Shown here one piece after another: positions 1 to 64,000 of a stretch of 64,000 nucleotides of DNA. The stretch is from contig JAGKXB010000005.1 of NCBI GenBank assembly GCA_021151485.1, positions 1 through 64,000 of the forward strand, in the 5' to 3' direction. The first letter of the stretch is position 1, and each line of letters starts with the position of its first letter. The notes under the pieces are model-generated. The model did no database searches. It saw only the letters and a list, made by a program, of their open reading frames with translations, and was not told the origin of the DNA. Both the position numbers and the translations under genes were made by a program. Origin of the DNA: Oxalobacteraceae bacterium. GTDB lineage: Bacteria > Pseudomonadota > Gammaproteobacteria > Burkholderiales > Burkholderiaceae_D.

Positions 1-51
1 CTCCTTCAACAGAGCGGTTTTTTTATACGTTTTTAATTTCAAATCATGTTT

Positions 52-1662
52 TTAAACTTCTTCATACAAAGGCAGAGTTAAAAATTCAGCAAATGACTCA
101 GCAGTCGACATTTCCGCAAAAATCTCAGCCGCCCTATCGTACGTTTTCGTTCCATAATTGCCCGCAGCCGTAGCACTAGCCAACACTTCTTTTACCTTCG
201 CTAATTCATCTGGAATCATCGCCAATACCATTTCCCTGCTGACTTTCCTACCATCTTCCAGCACACCTTTTGACGAGCGTATCCATTGCCACACCTGAGA
301 ACGGCTAATTTCCGCCGTAGCTGCATCTTCCATCAAATTATGGATAGGCACACAACCATTACCTGCCAACCAACTGCCCAGATAGTGAATACCAACGTTG
401 ATGTTGTAGCGCAAACCAGCTTCCGTAATGGGTGTTTCCGGTTGGAAGTTGAGTAAATCTGCAGCCTTGACCTCAATATCAGGACGTTGTTTATCGATTT
501 GATTCGGCTTTTCACCCAGCACTTTTTTAAATTCCTGCATCGCCAAATCGACTAAACCTGGATGCGCAACCCAGCCGCCATCGTAGCCATCGTTGGCATC
601 ACGCCCCTTATCATTGCGCACGCCGTCCATTGCGACTTGGTTCTTTTCTGGATCATTTTTGATGGGAATCAACGCTGACATTCCGCCAATCGCTGGTGCT
701 TGACGTTTATGGCAAGTTTTCAACAATAACAAAGCATAAGAACGCATAAATGGCGCGGTCATGGTGACTTTGGCGCGATCGGCCAAGCAGAAATTTTGAT
801 CTAATTTGAATTTTTTGATGCAGGAAAAAATGTAATCCCAACGACCTGCGTTCAAACCAGCGCTGTGTTCACGCAATTCGTACAGAATTTCATCCATCTC
901 AAAAGCAGCCAGGATGGTTTCAATCAACACGGTTGCTTTAATGCTTCCCTGCGGCAAACCTAATTCATTTTGCGTCATGACGAAAACATCGTTCCACAAA
1001 CGTGCTTCAAGGTGCGATTCCATTTTTGGCAAATAAAAATACGGTCCGGCACCACGCGCCAATTGCTCTTTTGCATTGTGAAACATGAAAAGTGCGAAAT
1101 CGAACAAACCACCCGAAATACGCTTGCCATCAATCAACACATGTTTTTCATCCAAATGCCAACCACGTGGGCGCACCAGCAAGGTGGCGGTTTTCTCATT
1201 GAGCTTATAACTTTTGCCATTTTGCTCCATGGAAATCGTCTTACGCACCGCGTCCATCATGTTAATTTGACCAGACAGCTGATTCTCCCAATTCGGCGTA
1301 TTGGAATCCTCAAAATCCGTCATATAGCTATCCGCGCCAGAATTTAGCGCGTTGATCACCATTTTGCGTTCTACCGGGCCGGTGATTTCAACGCGCCGGC
1401 ATTCCAAGGCTTTGGGGAGAGGACTAATCTTCCAATCACCTTCTCGAATATGCTGAGTTTCTGGCAAAAAGTCCGGGCGCTCGCCCGCATCCAAACGCTT
1501 GGCGCGCTCAACGCGCAATGCCAGCAACTCTTGCCGACGTGGCTCAAAAGCCCGCGCCAGTTTGGCGACTAAAGCCAAGGCTGCAGGCGTTAAAATTTGT
1601 TCGTATTCCGGCTTGATGGGCGCATTAATTTCCATCCCTTGTGGTAATTGCAATTGCGTCAT
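52..1662 (-). CDS. aceB: Malate synthase A
   Basis: This enzyme condenses glyoxylate and acetyl-CoA to malate, the second step of the glyoxylate bypass, in the cytoplasm. The 536-residue length fits the short A isoform rather than the ~720-residue G isoform. The family signature [16 protein letters not shown] lies near residues 264-279, and the stretch [11 protein letters not shown] further on carries the usual catalytic aspartate. The start (MTQLQLPQ) is preceded by an AGGA-type ribosome site. The gene is divergent from valS, with 133 bp between them. Isocitrate lyase is not visible, so it must lie elsewhere if the bypass is complete. With acs at 50228 the genome looks equipped for acetate use. 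Function is secure from the signature; regulation is not visible. Confidence 0.96.
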
Positions 1663-1795
1663 TTTTTGTGTGATCCTATAAACATTTCAGAAAAACCGCC
1701 ATTTTACGCCATGTATCGGCATATCCCAGCAAGCGCACATCCACGAATGCATGCCCTACTTTATAATGCTAGTTTTTGCAAAATGAAGCCAAATC

Positions 1796-4627
1796 ATGGA
1801 ATTAGCTAAATCTTTCGAGCCTGCCGATATTGAAAAAAACTGGCGTACGGAATGGGAAAAACGCGGATATTACACCGCCACAACCGACGCCGACAAAGCT
1901 GCGTTTAGTATTCAACTCCCTCCACCCAACGTCACCGGCACCTTGCATATGGGCCATGCATTTAACCAAACCATCATGGATGGCTTGGTGCGTTACCACC
2001 GCATGCTGGGTCATAACACGGCTTGGATTCCCGGTACCGATCATGCTGGTATCGCCACGCAGATCGTGGTGGAACGCCAATTGGAAGCCAAAAAAATCTC
2101 ACGCCATGATTTGGGACGTGAAAAATTCATCGAAAAAGTTTGGGAATGGAAAGAGCAATCCGGCTCCACTATTACCGGCCAAATGCGCCGTCTGGGTGCA
2201 TCGGCTGACTGGGCGCGTGAATACTTCACCATGGATGAAACACGCTCCAAAGTCGTCACTAATGTCTTTGTCCAATTATTTGAACAAGGCTTGATTTATC
2301 GCGGCAAGCGTTTGGTGAACTGGGATCCGGTGCTGGGTACAGCCGTGTCTGATCTGGAAGTGGTGTCGGAAGAGGAAGATGGTTTCATGTGGCATATCCG
2401 CTATCCGTTGGCGGATGGTAGTGGGCACTTAACCGTGGCTACGACGCGGCCAGAAACCATGCTAGGCGACGTCGCCGTAGCGGTCGATCCTAGCGATGAA
2501 CGCTATCAACATCTGGTCGGCAAGATGTTGAAATTGCCTCTGTGCGAGCGTGAAATTCCGATTATTGCCGATACCTACGTCGATAAAGCATTCGGCACCG
2601 GTTGCGTCAAAATCACGCCAGCACATGACTTTAATGACTATGCAGTCGGACAACGGCATAAGCTGCCATTGATTAATATTTTCACGCTCGACGCCAAAAT
2701 TAACGAGCACGGTGCTGTACCTTATCAAAGGCTGGATCGTTACGCTGCACGTAAACAAATCGTCGCCGATTTGGATGCGAAAGGTTTGTTAGCCGAAGTT
2801 AAACCACACAAATTGATGGTGCCACGCGGCGACCGCACTGGCGTGGTGATCGAACCGATGTTGACCGATCAATGGTTTGTTGCCATGAGCAAAGCAGCGC
2901 CGGAAGGTACGCACTTCCCAGGCAAATCGATTGCAGAAGTCGCATTAGAAAAAGTGGCCAATGGCGAAATCACCTTCATGCCTGAAAACTGGACCAATAC
3001 TTACAATCAATGGTTAAACAATATTCAAGACTGGTGTATTTCACGTCAACTCTGGTGGGGTCATCAAATTCCCGCCTGGTACGATGACGAAGGCAATATC
3101 TACGTCGCGAATACCGAACAGGAAGCACAAGCAAAAGCTGGCAATCGCAAAATCAAACGTGATGAAGATGTGCTGGATACCTGGTTCTCTTCCGCTTTAG
3201 TACCTTTTTCCACCTTAGGCTGGCCGCAGGAAACACCAGACTATCAACTCTTTTTGCCTTCATCCGTCTTGGTCACCGGTTTCGACATCATCTTCTTCTG
3301 GGTGGCACGCATGGTGATGATGACGACGCACTTTACTGGCAAGGTACCTTTCAAAACCGTATACGTACATGGCTTGGTACGCGATGCCAGCGGCCAGAAA
3401 ATGTCCAAATCGAAGGGCAATACGCTGGATCCTATCGATCTCATCGATGGAATTGATATCGAATCCCTGGTAGCCAAACGAACTGCTGGCTTGATGAATC
3501 CGAAACAAGCAGAAAATATCGCCAAAGCGACGCGCAAAGAATTTCCTGATGGCATTTCAGCCTACGGCACCGATGCGCTGCGCTTCACCATGGCGAGCTA
3601 TGCCTCATTAGGACGCAATATCAATTTCGATTTGAACCGATGTGACGGTTATCGCAATTTCTGTAACAAATTATGGAATGCGACCCGCTTTGTTTTGATG
3701 AATACCGAAAGCAAAGATTGCGGTATTGACTTAAGCATTACCAATCCATCCGACGCGTCCACATTTTCTGCTGCGGATCGCTGGATTATTTCCACCTTGC
3801 AACGCACAGAAGCTGAAGTTGAAAAAGGATTTACTGACTTCCGTTTCGACAATATCGCATCCGCCATTTACAAATTTATCTGGGATGAGTACTGCGACTG
3901 GTATTTAGAAATCGCCAAAGTACAAATTCAGCATGGCAACGAAGCACAACAACGTGCCACACGCCATACCTTGCTGCGCGTGCTGGAAACCATTTTGCGC
4001 CTGGCGCATCCCATCATTCCGTTTATTACGGAAGAGTTGTGGCAAACCGTTGCGCCATTGACGAGAAGCCAAGATGCGCCAGCAACAACGGAGTCCATCA
4101 TGTTGCAGGCCTATCCAATTTCACAAGCAGAAAAAATTGATGAAGCAGCCGAAGCGTGGATGCAGCAATGCAAAGCTTTAACCGATGCCTGCCGCAATTT
4201 GCGTGGCGAAATGCAACTTTCCCCTGCACTGCGCGTGCCGCTGATCATGCAGGCTGCGTCTGCTGCTGAAAAAGCAGATTTAGAAACGTTTACGCCTTAT
4301 CTGCTTGCGCTGGGTAAATTATCCGAGGTACAAATTCTCGATCAATTGCCTGAGTCACCTGCCCCCAGTTCCATCGTTGGTACCACCAAGTTGATGCTGA
4401 AAGTTGAAGTGGATATCAACGCCGAACGCGAACGCTTATCCAAAGAAATTACACGTCTAGAAGGTGAAATTAACAAAGCCAATGCAAAACTTGGCAATGA
4501 AAGTTTCGTTGCACGCGCACCAGCTGCAGTGGTCGCACAGGAAAAAGAACGCGTGCTCAGTTTTTCTTCTACGTTAGAAAAAGTACGTGAGCAATTTAAG
4601 CAAATTGTTGCGTTGGAGAAGAGGTAG
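1796..4627 (+). CDS. valS: Valyl-tRNA synthetase
   Basis: Class I aminoacyl-tRNA synthetase that charges tRNA-Val and edits mischarged threonine. The HIGH motif appears as HMGH near residue 50 and KMSKS is present intact in [10 protein letters not shown] near residue 540. The motif [12 protein letters not shown] sits before the KMSKS loop, as in ValS/IleS enzymes. The last ~70 residues form the heptad-rich C-terminal coiled coil ([19 protein letters not shown]), which distinguishes ValS from IleS. Length (943 residues) is normal. A TATAAT hexamer at 1762-1767 is a possible -10 box about 30 bp upstream of the start; no good -35 was found. Downstream the gene converges on the FNR-type regulator, with a REP-like hairpin between them. 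Confidence 0.97.
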
Positions 4628-4651
4628 TTTTCTCGTTTCTGTACTACCAAC

Positions 4652-4694
4652 ACCGTCACCCCCGCGTTCCCGCCTACCACTGCGGGAACGACGG
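4652..4694 (-). repeat. REP-like palindromic repeat, copy 1
   Basis: Inverted repeat between the convergent ends of valS and the FNR-type gene. Read on the minus strand it begins CCGTCGTTCCCGCAGT, continues through TAGGCGGGAA and ends with a GTGACGG arm. It shares this core with the repeat at 29819-29909 and with a degraded half at 59851-59886. This is the extragenic palindrome pattern often seen in betaproteobacteria. It could also act as a weak terminator for either flanking gene, although no long T-run follows. Confidence 0.7.
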
Positions 4695-4709
4695 TAGTCA
4701 GGGTGTCAA

Positions 4710-5555
4710 CTACATACACGTACTCATCACATCCAAGACAACTTGCAACTTTTTAGTACGAGACCGTGATGGCGGCAGCCGACGCAAGGTTTTCAACGCA
4801 TCTAGATCGTTGATTCCTATCATCCGCTGATCCACGCTGATCCAACCAATTTGATTAAACGTCGACAAGGTGCGGCTGACTGTTTCTAGCGTTAAGCCAA
4901 GATAACTGCCGATTTCATGCCGTGTCATTCTTAGATTGAATAGTTTGCTGGAATAGCCCATTTGCCCAAACTTTTCCGACATTGACACCAAAAAGCGGGC
5001 CACTCTGGCTTCTGCGCTCAATGCGCCCAGCATGCCGACCATGACTTGCTCACGAACCAATTCGCGGCTCATGACAGCATACATAGCTTGCTCAAGCTCT
5101 ATGTGTACCCTGCCCAAAGTGGTTAATTTTTTGAACGGTAGCACAATCAAATCGCAATCTGAGAGAGCAACAACTTCAGATGCATATTGCTTGGTGCAAA
5201 TCCCATCTACACCCAGCATATCGCCCCGCATGGGAAAGCTCAGAATCTGCTCATTGCCCAACTCATCAATCAAAACCGTTTTTAGAAAACCAGAATTGAC
5301 GATATACAGCGCGTCAAATGGCTGACCCAAGGTATGCACCCGTTGTCCAGTTTTAAATTGCACATGCTGAAAAAGAAACGCCTCATCCATCATAGAAGCA
5401 ACTGAAGGGATATGTAATAAATCACAAACATCCCTTAAATTTGACCAAAGCTTACTATGACGTTGCCGCCCTGCCTCTGTAGACACGAGTTGTAAAGCAG
5501 CAGAAATGGAAACAGATGGTGCAACGTGAGTTTCAGGCATTTGCATGGACAACAT
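4710..5555 (-). CDS. Crp/FNR-family transcriptional regulator, FNR branch, Fe-S cysteines mostly missing
   Basis: 281-residue regulator with a cyclic-nucleotide-type beta-barrel at about residues 60-160 (GQPFDALYIVNSGFLKT) and a C-terminal winged helix near 205-240. The recognition helix reads GLTLETVSRTLS, carrying the E..SR triad used by FNR to read TTGAT half sites. Classical FNR binds a 4Fe-4S cluster with three N-terminal cysteines plus one in the barrel. Here only Cys44 (NLRDVCDLL) fits the expected N-terminal spacing; the two preceding positions are not cysteine and the barrel position appears to be isoleucine. Other cysteines (about 118, 132, 280) do not match. It is therefore FNR-like in DNA reading but probably not a standard oxygen-sensing cluster protein. 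The last residues run up to the REP-like repeat. Confidence 0.88.
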   Translation of the reverse strand: MLSMQMPETHVAPSVSISAALQLVSTEAGRQRHSKLWSNLRDVCDLLHIPSVASMMDEAFLFQHVQFKTGQRVHTLGQPFDALYIVNSGFLKTVLIDELGNEQILSFPMRGDMLGVDGICTKQYASEVVALSDCDLIVLPFKKLTTLGRVHIELEQAMYAVMSRELVREQVMVGMLGALSAEARVARFLVSMSEKFGQMGYSSKLFNLRMTRHEIGSYLGLTLETVSRTLSTFNQIGWISVDQRMIGINDLDALKTLRRLPPSRSRTKKLQVVLDVMSTCM

Positions 5556-5730
5556 AGTATCTCCTATTAATTAATCAATTCATTCATAAATAAACGATGG
5601 ATAAGATTCCATTTTTTATTATGGGAATAGGAAAACACTATGCATATCGGCACGCACTGAATCATGCCGTAAGACAACTATGGCACTTTGTAGGAATATT
5701 CTGTAAGTAGTTTATGCAACGTGATTTTGC

Positions 5731-7089
5731 TCAGACTTTATTAGCAATTCGTCGCGCCAGTTTTTCTGCATACTCGCTATTACTTGCCTCAACCATGACA
5801 CGAATAAGCGGCTCTGTACCAGAGGCACGGATCAAAACACGACCAGCATCACCTAACTCACGCTCAACATTTTCTTTTTCTTGCACCATAGCGGTATTTT
5901 GTTGCCAATCAAAACCTGGTTTTACCTTGACGTTAATCAAACTCTGCGGATAAAGCGTTAAATTTTTAGTACATTGCGCCAAGGTTTGCTCATGGCGTTT
6001 CAAGGCAGAAAGCACTTGCAAAGCAGAAACAATACCGTCACCTGTCGTATGTTTATCTAAACATAACAAATGACCAGAACCTTCCCCGCCTAACATCCAA
6101 CCTTTTTCTTGCAATACTTCCAACACATAACGATCACCAACTTTGGCACGTGCAAAATCGACGCCCATGTTTTTAAAAGCCACTTCTAATGCTTTATTAG
6201 TCATCAAGGTTCCAACAACACCAGGCACTGGCCCAGTCGCCATGCGATCCTTAACCATCACGTATAACAATTCGTCACCGTTATAAATGCGCCCATCTTC
6301 ATCCACCATAACCAGACGATCTGCATCACCATCTAATGCAATTCCAATATCGGCATGATGCTCACGCACTGCCAACGACAAGGCGGCAGGAGACGTAGCG
6401 CCAAAGCCATGATTAATATTAAAACCATTGGGTTGATTACCAATCGCCACCACATCTGCACCTAGCTCATGAAATACATGGGGCGCAATATGATAAGCCG
6501 CACCATGTGCGCAATCGACTACTATTTTGATGCCACGCAAATCGAGCTCATTCGGGAAAGTACTCTTACAAAACTCGATATAACGCCCCTGTGCATCATC
6601 CAGGCGCTTGGCACGGCCTAATTTTTCAGAAGAAACACAATGCATAGGCTCATCAAGAGCAGCTTCAATAGATTTTTCAATCTCGTCGGGAAGCTTGTTT
6701 CCATTTGCAGAAAAAAATTTAATGCCATTGTCCTGATAAGGATTGTGCGAAGCTGAAATCACTACACCAGCTGATAAACGCAACGCACGCGTCAAATACG
6801 CCACTGCCGGTGTCGGCATCGGCCCAGCCAACATGATATCGACGCCCGCAGCGGAAAATCCGGCTTCCAATGCGGCTTCCAACATATATCCAGAAATTCG
6901 TGTGTCCTTGCCGATCAATACCGTTGGCCGACCTATGTTTGTTTCTGAATGCGCTGAATGAATAGAAGGGGCTGATTGCGTTAATACTTTGCCGGCGGCA
7001 TAGCCCAATTTCATGACAAAGTCAGGCGTAATCGGAACAACTCCCACTAATCCACGTACACCGTCTGTACCAAAATACCGTCGTGACAT
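5731..7089 (-). CDS. glmM: Phosphoglucosamine mutase
   Basis: Converts glucosamine-6-phosphate to glucosamine-1-phosphate for UDP-GlcNAc, the precursor of peptidoglycan and LPS. Visible motifs are the phospho-serine loop [10 protein letters not shown], the metal-binding loop DGDADR and the C-terminal phosphate-binding [11 protein letters not shown]. The frame stays open 17 codons further upstream, but I choose [13 protein letters not shown] at 7089 because it matches the family's N-terminus and has GGGAG just before it; the longer start would overlap folP. This gives 452 residues, the normal length. It follows folP by 29 bp on the same strand, the usual folP-glmM operon. Confidence 0.96.
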
Positions 7090-7118
7090 TCTTTCTCCCG
7101 TTTTGTAATTATTTTTGA

Positions 7119-7982
7119 TTATCTTGTCGCTACTTGCCAAACCTTCAATGCATCCACAGTCTGCCCAACATCATGCACACGTAAAATCTGCGCACCATTC
7201 GCCACCGCAATCAATGCCGCCGCCAAGCTGGCTGCCAAACGATCATCAGTCGCTTTGCCAGTAATCGCACCCAACATCGATTTGCGAGACAAGCCGGCCA
7301 ACACAGGTAAATCCAATGATGCCTGCAGTTGCTCCATATTTTTCAACAATGCCAAATTATGCTCCAGCGTCTTACCAAAACCAAAACCTGGATCAATACA
7401 TAAACGACGTCGATCAATTCCAAGTTGAATGATGGTATGCACACGCTCTTGCAAAAATGCAGTGACTTCAAACAGCACATCTTCATATTGCGGCTTGATT
7501 TGCATTGCTTGCGGCTGATTTTGCATATGCATAATGCATAAAGCGCATTCGCTATCCTGAATCACGCGCCAGACATCTGGCCCTACCGCACGAAAGCCGT
7601 TGATATCGTTAATCATATCCACGCCCACTGCAATCGCTTCCCGCATAACTTCTGGTTTATAAGTATCAATCGAAAGCGGCTTGCCACAGTCACGCAAGGC
7701 ATACAACACCGGCATCACACGTGCTAACTCTTCTTCTACTGATAAAGGAATTGCACCAGGGCGGCTAGATTCACCACCTATATCGATCATATCTACGCCC
7801 TCGGCAATCATTTGTTCAGCGCGAGATAAGGCTGTTTCGAGTGAGTAAAAATTCCCACCATCAGAAAAAGAATCGGGCGTGACATTCAATATACCCATCA
7901 CTTGTGGCCTGCCCCCCTTGGCTGAGGTCATTGAAGAAGGCAAAGGTAAGGCTAAACGATAACGTCCACATTGAAGATACAT
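7119..7982 (-). CDS. folP: Dihydropteroate synthase
   Basis: Joins p-aminobenzoate to the pterin diphosphate in folate synthesis and is the target of sulfonamides. The pterin-binding signature [15 protein letters not shown] lies near residues 29-43 and the second signature [11 protein letters not shown] near 67-77. The TIM-barrel region [13 protein letters not shown] is also intact. At 287 residues the length is typical. The upstream ribosome site is weak, so an internal start at Met18 (MTSAKGG) is possible, though the family usually keeps the N-terminal stretch. It lies between ftsH, from which a terminator separates it, and glmM, with which it is probably co-transcribed. Confidence 0.95.
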
Positions 7983-8035
7983 GATTGTATTTTTTTAGAT
8001 TTTTAATAAATTTGTAGTAATTGCTTGATTAATAT

Positions 8036-8068
8036 AAAAAGGGTGAGAATCACTCCTCACCCTTTTTT
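8036..8068 (-). terminator. Rho-independent terminator after ftsH
   Basis: Hairpin with stem AAAAGGGTGAG / CTCACCCTTTTT and a short loop, flanked by A-run and T-run so that it could work in both directions. It lies between the ftsH stop and the folP start, so it should end the ftsH transcript and leave folP-glmM to their own promoter or to read-through. Confidence 0.85.
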
Positions 8069-8092
8069 AATTTAAAAATTTAGAAATTAATA

Positions 8093-9976
8093 TCACGCAG
8101 GAGCTGTCGCCGTTGGCGCAACGTCGCCAGACGACCCATCTGAAGGCTTCTTAGTTGGTGCACCAGACTTAGGCAAACGTGGTTCACGGCCTTCCATAAT
8201 ATCGTTGATTTGATCCGCATCCAGTGTTTCCCACTCCAACAAGCTTTTCGTCATCATTTCCACTTTATCTCGATTGCTTTCCAACAATTGGCGTGACAAA
8301 GCATATTGCGCATCCAAAATGTTACGGATTTCAGCATCCACTTTTTGCTGCGTAGCTTCCGAAACAGTTTTGGATGACATGCGGCCCAAATACCCATCTT
8401 GCTCCGTGTCTTCATACACCATGGTGCCGAGAGACTCTGACATACCATAACGTGTCACCATAGAGCGCGCCAGTTTCGTCGCACGCTCAAAGTCGTTGGA
8501 GGCACCAGTCGACATGTGATTCATAAAAATCTCTTCTGCAATACGACCACCAAACAACACGGCAATTTCTTCCAGCATTTTGTCTTTATACATATTGACC
8601 CGATCATGCTCGGGCAATTGCCAAGTCAATCCCAACGCAAAACCACGCGGCATGATCGTGACTTTGTGAACTGGATCGGCTTTTGGTAACAGTTTAGCGA
8701 CGACCGCATGGCCAGATTCATGGTAAGCCGTATTCATGCGTTCTTCTTCACGTAATACAGCTGAACGGCGTTCTGGGCCCATCACGATCTTGTCTTTTGC
8801 GTCCTCAAAATCCTGCATTTCGACCAGACGCTTGTTACGACGAGCAGCAAACAATGCGGCTTCGTTGACCAAATTAGCCAAGTCTGCACCAGAAAAACCA
8901 GGTGTACCACGCGCCAAAATATCAGCTTTGACGTCGGTTCCAATCGGTACTTTTCGCATATGAACATACAAAATCTGCTCACGACCACGAATATCTGGCA
9001 AACCAACCACAACCTGACGATCAAAACGACCTGGGCGCAGCAACGCTTTATCTAATACATCAGCACGATTAGTCGCAGCGACAACAATGACGCCAGATGT
9101 CGCTTCAAAACCATCCATCTCAACCAATAACTGGTTCAGCGTCTGTTCACGCTCATCATTTCCACCACCCATACCAGCGCCACGATGACGACCGACCGCA
9201 TCAATTTCATCGATAAAAATAATACAAGGTGAATGTTTTTTAGCATTTTCAAACATGTCACGTACACGGGAAGCACCAACGCCGACAAACATTTCCACAA
9301 AGTCAGAACCAGAAATCGAAAAAAATGGCACTTTTGCTTCGCCAGCAATCGCACGCGCCAACAAAGTTTTACCGGTTCCCGGTGGTCCCACCATCAGCAA
9401 ACCTCTTGGAATACGCCCCCCCAATTTTTGAAACTTAGTGGGATCACGCAAGAAATCAACGACTTCTGTGACTTCCTCTTTCGCTTCATCACAACCAGCG
9501 ACATCAGCAAATGTAAGGTTGTTGCTATTTTCATCCATCATTCTGGCTTTGGATTTACCAAAGGAAAATGCTCCACCTTTGCCGCCACCCTGCATTTGAC
9601 GCATGAAAAATATCCACACACCAATCAGCAACAACATGGGGAACCAGGAAATAAATAACTGAGATAAGAACGACTGCTCTTCTGGCTGCTTAACGTCAAA
9701 TTTCACGCCGTTATTAACTAAATCACCAATTAAGCCACGATCAAGGTAAGTTACCGACGTCTTGACTTTTTTTCCCTCTAACGTATTGGCAACAATAGTA
9801 CGATCTTCAATGACGGCGTCTTTAATACGTTTAGCCTTCACTTCATCGAGAAAATCCGAATAAGTCATTGGCACCGCACCAACCGCCAACCCACGTCCAT
9901 CAAACTGTTTAAACACAGTAAATAGAACTAGGGCAATCGCAACCCAAATAGCTGCTTTTGGAAACATGTTATTCAC
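8093..9976 (-). CDS. ftsH: ATP-dependent zinc metalloprotease FtsH
   Basis: Membrane-anchored AAA+ protease that degrades misfolded membrane proteins and regulators. Two membrane segments are visible (about residues 8-25 and 107-127) around a periplasmic domain. The AAA module has Walker A GPPGTGKT at 197-204 and Walker B IIFIDE at 252-257. The protease site HESGH lies at 419-423. The C-terminal tail is Pro/Ala/Thr rich. The start is GTG at 9976: AGGAG sits 5 bases before it, whereas the next ATG (codon 4) would be 14 bases away, and MNNMF is the usual N-terminus in Burkholderiales. It lies 256 bp downstream of rlmE on the same strand, the conserved rlmE-ftsH order. Length 627 residues is normal. 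Confidence 0.97.
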
Positions 9977-10232
9977 GAAAACTCCTTCAACGCAAATTGC
10001 GCCTTTTTACAGATTTGCATAGGTTTATCAGATTGATTTTGCAGAGGTACGGCACGCTTATTTCTCTACTATTTTCTACTATTTACTAACTTAGCGATTT
10101 TACGCGTAATCATCAAATCTTGCCCAAAATCGCTTCTTTCATCGTCTATCTATCCATCAGGCTATGTGCGGTTAAAAACAATAAAATCAAGAGTACGTAC
10201 TGGCTATATATTAACTACATGTTAGCCATAAA

Positions 10233-10871
10233 TTAATTTTTCAATATTTTTCCCAACAAAAATATTTCCGATGACTTATCACGGCTAGCTTTGGGCTTTT
10301 TAGACATGACGACCTTAAATTCTTTTCTGAATTTTTCGACAATCTGACTATAACCAGTACCGTTAAAACATTTGACCAACAAAGAACCAGACGGCTTCAT
10401 ATGCTGCTGTGCGAATTCAATCGCCAAATCGATCAAATGCTCCATACGTGCAGCATCAGCAGCAGGAATGCCGGATAAATTAGGTGCCATGTCAGACAAA
10501 ACCAGATCCGCCTTGCGCCCATCCAACAACACATCTAGTTGGCGCAACACTCTAAATTCACGGAAATCACCCAAAATAAAATGCGTATCAGAGATAGGCT
10601 CCATCTCCAGCATATCCAATCCAACAATCAAACCATCGACCCCACCACCTGTTTTATTGGCTAATTTATTACGTACATATTGGGACCAACTGCCAGGTGT
10701 ACAACCAAGGTCAACGATAATTTGACCAGGATGGATTAACTTTTCTTCCTCATCAATTTCTTTCAACTTATACACAGCACGAGCACGATAACCTTGTTTT
10801 TGCGCCAACTTAACATACGGATCATTAATATGATCGTGTAGCCAGTTTTTATTTAATTTCTTCTTTGCCAT
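10233..10871 (-). CDS. rlmE: 23S rRNA (uridine-2'-O)-methyltransferase
   Basis: Methylates U2552 of 23S rRNA in the large subunit, the FtsJ/RrmJ family. The SAM-binding loop [13 protein letters not shown] lies near residues 54-66, with the conserved lysine ([16 protein letters not shown]) before it, the catalytic aspartate in VLSDMAPN and a later lysine in LLVKCFNG, giving the K-D-K pattern of the family. Length 212 residues is normal. It is divergent from yhbY, with 82 bp between them, and upstream of ftsH, as in many proteobacteria. Confidence 0.95.
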
Positions 10872-10953
10872 TCGCGTAAAATACCCGTTTTTAAAATATC
10901 AATAATGTGACTTATAAAAATTCATATAAGTCTTACAATTCTACAAATTCATT

Positions 10954-11430
10954 ATGTTAAAACTCACTCCAGCAGAACGCAGTGCCTTACGCGCTCAAGC
11001 CCATCCGCTTAATCCAGTTGTTATCATCGGCGATGCAGGGTTAACGCCTGCCGTACTGAAAGAAATTGATGTCAGTTTGCAATCTCACGAATTAATCAAG
11101 ATTCGTGTTTTTGGTGATGATCGCGAAGTTCGTACTGGAATGTACGAAACAATTTGTAATGCGTTGGATGCCGCACCAGTACAACATATTGGCAAATTGC
11201 TCGTTATTTATCGTCCTAAAAAAGAACAACAAGAAGAACTCAAAGAATCCAAAAAAGGAAAAGGATTACGTGAAGTCACCATCGTCAAACCCAGTCCAAG
11301 CGGCACTAAACGCCCATCAGTCACCAAAGTTATGGTTAAAGGCAATGAGCGCGTGACGCAAGGTGGTTCAATCAAACGCGCCAAAGTGCGTCAAACCAGT
11401 GCTAAAAAAACGGCATTAGGTAAAAGTTAG
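10954..11430 (+). CDS. yhbY: YhbY-type RNA-binding protein (CRM domain) with basic tail
   Basis: The first ~95 residues form a CRS1-YhbY (CRM) domain, an RNA-binding fold associated with pre-50S ribosomal particles. It starts MLKLTPAERSALRAQAH, with the GxxG-type loop IIGDAG and the strand IKIRVFGDDREVR. The E. coli protein is about 97 residues long; this one has 158 because of a lysine- and arginine-rich C-terminal extension (residues ~100-158). Such tails occur in other Burkholderiales members. It is divergent from rlmE and converges on greA across a palindromic repeat. A ribosome-assembly role is inferred from the family. Confidence 0.9.
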   Translation: MLKLTPAERSALRAQAHPLNPVVIIGDAGLTPAVLKEIDVSLQSHELIKIRVFGDDREVRTGMYETICNALDAAPVQHIGKLLVIYRPKKEQQEELKESKKGKGLREVTIVKPSPSGTKRPSVTKVMVKGNERVTQGGSIKRAKVRQTSAKKTALGKS

Positions 11431-11449
11431 TGTTTATTTGCCGTTGTAA

Positions 11450-11523
11450 GGCGCCAATAAGCAAAGCACATTGCACCGCATGCCGCCTCCTACAAAGGTG
11501 CAATGCGCTACGCTTATTGCACC
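11450..11523. repeat. Palindromic intergenic repeat (GCAATAAGC type)
   Basis: Imperfect inverted repeat of about 27 bases per arm between the convergent ends of yhbY and greA. The left arm contains CCAATAAGC...CATTGCACC and the right arm is close to its reverse complement (GGTGCAATGCG...CTTATTGCACC). Elements of this form recur in the intergenic DNA of many proteobacteria. It may also serve as a two-way transcription stop. Confidence 0.65.
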
Positions 11524-11567
11524 CTACTCAACTACTCAAAAGTCAGCCAATAACTATTTAAATTAAT

Positions 11568-12044
11568 TTAAATATAACGAACTTCCAACACTTCATATTC
11601 ACGCTCACCGGCTGGCGCCTGTACTACTACAACATCTCCTGCATATTTACCGATCAAGGCACGCGCAATCGGCGAAGTGATGGATATCTTAGATTCTTTC
11701 AAATCCGCTTCATCCAAACCCACAATTTGGTAAGTCGCTTTCTGACCTGATTCAATATCTTCCAAAGAAACTGTGGCACCAAAAACCACACGTCCATCGG
11801 CTTCCAACAAGGTTGGATCAATGATTTGCGCCGAACTTAACTTTCCTTCCAACTCAGCAATACGCCCCTCCACAAACGCTTGACGTTCTTTGGCTGCATC
11901 ATATTCAGCATTTTCAGACAAGTCGCCATGCGAGCGTGCTTCAGCAATCGCATCAATCACAGCACGCCTCTCTTTAGTTTTTAAATTATGCAACTCTTCT
12001 TTTAAAAGCTCTGCGCCACGTTTGGTAATAGGAACTGTATTCAT
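11568..12044 (-). CDS. greA: Transcription elongation factor GreA
   Basis: Rescues backtracked RNA polymerase by stimulating cleavage of the transcript end. The N-terminal coiled-coil finger spans about residues 1-75 and carries the acidic tip in [15 protein letters not shown] (about residues 41-55). The C-terminal FKBP-like domain is complete ([18 protein letters not shown]). At 158 residues it is full length. It lies downstream of carB on the same strand, a conserved order in Burkholderiales. A long perfect inverted repeat lies between its start and the carB stop. Confidence 0.97.
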
Positions 12045-12090
12045 AATTTTATAAAAATTAATTTTTAATATTAATGATTAATCATTAAGG

Positions 12091-12130
12091 ACAAAGCTCT
12101 ATAGCTTTAGATATAGCTATAGAGCTTTGT
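12091..12130. repeat. Perfect 16-bp inverted repeat between carB and greA
   Basis: Arms ACAAAGCTCTATAGCT (12091-12106) and AGCTATAGAGCTTTGT (12115-12130) are exact reverse complements around an 8-base loop. It lies between the carB stop and the greA start, both on the minus strand. No T-run follows the hairpin on either strand, so it is not a standard terminator. It could be an attenuating or RNA-stabilising hairpin in a carAB-greA message. Confidence 0.75.
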
Positions 12131-12171
12131 AACTTACAAAAAGCAAATTGTAAAATTGCCTTGGTTGTAGA

Positions 12172-15100
12172 TTAATGCAGCGTTTTATGCAAACCCTGTA
12201 AATCATAAACATGCAATGCATCCAAATGCCGCATGCCCTCAACCGCAGCCTCAGCACCTGCAATTGTTGTATAAGTTGTCACACCCGCTGCCAATGCCGA
12301 AGTACGAATAGCACGTGAATCATGAATCGCACTACGTTTTTCTTCAACGGTATTGATAACCAAAGCAATTTCGTGATTTTTGATCATATCAACGATATGA
12401 GGACGACCTTCGATCACTTTATTGACGGTTTCAACTGGCACATCGGCGGCTTTCAACGTCGCTGCCGTTCCCTTGGTAGCAACAATAGAAAAACCCATCG
12501 CCACCAGGTCTTTGGCAACTTGTACCGCACGTGGTTTATCGTTGACTTTGACGCTGATGAACACTTTGCCAGATTGTGGCAGTTTTACGCCAGCACCTAA
12601 TTGAGATTTGACAAATGCCTCGCCAAATGTCATGCCAACACCCATAACTTCGCCGGTGGATTTCATCTCTGGACCAAGTATGGTATCCACGCCAGGAAAT
12701 TTAACGAATGGGAAAACCACTTCCTTAACGCTGAAATAAGGTGGTACCACTTCACTCTTAATCCCTTGCGAGAACAAAGATTGGCCAGCCATGCAGCGCG
12801 CGGCAATTTTTGCCAGCTGCAAACCAGTTGCTTTCGATACAAACGGCACAGTACGCGAAGCACGTGGATTGACTTCCAACACAAAAACAATGTCCTGCGT
12901 TTTGCCATCCACCACTTTTTGCTGAATCGCGAACTGCACGTTCATCAAACCCACCACCTTTAAGCCATGTGCCATCAAGGTAGTTTGGCGTTTCAATTCT
13001 GCGATTGTTTCTTGCGAAAGCGAATACGGTGGCAAGGAACAAGCGGAATCACCTGAATGCACGCCTGCTTGCTCAATGTGTTCCATCACACCAGCAATAA
13101 AGGTATTCTGCCCATCGGAAATACAATCGACATCCACTTCAATCGCATCGTTCAAAAAACGATCCAGCAGCACGGGCGAGTCATGCGATACCTTGACCGC
13201 TTCCCGCATGTAGCGCTCTAAATCGCGTTGCTCATGCACGATTTCCATCGCCCGACCGCCCAATACGTAAGATGGACGAACCACTAATGGATAACCGATT
13301 TCTTGTGCCAAATTCAAGGCATCTTGTTCGGTACGTGCAGTTCTGTTTGGTGGTTGACGCAAATCAAGCGTATGCAGCAATTGCTGGAAGCGCTCGCGAT
13401 CTTCTGCGGCATCAATCATGTCAGGTGAAGTACCGATGATAGGCACGCCATTGGCTTCCAAATCCAACGCGAGTTTCAATGGCGTTTGACCGCCATATTG
13501 CACAATCACGCCAACTGGTTTCTCTTTGGCAACGATTTCCAAGACATCTTCTAGCGTTAACGATTCAAAATACAAACGATCGGACGTATCGTAATCGGTA
13601 GACACAGTCTCAGGATTACAGTTGACCATAATCGTTTCGTAGCCGTCATCACGCAACGCCAATGCCGCGTGCACACAGCAATAGTCAAATTCAATACCCT
13701 GACCAATACGGTTTGGGCCACCGCCCAACACCATGATTTTCTTTTTGTCGCTTGGTTCAGACTCACACTCTTCGTCATAAGTGGAATACATATACGCCGT
13801 TTTAGTCGCGAACTCGCCAGCACAGGTATCAACCCGCTTGTAGACAGGACGAATATGCAAAGCATGGCGTTTTTCACGGACGGCTTTATCGCTGGTTTTG
13901 AGCAACTTTGCCAAACGACGATCTGAAAAACCCTTTTGTTTGAGGCTGAATAAAGTTTGTTTATCCAAAGCCTCAAGCGATTGCGTTTCCAACCACAATT
14001 CAATATCAACGATTTCTTTGATTTGCACCAAGAACCAAGGATCAATATGCGTGAGTTGATGGACTTCTTCCACCGTATAACCTTGCGCATAGGCATCGCC
14101 GACATACCAAATCCTGTCTGGCCCTGGTGTACCTAATTCTTCATCGATGGTTTCGCGATCGCGAGTTTTTTCATTCATGCCATCGACGCCAACCTCAAGG
14201 CCACGCAATGCTTTTTGGAATGATTCCTGAAACGTACGTCCCATCGCCATCACTTCACCGACAGATTTCATTTGTGTCGTCAAATGCGAATCGGCTTGTG
14301 GGAATTTTTCGAATGCGAAACGTGGAATCTTAGTCACGACATAATCAATCGAAGGCTCAAAAGACGCTGGCGTCGCACCGCCCGTAATGTCGTTACGCAA
14401 CTCATCCAAAGTAAAACCAACCGCGAGTTTGGCGGCGATTTTAGCAATCGGGAAACCTGTCGCTTTAGATGCCAACGCAGACGAACGCGAGACACGTGGA
14501 TTCATTTCAATCACGATCATGCGGCCATCTTTGGGATTGATGGAAAACTGCACGTTGGAACCACCGGTATCCACACCGATTTCACGCAAGACAGCAATCG
14601 ATGCATTACGCATGATTTGATACTCTTTATCCGTCAATGTTTGCGCTGGCGCCACGGTAATCGAATCACCCGTGTGTACGCCCATAGGATCAAGATTCTC
14701 GATGGAACAAACGATGATACAGTTGTCGTTCTTATCCCGTACCACCTCCATTTCAAACTCTTTCCAACCGATTAATGATTCTTCAATCAATAACTCGGAA
14801 GTTGGTGAAGCTTCTAAGCCGCGTTTGCAAATGGTTTCAAATTCTTCTTCGTTGTAGGCAATCCCGCCGCCTGTACCACCCATCGTAAAAGAAGGACGAA
14901 TAATGACGGGGAAGCCCAATTCTTTTTGCACTGCCCAGGATTCTTCCATGGTATGAGATACACCTGACTTGGCGGAACCCAAACCAATTTTAGTCATCGC
15001 TTCTTTAAATTTTGAACGATCTTCCGCTTTGTCGATGGCGGCTGGTGTAGCGCCGATCAACTCAACTTGGTATTTCTCCAGAATGCCATGACGATGCAAA

Positions 15101-15402
15101 TCTAGTGCGCAATTGAGCGCAGTTTGTCCGCCCATGGTAGGCAAAATCGCATCTGGGCGTTCTTTGGCAATAATGTGTTGCAACACTTGCCAGGTAATCG
15201 GCTCGATATAGGTAACATCCGCCATGTCGGGATCGGTCATGATGGTGGCGGGATTGCTGTTCACCAAAATGACTTTGTAACCCTCTTCTCTTAATGCCTT
15301 GCATGCTTGCGCGCCGGAATAATCAAATTCACATGCCTGACCAATAATGATCGGCCCTGCACCAATAATCAAAATGCTTTTAATATCATTACGCTTAGGC
15401 AT
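12172..15402 (-). CDS. carB: Carbamoyl-phosphate synthase large subunit
   Basis: Makes carbamoyl phosphate from bicarbonate, ATP and CarA-derived ammonia, for arginine and pyrimidines. The protein shows the internal duplication of the family: two ATP-grasp halves, the first beginning [22 protein letters not shown] and the second [20 protein letters not shown] near residue 560. Metal-binding stretches [18 protein letters not shown] and [18 protein letters not shown] occur in each half. The final ~140 residues form the allosteric MGS-like domain. At 1076 residues it is full length. The start overlaps the end of carA by 8 bp, so the two are translationally coupled. Confidence 0.98.
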
Positions 15403-16552
15403 TCTTATACTTCTCCATCATATTCACAAAGCGATCAAACAAAGATGCAATATCATGCGGCCCTGGTGAAGCTTCAGGATGACCTTGAAAACAAAACGCA
15501 GGTTTATCCGTACGCGCAAAACCCTGCAATGAACCATCGAACAAGGACACATGCGTCACCCTGCAATTAGCAGGCAAAGACGCTGGGTCCACTGCAAAAC
15601 CATGGTTCTGCGAAGTAATCAACACTTGTTTTGTATCTAAATCTTGTACTGGGTGATTGGCACCATGGTGACCAAATTTCATTTTGAGTGTCTTAGCACC
15701 AGACGCCAAAGCCATGATTTGATGACCAAGGCAAATACCAAAAGTAGGAATACCACGTTCAATGCACTCTTTAGCAGCAGCAATCGCATAATCACAAGGC
15801 TCTGGGTCACCAGGCCCATTCGACAAAAAGATGCCATCTGGTTGATAAGCTAAGGCGTCGGCAGCGGAAGATTGCGCTGGCAACACCGTCACCTTGCAAC
15901 CGCGCTCAGCTAACATGCGCAGAATATTGAACTTGACGCCAAAATCGAACGCCACCACGTGATATGGCTTGGCATGCGTAGATTTCACATCAGCAGGATT
16001 GAGCTTCCACTCTGTTTCAGTCCATTCATACGCCTGTTTGGTAGAAACGATTTTGGCCAAATCCATGCCAGCCAGGCCAGGGAATGAAGCCGCCAGCTCT
16101 TTAGCTTTGATTGCGTTTTCACCAACTAAAATGGCACCGCTTTGGGCACCTTTTTCGCGTAATAAACGCGTCAGTTTTCTGGTATCGATGCCAGCGATGG
16201 CAACGATATTTTCAGCTTTCAAATAATCCGACAAGGTTTGAGTTGAGCGAAAATTCGAAACAGTAAGGGGTAAATCTTTGATGATGAGACCAGCAGCATG
16301 AACTTTGGTCGATTCAATGTCTTCTTGGTTGACACCGGTATTACCGATATGCGGATAAGTGAGTGTCACAATTTGGCGCGAATAACTAGGATCAGTCAAA
16401 ATTTCCTGATAACCCGTCATGGCCGTATTAAAGACGACTTCGCCTATCGTATGACCGGATGCACCAATTGAAAAACCTTGAAAAATCGACCCATCTGCGA
16501 GCGCTAGGATGGCCGGAACGGTAGGGCCAGAAAAAAACGATGGCAAGGGCAA
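15395..16552 (-). CDS. carA: Carbamoyl-phosphate synthase small subunit
   Basis: Glutamine amidotransferase subunit that delivers ammonia to CarB. The class I amidotransferase triad is visible: nucleophile cysteine in FGICLGHQ and the His/Glu pair in GHPEASPGP. The N-terminal CarA-specific domain (residues 1-~190) includes [20 protein letters not shown]. Length 385 residues is normal. The gene leads the carA-carB pair. A TATAAT hexamer on the minus strand at 16687-16692 in the upstream gap is a possible -10 box; no convincing -35 or arginine/pyrimidine operator was recognised. Confidence 0.97.
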
Positions 16553-16849
16553 CTCCTGATTAGTTACCGTAGCACAACGTCAACACGACATGACACACAC
16601 CAAGCTGACGCCTGATTATTTGCTAGTCGTTTTTGATTTGATGATGGTATGCGCTACGGTGGATGTAAGATAGGTTAAACCTTGCGATTATAGCGTAGAA
16701 CCGCATTTCCAGCTACTACCAACGCAGCACAAATCTCTTACGAACAGATGTTTAATCTCAAATTTATATTGTTAAATTAATATCAATAACACCTAACAAG
16801 CGCCTTTTACGGTAACCTTGCGCTCTTATAGTTTCCTTATAGAAATTTC
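16553..16849. other. Divergent intergenic region, carA / methyltransferase
   Basis: About 300 bp between two divergent genes. The carA side holds the possible -10 hexamer noted under carA. The side near 16740-16800 is AT-rich, as expected for a promoter of the methyltransferase gene. No gene, RNA or clear operator was recognised. Confidence 0.5.
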
Positions 16850-18028
16850 ATGAACAATTCGATTAATCCCTCTACCAATCTCCCCCCTCTTATCAGCTGG
16901 GAAGAAGGTGGCGAAACTCGTACGGCACGCTGGCGATCAGAAAGTGGCATGTCTGCCCCTAAACGTGTGATGATTGCTGATGACACCATCACAGCCGATA
17001 CAGCTTATCGCCTAGCCTGTGAAGGAACGGCCATGTTGTGGCGAGGTGATTTTCAAAATGCACGCCAATTGCTACAGGCCATGGCGCGACGGATTAGTAA
17101 AAAACCGCGCAAAACAAACAAAAAAGCCGTTGCCAAAACGGAAAATAAATCTCCAGCCTTCGCTTTTCATTTGCACCGACAAGCACAATCACAACGCGCA
17201 CGTGTATTGGGAATGTTGTTACTGCCTTTTGAGTCAGACTATCGTATTCCTCTACGACGCGCACCAAATGTGCAACTCGCATGTAGCGAAGTTTACGGGG
17301 CAAGTGAGGAGCCATTCGTCATCTCATTCCGTGAATTGCTAGGCTTGATCAGCGCACACGAGTGGCGAAAAAATGGCTTGCTAGTTTCAGTATTGGGTGA
17401 ACGCATTCATCCTCATTACGGTGTGTTTGCTCCCATCCGTGAGGAATATATTGATCTACTTGCCAAAACACCTTTGCCAACAAAACTCACGTCGCTGGCT
17501 TTTGATATCGGGACAGGCACTGGAGTGCTGTCACTAATGCTAGCGCGGCGTGGTGTCAAACATATTATCGCCACCGACCAAGATCCACGCGCACTAACTT
17601 GCGCAAGAGAAAATATGGTGCGACTCGGATTATCGCAACAAATAGAAGTGATACAAGCCGACTTATTTCCACCAGGGCAAGCACCATTAATCATCTGTAA
17701 TCCACCCTGGGTGCCAGCGCGACCAAGCTCACCCATTGAATTTGCAGTCTACGATCCAGAAAACCGCATGCTGCGTGGATTCCTGAACGGATTGGCAGCA
17801 CATTTAACAGTAGATGGTGAAGGTTGGTTAATCTTGTCTGATCTAGCTGAACATTTAGGTCTGCGTACGCGCGCCGAATTACAAACCATGATTGATACAG
17901 CAGGACTAAAAGTATTGGGTCGGTTAGATGTTAAAGCCACTCACCCTAAAGCCACAGACGGCACTGATCTATTGCATGCAGCACGTGCAGCTGAAGTAAC
18001 ATCTTTATGGAGACTCGCTAAAAATTAA
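16850..18028 (+). CDS. Class I SAM-dependent methyltransferase (NPPW motif, N-methyltransferase type)
   Basis: 392-residue protein with a Rossmann methyltransferase domain in its C-terminal half. Motif I reads FDIGTGTGVLSLMLARRG at about 218-235 and motif IV reads NPPWVPA at 284-290. The NPPW/Y motif is typical of enzymes that methylate an exocyclic or side-chain nitrogen, such as PrmB/PrmC and RlmF-like proteins. The N-terminal ~200 residues have no domain I recognise and include a lysine-rich stretch (about 83-100). The substrate cannot be told from sequence. It stands alone on the plus strand between carA and an unrelated secreted protein. Confidence 0.8.
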   Translation: MNNSINPSTNLPPLISWEEGGETRTARWRSESGMSAPKRVMIADDTITADTAYRLACEGTAMLWRGDFQNARQLLQAMARRISKKPRKTNKKAVAKTENKSPAFAFHLHRQAQSQRARVLGMLLLPFESDYRIPLRRAPNVQLACSEVYGASEEPFVISFRELLGLISAHEWRKNGLLVSVLGERIHPHYGVFAPIREEYIDLLAKTPLPTKLTSLAFDIGTGTGVLSLMLARRGVKHIIATDQDPRALTCARENMVRLGLSQQIEVIQADLFPPGQAPLIICNPPWVPARPSSPIEFAVYDPENRMLRGFLNGLAAHLTVDGEGWLILSDLAEHLGLRTRAELQTMIDTAGLKVLGRLDVKATHPKATDGTDLLHAARAAEVTSLWRLAKN

Positions 18029-18176
18029 TAAGAAAACAATAAAATCTTTGCATGTATGTGTTGTATAGACTACTATTCCTCAAAATAAAAAAATCACCAC
18101 TTTAATCAGCCTCAACTCCGATCAAGAATTACAGTATCTATTTTGGTTGGAATTTTTATAAATAAGGGAGATAAAA

Positions 18177-18854
18177 ATGAAACATAAATTAATGACTGGA
18201 TTGTTGGCGGGTTTACTTACAACCAGTGCACATGCCGCTTTTGTCGCTCAAACAGTTCCAAGTGGAGATACAGGAACCAAACTGGAAAACGTTGTGTCTT
18301 CCTCGACCATTCAAAAGTTAGGCTTGACTGGTAAAAATTGCCTAGTATCTCTACCCGATTCCAATAAAAACACAGCGCGAGTTGCAAGATTCAGAGGACA
18401 CTTAAGTGCTTGGATTGCCTCTCAAACTCCAGACACTAATTTACCCAGAATTTACCTGCATAGAGAAGGTGACAGCAGAGTACTTTTAGTTGGCCCAGCT
18501 GAAAATGTAGATGGCAGTATGGGATACGGTGATAATCTCATCATTAAGCAACGTGAAAGTGAAGGAGACCGCGATCAAACTCCAATGGGCCTTGCTGACA
18601 AAAGCAATGAAATTCATTGGATCCGTCTAGCAACAATAGATACAGCAGGAGCAGGATTAAAGGCGTATGAAGATGGGGCGCTGGATGCAGACAGAATAGG
18701 AAAATTAACTTTTAGGGTAAAAGACGGCAGACTGGACAAAGCTACTATCAAGCACCCCAAACCACGCATGGACTGGGATGGCAACACTATTACAGCCCTG
18801 ACCATTAAATTAGGCGGGACAATGCGCGTATTTGGTTTGTGCATGTACGATTAA
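18177..18854 (+). CDS. Unrecognised secreted protein
   Basis: 225-residue protein with a clear signal peptide (MKHKLMTGLLAGLLTTSAHA, likely cut after AHA), so it should be exported to the periplasm or beyond. A strong AGGGAG ribosome site precedes the ATG. The mature protein has no motif I recognise; it is predicted by eye to be mainly beta-strand and contains two cysteines (in KNCLVSL and the C-terminal GLCMYD) that could form a disulfide. It is flanked by a terminator shared with groEL. Its 5' gap of 148 bp suggests its own promoter. Function unknown. Confidence 0.75.
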   Translation: MKHKLMTGLLAGLLTTSAHAAFVAQTVPSGDTGTKLENVVSSSTIQKLGLTGKNCLVSLPDSNKNTARVARFRGHLSAWIASQTPDTNLPRIYLHREGDSRVLLVGPAENVDGSMGYGDNLIIKQRESEGDRDQTPMGLADKSNEIHWIRLATIDTAGAGLKAYEDGALDADRIGKLTFRVKDGRLDKATIKHPKPRMDWDGNTITALTIKLGGTMRVFGLCMYD

Positions 18855-18917
18855 TCAACAAAATTAATCAACAAAATTGATTGATGAAAATTAATTAATA
18901 AAAAATTCATCAATCGT

Positions 18918-18956
18918 AAAAAAAGCTTGCCAGGCGTGAACCTGACAAGCTTTTTT
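18918..18956. terminator. Bidirectional terminator between secreted protein gene and groEL
   Basis: Hairpin with arms AAGCTTGCCAGG and CCTGACAAGCTT (one mismatch), loop CGTGAA, flanked by an A-run and a T-run. It lies between the convergent ends of the secreted-protein gene and groEL and can stop both transcripts. Confidence 0.9.
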
Positions 18957-18996
18957 AGTTTGGCAATCTAGTAATTTAGTAATAACGTAATCTAAA

Positions 18997-20676
<1,680 letters not shown>

Positions 20677-20700
20677 TTAATTTTTAAATATTTAACTTAA

Positions 20701-20991
20701 TTATTTACCAACAATTGCCATGATGTCTTCTTCACGCATCACCAGCAATTCTTCGCCGTCAACCTTAACGGTTTGGCCAGAATATTTACCAAACAAAACA
20801 CGGTCACCTACTTTGACATCGAGTGGGCGAACTGTACCGTTTTCCAAAATCTTGCCATTACCCACAGCAAGAATTTCACCTTGATCTGGCTTTTCAGCTG
20901 CAGCATCAGGGATAAAAATACCGGATGCAGTTTTTGTTTCTTGGTCTAAACGTTTAACAATAACGCGATCGTGCAAAGGGCGAAGACTCAT
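20701..20991 (-). CDS. groES: Co-chaperonin GroES
   Basis: 10-kDa lid of the GroEL chamber. The start [16 protein letters not shown] at 20991 gives the usual 96 residues and has AAGGA upstream; a longer reading from 21033 adds 14 unlikely residues. The mobile loop [18 protein letters not shown] is intact. First gene of the groES-groEL operon, with a CIRCE element and a heat-shock type promoter upstream. Confidence 0.98.
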
Positions 20992-21070
20992 AAAAAATCC
21001 TTTAAATTCATGAATGGTTGAGTTTTGCGGCAAGCTGCTAATAACAACTCTACCGCGCCAGGGAGAGATT

Positions 21071-21097
21071 TTAGCACTCTCAACTAACGAGTGCTAA
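21071..21097 (-). promoter_or_regulatory. CIRCE operator (HrcA binding site) of groESL
   Basis: Exact match to the CIRCE consensus TTAGCACTC-N9-GAGTGCTAA, 80 bp upstream of the groES start. In known systems the HrcA repressor binds here and is released on heat shock. HrcA itself is not in the window. Confidence 0.97.
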
Positions 21098-21126
21098 ATA
21101 TAGGGATAGGTATTTTGTTTTTCAAG
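21098..21126 (-). promoter_or_regulatory. Sigma-32 type heat-shock promoter of groESL
   Basis: On the minus strand CTTGAAA (21126-21120) is followed after 14 bases by CCCTATAT (21105-21098), close to the RpoH consensus CTTGAAA-N(11-16)-CCCCATnT. It directly abuts the CIRCE operator, so groESL would be under both positive (RpoH) and negative (HrcA) heat control, as known in some betaproteobacteria. Confidence 0.8.
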
Positions 21127-21167
21127 ATAATCTTGATCAAAATTTTATGATCAACATTATCTTGAAA
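21120..21167. repeat. Long inverted repeat spanning the groESL -35 region
   Basis: Arms TTTCAAGATAATCTTGATC and GATCAACATTATCTTGAAA are reverse complements except for one position, around a 10-base AT loop. The inner end of the groESL -35 box is part of one arm, and the other arm carries a second CTTGAAA-like sequence facing the other way. It lies between the aroC stop and groES. It could be an aroC hairpin end or an extra regulator site. Confidence 0.75.
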
Positions 21168-21182
21168 GCATCTTGAGAGGTT

Positions 21183-22286
21183 TTATGCTTGCGCAGAGAT
21201 CTTAGGTGTCGCCACCTGCACATCAGCACATTGCGCTCTGTATCGCAAAGCGTGATCCATCAGCACCAGCGCCAACATGGCTTCCGCAATCGGTGCAGCA
21301 CGAATACCGACACACGGATCATGACGACCAAATGTTTCCACTATGATGGGATTGCCATCTTTATCGATGGAACGACGTGGAACGCGAATGGAGGAAGTCG
21401 GTTTAATCGCAATCGAAACAGTAATATCTTGACCAGTCGAAATGCCACCCAAAACACCACCAGCATTGTTTCCAATAAAACCCTGCGGTGTTAACTCATC
21501 GCCATGCTCAGAACCTTTTTGCACCACAGATCGGAAACCAGCGCCAATTTCCACGCCTTTGACCGCATTGATGCCCATCATGGCATACGCAATATCAGCA
21601 TCCAGCTTGTCGTAAATCGGCTGCCCCAATCCAACTGGTACATTTTGTGCCACAACATCAATACGCGCGCCAATCGAATCCCCTGCTTTGCGCAAGGCAT
21701 CCATCGTATCTTCCAATTCGGTGATCAAAACGGGATTGTTATTAGCGGCAAAAAATGGGTTCTTGCTCACGTGTTCCCATGATTCAAATGGAATAACAAC
21801 ACTCCCCAATTGACTCATGCAAGCCTTAAAACTCGTTCCGTATTGCTGATGCAACCATTTTTTTGCTATTGCTGCCGCACCGACCACCGGTGCAGTTAGG
21901 CGCGCTGAAGAGCGACCACCACCACGTGGATCACGGATCCCGTATTTATGCCAGTAAGTGTAATCCGCGTGACCAGGCCGGAATGTATCGGTGATGTTGC
22001 CGTAATCCTTGCTACGCTGATCTTCGTTACGTATCAACAAGGTAATGGGCGTACCCGTCGTTTTGCCTTCAAAAACGCCGGATAGAATTTCAACGGTATC
22101 AGATTCTTGACGCTGGGTTACGTGACGTGATGTGCCCGGTTTACGACGATCCAATTCGGGCTGAATATCGGCCTCAGACAATACCAAGCCAGGTGGGCAA
22201 CCATCAATAATGCAACCGATGGCTGGGCCATGCGATTCGCCGAAAGTGGTCACAGTAAAAAGCAAGCCGAAAGTGTTACCTGACAT
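21183..22286 (-). CDS. aroC: Chorismate synthase
   Basis: Last enzyme of the shikimate pathway, converting EPSP to chorismate with reduced FMN. Family signatures are clear: [20 protein letters not shown] near residues 13-32, the central [11 protein letters not shown] region near 120, and [16 protein letters not shown] near 250 and [17 protein letters not shown] near 320. Length 367 residues is normal. It is upstream of groES on the same strand but separated by the heat-shock control region, so it is probably a separate unit. Confidence 0.97.
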
Positions 22287-22347
22287 GATTGATATAGGGA
22301 TAAATAGAAATAAAAATGGAAAATTATTTATTTTTAGTCAATTTAAA

Positions 22348-22905
22348 TCACTTTAAATTACTAATTTCACGCTTTAATGCCTCAATGTTGCGGTTGGTAC
22401 GACTGATGTTGTCGCGCATCTGGCCAACCCGCTCCTGATACTTAGCGTAATTACGCTCATCACCTTGTCGCTCAGGTTCACCATTATTAAAATCGCGCTT
22501 CAAAGTAGCAAGTTTTGCTTCTTCTGCTTTTAACTCATCGGACAAAATTTGGTATCTATCATTGTCACGAGCTTTTTGCGTGCTGCTGTCCACTCTGGGA
22601 AAATCGTACGGTGTAGCAGAATTGAAAGATTTTGCAGAATTAACATTCAACGTAGAACTGGAAGCAGATGAGGAAAAACTCGCAACAGCCGTTTGCTTAG
22701 CATGAGGTTTAAAAGGCGCAGGAATGGTAGTAATGCTAGGCAAATCCACTCGCTTGCAGCCTTTTTTATTCTCGATTCCCGTATTTTGATATGTCTTACG
22801 CCCGTGCTCATCAACGCACAAATACACCATCGTCTGTGTTTGCGCATGGATGTTTTGCATCATGACGCACAAGGATAAAAACATTAAAAAAAATACGTGT
22901 TTCAT
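22348..22905 (-). CDS. Small secreted protein, DUF4124-like N-terminus and coiled-coil C-terminus
   Basis: 185 residues. A signal peptide (MKHVFFLMFLSLCVMMQNIHA) is followed by VYLCVDEHGRKTYQNTG, resembling the DUF4124 pattern of small periplasmic proteins that are often found next to glnA in Burkholderiales. A Ser/Ala-rich linker (about 70-95) leads to a charged helical region (about 115-185, e.g. LKAEEAKLATLKRDF) that looks like a coiled coil. It lies downstream of glnA on the same strand. The family has no established function; the location suggests envelope. Confidence 0.75.
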   Translation of the reverse strand: MKHVFFLMFLSLCVMMQNIHAQTQTMVYLCVDEHGRKTYQNTGIENKKGCKRVDLPSITTIPAPFKPHAKQTAVASFSSSASSSTLNVNSAKSFNSATPYDFPRVDSSTQKARDNDRYQILSDELKAEEAKLATLKRDFNNGEPERQGDERNYAKYQERVGQMRDNISRTNRNIEALKREISNLK

Positions 22906-22990
22906 AAATTTATACGAATTATTTACATGAATTATTTATATGAATTCTATGAACAACATAAACAACATAAAACGTAACGATACAAACAAA

Positions 22991-23013
22991 TATGGGCGGA
23001 CTTAGCCGCCCAT
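22991..23013 (-). terminator. Hairpin after glnA
   Basis: GC-rich inverted repeat TGGGCGG...CCGCCCA just downstream of the glnA stop. The following T-run is short (ATATTTG), so termination is plausible but may be partial, with read-through into the small secreted-protein gene. Confidence 0.6.
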
Positions 23014-23029
23014 TACTACAGTCTTACAA

Positions 23030-24445
23030 TTAAGCTGAATAATACATATCAAACTCAACTGGATGCGTAGTCATACGCAAACGTTGAACTTCTTGCATTT
23101 TCAACTCGATGTAAGCATCAATCATGCTATTGCTGAATACACCACCGCGAGTCAAAAATTCTCTGTCATTGTTCAACGCTTCCAATGCTTGATCCAAAGA
23201 AGAACACACTGTTGGGATCAATGCATCTTCTTCTGGTGGCAAGTGGTACAAATCTTTAGAAGCAGCTTCACCTGGATGAATTTTGTTTTGCACGCCATCC
23301 AAACCTGCCATCAACAATGCTGCAAAACACAAATACGGATTCGCCAAAGGATCTGGGAAACGTGTTTCGATGCGACGTGCTTTTGGATTAGGCACGTGTG
23401 GAATACGGATAGATGCCGAACGATTACGTGCAGAATAAGCCAACTTAACTGGTGCTTCGTAACCTGGAACCAAGCGTTTATAGGAATTTGTACCAGGATT
23501 GGTAATCGCATTCAATGCGCGCGCATGTTTGATGATACCGCCGATGTAATACAAAGCGAAATCAGACAAACCGGCATAACCATCACCAGCAAACAAATTC
23601 TTACCATCTTTCCAAATCGATTGATGCACATGCATACCAGAACCGTTGTCACCAACGACTGGTTTAGGCATGAAAGTTGCTGTTTTACCATACGCATGAG
23701 CAACGTTGCAGACCACGTATTTCAAATTCTGCGTCCAGTCAGCACGTTCAACCAAGGTAGAAAAACGGGTACCGATTTCATTTTGACCAGCACCAGCTAC
23801 TTCGTGGTGATGCACTTCAACTGGAATACCCATAGCTTCCAATATCAAACACATTTCAGAGCGCATATCCTGGAAACTATCGACTGGTGGCACGGGGAAA
23901 TACCCCCCCTTAACTGCTGGACGATGAGCAAGATTACCACCTTCGGTCTTAGCACCAGTACTCCATGAAGCTTCGTCGGAATCAATCTTCACAAAGCAAC
24001 CGGACATGTCGGTATTCCACCGCACGCCATCAAAAATGAAGAATTCAGGCTCTGGACCAAAATAAGCGGTGTCACCCAAACCGGAAGATTTCAAATACGC
24101 TTCAGCACGCTTGGCGATGGAGCGTGGATCTCTGTCATAGCCTTTACCATCAGAAGGTTCAACCACGTCACATTGCATGAACAATGTGGTTTCTCCCATA
24201 AAAGGATCAATATTGGCAGTATTAGGATCCGGCATCAGAATCATGTCCGATGCTTCGATACCTTTCCAACCAGCAATGGATGAGCCATCGAATGCGTGAC
24301 CGGATTCAAATTTATCCATATCAAAATGCGAAACAGGAACAGTCACATGCTGCTCTTTACCTCTCGTATCCGCAAAGCGAAAATCAACGAATTTGACTTC
24401 ATTGTCTTTCACCATTTTCAACACTTCTGCTGCCGTAATTGCCAT
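23030..24445 (-). CDS. glnA: Glutamine synthetase, type I
   Basis: Assimilates ammonia into glutamate as a dodecamer. The 471-residue length and sequence fit the GS-I beta type. The N-terminal signature [17 protein letters not shown], the ATP-binding region [16 protein letters not shown] and the glutamate-site region [10 protein letters not shown] are all intact. A tyrosine in [10 protein letters not shown] matches the adenylylation site, so control by GlnE is expected. The gap of ~217 bp to orn should hold the promoter; I looked for a sigma-54 -24/-12 box (TGGCAC-N5-TTGC) there and did not find a convincing one. Confidence 0.98.
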
Positions 24446-24662
24446 GTAAATCTCCTATAAGAGAAAAAAAATGATGTTTATGTAGTCTTGTTGTAATTAG
24501 TGCACATATCGAATCGAACGCTTAACTAACTGTCTAATTACCTAATTAATCTAATCAATATACCTAACCCTGTATTTTATCCTTTTTGGACAAAACACAG
24601 TAAACAATACCTTTCAGCCTTTATGCCTACGGCATTAATAACAAAAAACAACCGAAAGTTAA

Positions 24663-25259
24663 TTAAAATTTAAGAAAATGTTCACGGTAATAACGCAACT
24701 CTTCGATGGATTCAATAATGTCAGCGAGCGCCGTATGTTTTTGATGTTTTTTAAAACCACTAGCAATCTCTGGTTTCCAACGTTTGCATAACTCTTTCAG
24801 CGTCGAAACATCCAAATTACGGTAGTGAAAGAACTTCTCCAATTTCGGCATGCTACGCGCCATGAAACGACGATCCTGGCAAATACTATTGCCACACATG
24901 GGAGATTTTCCTGCTTTGACGAAATGTTTTAAAAAAGCAAGAATGGCAGCTTCAGCATCCGCCTCAGTAAGTGTGGAGAATTTCACTCTGTCAATCAAAC
25001 CAGAGCGTCCATGCGTTCCTTTATTCCAGGCATCCATACCATCCAAAATAACATCGGGTTGATGGATAGCAAAAACAGGACCTTCAGCCAGGATATTTAA
25101 ATTCAAATCTGTCACCACAACTGCGACTTCGATAATCCGATCAGTGTCTGGGTTCAAGCCAGTCATTTCCATATCCACCCAAATCAAATTGTATTCATTC
25201 GGACGTACTGGCTCGCCAGATACAGACGTTGGCGCGGTTAATTCTGTCGCTTGTGACAT
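24663..25259 (-). CDS. orn: Oligoribonuclease
   Basis: 3'-5' exoribonuclease that removes short RNA oligonucleotides, including pGpG from c-di-GMP breakdown. DEDDh-family residues are visible: the first D and E in [16 protein letters not shown] (about residues 25-40) and later acidic residues and histidine in [13 protein letters not shown] and [12 protein letters not shown]. Length 198 residues is slightly longer than E. coli because of a ~20-residue N-terminal extension ([17 protein letters not shown]). It is divergent from the M48 protease gene with 60 bp between. Confidence 0.95.
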
Positions 25260-25319
25260 AATTCTTCTTTCATTAAATTAATTGCATTAATCAACCCGTC
25301 ATTTTCTCACAGGCACAGA

Positions 25320-26606
25320 ATGAATTCATCCGCGTTTACCGTTTTGTTTGTCGCTTTTTTATTTCTTAGTCTGGCACTACGTTTTTGGCTAGCTTCGCGT
25401 CAAATACGTCACGTAATGACGCATCGCCACGCTGTACCGGCTGAATTCGCAGAAAAAATCTCGTTGGAAGCACATCAAAAAGCGGCGGATTACACCATTA
25501 CAAAAACAAAATTTGGGCAAATTTTATTACTCGTTAACACTGCTGTATTAGTGGGTTTTACCTTGCTAGGCGGTTTGCAATGGCTATCCAACACATTATT
25601 TGCAATCAGCGGACCTGGCATGTGGTATCAAATCGGCTTGTTGGTCGCCTTTACCTGCATTTCAAGCCTGATTGATTTGCCTTTTGATTACTACAGGCAG
25701 TTTGTACTGGAGGAAAAATTTGGCTTCAATAAAATGCGCCCCGGTTTATTCTTTGCTGACATGATCAAAGGCGCTGTGCTAGGTGCAGTGATCGGCTTGC
25801 CTCTCGTCTGGGTAGTACTGAGTTTGATGGAAAAATCCGGCGATTTATGGTGGTTATATGCCTGGCTAGTGTGGAGTGGATTTCAGCTATTAATGTTGGT
25901 CTTGTATCCGAGCGTCATCGCCCCGCTCTTTAATAAATTTACCCCGTTGGAAGAAGGCGACGTACGTAGCCGAATTGAAGGCTTGATGCAACGCACAGGA
26001 TTTGCATCCAAAGGCTTGTTTGTCATGGATGGTTCAAAACGCAGCGCGCATGGCAATGCCTATTTTTCCGGCTTTGGTGCAGCCAAACGGATTGTGTTTT
26101 TCGATACCTTGTTGTCACGCCTGACCGCGCCAGAAATCGAAGCTGTGCTGGCGCATGAGTTGGGACATTTCAAACACAAACACATCATCAAACGCATCGT
26201 CACCTTGTTTGCGCTGTCACTAGCTTTTCTTGCTTTGCTCGGTTATTTGAAAAACCAGGTCTGGTTTTATAGTGGTTTAGGCATTGATCCACACTTATTG
26301 GCACCAGCCAATGACAATGCCATGGCGCTGATTTTGTTTATGTTGGCATTGCCAGTCTTCACTTTCCCACTTTCACCACTCAGCTCAATCAGCTCACGCA
26401 AGCATGAATTTGAAGCCGATGCGTTTGCCGCTCAGCAAACCAATGCGCAGGATTTGGTATCCGCTTTGGTCAAAATGTATGAAGACAATGCGTCGACCTT
26501 AACGCCTGACCCTCTCCACAGTGCGTTTTATGATTCTCATCCACCTGCGCATATACGGATCGAAAAGCTGCTGCATGCCTCTAAACGATCAACACAATCA
26601 GCTTAA
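25320..26606 (+). CDS. M48-family membrane metalloprotease, Ste24/CAAX-protease-like
   Basis: 428-residue integral membrane protein with an N-terminal membrane segment, several more near residues 75-195 and a membrane pair after the active site. The zinc motif is HELGH (AHELGHFKHKH, about residues 280-290) and a downstream glutamate ligand lies in HEFEADAFA. This matches M48A (Ste24) proteases, which in bacteria are linked to membrane protein quality control rather than prenyl processing. It stops directly at the start of rsgA, with no intergenic bases, so the two are probably co-transcribed; the orn-M48-rsgA cluster is common in Burkholderiales. Confidence 0.92.
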   Translation: MNSSAFTVLFVAFLFLSLALRFWLASRQIRHVMTHRHAVPAEFAEKISLEAHQKAADYTITKTKFGQILLLVNTAVLVGFTLLGGLQWLSNTLFAISGPGMWYQIGLLVAFTCISSLIDLPFDYYRQFVLEEKFGFNKMRPGLFFADMIKGAVLGAVIGLPLVWVVLSLMEKSGDLWWLYAWLVWSGFQLLMLVLYPSVIAPLFNKFTPLEEGDVRSRIEGLMQRTGFASKGLFVMDGSKRSAHGNAYFSGFGAAKRIVFFDTLLSRLTAPEIEAVLAHELGHFKHKHIIKRIVTLFALSLAFLALLGYLKNQVWFYSGLGIDPHLLAPANDNAMALILFMLALPVFTFPLSPLSSISSRKHEFEADAFAAQQTNAQDLVSALVKMYEDNASTLTPDPLHSAFYDSHPPAHIRIEKLLHASKRSTQSA

Positions 26607-27533
26607 GTGAACCGGATGACAACAATCACAGGCACCATCATTGCCGCACACGGGCGCCATTATCTGGCATCCGCAGTGACGGATGCGGGTATGCAGCATT
26701 TGCAATGCGTCACACGCGGTAAGAAAAGCAATGTGGCGGTTGGCGACATCGTGCAGCTCACTTTAACCTCGACCGATCAAGCCGTGATTGAATCGATTGC
26801 TGAACGCAAAACCCTGCTCTATCGCTCGGATCAATACAAATCCAAATTGTTAGCTGCCAATGTCACCCAGCTCTTTATTGTGGTGGCAACTGAACCTGGT
26901 TTTTCTGATGATTTGATTTCACGTGCCTTAGTGGCAGCCGATGCCGCCGGCATCACAGCGCATATTGTGCTGAATAAAACGGACGTCGCTCATTTACTTG
27001 AAAAGACCAGAGAGCGCTTGGCAATGTATGCGGCGCTAGGCTATCCGATTCATGAAGTATCCGCACGTGCGCAACCAGAAGCTGCGTGCGCTACCTTAGC
27101 TCCTTTGTTAGCGGGACAATCAACGATTTTGATCGGACAATCGGGCATGGGAAAATCTTCTTTGATCAATCTTTTAGTGCCGAATGCAGATATTACGACG
27201 CGCGAAATTTCAACTGCCTTGGACACAGGCAAACACACCACGACTTTTACCCGTTTATACCCATATCAATCGGTATCCGAAGCCGATACTGGTACAATCA
27301 TCGATTCGCCCGGATTCCAAGAGTTTGGCTTATATCATTTGTCGGAAGGTATGTTAGAACGCGCTTTTCGGGAATTTTCTCCCCATTTAGGAAGGTGTAA
27401 ATACTATAATTGCCACCACGTGATTGAGCCAGGTTGCGCTATTTTGGCAGCGGTCGAGAAACAGCACATTACTCCCATGCGTCATGCACTGTATACACAA
27501 TTGCTGCATGAATCCTCGCAAACGCTGTATTAA
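26607..27533 (+). CDS. rsgA: Ribosome small subunit-dependent GTPase RsgA
   Basis: Circularly permuted GTPase that aids late 30S maturation. The OB-fold N-terminus is followed by NKTD (G4, about 123-126), then the P-loop GQSGMGKSS (177-185), then DSPGFQEFG, the permuted order typical of RsgA. The C-terminal zinc domain has the Cys/His cluster [17 protein letters not shown]. The frame opens at GTG (26607) directly after the stop of the protease gene; ATG at 26616 is an equally possible start and gives the common N-terminus [14 protein letters not shown]. Neither has a strong ribosome site. Length ~308 residues is normal. Confidence 0.96.
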
Positions 27534-27612
27534 AAATAAATAAAATTAATTAAAAATTAATCAATTCAATACAAAATACAATTTACGTTGTTTTTACGTT
27601 TTTTACGTTGCT

Positions 27613-28527
27613 ATGCCAATCAAACATTTTCTGCAATTTTCTGACTTTACATTAGACGAATTTGAATACGTGATTAAACGTACACATTTGATCAAACGTA
27701 AATTCAAAGCCTATGAACCCCACCATCCTTTAATCGATCGCACGCTGGTGATGGTGTTTGAAAAAAATTCCACCCGTACCCGTTTATCGTTTGAAGCAGG
27801 AATGCATCAGCTCGGCGGTGCGGCGATTTATTTAAATACCCGCGACAGTCAGTTGGGACGTGGCGAGCCAGTTGAAGATGCAGCACAAGTTATGTCCCGC
27901 ATGTGCGACATCATCATGGTGCGAACTTTTGGACAAGAAATCATTGAGCGCTTCGCGGCCAATTCGCGCGTGCCCGTCATCAATGGTTTGACCAACGAGC
28001 ATCATCCTTGTCAGGTATTGGCCGACGTATTCACCTTTATCGAGCAACGTGGCTCGATTGCTGGCAAAACCGTGGCTTGGATAGGCGATGCTAACAATAT
28101 GCTGTATTCCTGGTTGCAAGCGGCGCAAGTATTCAATTTTCACCTGAATGTTTCCACACCCAAAGGTTACGAGTTAAATCGTGAGTTGGTCGCAACAGAC
28201 AATGCAAATTACACCTTGTTCCCCAACCCATCCGACGCCTGTGCCGGCGCACATCTGGTGACAACCGATGTCTGGACCAGCATGGGCTACGAAAAAGAAA
28301 ATGCTGCGCGCTTACAAGCGTTTGACGGTTGGATCGTCGACCAGGCCAAAATGCAACGTGCTCAACCTGATGCCTTATTCATGCACTGCCTGCCCGCCCA
28401 TCGTGGCGAAGAAGTAGCAGCAGAGGTCATAGATGGCCCACAATCCATCGTCTGGGAAGAGGCAGAAAATCGTCTGCACGTTCAAAAAGCACTGATGGAA
28501 TATCTGCTGCTAGGACGTATTTCTTAA
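27613..28527 (+). CDS. argF: Ornithine carbamoyltransferase
   Basis: Uses carbamoyl phosphate (from carAB) and ornithine to form citrulline in arginine synthesis. Carbamoyl-phosphate binding STRTRLSFE and ornithine-binding HCLPAHRGEE are intact, as is the NGLTNEHHPCQVLAD segment. Length 304 residues is normal. It is followed 52 bp later by argG on the same strand, so the two probably form an operon covering two successive steps. Confidence 0.97.
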   Translation: MPIKHFLQFSDFTLDEFEYVIKRTHLIKRKFKAYEPHHPLIDRTLVMVFEKNSTRTRLSFEAGMHQLGGAAIYLNTRDSQLGRGEPVEDAAQVMSRMCDIIMVRTFGQEIIERFAANSRVPVINGLTNEHHPCQVLADVFTFIEQRGSIAGKTVAWIGDANNMLYSWLQAAQVFNFHLNVSTPKGYELNRELVATDNANYTLFPNPSDACAGAHLVTTDVWTSMGYEKENAARLQAFDGWIVDQAKMQRAQPDALFMHCLPAHRGEEVAAEVIDGPQSIVWEEAENRLHVQKALMEYLLLGRIS

Positions 28528-28579
28528 TACCAATTACCAATATAAATAATTAAACAATTCATTTCTTAGAAAGACCAAT

Positions 28580-29809
28580 ATGAGCGATGTAAAAAAAGTT
28601 GTTTTGGCGTATTCCGGCGGGCTCGATACTTCTGTGATTTTGAAATGGTTGCAAGATCATTATCAATGTGAAATTGTGACCTTCACCGCTGACCTCGGCC
28701 AAGGTGAAGAGCTGGAACCAGCTCGTGCCAAAGCGCTTAAATTTGGCATCAAACCAGAAAATATTTACATCGACGACGTGCGCGAAGAATTCGTGCGCGA
28801 TTTCGTGTTTCCTATGTTCCGTGCTAACACCGTGTATGAAGGCGAATACTTGCTCGGTACATCGATCGCCCGCCCCTTGATTGCCAAACGTTTGATTGAA
28901 ATTGCACGTGCCACTGGCGCCGATGCCATTTCCCACGGCGCAACCGGCAAAGGCAACGATCAAGTTCGTTTTGAACTCGGCGCTTACGCCTTGATGCCAG
29001 GAGTCAAAATCATCGCTCCGTGGCGCGAATGGGATTTGCTGTCGCGTGAAAAATTATTGAAATATGCAGAAGATGCTGGCATCGAAATCGACATGAAACA
29101 CAAAAACGGTGGTGCGCCGTATTCTATGGACGCCAATCTGTTGCATATCAGCTTCGAAGGCCGTCATTTGGAAAACCCCAGCGCAGAAGCAGAAGAAACC
29201 ATGTGGCGCTGGACTGTCAGCCCAGAAGCGGCGCCCAACGAAGCAGAATACCTCGACATTGAATACGAAAAAGGCGATATCGTGGCCTTGAACGGCAAAC
29301 GCCTCTCACCCGCTAGCGTGTTAACCGAATTAAACCGCTTGGGTGGCAAACACGGCATCGGCCGCCTTGATCTGGTGGAAAACCGCTACGTCGGCATGAA
29401 ATCCCGCGGCTGCTACGAAACCCCAGGCGGCACCATCATGCTACGCGCCCACCGCGCCATCGAATCCATCACTTTGGATCGTGAAGTCGCGCATTTGAAA
29501 GACGATTTGATGCCACGCTACGCTTCCATGATTTACAACGGCTACTGGTGGGCACCAGAACGCGTCGCGCTGCAAACCTTGATTGATCACACACAACAAT
29601 GCGTCAACGGCTGGGTGCGCTTAAAACTGTACAAAGGCAATGTCATCGTCGTAGCCCGCGATTCCAAAACAGACTCGCTGTTCGACATGAACATCGCTAC
29701 TTTCGACGAAGACGGCGGTGCTTACAACCAAGCCGATGCAGGCGGATTCATCAAACTCAACGCCTTGCGCATGCGGATTGCTGCGATTGCACGGGAAAAA
29801 TCCAAGTAA
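28580..29809 (+). CDS. argG: Argininosuccinate synthase
   Basis: Condenses citrulline and aspartate using ATP. The PP-loop YSGGLDTS lies near residues 11-18, and the family stretches [15 protein letters not shown] and MDANLLHIS are present. Length 409 residues corresponds to the common bacterial type (about 400-410). Codon use here is visibly more GC-rich and regular than in flanking genes, as is usual for a well-expressed biosynthetic gene. A REP-like hairpin follows the stop by 10 bp. Confidence 0.97.
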
Positions 29810-29818
29810 TACTTTTAC

Positions 29819-29909
29819 TCCGTCGCTCCCGCAGTTTTAGGCGGGAATCCAGTGGCGTTGAAACGGCAAAAGTCACTGGGCTCCCGCCTAAAACCGCGGG
29901 AGCGACGGA
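29819..29909. repeat. REP-like palindrome, long two-arm copy
   Basis: Ninety-one base element after argG. The outer arms TCCGTCGCTCCCGC and GCGGGAGCGACGGA pair exactly, and inner segments TTTTAGGCGGGA / TCCCGCCTAAAA and CCAGTG / CACTGG also pair, giving a nearly complete long hairpin. Each half has the core seen at 4652-4694 and 59851-59886. It may also help to end the argFG transcript. Confidence 0.85.
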
Positions 29910-29979
29910 AATTAAAGCAATACATTCTGCTTGACGCGAATAACAGTATTTACGATTCACACACCATTCGAAATCCCCC

Positions 29980-31599
29980 ATGTTGCGACTGAATGAAATC
30001 AAGCTTCCTCTCGACCATCCTGAGGAAGCGATTAAACAAGCGATTCTTGAGAAACTCAACATCACTGAAAGCATGTTGCTTAGTTATTCGGTGTTTCGCC
30101 GTGGCTATGATGCACGCAAGAAGACAGCGATTATTTTCATTTATTCACTGGATGTGGCCACGACTGATGATGCGGGGTTATTGCAACGTTTCCAGCATGA
30201 TCCGCACGTCTTGGCTACGCCTGACATGGAATATCGTTTTGTCGTGCAGGCGTCGCAGCAACCTGCTGCTGCAAAGAAAGCACGGCCAGTTGTCATTGGT
30301 TGCGGTCCTTGCGGTTTGTTTGCTGGCTTGATTTTGGCGCAAATGGGATTTCGTCCGATTATTTTAGAGCGTGGCAAGACTGTACGTGAACGGACTAAAG
30401 ATACGTTTGGTTTGTGGCGTAAAAGGGAGTTACATCCTGAATCAAATGTACAGTTTGGCGAAGGTGGCGCGGGGACGTTTTCTGACGGAAAACTATATAG
30501 CCAAATCAAAGATCCCAAACATTATGGACGTAAAGTATTGACTGAGTTCGTGCAAGCCGGCGCACCGCCGGAAATTTTGTATGTCAGCAAACCCCATATC
30601 GGCACATTCAGGCTCGTCAAAATGGTGGAGCAAATGCGCGCCAGTATTGAGTCCTTGGGCGGTGAATTCCGTTTTGAGCACCGCGTAGATGATATTCAAA
30701 TAGAAGATGGCAAAGTGCGTGGCCTCATCCTGTCGGATGGTTCACGGATTGAAACCGAACATGTGGTACTGGCAGTCGGCCATAGCGCGCGTGACACCTT
30801 TCACATGTTGCATCAACGTGGCGTCCACATCGTCGCCAAGCCATTTTCGATTGGATTCCGAATCGAACATCCGCAATCCTTAATCGATCGTTGCCGTTTT
30901 GGCCCCAATGCAGGCAATCCTTTACTAGGCGCCGCGGATTACAAACTGGTACATCACTGCAGCAATGGGCGTTCGGTCTATAGTTTTTGCATGTGCCCAG
31001 GCGGCACGGTGGTGGCGGCGGCTTCAGAACCTGGTCGTCTGGTGACGAATGGGATGAGCCAATACTCACGCAACGAGCGCAATGCCAATAGCGCCATCGT
31101 AGTCGGCATTACGCCAGCTGATTATCCTGACTATCCAAGCAATCCTTTAGCTGGCATTAACTTCCAAAGGCATTGGGAAGAACGTGCTTTTGTACTAGGC
31201 GGCAGCAATTACAACGCGCCTGGGCAACTGGTGGGTGACTTCTTGGCCAATCAACCTTCCACCACCTTAGGTTCTGTCATTCCCTCCTACAAACCTGGCG
31301 TGCAATTAGGCGACCTCAGCACCAGCTTGCCGGATTATGCGATTACAGCCATACGTGAAGCCCTGCCCGCTTTTGGCAAACAAATCAAAGGTTTTGACGT
31401 TCGTGATGCGATGTTGACAGGGGTAGAAACACGCACCTCCTCCCCCATCTGCATACAACGCAACGAACATTACCAAAGCGTGAACACCCAAGGCTTATTT
31501 CCCGCTGGCGAAGGTGCCGGTTACGCCGGTGGCATTCTCTCCGCTGCGATTGATGGCATTAAAGTGGCGGAGGCAGTGGCGTTGAGTTTGGTTGCTTGA
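29980..31599 (+). CDS. FAD-dependent dehydrogenase (COG2509-type)
   Basis: 539-residue flavoprotein. After an N-terminal ~95-residue alpha/beta domain comes the dinucleotide fold VVIGCGPCGLFAGLILAQMG (GCGPCG at 107-112), then the conserved GEGGAGTFSDGKLYS region and, near the C-terminus, FPAGEGAGYAGGILSAAIDG that closes the FAD site. This matches the uncharacterised FAD-dependent dehydrogenase family (YtfP/HI0933-related). The substrate is unknown. A single transcription unit between argG and the CorC-type gene is likely. Confidence 0.85.
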   Translation: MLRLNEIKLPLDHPEEAIKQAILEKLNITESMLLSYSVFRRGYDARKKTAIIFIYSLDVATTDDAGLLQRFQHDPHVLATPDMEYRFVVQASQQPAAAKKARPVVIGCGPCGLFAGLILAQMGFRPIILERGKTVRERTKDTFGLWRKRELHPESNVQFGEGGAGTFSDGKLYSQIKDPKHYGRKVLTEFVQAGAPPEILYVSKPHIGTFRLVKMVEQMRASIESLGGEFRFEHRVDDIQIEDGKVRGLILSDGSRIETEHVVLAVGHSARDTFHMLHQRGVHIVAKPFSIGFRIEHPQSLIDRCRFGPNAGNPLLGAADYKLVHHCSNGRSVYSFCMCPGGTVVAAASEPGRLVTNGMSQYSRNERNANSAIVVGITPADYPDYPSNPLAGINFQRHWEERAFVLGGSNYNAPGQLVGDFLANQPSTTLGSVIPSYKPGVQLGDLSTSLPDYAITAIREALPAFGKQIKGFDVRDAMLTGVETRTSSPICIQRNEHYQSVNTQGLFPAGEGAGYAGGILSAAIDGIKVAEAVALSLVA

Positions 31600-31667
31600 A
31601 CCGCCCCACCCTCAATAAAAACAAGACCTGATGTATAGTGACAGGCTGTTCAACAACTAGCTTCTAT

Positions 31668-32993
31668 ATGGAAAGCATTCTTTTAATGATCGTTGCCATA
31701 GCGCTCGTCGCGCTAAATGGTTTTTTCGTGGCAGCAGAATTTAGTCTTGTTAAATTACGACCAACGCGCATTCGTGCAATTGCTAAAAAACATGGTTTGC
31801 TGGGGCGTATTCTCACTAAAGTACATGGCCAACTGGATGCTTATTTATCTGCTTGCCAACTCGGTATTACCTTAGCTTCGCTTGGTTTGGGCTGGATTGG
31901 TGAGCCTGCATTTGCTAATTTGCTTTCGCCTTTGTTTCACCTAACTGGCATCACGAATCAAGAAATTATCCATAGCATTTCATTTGCTTTCGCCTTTTTT
32001 GTCATTTCGTTTCTGCATATCGTGGTTGGGGAATTGGCGCCAAAATCGATGGCGATTCGCAATCCGGACAAAATTGGCTTGTGGAGCGCATTGCCACTTT
32101 ATGGTTTTTATTGGTTGATGTATCCAGCAATCTGGATGCTGAATGCCAGCGCCAACTGGGTATTACGATTGGCAGGCCTAGATAACACAGGACATATGCA
32201 GGATAGCCATTATTCTGCGGAAGAACTCAAGCTGATTCTGCGTACCAGTCGCCCTGACGGCAAGTTCACGCATGACGAATGGAATGTGCTGGCGCAAATT
32301 CTGGATTTCAGCAAACTACAAGTGTCCGATTGTATGCGTCCGATTCATGAGCTGGTATTTTTGCAGAAAAACAAATCCTGGCAAGACAACATGGACATCA
32401 TTGCCGCCAATCGATTCAGCCGTTACCCTTACTTTGATGCAGAACACAAAGTAATGGGAATGATTCATCTCAAAGATTTATTTTTAGCACAACAAGAAGG
32501 TAAATCCATTGCCAATCTGGATGAGTATTTACGCCCAATACAACACGTGACACCACATCTGTCTGCTTTGGAGCTGTTCCGCCGCTCCCGCAAAGGCGCA
32601 CCACATTTCATCATGGTGACAGAACCAGGAAACAGCGTGCAGGGATTTCTAACACTGGATAACTTGCTCAGCGCGTTGGTGGGAGAAATTTCTGATGAAT
32701 TCCGTCAAAGTGACAATGAATGGACACGTCTCAACGATGGTAGTTTGATAGGCAAAGGCAGCATGCCTATTTTTACGCTAGAACGTATTTTAGGTATCGA
32801 TATTGAAAACGAAAAGTTCAATCTGGAAGACGCCGAATCCGTAGGTGGACTGATTATGGAGAAACTAGGAGATATTCCCAAAGAGGGGCAACGCATCATT
32901 TTTGAACAATTCGATATTTTGATCAAACAAATGCATGGGCCACGTATTGCATTAGTGCAAGTATTTCCTAAAGAGTTAGCTGCAAAGATGTGA
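31668..32993 (+). CDS. CNNM/CBS-domain membrane protein, hemolysin C / CorC family
   Basis: 441 residues from the chosen start. The N-terminal DUF21/CNNM membrane domain has about four helices (first MESILLMIVAIALVALNGFF; LGLGWIGEPAF is conserved). A CBS pair lies at about 220-340 and a CorC_HlyC domain at the C-terminus (about 350-440). The family is linked to Mg/Co efflux. The frame opens earlier at GTG 31638, but ATG 31668 begins the membrane segment and fits the family. The 3' end overlaps nnr by 18 bp tail to tail. A decayed copy of its last ~45 codons lies at 36491-36630. Confidence 0.9.
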   Translation: MESILLMIVAIALVALNGFFVAAEFSLVKLRPTRIRAIAKKHGLLGRILTKVHGQLDAYLSACQLGITLASLGLGWIGEPAFANLLSPLFHLTGITNQEIIHSISFAFAFFVISFLHIVVGELAPKSMAIRNPDKIGLWSALPLYGFYWLMYPAIWMLNASANWVLRLAGLDNTGHMQDSHYSAEELKLILRTSRPDGKFTHDEWNVLAQILDFSKLQVSDCMRPIHELVFLQKNKSWQDNMDIIAANRFSRYPYFDAEHKVMGMIHLKDLFLAQQEGKSIANLDEYLRPIQHVTPHLSALELFRRSRKGAPHFIMVTEPGNSVQGFLTLDNLLSALVGEISDEFRQSDNEWTRLNDGSLIGKGSMPIFTLERILGIDIENEKFNLEDAESVGGLIMEKLGDIPKEGQRIIFEQFDILIKQMHGPRIALVQVFPKELAAKM

Positions 32994-34526
32994 TGTTATG
33001 CCATCAACTTCACTTGTCAAACTGTTTAATAACGTACGTACGGGCAAGATTAACTCACTGGCAGTCAGCCCTATTGGCCCTACTCCTTGCTCGACCAACA
33101 CATCAGCCGCTTTGCCATGCAGCCAAACAGCAGCCAACGCTGCGTCTCTTGCAAACCACCCCTGTGCTAACAAAGCACCACCAACACCGGCTAACACATC
33201 CCCGGTACCAGCTGTCGCCAAACCCGGATTGCCAGTCGGATTAATGATTACGTCACTATTTGGCGATGCAATTACCGTACCTGTTCCTTTGAGGATGAGG
33301 TATGCCTGATATTGATCACTTAAAGTACGAGCAGATCGTAAACGATCTGATTGTACTTCTTGGAGACTGCATCCCAATAAGCGCGCAGCCTCTAAAGGAT
33401 GCGGAGTCATCAATGTAGGACTGATACGCTGCGCCACTTTTTGTTGCAACCCCTGATCTTGAGCAATTAAATTCAATGCATCCGCATCAAGTAACATGGG
33501 AGTATCAAACTCCAACACCCGCGCAAGTAAAGCATGCGCCTCGCTTGACAATCCTAAACCAGGGCCAACGACCAACGTGGCAGAAGAAAAATCAAATGTA
33601 TCTGGTGACCGACACATTAACTCCGGCTCGTTTCCATCGTAAGTTAAGGTTTCGTCAAGCGAAACAACAAAAACTCGACCGGCACCAGAATGCAGAGCAG
33701 CACGCCCTGCCAATAAAACGGCGCCAACCATGCCTGGCGCACCACCAACGATAGCAACATTCCCATAAGTGCCCTTGTTCGTATGGTGGAGACGTTGCTG
33801 CAATGATGATTGAAACAAATCCACACTATTGAGAAAAATCCGTGAAGCAAGCTGATTAATATACAGGTCACCAGTTTCCAAATCAGCAACATATACTTTA
33901 CCGGCACAATCTCTACCATAAAGAGTGTGGAGGCCGACTTTGTCGGCAATAAACGTAATGGTTGCTGTAGCACGTATTGCTACACCGCCTTGTTCTATAC
34001 CAACGATATTGCCCGTGTCGGCATCCAAACCACTTGGTACATCCAGCGCCAGAATGGGTGCTGGCAAAGCGTTAATAGCATTGATCAACACCTTCAAATC
34101 ACCCGTGATGGGGCGCGTTAAACCAATACCAAACAAACCATCAATGATTAAATCCCACGTTATCGAAGTAATACGAAATATGACATCCTGAACGTTGCTC
34201 ATCGCCATAAAATGCACCGCACTGTGCCGAGCACGCGCCATAGCCAATGTAAACTCCGGCGATTCTTTCATGCCTGGGTAATGTAAAAGTGTGACTTGCG
34301 TTCCTCTTTGTGCCAACTGATACGCAAGCTCCAACGCGTCTCCACCATTATTACCAGGACCTGCCAACACCAATACTTTTGCTTGCGTCAATGGCAGGGC
34401 AAGATAATTCAATGCTACCTTTGCGGCCTCCAAACCAGCGCGCTGCATAAGCGTCGCCACGGGCAAATCGGCAGCAGCGGCTCGCTCAACAGCAAGAACA
34501 TTATCAATTGTATAAAGAGAATGCAT
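32976..34526 (-). CDS. nnr: Bifunctional NAD(P)H-hydrate epimerase / ADP-dependent dehydratase
   Basis: Repairs damaged NAD(P)H hydrates. The N-terminal YjeF_N epimerase domain (about 1-215) contains VLVLAGPGNNGGDALELA and DGLFGIGLTR. The C-terminal ribokinase-like dehydratase domain (about 230-510) contains VVGPGLGLSSEA, DADALNLIA and the catalytic GTGDVLAG. Length 516 residues is typical for the fused form. It overlaps the end of the CorC-type gene and sits 68 bp from the stop of the GH18-like gene 34595-36421, on the same strand. A second copy is expected but absent beside the corC remnant, see findings. Confidence 0.94.
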   Translation of the reverse strand: MHSLYTIDNVLAVERAAAADLPVATLMQRAGLEAAKVALNYLALPLTQAKVLVLAGPGNNGGDALELAYQLAQRGTQVTLLHYPGMKESPEFTLAMARARHSAVHFMAMSNVQDVIFRITSITWDLIIDGLFGIGLTRPITGDLKVLINAINALPAPILALDVPSGLDADTGNIVGIEQGGVAIRATATITFIADKVGLHTLYGRDCAGKVYVADLETGDLYINQLASRIFLNSVDLFQSSLQQRLHHTNKGTYGNVAIVGGAPGMVGAVLLAGRAALHSGAGRVFVVSLDETLTYDGNEPELMCRSPDTFDFSSATLVVGPGLGLSSEAHALLARVLEFDTPMLLDADALNLIAQDQGLQQKVAQRISPTLMTPHPLEAARLLGCSLQEVQSDRLRSARTLSDQYQAYLILKGTGTVIASPNSDVIINPTGNPGLATAGTGDVLAGVGGALLAQGWFARDAALAAVWLHGKAADVLVEQGVGPIGLTASELILPVRTLLNSLTSEVDGITSHLCS

Positions 34527-34594
34527 TTTTACCGATATTGTTACTATTCAACAATATACAAATCACCTTAAAGTACTTCATACGTACCTAATCA

Positions 34595-36421
34595 TCAGAT
34601 GGAATCAGCATCGTATGGAACTGCTTGTCCGAGTACATAACTTACAAAACTTTCAATAAGATCCAAATGACTAGACACGCCTACCCCCCCAGTTTCTGAT
34701 GCGCTGTACGACTCAATAGAAAAAGAGCCCGATGAGGAAACGGCTGATTCTGAGGTTATATTTTTAGGAGCGGAAGTATCCAACGCTGATTCTTCGTCTG
34801 GAAGTTGGTGATGATTGCCCCCATCTTGCACAACAGCAACAAAATCTCCGGGTCCATGATTTTCTAATGTCGTGTCACGTCTGCAATTTATATACGCGAT
34901 ATATGCAACAAGTGGAATTGCCAATAATGCTATTAAGCCTAATGGCCGGAGATCATGCGTATTTTTTAAGTCATCGGTTAAAAATTGAGAATCGTCGCTT
35001 AAATATTGAAAACAATCTTCTACTTTTTCAGCAAGTCGACAACAATCCTCATCGGTATCAATTAGATGTCCTGTCTCATCACTACTCAACATGACATCTG
35101 GTCCACATACATTCTCACCATCGATATCCAACAGATAAGCATCCCAAACTGAAACGCGTAATGTATATTCCTCCCCAGATATATTAAACGCAATATATTT
35201 GTATTGATCTTCTTGGAAGGGAGTATTTTTTATATCATTAGCCAAATCAAATGCACAGGAAGAATTATTCCCCCCGGCCATACTTTCCCCTTTTAACGCT
35301 GTCAGATAAGCATCTTGCAATGACTCACCCAACAAATCCAAACTCCATAATCCATGACGTAATAAGCGAATCGTAATATCACTACCATTACGGTTGATGC
35401 TGATGCCTTTATCAGACAGCGCTTTTGTGCGCTCTAATAAATTTTCTGGTGTCGGACACCATATGCCAGCATACCGGCCATCTGGAATTTGAAATTCAAG
35501 ATAGTCAGGATGTACCTGAATTCTTCCTTCATTACGCAAACGACTGAGTTCAGTTGCCATATCTTTTACGGCAGTACCATCGGAACAATATGCTGGGCTC
35601 AGCATAACAAGACTGGCTTCAATTTCCGCTACTGTCAATTCCGCATCTAGGAGTTGATTGGCCACATAGAAAAGGACACCTTGGATATCATTACTGATCA
35701 GTACAGTACCATCTACCGTCGTGTATCCCCCTGCCCGCGAATAAGGTGCTTGAGGATCTGTCGAATACTGGTTCCAATCGTAACCAGAATAAACCCATTT
35801 ACACTCTATATTGTGCGTTTTGGCCAATCTGGCAATATCTTGAATCGGCATTTGAGTCAACAGCCAAGTTGACGAAAGACTCATACTCACCTTTGCATCA
35901 GATATATGTGTCTTCAGTGCTCCAAACAATTCATTGATCAATAAAAGAATATTGTCTCTATTCGTATCAACATTAAAAATTGATTCCAAATCAGACTGAA
36001 TATTCAAATTACAATCTTTGTAACCATCACTGCGCATTTTCTCTACGACATTGCTAACAAATTCCTGTCTTGATCCAGCAGCAGAAGCCATGATGAGAAA
36101 TGATAAGGAATCGATAGCACTCCCTATAGACAACACGGGTGTAGCACCTGCATTAGCAATGGCACTCCTCGTATCATTGAACTGAGTCCATCTCTTATTT
36201 TCGTCACAAGGACTTTCGATCCAACTACACGAGTGCAATGAACCATCACTTGCCAAAGAAATATAGACAGGCGCGATACTGGCGCCTATTGTTTCCCGAC
36301 CAAAACTCACATTAGGAGACCAAATTTCCTTATAAAGCATATCCAAGGAAGTTGTTTTATTTGCAATTTTATTGGCAGTGGTAAGAGTTGATGCGATAGC
36401 CAATGATCCAAACAAATTCAT
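34595..36421 (-). CDS. GH18-like secreted/anchored protein, catalytic acids lost (paralogue A)
   Basis: 608 residues, paralogous over almost its whole length to the 588-residue product of 36648-38414. Features of glycosyl hydrolase family 18 can be recognised: VLSIGS (residues 96-101), the place of the DxxDxDxE motif at 135-142 and GYDWN near 213-217. At the motif this copy reads CNLNIQ (N138, N140, Q142), while the sister has D, D and E: all three acids became amides by single-base changes. A hydrophobic segment at about 491-513 (GLIALLAIPLVAYIAYI) suggests a C-terminal membrane anchor, followed by a Ser/Asp-rich tail of ~95 residues. The N-terminus may be a weak signal. Probable pseudoenzyme, perhaps a glycan-binding one. 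It lies 226 bp upstream-adjacent to a corC remnant. Confidence 0.7.
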   Translation of the reverse strand: MNLFGSLAIASTLTTANKIANKTTSLDMLYKEIWSPNVSFGRETIGASIAPVYISLASDGSLHSCSWIESPCDENKRWTQFNDTRSAIANAGATPVLSIGSAIDSLSFLIMASAAGSRQEFVSNVVEKMRSDGYKDCNLNIQSDLESIFNVDTNRDNILLLINELFGALKTHISDAKVSMSLSSTWLLTQMPIQDIARLAKTHNIECKWVYSGYDWNQYSTDPQAPYSRAGGYTTVDGTVLISNDIQGVLFYVANQLLDAELTVAEIEASLVMLSPAYCSDGTAVKDMATELSRLRNEGRIQVHPDYLEFQIPDGRYAGIWCPTPENLLERTKALSDKGISINRNGSDITIRLLRHGLWSLDLLGESLQDAYLTALKGESMAGGNNSSCAFDLANDIKNTPFQEDQYKYIAFNISGEEYTLRVSVWDAYLLDIDGENVCGPDVMLSSDETGHLIDTDEDCCRLAEKVEDCFQYLSDDSQFLTDDLKNTHDLRPLGLIALLAIPLVAYIAYINCRRDTTLENHGPGDFVAVVQDGGNHHQLPDEESALDTSAPKNITSESAVSSSGSFSIESYSASETGGVGVSSHLDLIESFVSYVLGQAVPYDADSI

Positions 36422-36490
36422 AACAAGCCTTATGGTTACTTAAAAAATATTACAAAAAAAGAAACACCAATATCATTTCACCATTCATAG

Positions 36491-36630
36491 ATGAACGAAA
36501 TCCTGAAGTGGGGAGATATGCCAACCGAAAGCCAACACATCGTTTTTGAACAATATTCTGATCAAAAAGAGGCATAACCCACGTGATGTATTCATACAGT
36601 TTTTTAAAGCAGCGCAGGACAAAACATAGT
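36491..36630 (+). pseudogene. Remnant of the CorC-type gene 3' end
   Basis: The start ATG at 36491 opens a 28-codon frame (MNEILKWGDMPTESQ...) that aligns with the C-terminus of the CorC-type protein: KLGDIPKEGQRIIFEQF against KWGDMPTESQHIVFEQY, 10 of 17 identical. The DNA resemblance continues past the frame's stop (ATTCTGATCAAA, CCACGT, TTTTTTAAAG) to about 36630 with small indels, so it is a frameshifted remnant of the last ~45 codons. It has the same orientation as the intact gene at 31668-32993. It lies between the two GH18-like paralogues. The exact end point is uncertain. Confidence 0.7.
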
Positions 36631-36647
36631 ATGCGAACACACGTTAA

Positions 36648-38414
36648 TTATGCATCTTCATCACGATACCTTGGGCTATTAAATACCCTTACGGCTTGTG
36701 CCGTTATAGGCATCATATCGAACCCGTCTATTGAATGCTCAGATGATGGCAAAACTTCTGCAACGACTAAGTTAGCTGGGGCCTCTAGGTCTACATCTAT
36801 ATAAGGTATCACCATTGCATGAGTATCAACAATCTCAGATACCTGCATAGAAACTGGATATGCATCTGCATCAGCTTTTTCCCCGTACTTTAAAATGCAG
36901 GGAATGACGCACAAAAAGAGAAAAAAGAAATATCTTGGATCGAAAGCATTACCTGAACTACTGCCCGAGGCTTGATCAGTTGAAAAATGGCTATAAACCT
37001 TTTCAGAAAGCTGGCAGCGATGCTCGTCAGTATTAATTAACTGTCCAGTATCGTCATGCTCGAATGCTATTCCGGCACCTAAAATATTCTGACCATTCAC
37101 ATCCAGCAAATACGCATTCCAAGCCGAAACTTGTAAGGTATAACTGGCTCCGTTAACATCAAAAACGACATTTTTAAATCCATTTGTACCTGCCTGAGCA
37201 TTTTTGATATCGTTGGCCAAACTTACCCTACAAGCACTGCCCCCCGAATCATCAATACTTTCTCCCTTCATCGCTTTTAAATAAAGTGATTGTAGAGACG
37301 AACCCACTCCATTCAAACTCCATAATCCATACTTGCTAATGTGAATAGTGATATCTACACCATTGCGCGCAATCCGAATACCCTGATCAGTCAATGTCTG
37401 CTTACGTGCTATCAGCGCCTCCGGTACCGGGCACCACACATTCGCATAAGGACCATCCGGAATTTGGAACTCCAGATAATCCGGATGTATCTTAATTTTC
37501 CCCTCGCTGCGCAAACGACTTAATTCATTTGCGACATCTTTTACGGCCATATTATTTGAACAATATCCTGAATGACCCACAACAAGATTAGCTTCAATTT
37601 TCTCCGCCGTCCACCCTGCACTCAACAACTCATTAACAATATAGCTAAGCGCACCCTGTATGTCATTGCTAAACAGTTTGGTTCCATCTATCGTCCAGCG
37701 ATCTCCTGGTCTAAAAAAAGGAGCTTGTGGCTGTTGAGCATTGTCATTCCAGTCGTAACCAAAATAAAACCACTCACATGCTATCTTGTGTGTGTCGGCA
37801 GAAGTCGCAATCTCACGAATCGGTGTTTGGGTTAAAAACCAAGCTGGCGCCAAGCCAAATTTCACCGTGACATTCGGAATATGTATACTCAACGCAGCAA
37901 ATAGCTCATCTGCCAACAAAGCGATATTCGCTTTATTGGCACTGACACCTAACCCCGTTGAAAAATCCCCCTCAATATCCAAATCAAGATGTTTATAACC
38001 ATCATTCAACATTCGATTGATGACATTATCAATAAATGTTTGTCTCAACCCTTCAGAAGCTGCAATGGTGAGAAATGGTGCGGAATCTAAAGCACCACCT
38101 ATCGACAACACTGGGGTCGCACCTGCATCCAAACTAGCTGCTTGATGTTGTGCTAACGTATTCCATCTTGCCGCTTCATTACAAGCCGTTTCCGTTAAGC
38201 CACAAAAATGTAATGAACCATCATCTCTGGGATACACAAAAGCCATCGAAACTTCAGCACCTTGTACATCAGCGCCAAAATTCACACTATTTAACCAAGT
38301 TTCATCGTAAAGCATGCCCAAAGAGGCTGTTTTGTTTGTAGCAAATACAGTCGGTGCTGTCTTCATTACATTGTGTGCAGCAGCACCTACTGCCAACATT
38401 CTTAATACATTCAT
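36648..38414 (-). CDS. GH18-like chitinase family protein (paralogue B)
   Basis: 588 residues. GH18 hallmarks: VLSIGGALD at 102-110 (SxGG), LDLDIEGD at 143-150 giving D144, D146 and the catalytic-type E148 (the first acid of DxxDxDxE is Lys141), and GYDW at 219-222 like the family's YD pair. Seven cysteines or more suggest an exported protein; the N-terminal 25 residues (MNVLRMLAVGAAAH...TVFA) could be a signal peptide. A hydrophobic run at 495-507 (YFFFLFLCVIPCIL) suggests a C-terminal membrane anchor with a ~75-residue tail. Could bind or cut a chitin-like or peptidoglycan-like glycan. The family match is by motif only; the substrate is unknown. Confidence 0.65.
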   Translation of the reverse strand: MNVLRMLAVGAAAHNVMKTAPTVFATNKTASLGMLYDETWLNSVNFGADVQGAEVSMAFVYPRDDGSLHFCGLTETACNEAARWNTLAQHQAASLDAGATPVLSIGGALDSAPFLTIAASEGLRQTFIDNVINRMLNDGYKHLDLDIEGDFSTGLGVSANKANIALLADELFAALSIHIPNVTVKFGLAPAWFLTQTPIREIATSADTHKIACEWFYFGYDWNDNAQQPQAPFFRPGDRWTIDGTKLFSNDIQGALSYIVNELLSAGWTAEKIEANLVVGHSGYCSNNMAVKDVANELSRLRSEGKIKIHPDYLEFQIPDGPYANVWCPVPEALIARKQTLTDQGIRIARNGVDITIHISKYGLWSLNGVGSSLQSLYLKAMKGESIDDSGGSACRVSLANDIKNAQAGTNGFKNVVFDVNGASYTLQVSAWNAYLLDVNGQNILGAGIAFEHDDTGQLINTDEHRCQLSEKVYSHFSTDQASGSSSGNAFDPRYFFFLFLCVIPCILKYGEKADADAYPVSMQVSEIVDTHAMVIPYIDVDLEAPANLVVAEVLPSSEHSIDGFDMMPITAQAVRVFNSPRYRDEDA

Positions 38415-38687
38415 AAAAATCCTGATTGCTCATTTTTAACTAAATTGCAATCAAATTACAACTAAATTACTCATAGCCAAAAACAAAAATTAACAATAAA
38501 TCATGCAAATAAGTAATTATAAAAATAGTAATGACAAATATCAATTAATCATTAACAAGAAATATAAAGTACCAACCCAAAACATCATGCTTTTTTCAAT
38601 GACGTGTTAAAAACGGTAAAATGCCAACACGTATCATTCTCAAAAAAACATTAACAATCTGAGTCGCTCAATTACCAGCAATCAAGT

Positions 38688-40391
38688 ATGTCCAACACTA
38701 CCTCCAGCTCCAACTTTCTACGCAACATCATTGAAGAAGATCTTGCCGCCGGCACGCACACACGCGCTGGCTTGCCCTCTGTCATTACACGCTTCCCCCC
38801 TGAGCCCAATGGCTATTTGCACATCGGCCATGCCAAGTCGATTTGTCTTAATTTTGGCTTGGCACGCGATTATGTCGGACGTTGTCATTTGCGCTTTGAC
38901 GATACCAATCCCGAGCAAGAAGAGCAGGAATACGTCGACACCATTATTGATTCCGTGCAATGGTTAGGTTTTAGCTGGCAGCATCAAGAGCAGACGCATT
39001 TGTACTACGCCAGCAATTATTTCGAACAGTTGTATGCGATGGCTGAATATCTGATCCAAGCCGGTCATGCCTACGTAGACAGCCAAAACGCCAAAGACAT
39101 GGCAGCTAATCGAGGCAGTTTTTCTGAAGCCGGGAAAAATTCACCTTACCGCGAACGCTCAGCCGAAGAGTCGCTGGCATTATTCCGTCGTATGAAGGCG
39201 GGGGAATTTGCAGATGGCGAACACGTGCTACGCGCCAAGATAGACATGGCATCGCCCAATATGAATATGCGCGATCCGGCCATTTACCGCATTCGCCACG
39301 CACATCATCACCGCACTGGCGACACCTGGTGTATTTATCCAATGTATGACTACACCCATCCTTTATCCGATGCGCTGGAAAACATCACGCACTCGATTTG
39401 CACGCTGGAATTCCAGGATCACAGGCCGTTTTACGATTGGATTATTGCGCGCTGTGCCGAGGGTGGATATTTCCAACAACCCGTCCCACAACAATATGAA
39501 TTCGCCCGCCTCAATCTGACTTATGTCGTCACCAGCAAACGCAAACTGCGCCAACTGGTAGAACAAGGCATCGTCAATGGCTGGGATGATCCACGCATGC
39601 CCACCATTGTTGGGCTACGTCGTCGTGGTTACACGCCAGAATCAATACAACTGTTTTGCGAACGCATCGGCGTCACCCGCTCAGACGGCTGGATAGACAT
39701 GAGCACCTTAGAAGGTTGCCTGCGCGAAGACTTAGATCCCAAAGCACCACGTGCCACTGCTGTGTTACGTCCTTTACAACTCATCATCGATAACTTGGCT
39801 GACGGTGTTGCGATCGAATGCAGCGCACCAGTTCATCCGCATCATCCTGAACACGGCATGCGCACTTTTCCACTCAGTAATACATTGTGGATAGAGCAGG
39901 AAGATTTTATGGAAGTACCCAGCAAGGGCTATTTCCGCCTCTTCCCTGGCAATAAAGTGCGGTTACGTCATGGCTTCGTAGTGGAATGCACCGGTTGCGA
40001 CAAGGATGAACAGGGCAACGTGATCGCCGTACATTGCAACTACTTCCCTGACAGCCAATCCGGCACACCAGGCAGCGCCAATTACAAGGTCAAAGGCAAC
40101 ATCCACTGGGTAAGCGCAGCACACGCTTTATCGGCTGAAGTTCGCTTATACGACAGATTGTTTACCGACCCCAATCCTGATGCGGGCGGCAAGGATTTCA
40201 TCACCTTGCTTAATCCTAATGCCTTAGAAGTCGTGCAAGCATATCTGGAACCAGGCATGCGCGATGCGCTACCGGATGCACGTTACCAATTCGAGCGACA
40301 CGGTTATTTTGTCGCGGATAGAGTGGATTCTGTAGCCGAGAAACCGGTGTTTAATCGAATTACCACATTGAAGGATTCTTGGGCGAAATAG
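38688..40391 (+). CDS. glnS: Glutaminyl-tRNA synthetase
   Basis: Class I synthetase that charges tRNA-Gln directly. The HIGH motif is HIGH in PPEPNGYLHIGHAKS (about residues 38-52), and the KMSKS equivalent is VTSKRKL near residue 285. The catalytic core and the C-terminal anticodon-binding beta-barrels are present. Length 567 residues is normal. Its presence implies direct glutamine charging rather than amidotransferase-only charging. It lies 273 bp from the divergent GH18-like gene and is followed 12 bp later by thiL. Confidence 0.97.
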   Translation: MSNTTSSSNFLRNIIEEDLAAGTHTRAGLPSVITRFPPEPNGYLHIGHAKSICLNFGLARDYVGRCHLRFDDTNPEQEEQEYVDTIIDSVQWLGFSWQHQEQTHLYYASNYFEQLYAMAEYLIQAGHAYVDSQNAKDMAANRGSFSEAGKNSPYRERSAEESLALFRRMKAGEFADGEHVLRAKIDMASPNMNMRDPAIYRIRHAHHHRTGDTWCIYPMYDYTHPLSDALENITHSICTLEFQDHRPFYDWIIARCAEGGYFQQPVPQQYEFARLNLTYVVTSKRKLRQLVEQGIVNGWDDPRMPTIVGLRRRGYTPESIQLFCERIGVTRSDGWIDMSTLEGCLREDLDPKAPRATAVLRPLQLIIDNLADGVAIECSAPVHPHHPEHGMRTFPLSNTLWIEQEDFMEVPSKGYFRLFPGNKVRLRHGFVVECTGCDKDEQGNVIAVHCNYFPDSQSGTPGSANYKVKGNIHWVSAAHALSAEVRLYDRLFTDPNPDAGGKDFITLLNPNALEVVQAYLEPGMRDALPDARYQFERHGYFVADRVDSVAEKPVFNRITTLKDSWAK

Positions 40392-40403
40392 GATTCATAC
40401 AAC

Positions 40404-41369
40404 ATGCTGTCCGAATTTGACCTAATAGCCCGCTACTTCACCCGTCCCAAGCATGCCGGCAAGCAAGTAGCATTAGGAATAGGCGACGACTGCGCGCTAT
40501 TACGTCCATCGGCTGGCATGCAAATCGCGATTTCTTCTGACATGCTGGTGGAAGGACGGCACTTCTTCCCCGATACCAACCCCTACCAACTTGCACACAA
40601 ATGCTTAGCGGTCAACTTATCTGATTTAGCTGCAATGGGAGCCAAACCCGTCGCATTCACCCTAGCGCTTTCCCTACCACAAGCAACGCCCACATGGCTG
40701 GCAGACTTTTCTGCTGGCTTGTTTGCGTTAGCCGATGCCCATGATTGCGCACTGATAGGCGGCGATACGACCAAAGGGCCGTTGACGATTTGTATCACTA
40801 TTTTCGGTGAAATCCCTACTGGCCAAGCCTTGCTGCGGAGCGCTGCGCAAGTGGGCGATGATATCTGGGTGTCCGGTACGCTAGGCGATGCCAAACTAGC
40901 GTTGGCGATTTATCAAAATGAATTAAACCTGGACAGCACCACACTCGCCGACGCCGCCATACGCTTACACACGCCAACACCACGCGTGACGCTGGGATTA
41001 GCTTTGCGTGACGTAGCACGAGCAGCGATTGATATTTCAGATGGTTTGGCGGGTGATTTGATGCACATTCTGCACATGTCCAAAGTGGGCGCCACATTGG
41101 ATGTGGATACCCTTCCCTTTGGCGCCAACCTGACACAACACGCGCAAGCATTGCGCTATCAATACGCGTTGACGGGTGGGGATGATTACGAACTATGCTT
41201 CACTGCACCTCCCACACAACGTGATGCCGTGCTGGCAGCAGCGCACAATACCACCACACCTGTCACCCGCATTGGTGTGATTGAAGCCACACCCGGTTTG
41301 CGCTTAGTCAATACGCACGGCCCTATCGTCATACCGGGCAATTCTTTTGACCATTTTCTCTCTGCATAA
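40404..41369 (+). CDS. thiL: Thiamine-monophosphate kinase
   Basis: Phosphorylates thiamine monophosphate to the diphosphate cofactor. The PurM-like fold shows GIGDDCALLRP near residue 28, VNLSDLAAMGAKP near 71 and IDISDGLAGDL near 215, all metal/ATP-binding stretches of ThiL. Length 321 residues is normal. Start is MLSEFDLIARYF, 12 bp after glnS. No TPP riboswitch was recognised upstream, as expected for a salvage kinase inside an operon with glnS, pgpA. Confidence 0.95.
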   Translation: MLSEFDLIARYFTRPKHAGKQVALGIGDDCALLRPSAGMQIAISSDMLVEGRHFFPDTNPYQLAHKCLAVNLSDLAAMGAKPVAFTLALSLPQATPTWLADFSAGLFALADAHDCALIGGDTTKGPLTICITIFGEIPTGQALLRSAAQVGDDIWVSGTLGDAKLALAIYQNELNLDSTTLADAAIRLHTPTPRVTLGLALRDVARAAIDISDGLAGDLMHILHMSKVGATLDVDTLPFGANLTQHAQALRYQYALTGGDDYELCFTAPPTQRDAVLAAAHNTTTPVTRIGVIEATPGLRLVNTHGPIVIPGNSFDHFLSA

Positions 41370-41370
41370 A

Positions 41371-41910
41371 ATGATGAATACGCCACCAACACCCGAAGCA
41401 ATTCCCTCCAAACGATCCAATTCCAACTCCAAATTCATGTGGTCGCATTATTCCCATGTCATCGCCCAAGGCTTTGGCAGCGGCTTGTCACCCATTATGC
41501 CGGGCACCAGCGGCACCTTGTTTGCCTGGTGTTCGTATGTCGTGCTAACAGAACGCTGGCCGGCGTTGTTTACCCCAACGCTGTGGGCCATGATCATCGT
41601 GATAGGTTTTTTCATCGGCATTTGGGCGTGCGAAAAAACAGGAAGAGACCTGGGCGTACCTGATCACGGCAGCATGGTGTGGGATGAAATCATCGCATTC
41701 TGGCTAGTGCTGCTATTTGTCATGCCAGCTGGATGGGCGACGCAATGCTGGGCATTTATTCTGTTTCGCTTTTTTGATATGGTGAAACCACCACCAATTC
41801 GCTATTTCGATCGCCACATCAAAGGCGGCTTAGGCGTCATGTGGGATGACGTAGTGGCAGCGTTTTATACCTTGCTGGTACTGAGTTTTTATTTTTCTTT
41901 TAACAAATAA
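41371..41910 (+). CDS. pgpA: Phosphatidylglycerophosphatase A
   Basis: Removes phosphate from phosphatidylglycerophosphate to give phosphatidylglycerol in the inner membrane. Conserved segments GFGSGLSPIMPGTSGTLFA near the start and DHGSMVWDEIIAFW in the middle identify PgpA. About four membrane segments are visible. I choose ATG at 41371, one base after the thiL stop (TAA ATG), rather than the TTG at 41347 that opens the frame inside thiL. The result has 179 codons. Operon: glnS-thiL-pgpA, with thiL-pgpA a conserved pair in betaproteobacteria. Confidence 0.94.
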   Translation: MMNTPPTPEAIPSKRSNSNSKFMWSHYSHVIAQGFGSGLSPIMPGTSGTLFAWCSYVVLTERWPALFTPTLWAMIIVIGFFIGIWACEKTGRDLGVPDHGSMVWDEIIAFWLVLLFVMPAGWATQCWAFILFRFFDMVKPPPIRYFDRHIKGGLGVMWDDVVAAFYTLLVLSFYFSFNK

Positions 41911-42037
41911 AATTTAAAGAAACCTCAAACCAAGCACAAAACAAGCTTCAAACAAAATAGCGTCGATGGTAGAGTAATACCCACAAGCAACATCTCCCTC
42001 ATTCATTCAAGCCAAAACACAGCACAAGGAGCACATC

Positions 42038-42526
42038 GTGACGAATAACATGATTGATTTAGCAACACAAATCGGCGCTGCATTGAAAGCCAAAGGATTA
42101 CTGCTAACGACTGCTGAATCTTGCACGGGTGGTGGCGTTGCACAAGCGATTACAGAAATCGCAGGATCGACAGAATGGTTTGACTGCGGCTACGTCGTGT
42201 ATTCCAACGCATCCAAAACCGAAATGCTAGACGTGCCAGCGGCCCTAATCGCCCAACTCGGCGCCGTCAGCGAAGAAGTTGCCGCCGCCATGGCAGAAGG
42301 TGCGCTCGCCAATAGCAATGCGCATGTTGCAGTTTCGACTACTGGCATTTCAGGCCCAACTGGTGCTGTACCGGGCAAGCCCGTCGGCACCGTATGCTTT
42401 GCATGGAGCACAGGACATACGATACATACAGAGCGCAAAGTCTTTGCTGGCAATCGTCAGGAAGTACGCGAGCAAACGGTTGTATATGCGCTACAAGGCT
42501 TGTTGCGTGCTATTAACGACATTTAA
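42038..42526 (+). CDS. pncC: Nicotinamide-nucleotide amidase (CinA C-terminal type)
   Basis: Converts nicotinamide mononucleotide to NaMN in pyridine nucleotide recycling. The 162-residue stand-alone CinA_C domain shows LLTTAESCTGGGVAQAI (about 21-37) and STTGISGPTGAVPGKPVGTV. The start is GTG at 42038, with AAGGAG 6 bases before it. It follows pgpA by 127 bp; a short A/T-rich leader separates them. Identification is strong for the family; the symbol follows the E. coli enzyme. Confidence 0.92.
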   Translation: MTNNMIDLATQIGAALKAKGLLLTTAESCTGGGVAQAITEIAGSTEWFDCGYVVYSNASKTEMLDVPAALIAQLGAVSEEVAAAMAEGALANSNAHVAVSTTGISGPTGAVPGKPVGTVCFAWSTGHTIHTERKVFAGNRQEVREQTVVYALQGLLRAINDI

Positions 42527-42543
42527 GTTTTCAGTTCAACTAC

Positions 42544-42571
42544 TGTCACTCTTGCGTCAGCGAGAGTGACA
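42544..42571. repeat. Short hairpin between pncC and the GGDEF/EAL gene
   Basis: Inverted repeat TGTCACTCT...AGAGTGACA between the convergent ends. The base run on its far side is A, not T, on the plus strand, so it is not a classical terminator for pncC; it resembles the CGTCATTCTC-type extragenic palindromes. Confidence 0.55.
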
Positions 42572-42583
42572 AAAAAATCCTGC

Positions 42584-45526
42584 CTAACTCGTAATCTGCC
42601 ATTGATATTCATAGCTCCTGAGCGCCTCTTCTATCATAGCCAGCAATGTTGGTTCATCCCAAGGTTTACGCAGTGATTGATACACGCCGCCGCGTTTAAA
42701 GGCATCATGCAATTCAGCGGTTTTATCGGAGTCATCAGTCAATAAGATGCGCACCACGGCTGGATGCATGCGTTTGATTTTGTGGAAAAATTCGATACCT
42801 GTCATATTCGGCATCGAATAATCACATAACACCACACCGATTTCGTTAGTCGCCAATAAATTGAAGGCTTCCATCGCATTATGCGCTGTCAAAATGTTAT
42901 AGCCCTTAGATTGCAACATATGCTCAAGAGCAATTAACACCTGTGGTTCATCATCTACCAACAACAAAGAACGCATGGCGTGGCGACGGCCCAATTTGTT
43001 AGCAGGTACTGCACGATCTTCCATTAATAAATTCGTACATTCTTTAACGGGTAATGGCTTACTGAAATAGTACCCTTGCATTTCATTGCAACCATGATCC
43101 GCCAACAAGGCGAGTTGTCCTTCGCTTTCCACTCCTTCGGCAATCACTTTCAAATGCAGGCTATGCGCCATGGAAATCACAGCATCCGAAACGGCCAAAT
43201 CTTCATCGTTAGAAACAATATCGCGCACAAAGCTCAGATCTAACTTAATTTTATCGACAGGGAAACGTTTCAAATAGCCCAAATTCGAATAACCAGTACC
43301 AAAATTATCAATCGATAAGCGAATACCCAAACTCTTCAATTCATGCATAACACGTATGGTGGCTTCGGGGTCTTGCATAGAAAACGATTCGGTAATTTCC
43401 AGCTCAAAATAAGCCGGATCTATTTGGGTTTCATGTAACACTCTGGCGACAGCATTAGAAAATCCTTGCTGCAAGAACTGCACAGCAGAAACATTCACCG
43501 CCACTGGAAGATTTGCCACACCAGTCTTTTTCCATTCAATTTGTTGCAGACAAGCGGTACGCATCACCCAATCACCGATCAAGTGCATGATCCCCAATTC
43601 TTCCGCCAAAGGAATAAAACGCAAGGGAGCGACGGCTCCCAACTCGGCTTGACTCCAGCGCAACAAAACTTCCAAACCAGATATTTTCCCTTTCTTCAAC
43701 TCAATACGAGGCTGGTAATGCAAGGAAAATTCGTTCTGAGCCAAGGCAGATTGCAGCCCCAATTCCAGTGCAGCACGTTCATTGACACGGCTAGGTAAAG
43801 TAGCGGTATAAAACTGAAAATTCTCACGTCCGCCTTCTTTGGCCCGATACATTGCGGTATCAGCATTTTTCAGCAAAGTATCTGCGTCCTCTCCATTTTG
43901 AGGATACACAGCAAAACCGATACTGCTCGTGATGGTATATTCACGCCCGTTCAAGGAAATGGGTTGATTCATGCCAGAAAAAACCTGTCGCATGGTGTAG
44001 TGGCTAATCTCTTCGCCAGCACGATAATGCAAAATTAACGCGAACTCATCAGCCCCCAAACGCGCCACCGTATCTGCCTTGCGTACGCATGAACGCAAGC
44101 GCTCAGCCATTATCAACAATAATTGATCACCAAATTCTCGCCCCAAACTATCATTGAATGACTTAAATTTATTCAAATTCAGAAACGCCACCACCACAAC
44201 TCGTTGATGGCGTTGCGCATACACCAATGCTTGATGTAAACGATCAACGAACAGATTGCGATTCGGCAAACCTGTCAAAATATCGTGGTTAGCCTGATAT
44301 TCCAACTGAATCGCCTTACCCTCCAGATTGGCCTGAAAATTCATCAATGATTCCGCCATTTGATTCATTTCATGGCCCAGCGTATCAATTTCATATTCCC
44401 CTATCGCCGCCACTCTGGCATTGAAATCACCGGCAGTAATACGCTTGGCAAATGCAATGATTTGTGTGATGGAACTAGTGATCCGCCATGAGATCAACAC
44501 CGCAATAAAAATAGCCAACAGCAAAGCCACCACGACGGTCAACAAGATCGACCACTGGGCAACTTCTAATGCATGTTGTGCTTTATTTAATCGTGCCGAA
44601 GTTTGAACATGCAACTCTTCCAACAAAGGTTCAATAGTCAGCGCAACAGCCACATAATCATCCTTGGCCATGATGGCTGCATCAGCCACTTGGGTATAAC
44701 GTAAAAAATCTTGGGAATATTCCGTCAACAAAGTGCTAATACGTTGTTTCTTTAACGTAGGCAAATGGCTTTTTCCTATATTAGCGCGCAACGTTTTCAT
44801 GCCATCCAAAAATTTTCTGAGATAAGCATCATGTCCCAAGCGAATATAGTCTTTTTCATACCGACGTAAAGCTTGCAACTCAAACATCATCGCCTGATAT
44901 TCAGAATTACCACTATCCTTGGAGTTTTTGGCATCTTTACCATCTTGATAATCTGGATCGTTACTACCATCTTCCGCCGTAATTAAGGCTTCGATTTCAT
45001 GTGTTTTAAGACGAAATCGATCCTGCCAACCGATATCGAAGTAACCCAAATGCTGGTACAAATCGGTTAAAGCCACAAACTTTTTTTCGTATTCCTGAAT
45101 TTTTTGCAGAATCTGATTGGCTTTTTCAACCACACCCGCATCGCTCGATAACGAGCGTATTTTCTCAACTTGACTACTTAAATCAGCCAAATGTGTATGT
45201 AACAAAGGGAGATAACGTGTCTTGGTTTTGGCTAAACCAATCTCGGTGATTTCTTGCAAAAACTCTCGTTCTACACGTCGCGCTTTCAGCAAAGTTTGCA
45301 AACCACGTAAACCTAATTCCGTCACCTGCCCTTCAACAGTATCTGGCTTGCTGGCTTCTGAAATCAAGTATTGCTGGCTAATACCAAATACCATGCTCAC
45401 AACCAACATCAGAGTAAGAACTGACGCAAATCCCAAAATAAGCTGGGATTTGACGCTACATACACGCCGCCATAAAGGAATTTTTCCCAAAAAATCTTTG
45501 ACTTCCAACTTATGCTCCAAATACAT
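42584..45526 (-). CDS. Membrane HAMP-GGDEF-EAL-REC protein with altered catalytic sites
   Basis: 980 residues. Order: transmembrane helix 27-48, helical extracytoplasmic domain ~50-325, helix ~326-348, HAMP ~350-400, GGDEF ~412-575, EAL ~590-835, receiver ~853-975. The GGDEF domain has GADEF (491-495) and N450/N452 where the metal-binding D-L-D usually stands, but keeps the I-site RKAD (482-485). The EAL domain has E619 (EVL), N678, E710 and K761, but the loop DDFGTG reads DNFGTG (N741). The receiver has the expected phospho-acceptor aspartate in VLCDYSMP and lysine in RKPWDE. It probably senses and relays c-di-GMP rather than being a normal synthase; a partner histidine kinase is not in the window. 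Confidence 0.93.
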   Translation of the reverse strand: MYLEHKLEVKDFLGKIPLWRRVCSVKSQLILGFASVLTLMLVVSMVFGISQQYLISEASKPDTVEGQVTELGLRGLQTLLKARRVEREFLQEITEIGLAKTKTRYLPLLHTHLADLSSQVEKIRSLSSDAGVVEKANQILQKIQEYEKKFVALTDLYQHLGYFDIGWQDRFRLKTHEIEALITAEDGSNDPDYQDGKDAKNSKDSGNSEYQAMMFELQALRRYEKDYIRLGHDAYLRKFLDGMKTLRANIGKSHLPTLKKQRISTLLTEYSQDFLRYTQVADAAIMAKDDYVAVALTIEPLLEELHVQTSARLNKAQHALEVAQWSILLTVVVALLLAIFIAVLISWRITSSITQIIAFAKRITAGDFNARVAAIGEYEIDTLGHEMNQMAESLMNFQANLEGKAIQLEYQANHDILTGLPNRNLFVDRLHQALVYAQRHQRVVVVAFLNLNKFKSFNDSLGREFGDQLLLIMAERLRSCVRKADTVARLGADEFALILHYRAGEEISHYTMRQVFSGMNQPISLNGREYTITSSIGFAVYPQNGEDADTLLKNADTAMYRAKEGGRENFQFYTATLPSRVNERAALELGLQSALAQNEFSLHYQPRIELKKGKISGLEVLLRWSQAELGAVAPLRFIPLAEELGIMHLIGDWVMRTACLQQIEWKKTGVANLPVAVNVSAVQFLQQGFSNAVARVLHETQIDPAYFELEITESFSMQDPEATIRVMHELKSLGIRLSIDNFGTGYSNLGYLKRFPVDKIKLDLSFVRDIVSNDEDLAVSDAVISMAHSLHLKVIAEGVESEGQLALLADHGCNEMQGYYFSKPLPVKECTNLLMEDRAVPANKLGRRHAMRSLLLVDDEPQVLIALEHMLQSKGYNILTAHNAMEAFNLLATNEIGVVLCDYSMPNMTGIEFFHKIKRMHPAVVRILLTDDSDKTAELHDAFKRGGVYQSLRKPWDEPTLLAMIEEALRSYEYQWQITS

Positions 45527-45962
45527 TTTTCATAAATGGCTAGTACACGTAGTCACATTTGACGAACAAATCACATGTATTAATCATTCTTACAATATTC
45601 TGCGTAATATTTTTCGTACTACTTTGACTTTGATCTTGCGCAATATTGCGGTGTCGCAGTACTTCTCACAGTCCCTCTTTCAGGAACAAAAAATAACAAA
45701 AAGAAAAGCATGCTTAATAAGGAATTATCTTCTTTTGCAAGGGACAGCATGATACACGCCAACGGTATATTTTGTTGTTATAGCTACAGCTACGCAAATT
45801 GGGGATGGGGCCTATTTCTTGACTGCACGTATTGTGTGTTGCTCAATAAATTAAACTTCACTCTCAATCTCAATCTAAACTTCAATCATTTACGACTAGG
45901 GATATCCAACTATAAAATAAGCATTTAAAAAATTGCAGAAAACCCAGCACAAACATACACAT
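45527..45962. other. Intergenic region upstream of yjdM and the GGDEF/EAL gene
   Basis: About 435 bp between two divergent genes. It has a perfect 12-bp palindrome CGCAATATTGCG at 45639-45650 and a small direct repeat of CTCAAT near 45860. A 72-codon open frame at 45710 has odd composition (NFTLNLNLNFN) and is probably not a gene. No RNA gene or clear promoter was recognised. Confidence 0.5.
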
Positions 45963-46319
45963 ATGACAACATTACCCCCATGCCCCCAATGCAAATCGAT
46001 TTATACCTATGAAGATCAAGAACTTCTAATATGCCCAGAGTGTGCGCATGAATGGCCCCAAAATGACACTGGTACGGCAGAAAATGGCGAAGATGAAGGT
46101 TTAATTATCCGCGATGCAAACGGCACAGTGCTAAAAGACGGCGACACCGTCACACTGATCAAAGATCTCAAGCTAAAAAACTCATCAGATGTGATTAAAG
46201 TCGGTACCAAAGTCAAAAACATTCGTCTAGTCGACAGCGACCACAATATCGATTGCAAAGTCCCAGGTATTGGTCAAATGGGATTGAAATCGGAGTTTGT
46301 GAAGAAAATTGTAGAGTAA
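45963..46319 (+). CDS. yjdM: Zinc-ribbon protein YjdM (PhnA family)
   Basis: 118 residues from the chosen start ([10 protein letters not shown]); the frame opens earlier at 45933, but this fits the family and removes a meaningless leader. The N-terminal zinc ribbon has CPQC...CPEC (C-x2-C twice). The C-terminal domain begins [25 protein letters not shown], a beta-barrel found in all PhnA/YjdM proteins. Despite the old name it is not a phosphonate hydrolase; its role is unclear. It stands alone. Confidence 0.9.
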
Positions 46320-46328
46320 ATTTTTTTC

Positions 46329-46363
46329 AGTGCGACGATCATGTACCAACACTTAGTCGCACT
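46329..46363. repeat. Hairpin between yjdM and membrane protein gene
   Basis: Inverted repeat AGTGCGAC (46329-46336) and GTCGCACT (46356-46363) with a 19-base loop, between convergent genes. It has a T-run on the yjdM side and may end either transcript weakly. Confidence 0.55.
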
Positions 46364-46415
46364 CATCGACAAATGGCAGAAGTTCGACATCAAAACATAT
46401 GCCAGTAACGCAAGG

Positions 46416-46955
46416 CTAATCCACAAAGACGTATTCACCCTTAATCTTCTTTGGTGTAGTCATTAAAAACCCTGGAAATATGTTTTCACGTACATAAATG
46501 ACATAGAACATCACTCCGATGGATACGGCGAAACCAATCCAAGAAGCTAAAGATGTTGTTGTGAGGCTCGTGAGTGTCTGCGGCGCTTGCACAATTGACA
46601 GCACAATGTATGCGTTGTAAGCGCCAACACGATTGGTATAGAAGCCCCAAACAAATAGCAAAGCAATCGGAATTGCCGAGAGTGCGATCATCAATTGGGC
46701 ACTAGAGCCCATCTTTGCGCTGGCAAAGTACCCTACGAAAAAAGCCATGACCGCCTGAATAAGCATGATAACAATCAGCACGTTGACCTTTCCACTATGC
46801 TTTTCGCAGCGTATAGGATTTGGGTGTGCAGCAACAAAGTATGCAAGTTGACTATCTCTGCCCCCCTGACCGGAAAGTTGAGCAAATACCTTTGCCTTCG
46901 GTGTACCCAAGGACAGAAGCTCGCCAACTTTGGCTTTGATCTCTTTTTTATTCAT
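46416..46955 (-). CDS. Unrecognised membrane protein, four helices
   Basis: 179 residues from the chosen start MNKKEIKAK; the open frame begins 25 codons earlier, but this ATG has an AGGGAA-type site and starts a sensible helix. The first ~45 residues are a charged soluble part (VGELLSLGTPKAKVFAQLSGQGGRDSQ). Four membrane segments follow at about 55-76, 86-104, 112-127 and 140-160. I recognise no family for certain. A N-terminal stretch like this is seen in uncharacterised proteins of Burkholderiales. It is next to the tRNA-Ser gene. Function unknown. Confidence 0.7.
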   Translation of the reverse strand: MNKKEIKAKVGELLSLGTPKAKVFAQLSGQGGRDSQLAYFVAAHPNPIRCEKHSGKVNVLIVIMLIQAVMAFFVGYFASAKMGSSAQLMIALSAIPIALLFVWGFYTNRVGAYNAYIVLSIVQAPQTLTSLTTTSLASWIGFAVSIGVMFYVIYVRENIFPGFLMTTPKKIKGEYVFVD

Positions 46956-47128
46956 CACAATTGTTTTCCCTATAGAACATAATCGAACCGTTTGATGCAT
47001 GAAAAACCAAAATAATTTCAACAAAAGCAAATTTTAATGCAGGATCGAAGATCATCTTCTGATCCGAAACAACATTTCAATTCTCGCCCAGTGCAACAAA
47101 TCGCACAAGTTAAGTCCCTGAAAACAAA

Positions 47129-47164
47129 AAACCCGCGATCTCAAAGAGTATCGCGGGTTTTTAT
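47129..47164. terminator. Terminator downstream of tRNA-Ser
   Basis: Hairpin AACCCGCGAT...ATCGCGGGTT with T/A runs on both flanks, immediately 3' of the tRNA-Ser gene on the minus strand. Clear rho-independent form. Confidence 0.92.
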
Positions 47165-47169
47165 ATTTT

Positions 47170-47260
47170 TGGCGGAGAGAGGGGGATTCGAACCCCCGAT
47201 AGGCTATGAACCTATACACGCTTTCCAGGCGTGCGACTTCAACCACTCATCCATCTCTCC
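47170..47260 (-). tRNA. tRNA-Ser (anticodon GGA)
   Basis: Cloverleaf of 91 nt with a long variable arm (class II, as serine requires). The 5' end GGAGAGA pairs with TCTCTCC and the CCA end is encoded. Anticodon loop CTGGAAA gives GGA, reading UCC/UCU. The T arm GGGGGTTCGAATCCCCC is complete. A TATAAT hexamer on the minus strand at 47300-47305 is a likely -10 box. Confidence 0.97.
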
Positions 47261-47426
47261 TGATGGTTTACTGCTGTGTTCGTTTTTACGAAGGCGCGTA
47301 TTATAGCAAGGAATAATTGGGCGTAGGATAATTTTGCAGAGTTTTTTTGCTCTAATTTTCCCGGACACTTCGATAGGAGGCATCTCTCTATCATAGGAGT
47401 AAAACGTGAAAGTAGCTCCTTGCCGC

Positions 47427-48713
47427 TCAGTAGTTACCCAATCTCAGGCGATCGGCCTTGGCCTCTTGTTCCATATGAACCCAGTCGACAATCTCACTGT
47501 TGGGTATGTAGCCCGAAACCAGTTGCGCGATCACAGTTCGAAGGATGCTAACATCATTGATGCTTAGTGCCAGCTCCAGCGTGCGCAACTTGGGCTTCAA
47601 ATCTGCCCAGGACATGAAATCCTCATGCGCTTTCATGATCCGGGGGTGCGAGGTCAGATCCGGATTATCGCCAATCAACAGTTCCTCGTAGAGTTTTTCA
47701 CCAGGACGCAGGCCGGTGATTTCGATCTCAATGTCGCCTTTCGAGTAGTGCTCATCCCGAACGGTCAGACCAGAAAGCTCTATCATGCGCCGGGCAAGGT
47801 CCATAATCTTGACCGACTCGCCCATGTTCAATACAAACACTTCCCCTCCTTTAGCCATAGCGCCGGCCTGAATGACCAATTGTGCCGATTCAGAGAGAGT
47901 CATGAAATAGCGGGTAATCTCAGGGTGGGTCAGCGTAATCGGTCCACCATCGCGAATTTGCTGGAGAAACTTGGGTACGACAGAACCCGAGGATCCCAAC
48001 ACGTTGCCAAAACGCACCATGCTGAATTTGGTCCCTGGCTTGGTCGCGGCCAATGCTTGCAAAACCATTTCTGCCAAACGCTTGCTGGCCCCCATGATGC
48101 TAGTCGGACGCACGGCCTTGTCGGTGCTAATCAACACAAAGTCAGTCACTCCGTTTTCTGCGGCGGCCTGCGCGGTGCGCAAGGTGCCCATTACATTGTT
48201 TCTGATACCCTCTGTCGGATTGTGCTCAACCAGCGGTACATGCTTATAGGCTGCAGCGTGATACACAGTGTCCGGACGCCAAGTCGACATAATCTCGCGC
48301 ATGCGATCTTCGTCTTGGGCGGATGCCAGCAAGGGGAGTAAGATCGTTTTTTTGCCAGCGCACCGCTCTTCCAGTTCTTGGTGAATAGCATACAGTGCAA
48401 ATTCGCTCAATTCGACCAGCAACAGCTTTTCGGGGCCTACAGCTAGAATCTGGCGACACAGCTCGCTACCAATAGAACCACCTGCGCCAGTAACCAAAAC
48501 CACCTTGTTGATGTTGTTTTTGGATAGCAAAAGATGGTTAGGCATGACTGGCTCACGACCTAATAAATTGTTGATGTCCAAGTCCCGCACATTGCTTAAA
48601 TTCATTTTACCGATGGGGACATCACTCAAGCCTGACAAGGTACGAACGACTCTCAACCCAATGCGAGCGGCGGCGCGCGAAGCCGCCACAAAGCGCAGCA
48701 ACAAGTCAATCAT
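47427..48713 (-). CDS. CapD/WbpM-type nucleotide-sugar 4,6-dehydratase, membrane half missing
   Basis: 428 residues. The C-terminal catalytic half of the CapD/WbpM family is complete: VTGAGGSIGSELCRQI at 73-88, STDKAVRPTSIMGASKRLAEM at 196-216 (Met in place of the usual SDR Tyr, as in WbpM) and GLRPGEKLYEELL. Full-length members (about 620-640 residues) have four N-terminal membrane helices and a first Rossmann fold. Here the protein begins at residues equivalent to the end of that first fold (RFVAASRAAARIGLRVVRTLSGL). The start overlaps the stop of the upstream sugar transferase by ATGA, so it is translated as a unit. It should act on UDP-GlcNAc-like substrates. Confidence 0.88.
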   Translation of the reverse strand: MIDLLLRFVAASRAAARIGLRVVRTLSGLSDVPIGKMNLSNVRDLDINNLLGREPVMPNHLLLSKNNINKVVLVTGAGGSIGSELCRQILAVGPEKLLLVELSEFALYAIHQELEERCAGKKTILLPLLASAQDEDRMREIMSTWRPDTVYHAAAYKHVPLVEHNPTEGIRNNVMGTLRTAQAAAENGVTDFVLISTDKAVRPTSIMGASKRLAEMVLQALAATKPGTKFSMVRFGNVLGSSGSVVPKFLQQIRDGGPITLTHPEITRYFMTLSESAQLVIQAGAMAKGGEVFVLNMGESVKIMDLARRMIELSGLTVRDEHYSKGDIEIEITGLRPGEKLYEELLIGDNPDLTSHPRIMKAHEDFMSWADLKPKLRTLELALSINDVSILRTVIAQLVSGYIPNSEIVDWVHMEQEAKADRLRLGNY

Positions 48714-49264
48714 TTTTCTTTTACCCCATCTCCCGTGCCTTTTCCACCTACAGTCATGAAAATGTATTTGAAGTACGAACTCAGATCAAGACTTTGCAAC
48801 ATACGAGCATCCGTCTCAGCCAACAGCTTCGGCATAGACATATCAATCTTGCTTACTTGGGCCAGTCCAGTAATACCGGGCCTTACGTCAAATACAGATC
48901 GTGCGGCACGCTCATGGATCACCTCCATCTGGTTAAACAAACAGGGCCTTGGCCCAACCAAACTCATTTCACCTTTGAGCACATTCCAAAGCTGTGGCAA
49001 TTCATCCAATTTACTGCGACGCAAAAATGCCCCAAAAAACGTAATGGCAGACGAATCTACCAAATGGGAAGCGACAGATGCAGTGTCAAGCCGCATGGTG
49101 CGGAACTTCACCAAAATAAACGTTTTTTGATTTCGACCAACCCTTTCTTGACGAAAGAGAGGATCCCCCGTATCAAACAACGCAGCTACATAGAGGACGA
49201 ACAAGACCGGGGTGCCCAGTACCAACCCCACTAAAGAAAATAATAAATCCAACAACCGTAACAT
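48710..49264 (-). CDS. Initiating sugar-1-phosphate transferase (WcaJ/PglC type, short form)
   Basis: 184 residues of a bacterial sugar transferase domain only, as in PglC-like short forms. It shows FRQERVGRNQKTFILVKFRTM and the signature KLDELPQLWNVLKGEMSLVGPRP. One N-terminal membrane helix (LLDLLFSLVGLVLGTPVLFVL) is visible. It would transfer a sugar phosphate onto undecaprenyl phosphate to begin a glycan chain. I choose the ATG at 49264, overlapping the TGA of the epimerase, since AAAGG lies 5 bases upstream; GTG at 49267 is possible. Confidence 0.92.
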   Translation of the reverse strand: MLRLLDLLFSLVGLVLGTPVLFVLYVAALFDTGDPLFRQERVGRNQKTFILVKFRTMRLDTASVASHLVDSSAITFFGAFLRRSKLDELPQLWNVLKGEMSLVGPRPCLFNQMEVIHERAARSVFDVRPGITGLAQVSKIDMSMPKLLAETDARMLQSLDLSSYFKYIFMTVGGKGTGDGVKEK

Positions 49265-50211
49265 CACAACCTTTGCTGGACCGCTCTGCGCAGTCCATCA
49301 TCCACTGATACTGGTGGCTTCCAATCTAACAATATACAAGTCTTGCAGATATCCACCTGCAACGAGCCAAGTAGGCGTTGTGCAACCGCCCTTTTACCTA
49401 GCAAACTTGACGCGCTTTTCAAAATACTCAATGGTACCGGAAACAAATGAGTAGGCCGATTTAAAGCTTTTCCAATTCGACGCAAAAGGTCAGCGGTAGA
49501 CAGGTCATCACCATCGCTAACAAAAAAAGTCTGATTGGCTGCCTTGGGGTGGTCTACACAAGTCACAATCAAATCCACCAAATTATCCAAAGCTACCAAA
49601 CTTCGGCGATTAGTTGTTACTGCGCCAAGAGGCAGTGGCAAACCACGGGAGACCCAATGTAGCAAACTAGCGAAATTACCCTTCACCCCAGGTCCGTACA
49701 CCAAAGGCGAACGAATAATAACCACTTCCATTCCAGTTTCATGCATCAACAACCGCAAACCAATTTCAGCTTCAGCCTTAGAAATCGCGTAGGCATCTTC
49801 GGGTGAAGATGCATCGTGATCAGTGTAAGGGGCGCCCAGGCGTGTGGCCTCACCGTTGACTTTGATAGAACTGAGGAAAACGAAACGCTTCACACCCGCA
49901 CGAGCCGCCTGTCTGGCCAGGTTGAGAGTCCCCGCCGTATTGACCTTTTGATATTCGGTCAAAGGGTCAGATACAGAGTCTTGCATCACATGCACCCGAG
50001 CAGCGCAATGAATCACTACATGACAACCAATCAAGGCCTGATTCCAATCGGTATCATCATCCACAGCACCAATAGCTATTTCACCCAAATTGGCAGACTG
50101 ACGTACGGCCTGCAATACTTCAAATTTAGAGCGCAGAAGCGCCTGGGCTGTTGCCGAGCCTACAAAACCGTTCGCACCAGTAAGCAATATTTTTACGTTA
50201 TGCAAATTCAT
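49264..50211 (-). CDS. NAD-dependent nucleotide-sugar epimerase/dehydratase, SDR family
   Basis: 315 residues. Rossmann loop GANGFVGSATAQ (about 14-25), catalytic YAISK (Tyr-x3-Lys) and later C-terminal sugar-binding domain (SRGLPLPLGAV). It resembles UDP-glucose 4-epimerase-like enzymes (WbpV/GalE-like), often found just before a WcaJ-type transferase. It leads a three-gene coupled block (epimerase, transferase, CapD-like) that overlaps gene to gene. The exact sugar is not known. Confidence 0.9.
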   Translation of the reverse strand: MNLHNVKILLTGANGFVGSATAQALLRSKFEVLQAVRQSANLGEIAIGAVDDDTDWNQALIGCHVVIHCAARVHVMQDSVSDPLTEYQKVNTAGTLNLARQAARAGVKRFVFLSSIKVNGEATRLGAPYTDHDASSPEDAYAISKAEAEIGLRLLMHETGMEVVIIRSPLVYGPGVKGNFASLLHWVSRGLPLPLGAVTTNRRSLVALDNLVDLIVTCVDHPKAANQTFFVSDGDDLSTADLLRRIGKALNRPTHLFPVPLSILKSASSLLGKRAVAQRLLGSLQVDICKTCILLDWKPPVSVDDGLRRAVQQRL

Positions 50212-50227
50212 TAGACCAATACAATCT

Positions 50228-52213
50228 TTATGCCACTTGTTTGAGTTGTTCCAAAATCGCCGGATTCTCCAGCGTGGAAATATCCTGCGTGATTTGCTCG
50301 CCTCTGGATAGGATGCGTAGTAAGCGGCGCATGATTTTTCCGGAGCGGGTTTTGGGGAGGTTGTCGCCGAAGCGGATTTCTTTGGGTTTGGCGATGGGGC
50401 CGATTTCTTTGCTGACCCAGTTGCGTAGCTCGACGGCGATTTGTGTGGCTTCTTGGCCAGTGGGGTGGTTGCGTTTTAGGACGACGAAGGCGCAAATTGC
50501 TTCGCCGGTGACGTCGTCGGGTTTGCCGACTACGGCGGCTTCTGCTACTAACGGATGCGCGACTAGGGCGGATTCGATTTCCATGGTGCCCATGCGGTGG
50601 CCGGAGACGTTCAGCACGTCGTCGATGCGACCGGTGATGGTGTAATAACCGCTGTCTTTGTCGCAGATGGCACCATCGCCAGCTAAGTACACATTACCGC
50701 CTAATTCTGCCGGGAAATAGCTTTTCTTGAAGCGTTCTGGATCACCCCAAATGGTTCGTATCATGGATGGCCATGGGCGTTTGATGACTAGCAAACCGCC
50801 CTGCCCAGCTGGGACTGGGTGACCGCTTTCGTCCACGATGGCGGTCATGATGCCGGGTAGTGGCAAGGTGCAAGAGCCTGGTACCAACGAGGTCGCTCCA
50901 GGCATAGGCGCGATCACATGGCCGCCGGTTTCGGTTTGCCAGAAGGTGTCGACGATCGGGCAGCGTTGTTGGCCGACTTGCTGGTAATACCACATCCACG
51001 CTTCGGGATTGATGGGTTCACCCACAGAACCCAATAAGCGCAGGCTGGATAAATCGTATTGTTTGGGATGGACTTGATCGTTAATGGCGGAGGCTTTGAT
51101 CAAAGCACGGATTGCCGTTGGGGCGGTATAGAAAATACTGACTTGATGCTTTTGAATGATGTCCCAAAAACGGCCAGCATCGGGATAAGTCGGCACGCCT
51201 TCAAATATGATCTGCGTCGCGCCCATTGCCAAGGGGCCGTAGGCGACGTAGGTGTGACCAGTGATCCAACCAATGTCGGCGGTGCAGTAAAAGACATCTT
51301 TGGCTGGTTGGATATCAAAAGTCCATTGCATCGTCAGCATGGCCCACAATAAATAACCGCCGCAAGCATGCTGTACGCCTTTGGGTTTGCCAGTGGAACC
51401 GGATGTATACAGAATAAACAATGGATGCTCGGCGCTAACCCATTCTGGCTCGCATGTTTTCGATTGTGGGGTGATTAACTCTTCCATCCAAAGGTCTTGC
51501 TTTGGGTTGAAAGAAATCGCATTACCAGTACGTTTATGCACAATCACCTGCTGCACGCTGTCGCATCCTGGCAATGCCAGCGCTTCATCGACGATGGCTT
51601 TGAGCGGCAGCGTCTTGCCACCGCGAATTTGTTCATCTGCTGTAATAATCGCCACAGCACCCGTATCGACAATGCGTTCATGCAGCGACTTGGCGGAAAA
51701 ACCGCCGAACACTACGGAATGAATCGCGCCAATCCGAGCGCAGGCTTGCATCGCCGCCACGCCCTGTATCCCCATCGGCATATAGATAATGACGCGATCA
51801 CCTTTTTTGACTCCCACAGATTTCAAGCCATTGGCTAATTTGCAAACTGTTTGATGCAATTGGCGATAAGTCACCTTACGCACATTTCCATCATCGGCTT
51901 CAAAAATAATGGCAACACGCTCGCCATGGCCGTTTTCTATATGTCTATCCAGGCAGTTGTAGGACGCATTTAAGGTTCCGTCCTCAAACCAGCGATAAAA
52001 CGGCGCATTGCTTTCATCTAAAACGTGGCTAAACGACTGTTGCCAACTCACGTTCTCACGCGCCAGTTTGGCCCAAAAACCGGTGTAGTCATCCTGCGCG
52101 CGTGTACATAAGGCGCGATACGCATCCATGCCCGCAATGTTGGCACTTTGCGCCCAAGCTGTAGAAGGGGAAAATACGCGGCTTTCGTGCTTTAACAATT
52201 CGATTTCTGCCAT
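50228..52213 (-). CDS. acs: Acetyl-CoA synthetase
   Basis: Makes acetyl-CoA from acetate, ATP and CoA. Signatures: the AMP-binding loop [15 protein letters not shown] (about 268-282), [11 protein letters not shown] (near 415) and the C-terminal motif [14 protein letters not shown] in which the lysine is the usual acetylation target of Acs. Length 661 residues is normal. It sits upstream of the surface-glycan block on the same strand with a 16-bp gap, probably by chance. With malate synthase it points to acetate use. Codon use is GC-rich here. Confidence 0.96.
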
Positions 52214-52382
52214 GGCTTTTTATCCGATAAAAGTTTACAAACAATGCGCCGAAAATTTACATGGCATGCGCCTGCTTGTCCAGACAGATACGGCATCAAC
52301 TCGGTTAAAATACCGCCCGACAATTTTTGTCTCGTTTTTTGCCATTCATCATTCAACATTCACCCTATATCAATGAGTAAAA

Positions 52383-52982
52383 ATGCGTAACTCTCAACAA
52401 AACCCTCCTCGCCTCCCCTTGTTACCACGTCTAATTTTTATGAGCCGCTGGTTGCAGTTGCCACTGTATCTCGGACTAATTTTGGCGCAATGCGTCTACG
52501 TTTTCCACTTTTGGGTTGAACTCAAGGATTTGATCGGCGCTGCGTTGGGCAATCAATCTGCGTTGGAACATATTTTTGATGCCATTACCGTTGATGGCGC
52601 CAGTAGACCCAGCAAGTTGAATGAATCCACCATCATGTTGGTCGTGCTAGGTTTGATCGACGTAGTCATGATTTCTAACCTGCTCATTATGGTAATCGTC
52701 GGTGGGTATGAAACCTTTGTTTCCCGTCTCGGCCTGGATCAACATCCAGACCAACCGGAATGGCTGTCGCATGTCAATGCATCAGTACTGAAGACCAAAC
52801 TGGCGATGGCGATTATCGGGATTTCCTCGATTCACTTACTCAAAACCTTTATCAACGCCAAAGCGTACGATGAAAAAACATTGATTGCACAAACGGTGAT
52901 TCACATCGTGTTCTTGCTCTCTGCGCTGGCAATTGCGTATTGCGACCGTATCATGACGGTTACACATCAATCGCATCATTGA
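52383..52982 (+). CDS. yqhA: YqhA/UPF0114 family membrane protein
   Basis: 199-residue inner-membrane protein of the TIGR00645 / UPF0114 group. It has membrane segments at about 23-45 (LPLYLGLILAQCVYVFHFW), 80-105 (IMLVVLGLIDVVMISNLLIM), 138-152 and 168-185. The family's conserved region GGYETFVSRL and HPDQPEWL is present. The function is unknown. It sits between acs and the fumarase gene; the fumarase starts 58 bp later and may be co-transcribed. Confidence 0.9.
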   Translation: MRNSQQNPPRLPLLPRLIFMSRWLQLPLYLGLILAQCVYVFHFWVELKDLIGAALGNQSALEHIFDAITVDGASRPSKLNESTIMLVVLGLIDVVMISNLLIMVIVGGYETFVSRLGLDQHPDQPEWLSHVNASVLKTKLAMAIIGISSIHLLKTFINAKAYDEKTLIAQTVIHIVFLLSALAIAYCDRIMTVTHQSHH

Positions 52983-53040
52983 TTAAAAATATCAATTATT
53001 AAAATTTTAATTATCAAATCATTAAAAATCATTAGAAACC

Positions 53041-54561
53041 ATGACTATTATTAAACAAGACGATTTAATCGAATCGGTTGCCGCAGCGCTGCAATACATT
53101 AGCTATTACCATCCACTCGACTTTATCCAACATTTGGCACGCGCTTACGAGACCGAACAAAGCCCTGCTGCCAAAGATGCCATCGCGCAAATTCTCACCA
53201 ATTCCCGTATGTGCGCCGAAGGAAAACGCCCGATTTGCCAAGATACCGGCATCGTCAATGTATTCCTCAAAATCGGGATGGAGGTGCGTTTTGAAGGCTT
53301 TAACAATCGCTCCATCAGCGATGCCATCAACGAAGGCGTGCGCCGGGCTTACAACCTCTCCGACAACAAATTGCGCGCCTCCATCGTGGCAGATCCACAT
53401 TTCGCACGTACCAATACCAAAGACAACACGCCCGCCGTCATCCACATGGAATTGGTGCCGGGCAATACCATCGACGTGCAAGTCGCGGCCAAAGGCGGTG
53501 GCTCGGAAAATAAATCCAAATTTGTCATGCTCAATCCTTCTGATTCATTGGTCGATTGGGTCATGAAAACCGTTCCCACCATGGGCGCAGGCTGGTGCCC
53601 ACCTGGCATGTTGGGGATTGGTATCGGCGGCACAGCTGAAAAAGCCATGTTGATGGCGAAAGAAGTCTTGATGGAAGACATCAATATGTCGGACTTGCTG
53701 CAACGCGGCCCACAAAACAAGACCGAAGAATTGCGTATCGAGTTGTACGAAAAAATCAATGCGCTAGGTATCGGTGCGCAAGGTTTGGGCGGTTTGACCA
53801 CCGTGCTGGACGTCAAAATCATGATGCATCCTACGCATGCCGCATCCAAACCGGTCGCCATGATTCCTAATTGCGCTGCAACCCGCCATGCGCATTTTGT
53901 GCTAGATGGCTCTGGCCCAGCTTACATTGAGCCACCGCTGTTATCGGAATGGCCCGATGTTAGCTGGGCGCCTGATACAGAGAGATCCCAACGTGTCGAT
54001 CTCAACACCTTGACCAAAGAACAGGTCGCTTCCTGGAAACCCGGTCAAACCTTACTGCTGAACGGCAAAATGTTAACCGGTCGCGATGCTGCGCACAAAC
54101 GCATTCAAGACATGTTATCCAAAGGAGAAAAATTACCGGTCGACTTCACCAATCGCGTCATTTACTACGTCGGCCCCGTTGATCCAGTCCGTGATGAAGT
54201 GGTCGGCCCCGCTGGCCCTACCACAGCAACACGCATGGATAAGTTCACCGACATGATGCTAGAACAAACCGGCTTAATCGCGATGATAGGCAAAGCCGAA
54301 CGTGGCCCAGCGACGATTGCATCCATTAAACAACATCAATCGGCGTATTTGATGGCCGTTGGCGGTGCGGCTTATTTGGTTTCCAAAGCTATCAAGCACG
54401 CCAAAGTCGTTGGTTTTGAGGATTTGGGCATGGAAGCGATTTACGAATTTGACGTGCAAGATATGCCAGTCACCGTTGCGGTTGATTCCCAAGGTGTCTC
54501 AGTACACACAACTGGCCCGCAAGAATGGCAAGCACTCATCAGCAAAATGTCATCGCATTGA
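53041..54561 (+). CDS. fumA: Class I fumarate hydratase (4Fe-4S)
   Basis: Hydrates fumarate to malate in the TCA cycle; the oxygen-sensitive Fe-S class. The N-terminal alpha subunit domain has ICQDTGIVNVFLKIG and WCPPGMLGIGIGGTAEKA, and the second domain has IPNCAATRHAHF; the cysteines in these stretches are the cluster ligands. Length 506 residues is normal for the fused form (two-subunit forms are shorter). Start MTIIKQDDLIESV. The E. coli names fumA and fumB cannot be told apart from sequence. The stop TGA overlaps in context with the next gene's upstream region. Confidence 0.95.
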   Translation: MTIIKQDDLIESVAAALQYISYYHPLDFIQHLARAYETEQSPAAKDAIAQILTNSRMCAEGKRPICQDTGIVNVFLKIGMEVRFEGFNNRSISDAINEGVRRAYNLSDNKLRASIVADPHFARTNTKDNTPAVIHMELVPGNTIDVQVAAKGGGSENKSKFVMLNPSDSLVDWVMKTVPTMGAGWCPPGMLGIGIGGTAEKAMLMAKEVLMEDINMSDLLQRGPQNKTEELRIELYEKINALGIGAQGLGGLTTVLDVKIMMHPTHAASKPVAMIPNCAATRHAHFVLDGSGPAYIEPPLLSEWPDVSWAPDTERSQRVDLNTLTKEQVASWKPGQTLLLNGKMLTGRDAAHKRIQDMLSKGEKLPVDFTNRVIYYVGPVDPVRDEVVGPAGPTTATRMDKFTDMMLEQTGLIAMIGKAERGPATIASIKQHQSAYLMAVGGAAYLVSKAIKHAKVVGFEDLGMEAIYEFDVQDMPVTVAVDSQGVSVHTTGPQEWQALISKMSSH

Positions 54562-54569
54562 ATGCATCC

Positions 54570-55391
54570 ATGACCAACGCCAATGCACCGATAGGTATCT
54601 TTGATTCTGGTCTGGGTGGCCTATCGGTGCTGCGGCATATTGCTGCTCAGCTACCCAAAGAGCATTTGCTGTATTTTGCTGATTCTGGTTTCGCACCCTA
54701 TGGTGAAAAATCAACATCGTGGCTGATTGAACGTTCGCTGGCGATCGCGGATTTTTTCATGCAACAAAACGTCAAAGCACTCGTCGTTGCCTGCAACACC
54801 GCCACCGCCGCTGCGATCAAAGCATTACGTGCCCGCTATCCTGATCTAGTTTTAATTGGCGTCGAACCAGGTTTAAAACCCGCCGCTGCCCTAACCCACA
54901 GCAAAATCATCGGTGTCTTGGCGACGGAATGCACCTTATCCAGCGAAAAATTCACCCAACTACGAAAACAAATCAGTGCTGCTAGCCAGGTCACATTTTT
55001 GCCACAAGCGTGCATAGGATTAGCAGATCAAGTCGAAAAAGGTGAGCTAAACTCCCCCGCCACCATCGCCCTACTGCAAACCTATATCGCACCTTTGATC
55101 CAACAAGGTGCCGATACGCTAGTGCTGGGCTGCACACATTACCCGTTTCTGCAAACGTTAATCGAAGAGATTGCGCAACAACATCAAGGCAAAAATCAGC
55201 CCGCTATCCACATCGTCGATACGGGCGCATCCGTTGCCCGGCACTTAACACGTTTATTGATTGAAAATAATTTACAACGCGACCACGATGCACGCATCAA
55301 ATTAGAGGCTTACACCAGCGGCAACAAAACTGTGCTGGAAGACGCGTTTTTAACCTTATTGCAATTGCATCCACCTGTCACGGCCATTTAA
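54570..55391 (+). CDS. murI: Glutamate racemase
   Basis: Makes D-glutamate for peptidoglycan. The two catalytic cysteines are in VVACNTATAAA and VLGCTHYPFL, with GIFDSGLGGLSVLR near the N-terminus. I choose ATG at 54570 (MTNANAPIGIFDSG), 8 bp after the fumarase stop; a longer frame starts inside fumarase at 54525. The product has 273 residues, a normal length. It is followed by tRNA-His, 93 bp away. Confidence 0.96.
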   Translation: MTNANAPIGIFDSGLGGLSVLRHIAAQLPKEHLLYFADSGFAPYGEKSTSWLIERSLAIADFFMQQNVKALVVACNTATAAAIKALRARYPDLVLIGVEPGLKPAAALTHSKIIGVLATECTLSSEKFTQLRKQISAASQVTFLPQACIGLADQVEKGELNSPATIALLQTYIAPLIQQGADTLVLGCTHYPFLQTLIEEIAQQHQGKNQPAIHIVDTGASVARHLTRLLIENNLQRDHDARIKLEAYTSGNKTVLEDAFLTLLQLHPPVTAI

Positions 55392-55436
55392 TTCGCTACA
55401 TCACCCGCCAAATAACTATTTTTTGAATATTTTTAT

Positions 55437-55465
55437 TTGCCAGACAAGAGCAAAGTTTGTATAAT
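55437..55465 (+). promoter_or_regulatory. Promoter of tRNA-His
   Basis: TTGCCA at 55437-55442 and TATAAT at 55460-55465 with a 17-bp spacer, the best sigma-70 match in the window, 20 bp before the tRNA gene. A transcription start near 55472 would give a short leader. Confidence 0.85.
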
Positions 55466-55484
55466 CGCCAGCTCTTCATGCAGT

Positions 55485-55561
55485 GGTGGTCGTAGCTCAG
55501 TTGGTAGAGTCCAGGATTGTGATTCCTGTTGTCGTGGGTTCGAACCCCATCGATCACCCCA
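55485..55561 (+). tRNA. tRNA-His (anticodon GTG)
   Basis: Cloverleaf of 77 nt. G at the -1 position (55485) pairs with C73, the mark of tRNA-His; stem GGTGGTCG against CGATCACC. Anticodon loop TTGTGAT reads GTG, T loop GTGGGTTCGAACCCCAT, encoded CCA end. A terminator follows. Confidence 0.97.
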
Positions 55562-55573
55562 CAGAATAAAATC

Positions 55574-55608
55574 AAAGAGTCACATGCTTCGGCTGTGACT
55601 CTTTTTTA
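55574..55608 (+). terminator. Terminator after tRNA-His
   Basis: Hairpin AAAGAGTCACA...TGTGACTCTTT with a 9-base loop (GCTTCGG) followed by a T-run, immediately downstream of the tRNA gene. Confidence 0.93.
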
Positions 55609-55634
55609 TTTTGTCTTAGAAAGTCGATGTATCA

Positions 55635-56060
55635 ATGATTAAATATTTCTTCTACGCAATCTTACTTACGTTAACAGCATGCAGTTCAACCCATGACCTT
55701 AAACGCGATGGGTTGAATATTTTTGGTGGTGGATTTATAGATGAAGAGCTTGGCCCTGGCGTTTATTTTATTAAGGCATTTAGTAATACTTCTCTAATTT
55801 CAACACCAAAATCTGCCGCAAATACATTCGAATACAGAGCCAAACAACTTTGCCCCATCGGATACGAAGAAATTCGCACATTATCAAATGCATATCAATC
55901 CATGACTCCGGGGTCAGATATTCCCATTCCAAACAAACCAGGATTTTTTATGCAAGGCCCTCAAATGGTTATTACATCCAAAATTGGACACATTCGCTGT
56001 AACGATGCTCCAATCACTATTAATGAAGCGAAATCTCTCGTGACTGCCAATGGTGAATAG
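55635..56060 (+). CDS. Small lipoprotein of unknown function
   Basis: 141 residues with a lipoprotein signal (MIKYFFYAILLTLTAC, lipobox LTAC, Cys16), so it should be lipid-anchored. The mature part has a Gly-rich start (GLNIFGGGFIDEELGPGVYFIKAF) similar to small outer-membrane lipoproteins in which a YFI strand follows Gly-Pro-Gly. Cysteines at about 73 and 122 could pair. No family is recognised. It is convergent with ppx, 19 bp away, and downstream of the tRNA-His terminator, so it has its own promoter. Confidence 0.7.
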   Translation: MIKYFFYAILLTLTACSSTHDLKRDGLNIFGGGFIDEELGPGVYFIKAFSNTSLISTPKSAANTFEYRAKQLCPIGYEEIRTLSNAYQSMTPGSDIPIPNKPGFFMQGPQMVITSKIGHIRCNDAPITINEAKSLVTANGE

Positions 56061-56079
56061 AAATTGTAGTCAATGAAAA

Positions 56080-57546
56080 TCAATTCCCCCTCACCACAAA
56101 CTCCACCCCTACTTCTTTCCACCACGCCTGCTCTTTCTCCAACCAAAACGATAAGGTCGGATGATCCGCAATCCGATCCTGCTTCATCTCACACTCAATT
56201 TTGTTTTTCATTTTCAGGCGTAGCTGGCTAAAGTCAATTTTCAAGCGGCAATGCATAAACATAATCGCCAAACGAAGCGCCAGTACGGCTTTGGCGAAAT
56301 CGGCATCGATCAGCGCTTCGCTGACTTTGCGTAAATTGCCTTTTTGACTCAGCGCCAACCTACTCATGGTACGTTGTTCGCGGGTAGTGAAGCCGGGTAA
56401 GTCGGCGTTTTCAATCAAATAGGCCGCATGTTTATGGTAATTCGTCTGCGAAACCGCCATGCCGGCTTCGTGCAACAAAGCGCTCCAATACAGATATTTT
56501 TCCAACGCATCAGATTCTGGTTTGAGCTGGCGAAACAGCACCACTGCATCATCCGCCACACGATTGGCACGGATTGAGTCGACGTGAAAATGCTGAGAAA
56601 ACTCTCGCACAGCTTGCTCGCGTCGGTCACGTCTGGTGGAGCGCAGGTATAAATCCCACATCACACCCATACGCAATCCAGCGGCAATGGGCTGCAAAGC
56701 TGGAATTTCTAATTCCTGCACCAGGGCAATCAAAATCGCCAGGCCGCCGATGATGGTGCCGGCACGATCGGGATTCAGCCCGGGCATGATGATTTTTTCA
56801 ACGTGGCCAAATTCAATAAAACGCGATTTGAGTGCCACCAAACTGTCATAAGACAAATCACCATTACCCAGATTGTTCTTGGAAATCACGTCATAAATTG
56901 CCCGTACCGTACCAGACGAGCCGTAAGCGTTTTGCCAATGTTGCGGCAAGTACGGTGGTGCGGCGTCTTCAAAACGCGAGCGTGCGGACAATATCGCCGC
57001 ATCGTAACAAGCAGCGTCAATATGGCCAGCGGGGAAAAACGTCAGGCTCTGCCCCACTGTCCCGACACCAAATGATTCCACACGTTCAATGCTGTGCCCA
57101 TCACCCAAAATCAATTCGGTTGATCCACCGCCAATATCGATGACCAAGCGCTTCTCATGTGCTGTGCCATTCGACACGGCCAACAAACTGGCGACGCCCA
57201 TGTAAATCAAGCGCCCCTCTTCTTCGCCCGAAATAATTTCTATTGGATAACCGATGGCTTTTTCGGCTAAGGGCAAAAAAAGCGCGACGTTCTTGGCGAT
57301 GCGGAACGTATTGGTGGCCACCACTCTGACCGCATCTAATGAATAATTGCGCAAGATGCGATTAAACCCCTTGAGCGATGTAATCGCCGACTGAATCGCT
57401 GCCTCACTCAAATACCCATCGCTATCCAGACCGGCAGCAAGACGAATCGGGTCGCGCATACTTTTGATCACACGAATGGCAACGCCGTCGTGTTGGCCTA
57501 TTTGCATACGAAAACTATTCGAACCCAAATCAATTGCAGCGAACAT
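56080..57546 (-). CDS. ppx: Exopolyphosphatase
   Basis: Cuts terminal phosphate from polyphosphate (or guanosine pentaphosphate, as Ppx/GppA). N-terminal ASKHA fold: AIDLGSNSFRMQIG near the start and VIDIGGGSTELILG near 140. The C-terminal helical part resembles HD-type (LLHEAGMAVSQTNYHKH). I choose ATG at 57546 (MFAAIDLG) rather than the first codon at 57633, since the extra 29 residues are unlike the family. The result has 488 residues, normal length. It is divergent from ppk, 230 bp away. Confidence 0.94.
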   Translation of the reverse strand: MFAAIDLGSNSFRMQIGQHDGVAIRVIKSMRDPIRLAAGLDSDGYLSEAAIQSAITSLKGFNRILRNYSLDAVRVVATNTFRIAKNVALFLPLAEKAIGYPIEIISGEEEGRLIYMGVASLLAVSNGTAHEKRLVIDIGGGSTELILGDGHSIERVESFGVGTVGQSLTFFPAGHIDAACYDAAILSARSRFEDAAPPYLPQHWQNAYGSSGTVRAIYDVISKNNLGNGDLSYDSLVALKSRFIEFGHVEKIIMPGLNPDRAGTIIGGLAILIALVQELEIPALQPIAAGLRMGVMWDLYLRSTRRDRREQAVREFSQHFHVDSIRANRVADDAVVLFRQLKPESDALEKYLYWSALLHEAGMAVSQTNYHKHAAYLIENADLPGFTTREQRTMSRLALSQKGNLRKVSEALIDADFAKAVLALRLAIMFMHCRLKIDFSQLRLKMKNKIECEMKQDRIADHPTLSFWLEKEQAWWKEVGVEFVVRGN

Positions 57547-57776
57547 GTGATTACCCCACTTAAAACTGAGAAGAATGAGAAGACTAAAATGACGTATCGC
57601 CAGCACACTACAGAAAATAAACTGGCACAACAAGAAAATTTAACTGAATACCGAATTCTGTATTTTCTTTGAATACATGAAATACGCATGAAATAATTCC
57701 ATGTCAGACTAGCGGGCTTTTGTTTACCCATATTTATACCGATTTACGCTGACAGATCTTTAAAGGCTTTTGATAC

Positions 57777-59834
57777 ATGCACAGTTTTCCACACGAACAA
57801 TTCCTGAATCGAGAACTCAGCCTGTTGGAGTTTAATCGGCGCGTCTTGGCGCAAGCCGAAGATCCGCGCACGCCATTGCTGGAACGACTACGTTTTCTGT
57901 GCATTTTTAGTAGCAATATGGACGAATTTTATGAAATTCGCGTCGCTGGCCTGCAAGAAAAAATCAAATTGCACTCCACCAGCACTGGCCCTGATGGCTT
58001 TCATGCTAGCAAAATCTTTACCCTACTAAACGACAAAGTACGGGAATTAGTCAACCATCAATATCACTTATTTAACCAAGTATTAATACCTGAATTGGCG
58101 AAACAAAATATCCGTTTCCTACGTCGCAGAAACTGGACACCACAGCAAGCAGAATGGATTAAAGCGTATTTTTTTCGCGAATTAATGCCCGTTTTAACAC
58201 CTATCGGTTTAGATCCAGCGCACCCTTTCCCACGCGTACTGAATAAAAGTTTGAATTTTGCGATTGAACTAGAAGGCAAAGATGCGTTTGGACGGCATTC
58301 TGGCGTGGCGATTGTGCAAGCGCCCAAGGCTTTGCCCAGAGTCATCCACCTGCCAGCGACGATTGCTGGTGGCGAATATGGCTTCGTGCTGCTTTCATCC
58401 ATCCTGCGTGCGCATATGGAAGAATTGTTTGCTGGCATGCACGTCCGTGGCTGCTACCAATTCCGCGTTACACGCAATAGCGAACTGTTTGTAGATGAAG
58501 AAGAAATCAAGAACCTGCGCGATGCCTTGCAAGGTGAATTACCGCAACGGCATTTCGGCAATGCAGTCCGATTAGAATTGGCTGCAGACTGCTCACCGAA
58601 TATGATTACCTTTTTACAAAATCAATTCGAACTGCGTGAAGCGGATATTTTTCTGGTCGATGGTCCTGTCAATTTGGTGCGTTTATTACAAGTTCATAGC
58701 TGGGTGGATAGACCAGATTTGAAATACGTACCCTTTCAACCTAGCTTGCCCAAACCCTTGGTTAAACAAGCAGACATGTTTAGCGCCATACGTAAACACG
58801 ATATTTTGCTACACCACCCATATCAATCGTTTACACCTGTGGTCGAATTCATCCGCCAAGCTGCGCATGATCCAAACGTTGTTGCTATCAAACAAACCGT
58901 GTACCGAGCAGGACAAGATTCAGCGCTTTTATACGCTTTAATTGATGCTGCACGCAGTGGTAAAGAAGTCACCGTCGTTGTAGAGCTACTAGCGCGTTTT
59001 GAAGAGGAGGCCAATATCAACTGGGCCGAACAATTAGAACAAGTCGGTGCGCACGTCGTGTACGGTGTAGTCGGCTATAAGGCCCACGCCAAAATGGCGT
59101 TGGTAGTACGACGTGAAGCTGGACAATTGAAACGCTATATTCACCTCGGCACCGGCAATTACCACACACAGACCACTAAGTTTTATACCGATTTCGGCTT
59201 ACTCACCAGTAACGAAGCCATGGCTAACGACGTGGCGAATATTTTTCAGGAATTAACAGGATTAGGCCACCCAAGCAAATTGGCACATTTGTGGCAGTCA
59301 CCTTTTACCCTACATCAAGGATTGATGGATGCGATACAACAAGAAATTGCACATGCCAAAGCTGGGCACAAAGCCCTGATCATCGCCAAAATGAACGCTT
59401 TGCTAGAACCCAAACTGATTCAAGCGTTGTATCAAGCATCCTGCGCTGGCGTCAAAATAGAATTAATTGTTCGCGGTGCGTGCGCATTACGTCCTGGGAT
59501 TGCCAATTTGTCAGAAAATATTCGCGTGCGCTCCATCATTGGGCGCTTTTTGGAACATACAAGGGTATTTTATTTTTACAATAACAAAAAAGAGGATGTA
59601 CGTTTATCCAGCGCAGATTGGATGGATCGCAATCTTTTCCGCCGTATTGAAGTATGTTTCCCAGTTTTGGATAAACGCTTGAAAAAACGTGTCATTCAAG
59701 AAGGGTTAAAACCTTACCTAAAAGACAATATTGAATCATGGGAAATGGATGCAGATGGTCATTATCGCCGCCGCCGTCGACGTACCACCCTCTACTCTGC
59801 CCAAAGTACTCTACTTAACACATTAGCTAATTAA
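57777..59834 (+). CDS. ppk1: Polyphosphate kinase
   Basis: Makes polyphosphate from ATP reversibly. The N-terminal domain starts FLNRELSLLEFNRRVLAQA, the middle domain has YRAGQDSALLYALIDAARSGK, and the catalytic histidines occur in GYKAHAKMALVVRR (autophosphorylated His) and FLEHTRVFYF. The arginine-rich C-terminus (RRRRRRTTLYS) is typical. Length 685 residues is normal. It is divergent from ppx; the pair allows balanced polyphosphate turnover. A degraded REP-like half lies after the stop. Confidence 0.97.
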   Translation: MHSFPHEQFLNRELSLLEFNRRVLAQAEDPRTPLLERLRFLCIFSSNMDEFYEIRVAGLQEKIKLHSTSTGPDGFHASKIFTLLNDKVRELVNHQYHLFNQVLIPELAKQNIRFLRRRNWTPQQAEWIKAYFFRELMPVLTPIGLDPAHPFPRVLNKSLNFAIELEGKDAFGRHSGVAIVQAPKALPRVIHLPATIAGGEYGFVLLSSILRAHMEELFAGMHVRGCYQFRVTRNSELFVDEEEIKNLRDALQGELPQRHFGNAVRLELAADCSPNMITFLQNQFELREADIFLVDGPVNLVRLLQVHSWVDRPDLKYVPFQPSLPKPLVKQADMFSAIRKHDILLHHPYQSFTPVVEFIRQAAHDPNVVAIKQTVYRAGQDSALLYALIDAARSGKEVTVVVELLARFEEEANINWAEQLEQVGAHVVYGVVGYKAHAKMALVVRREAGQLKRYIHLGTGNYHTQTTKFYTDFGLLTSNEAMANDVANIFQELTGLGHPSKLAHLWQSPFTLHQGLMDAIQQEIAHAKAGHKALIIAKMNALLEPKLIQALYQASCAGVKIELIVRGACALRPGIANLSENIRVRSIIGRFLEHTRVFYFYNNKKEDVRLSSADWMDRNLFRRIEVCFPVLDKRLKKRVIQEGLKPYLKDNIESWEMDADGHYRRRRRRTTLYSAQSTLLNTLAN

Positions 59835-59850
59835 GTCAGGTTACGCACTC

Positions 59851-59886
59851 GTCGCTCCCACTGATTTAGGCGAGAAACCAGTGTAT
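59851..59886 (+). repeat. REP-like repeat, degraded half copy
   Basis: Single half of the repeat, reading TCGTCGCTCCCACTG then TTTAGGCGAGAAACCAGTG. It matches the left half of the element at 29819 in most positions but has lost its partner arm and two pairing Cs. It lies between ppk and trmB on the plus strand. Confidence 0.6.
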
Positions 59887-59995
59887 TACTCACTCAATCT
59901 AATCTAGGATTAAAAACACCATTCGGCCGGATAAACGACGGGAGTGTAAAATCGAGGCTAACGAACCATCTCGATTTAACTTTTATGTGATTTAT

Positions 59996-60754
59996 ATGCC
60001 AACAAACGATCCCATCAACGATCCTATCCAGACCCCCACCAACAATCTCGCAGAGAAAAAAAACAGAAGTCCACTTTACGACCCAAGCGAACACCGCATT
60101 CGCAGTTTTGTAACGCGTGCCGGGCGCTTATCAGTTGCACAGGGACGCGCGATGGATACGCTGGGGCCACAATTTTGCATTCCCTACACAAAATCGATAC
60201 TCAATTTTGAACAAAGCTTTGGACGCACAGCCCCCACCATCTTTGAAATCGGATTTGGTATGGGCGAAACCAGCGCACACATTGCTGCTGGCATGCCAGA
60301 CAAAAATTTCATCGGCGTCGAAGTCCATACACCCGGAGTCGGCAGCTTGCTTAAACAAATCGGTGAACGCAGTTTATCTAATCTGCGCCTGATTCAACAC
60401 GATGCAGTCGAAGTCATCACCAACATGATCCCACCAACATCGCTAGCGGGTGTGCATATTTTCTTCCCCGACCCATGGCACAAAGCACGCCATAACAAAA
60501 GGCGTTTAATCCAATCACCTTTTGTCGCATTGCTAGCCTCCCGCATCGCACCAGGAGGCTATTTACACTGCGCCACCGACTGGCAAGATTATGCGGAACA
60601 AATGTTGGATGTGTTAAGTGCTGAACCCACATTGCAAAACACAGCTAATGGCTATGCCTTACGACCGGACTACCGTCCCGTAACCAAATTCGAAAACCGG
60701 GGCGTTCGTTTGGGACATGGTGTCTGGGATTTGCTGTTTCACAAGCGTAGTTGA
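59996..60754 (+). CDS. trmB: tRNA (guanine-N7-)-methyltransferase
   Basis: Methylates G46 in tRNA variable loops. Signature stretches [16 protein letters not shown] (SAM site), [35 protein letters not shown] and [16 protein letters not shown] identify the family. The ATG at 59996 (MPTNDPIND) is preferred to the GTG at 59987. Length 252 residues, with an N-terminal tail rich in Pro/Asn. The last 96 bp overlap, on the other strand, the end of the LRR gene; that overlap does not affect trmB. Confidence 0.95.
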
Positions 60755-61384
60755 ATTACTACTGACACCAACATTCATTTGTTGTTTCGTTTGCCGCGAA
60801 CGAACTTTTTTTAGATTTGTATTTTTTGAAGAAGTGGGTACATCAGCCACGCCAATTTGAAATTTAAAGAGGGCATTGAGAAAAGCTGGATTTTGCCCTC
60901 TATCAATATCTATAGGACTCTCTCTATGTATCGCTAATAATTGACCAGTAGACTCACTCACGGAAGTTGGGCTCACTCTACGGTCATCCAATAATATCTT
61001 CACGTTTGGCAATGCCTTATGAATATCTGCAATTGAGATACTTAATTCTGGGTTCCCGCGTAAATCCAACGTTTCTAATGACAACAACACCCCCAAATCT
61101 GATGGTAATCTTTGCAAAAAAGTATTGCTTAAATTCAATTCCTTAAGTTGTGTCAAAAATGGCAATAAATTTTTGGGGAAATCAATGATCGTACATCCTG
61201 ACAAATCTAAAAAAGTCTGCTGTTTTTCTCGACATTCATCCACTCGCAAATTGGCTTGTTCTGACAAACTGTCTAACTCCATCATAGCCAAATTAAATTT
61301 TTTTTCACTTTTCTCACCTATATTTGAGTAACTTACTGAACTGCTAACAATTCTAGAATTATTACTATTATTAACCTGGAACAT
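60659..61384 (-). CDS. Leucine-rich-repeat protein, 3' end overlapping trmB
   Basis: 241 residues. Leucine-rich repeats span about residues 57-131: [39 protein letters not shown] and [13 protein letters not shown], with the LxxLxL pattern and about 23-residue periods. The N-terminal ~50 residues are polar and Ser-rich. There is no signal peptide or membrane segment. Residues 211-241 ([13 protein letters not shown]...) are read from the antisense of trmB, so the original tail was probably lost. Host-interaction LRR proteins of intracellular bacteria resemble this, but the function is not known. Its upstream DNA is AT-rich. Confidence 0.6.
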
Positions 61385-61763
61385 AAAAATATTATTAAAT
61401 TGATAATTAATTTGACATAAAAAAAAGAAAAAATTAAGAATAAATACATATCCCCAATCATTTTTCTTGCTTTTTAAATAATATCATAAAAACATTGTTT
61501 TATTTTTAATTAAGTAAAAAATAAACAACAAAATCCAACTTTGCAACCAACCAACACTACTCAGGCTCAATTTGGACGGTATTGAAGGATCAAAAGACAC
61601 AAATTCCAGCTCTAGGCGAAGATAAGCGAGGAATATTCATTTATTAATTAACAAATGAATACAGGTAATACAGATTAAATAATTTACCGAACGGATTTTC
61701 TATATAAAACAATCCGTGAAACAATGGAAAAATGCTCGGATTTTTTGATAGAATACGGCCCGC
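61385..61763. other. AT-rich intergenic region between the LRR gene and tRNA-Thr
   Basis: About 380 bp, very AT-rich near 61385-61520, and likely to contain the LRR promoter. A hairpin ATTCATTTATTAAT...AAATGAAT lies at 61635-61660. A possible -10 (TAGAAT) for tRNA-Thr lies at 61749-61754. No gene was recognised. Confidence 0.5.
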
Positions 61764-61839
<76 letters not shown>

Positions 61840-61841
61840 GT

Positions 61842-61876
61842 AATAAAAATGGGCTCCAACGGGGCCCATTTTTATT
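61842..61876 (+). terminator. Terminator after tRNA-Thr
   Basis: Hairpin AATAAAAATGGGCTCC / GGGGCCCATTTTTATT with one mismatch and a T-rich end, just after the CCA end. Confidence 0.88.
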
Positions 61877-61920
61877 AAAACTAACGCAATAGTAGTCACT
61901 CACTTTTTAGTTCCCCTACT

Positions 61921-63435
61921 ATGCTATTTAATTCTTTTGCTTTCCTATTTCTATTTTTGCCAATCACAATAGCTGTATGGCAACTTTTAAGGCGCCAAAC
62001 TGGGCTGCGTGTTGCGCTTGGCTGGTTAGTTTTAGCGTCTTTATTTTTCTATGCCGTGTGGGATATCCGTTATCTAAGCGTATTACTGACATCAATATGC
62101 ATTAATTTTTGGATAGGCGGACGTATTCTGACTGCCAAACAGCGAAATGATGAACCAATCGCAAAACGATGGATGATCGCCGGAATCAGCTTTAACCTAT
62201 TGCTGCTCGGAGGATTCAAGTATGCCTACTTCTTGGCATCTAATTTGTTTACAGCATTTCACCTTCCCCCTCCGTTTTCCCCACTTGTATTACCACTTGC
62301 AATCTCTTTTATCACATTTCAGAAAATCGCTTATTTGGTCGATTGCCGACGAGGTTTGGTAATACATCATAACGTCCTAGACTACCTATTCTTTGTGTCT
62401 TTTTTTCCACAATTAATTGCTGGACCTATCGTCCATCACAAGCCGCTGATTGCTCAAACCCTAGAGGGGAAAAATCTACTATTTGGACAAACAGAAAAAA
62501 TGGTGACAGCTTTCGCTTTCTTCTCGATTGGCTTGTTCAAAAAAGTCATTTTGGCTGACAGCCTGGCACGCTACGCATCCCCAGTATTTGAATTGGCACA
62601 AAATACAGTCCCAGGAGGTGAAGCCGCATGGCAAGCCATGCTGGCATACACACTACAGTTATATTTTGATTTCTCAGGTTACTCTGATATGGCGATTGGC
62701 TTGGCTTTGTTATTTGGTTTCAAGCTACCAATCAATTTTGCATCACCTTATAAAGCAACCTCTATCATTGATTTTTGGCGCAAATGGCACATAACTTTAT
62801 CGGATTTTTTGCGTGACTATTTGTACATCCCCTTAGGCGGTAATCGCAAAGGAAATATCGCACATTACCGTAATCTGTGGCTGACAATGTTACTGGCGGG
62901 AGTTTGGCACGGTGCTGGCTGGAATTTTATATTGTGGGGTGCGTTACATGGCACTTTGTTACTGCTAAATCACGCATGGCGTAATATGCTCGACAAAATG
63001 CCTCGCGTGGCAATGATTTGGCGACGTATACCAGTGATTTTCCCCGGTAGCCTGACTTTTCTTATGGTGGCATTCGCCTGGGTACTGTTCCGTGCAACAG
63101 ATTTGATCAGTGCTGCGCGTCTTTACTCTGCATTGTTGCATCCTTTTTCCGGCACAGCCCTACCCACACTACCATGGCACTCAGCCGGGCAAATGCTAGA
63201 AGGCTTTTTGGGCGCTGCACCAGATTTGGGCTGGATTTGGGTATCAGTCGGTTTACTAATCGTAGTCATGCTACCTAATTCAGCAAAATTATTGTCGTAC
63301 GATCCAACCCCCAATACCGCGCTTAAACTCAATCTGCGCTTCACGATTGGCCTATTGTCAGGTACATGTTTGTGGCTAGCTTTGAAATGGATGGCGGTAC
63401 GCCCTGCCACCGAGTTTTTGTACTTTAATTTCTGA
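61921..63435 (+). CDS. MBOAT-family O-acyltransferase (AlgI-like)
   Basis: 504-residue membrane protein with about ten segments. Family motifs: PLAISFITFQKIAYLVD, LQLYFDFSGYSDMAIG (247-260), DFWRKWHITLSDFLRDYLY (284-302) and the active-site histidine in GVWHGAGWNF (H330), as in AlgI/DltB acyltransferases that move acyl groups to a surface polymer. The start is at 61921, 45 bp after the tRNA-Thr terminator. It is followed 13 bp later by an SGNH-like partner, the usual two-gene cassette for glycan O-acetylation. The polymer may be the glycan made by the genes at 47427-50211, or another one. Confidence 0.93.
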   Translation: MLFNSFAFLFLFLPITIAVWQLLRRQTGLRVALGWLVLASLFFYAVWDIRYLSVLLTSICINFWIGGRILTAKQRNDEPIAKRWMIAGISFNLLLLGGFKYAYFLASNLFTAFHLPPPFSPLVLPLAISFITFQKIAYLVDCRRGLVIHHNVLDYLFFVSFFPQLIAGPIVHHKPLIAQTLEGKNLLFGQTEKMVTAFAFFSIGLFKKVILADSLARYASPVFELAQNTVPGGEAAWQAMLAYTLQLYFDFSGYSDMAIGLALLFGFKLPINFASPYKATSIIDFWRKWHITLSDFLRDYLYIPLGGNRKGNIAHYRNLWLTMLLAGVWHGAGWNFILWGALHGTLLLLNHAWRNMLDKMPRVAMIWRRIPVIFPGSLTFLMVAFAWVLFRATDLISAARLYSALLHPFSGTALPTLPWHSAGQMLEGFLGAAPDLGWIWVSVGLLIVVMLPNSAKLLSYDPTPNTALKLNLRFTIGLLSGTCLWLALKWMAVRPATEFLYFNF

Positions 63436-63448
63436 GCTAAGGTAATCG

Positions 63449-64000
63449 ATGAAAAAATTCTGGTTCGGCGTCTTGCTAGCAGGTTTCTCCCTGACGATCA
63501 GTTGGTTACTAGGTGTGCGAAGCCAACTTGGTGTATCAACCCCAAATTCACACTGGGTCTTTGATGCTTATCAGCTAAAGATCGCTGCGGCAAATGCGAT
63601 AGCTGGACCACGTGTGCTAGTGGTGGCTGGCTCAAATGCCATGTTTGGAATCGATTCTAAACAACTGGAGTCGTTCTGGAATATACCGGTGGTTAATTTG
63701 GGGGTAAATGCGGGTCTTGGTCTACCCTATATTTTGGCAGTATCACGTCGAGTGGCGCGTCCTGGAGATGTCATTCTAATGCCCTTGGAATATGCTTTGT
63801 ATCTGGATGATGGAAAACCGAGTTCTCAGTTGATTAATTATGTCATTGGGCGTGACATGGATTACTGGCGCAGTCTTTCCCGCTTTGAACAATTACGTTT
63901 TTCCGCAGGAATGTCATCAGAACGCTGGGTGGAAGGTTTACGTCATTTACCCGACACCCCCGTTACCGGCACTTATGGCGCCCACCACCTGGATGCAAAA
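63449..64000 (+). CDS. SGNH/AlgJ-like acyltransferase partner, N-terminal part
   Basis: A 184-codon open frame that runs out of the window end without a stop, so the protein is truncated here by the window, not by mutation. An N-terminal signal anchor (MKKFWFGVLLAGFSLTISWLL) is followed by RVLVVAGSNAMFGIDSKQLE, resembling the serine block of SGNH-like proteins that partner MBOAT acyltransferases (AlgJ, DltD and similar). The ATG at 63449 is near GCTAAGGTAATCG (AAGG, 6 bases before). It lies 13 bp after the MBOAT gene, so they are co-transcribed. Confidence 0.8.
   Translation, partial: MKKFWFGVLLAGFSLTISWLLGVRSQLGVSTPNSHWVFDAYQLKIAAANAIAGPRVLVVAGSNAMFGIDSKQLESFWNIPVVNLGVNAGLGLPYILAVSRRVARPGDVILMPLEYALYLDDGKPSSQLINYVIGRDMDYWRSLSRFEQLRFSAGMSSERWVEGLRHLPDTPVTGTYGAHHLDAK

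Follow-up and report, generated by a model that had tools for sequence, protein, structure and literature searches.

How a piece of one gene came to lie between two related copies of another is the question raised by a short spacer in the window, the 64,000-nucleotide stretch of an Oxalobacteraceae genome that was analysed. The spacer separates two GH18-like paralogues, GH18A and GH18B, and resembles the 3′ end of an intact corC-like gene located to its left. The original prediction had explained this arrangement by tandem duplication of a corC tail–nnr–GH18 block, followed by deletion of the second nnr and decay of the tail. No account of the locus was found in the part of the literature that was available. 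The features on which the analysis rests are as follows.

31668..32993, + strand: intact corC-like gene with CNNM, CBS and CorC_HlyC domains, the source of the remnant
32868..32993, + strand: 3′ end of corC matching the remnant, from the alignment
32976..34526, − strand: nnr-like gene with YjeF_N and Carb_kinase domains; no second copy detected
34595..36421, − strand: GH18A, a GH18-like paralogue; motifs SIGS and NLNIQ; hydrophobic C-terminal segment starting at residue 493
36491..36577, + strand: ORF of 28 codons, the first 7 without corC alignment, the remainder being the first part of the remnant
36512..36629, + strand: corC remnant, decayed copy of corC from codon 401 through the stop; clear as far as 36592–36609, weak from there to 36629
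near 36553: 5-bp deletion in the remnant, relative to corC
36627..36629, + strand: TAG stop of the second frame of the remnant, one codon short of collinear with the corC stop
36648..38414, − strand: GH18B, a GH18-like paralogue; motifs SIGG and DLDIE; hydrophobic C-terminal segment starting at residue 490
38688..40391, + strand: glnS, the right-hand neighbour

Organisation of the locus

GH18A and GH18B are adjacent, share the same orientation and flank the remnant, which is found on the + strand like the intact corC, in the orientation expected from a tandem duplication. The CNNM, CBS and CorC_HlyC domains of corC all score above their Pfam cut-offs. The gene resembles the CNNM/CorC family in having the polyamine exporter PaeA as its best NCBIfam match, although at 143.9 of 500 bits it lies far below the cut-off of that model. 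The nnr-like gene overlaps the corC end by 18 bp and, spanning about 1.6 kb, separates the intact corC from GH18A. In contrast, only 18 bp separate the remnant stop from that of GH18B, with nnr not between. The remnant and the intact gene therefore bear the same relation to a GH18-like neighbour, as originally proposed, only if nnr is ignored. A promoter and terminator scan of positions 32800–38800 placed no site inside the remnant; this region contains 11 promoter-like sites (shuffle mean 15.8) and 10 terminator-like sites (shuffle mean 5.3). Most likely, the remnant itself does nothing beyond spacing two leftward-read genes.

The spacer carries a decayed copy of the corC 3′ end

The local alignment of positions 36512–36609 with corC positions 32868–32973 scores 56; in 1000 dinucleotide-preserving shuffles the score averages 21.7 and never exceeds 34. 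With a word size of 7, blastn aligns 36512–36592 with 32868–32953 in 86 columns, 72% of them identical, and gives an E of 5e-8 for a search of the window. When the whole genome was searched (2.18 Mb in 88 contigs), the corC 3′ end was the sole strong non-self match of the remnant (E 1.3e-6), the next best being 26 bases long (E 0.016). The remnant is also found independently by tblastn, in two pieces corresponding to corC residues 399–415 and 416–433 (E 6e-5). As a control, 31 spacers that separate the larger ORFs of the window, each 60 bp or longer and together 7227 bp, were compared by tblastn with the proteins of the window. The corC remnant is the sole convincing gene fragment among them: three other protein-to-spacer rows reach E 0.014, 0.036 and 0.082, blastn rows from a spacer to other genes are at most 25 bases long with E 0.013 or worse, and the remaining blastn rows lie between or within spacers and are mostly palindromes. 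The resemblance to the corC tail noticed originally is thus borne out by blastn, shuffles and tblastn, and chance resemblance is ruled out by the shuffle maximum and by the spacer control.

The spacer between the GH18 genes carries a copy of the last ~41 codons of corC, about a tenth of this transporter-like gene. Bases upstream of 36512 match corC no better than chance (p 0.63), so that homology can be detected from about 36512 on rather than from 36491, and the limits first proposed, 36491..36630 with ~45 codons, are too wide at the start. The first 14 homologous codons (401–414) are retained in a single frame. Directly after them the frame is broken by the 5-bp deletion, which leads to the stop at 36575–36577 that closes the 28-codon frame. 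The second frame, 36555–36629, reads ILIKKRHNPRDVFIQFFKAAQDKT followed by TAG, and its corC counterpart reads ILIKQMHGPRIALVQVFPKELAAKM followed by TGA, the two ends being collinear within one codon. Because this frame runs to a stop nearly level with that of corC, the copy plausibly extends to the corC stop. The stretch after the first 65 bp is weaker (p 0.021 alone) and its DNA alignment contains small gaps, initially of 1 and 2 bp, which together amount to one codon, with others after these, so that additional small indels are likely in the later part of the remnant. Thus, the predicted frameshifts after codon ~28 resolve into one clear break, located after 14 homologous codons, and the plural was not wrong if those smaller indels are counted. 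Past the remnant stop the alignment to corC again stays at chance level (p 0.47). The homology spans only about 120 bp and is bounded on both sides, and the longest identical run between the two corC tails is about 11 bases.

Origin of the remnant within this lineage

Orthologs of corC were found in 18 of 59 relatives, at 61–75% identity; the others hold distant CNNM genes only. Over 87 comparable bases the remnant is identical to its own corC at 64 and to the best ortholog at 52. In a maximum-likelihood tree of 87 aligned bases including the 18 orthologs, the remnant groups with its own corC with an ultrafast-bootstrap support of 99, on a branch of 0.44 that is four times longer than the 0.11 of the intact gene. 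Leu-418 and His-423 are common to the remnant and its own corC and occur in 0 of the 18 orthologs. At position 421 the remnant has Lys, and at position 428 Val, both matching the ortholog majority (16/18 and 12/18, respectively) where its own corC differs. Besides corC, the genome has two CNNM-type matches, which share only 24% and 27% identity with it. A foreign or unrelated CorC-type source is ruled out by the tree and by the shared residues Leu-418 and His-423. Tree grouping, branch length and broken frame together indicate that the remnant is a decayed copy of the 3′ end of this corC, made within this lineage, and the original identification as a decayed duplicate of the gene's own tail is upheld.

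Among the five compared positions that are invariant in the 18 orthologs, three are kept in the remnant (401, 404 and 412) and two are changed (G424N and I427D). Over 29 codons, changed and unchanged positions do not differ significantly in ortholog variability (p 0.34), which gives no sign of lasting selection on the remnant. Within the first 14 codons, changes tend toward variable positions (p 0.09). Read from the broken frame, the two changed invariant residues and the longer branch, the remnant is no longer under protein-level constraint.

The two GH18-like proteins

GH18A and GH18B are 49% identical over their matched part. Both narrowly pass the Pfam GH18 model (PF00704), with 33.3 and 31.4 bits, respectively, for a cut-off of 29.6, and they are the only GH18 matches in the whole genome. 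The catalytic acids of GH18 enzymes are carried by the motif DxDxE, which is present in GH18B as DLDIE (residues 144–148) and is replaced in GH18A by NLNIQ (residues 138–142). The motif regions, at 35990–36028 in GH18A and 37965–38003 in GH18B, contain the codons AAT TTG AAT ATT CAG and GAT TTG GAT ATT GAG, respectively. Three first-position changes are the sole differences in these 15 bases, and they convert all three acids to amides. GH18A seems to have lost its catalytic acids and, with NLNIQ in place of DLDIE, is probably not a hydrolase. In both proteins a hydrophobic segment begins at about residue 490, and the tails beyond it are unalike.

A profile built from GH18A and GH18B matches solved chitinases weakly, the best match (E 5.8e-4) being gapped at the acid motif. 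Its alignments to one plant chitinase (E 0.0097) and one mouse chitinase (E 0.017) extend to the motif, pairing LDLDIE with LDLDWE. The structural model of the whole protein is poor (pLDDT 39) and that of the GH18B barrel part is of low confidence (pLDDT 55.7, pTM 0.62). The barrel model has 1226 PDB matches at E ≤ 10, of which the best 50 belong to chitinases or chitinase-like proteins, with TM values of only 0.33–0.42. The pair thus shares with GH18 chitinases and chitinase-like lectins (Ym1, CHI3L1/YKL-40) its narrow passage of the family model and, for the barrel model of GH18B, the best 50 PDB matches. It differs from them in the C-terminal hydrophobic segment, the unalike tails, the NLNIQ of GH18A and the lack of any other homologue among 7996 scored proteins. 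These 7996 were the candidates sharing most words among 5.8 billion proteins, and they yielded only GH18A and GH18B themselves; GH18B has a match in 0 of the 59 relatives, which include no congener. A collection scan with a GH18 gene also gave no match, a silence that says little, since the same scan with corC returned nothing although relatives hold orthologs.

We tentatively consider, at somewhat under even odds, that the pair represents the birth of an enzyme and a pseudoenzyme, in which GH18A, its acids changed to amides, would bind the sugar cut by GH18B, both being perhaps exported and anchored C-terminally. Sugar binding by GH18A and export of both proteins are predictions from sequence. 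At this locus a paralogue that looks catalytic stands next to one that does not, a compact example of such a pair, for which no other homologue was found.

A tandem duplication as the preferred explanation

The remnant is a true, ordinary scar of an old local duplication. As its GH18-like neighbours are paralogues, one tandem duplication would explain both the pair and the remnant. A recombination or replication slip would have duplicated, in direct orientation, a block containing the corC 3′ end and a GH18-like gene, and the GH18 pair would stem from the same event. Having neither a start nor a function, the truncated tail of corC would then have taken the 5-bp deletion and drifted. The nnr gene would either have been part of the block, to be deleted later from the second copy, or have entered beside the first copy afterwards. 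The two GH18 genes would have diverged, the catalytic motif being preserved in GH18B and its three acids all being lost from GH18A. We regard one direct duplication of the corC 3′ end together with a GH18-like gene, followed by decay of the tail, as the probable course of events, with considerable room for doubt; the joint duplication is the simplest account, not a proven one. The remnant is valuable here as a marker, suggesting that the GH18 pair arose locally and was not imported as two genes.

Gene-end pseudogenes between bacterial paralogues are known scars of tandem duplication. The locus resembles such scars in its direct orientation, in the truncated copy of a flanking gene between paralogues, and in drift with a small deletion. 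In contrast, the second nnr is absent, duplicated flanks of the GH18 genes are undetectable and the ancestral order was not found in relatives. At a threshold of E ≤ 1, neither the spacer nor the rest of the genome shows a trace of a second nnr, apart from matches no longer than 30 bases. A tandem duplication calls for a second copy of every gene of the block, and only one nnr was detected; loss after the duplication would explain this. Upstream of the two GH18 genes no shared homology was detected (p 0.06 with mononucleotide shuffles, in AT-rich sequence), nor was any between the remnant–GH18B and nnr–GH18A spacers (p 0.18).

The single-copy order corC–nnr–GH18–glnS, for which the original prediction looked to relatives, was not found at the loci inspected in them. 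At the 18 corC ortholog loci, inspected over about 8–10 kb on each side (one being cut by a contig end), nnr, GH18 or glnS were nearby in 0 of 18. All ten relatives whose genomes were searched for nnr and glnS have both, and the order of the window occurs at 0 of 9 glnS loci and 0 of 6 nnr loci. That order therefore cannot be called ancestral. Near glnS, one locus (L092) carries a CNNM paralogue that is only distantly related (23%); several kb from nnr lie part of carB (L096) and aceB (L097); and in one genome (G014) glnS and corC share a contig in loose linkage, about 19 kb apart. Thus, of the duplication originally proposed, the decayed tail and the GH18 paralogues are in place, but there is neither a second nnr nor an ancestral order in relatives, and the clock is not clean.

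Relative age of the tail and of the GH18 pair

Being nearly free of constraint, the remnant can serve as a yardstick for dating the event. Over 447 well-aligned codons the GH18 pair has a dN of 0.40 and a dS of 1.38 (NG86), differing at 218 of 447 third positions and at 49 of 86 four-fold sites (95% range 0.465–0.674), which corresponds to a K of 1.07. Including the unalike C-terminal tails raises these figures to 309/582 third positions, 57/97 four-fold sites and a dS of 1.50 (NG86). Between the remnant and corC, 12 of 38 third positions are different, in an alignment gapped to favour identity and thus biased toward a young appearance. The third-position difference is smaller for the remnant than for the GH18 pair (Fisher p 0.044; 0.060 on residues 95–473 only). 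When one event with immediate decay was simulated at K 1.15, the observed score was reached in 0.25–0.5% of runs. A second decay model gave 0.14–0.32 at 0.4 substitutions per site per lineage, which is near the lower limit, 0.016–0.054 at 0.5, 0–0.014 at 0.6, which is about the point estimate, and 0 at 0.7. At 0.6, between 0 and about 11% of the detectable simulated cases (score ≥ 35) reach the observed score. The remnant branch of the tree comes near to half the K of the GH18 pair, in keeping with what is expected from one event.

The GH18 pair thus appears more diverged than a tail decaying from the start would predict, a mild tension with one event that is seen at the point estimate and is tolerable at the lower limit, that does not amount to rejection and that becomes weaker once the C-terminal tails are removed from the divergence figures. 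The tail may postdate the GH18 split somewhat, the second corC may have been functional for a while, or both may stem from one event.

Alternative origins

An insertion at the corC 3′ end is one unlikely alternative. Here corC would once have been beside GH18B, a block with a homologous corC tail, nnr and GH18A would have recombined in, the present corC tail would be the incoming one and the remnant the displaced original. The short distance between the remnant and GH18B, the occurrence of nnr near corC in none of the ortholog loci and a GH18 split that may predate the tail duplication are all compatible with this course. Integrating elements are known to leave displaced gene 3′ ends and to bring a replacement end, as e14 does in icd, and the locus has in common with that case one gene's 3′ end present twice, in direct orientation, with other genes between. 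It departs from e14 in having no integrase between the copies, no conserved attachment core and GH18 paralogues on both sides. The only sizeable genes between the tail copies, nnr and GH18A, are neither an integrase nor a transposase, the two tails lack a long identical core, and GH18A and GH18B would have to become neighbours independently.

A separate small event, copying a corC-tail fragment into the spacer with no relation to the origin of the GH18 pair, is similarly improbable. It would account for the short, doubly bounded homology and for the greater third-position divergence of the GH18 pair. Against it stand the position of the remnant exactly between the paralogues, in the orientation predicted by tandem duplication, and the lack of any convincing fragment of a window gene in the other spacers.

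The preferred duplication also has a variant, less probable still, in which the second corC copy was long complete and functional and was lost recently. In the K 1.15 simulation, the observed score is attained in 33–50% of runs if the copy stayed functional for half of the time, and in 96–99% if it did so for 80% of the time; the lean of changes toward variable positions in the first 14 codons would also fit. In contrast, no such bias extends across the 29 codons, and the rest of a second corC leaves no trace in the genome.

Chance resemblance, or a small functional ORF whose ATG at 36491 opens the 28-codon frame, can be given almost no weight, considering the alignment score beyond every shuffle, the homology that continues past the frame break into the second frame, and the absence, by eye, of a ribosome-binding site before 36491.

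Other observations in the window

An inverted repeat of about 90 bp is found in the spacer at 29819–29909, with partial copies at 4667–4694 and 59850–59883 in two spacers, and is perhaps a dispersed palindromic element. Other self-complementary spacer stretches lie at 21120–21167, 61634–61661 and 61841–61877. Positions 60659–61384 encode a leucine-rich-repeat protein, whose matches to the XopL, XopAC and XopAE type III effector models are far below cut-off.
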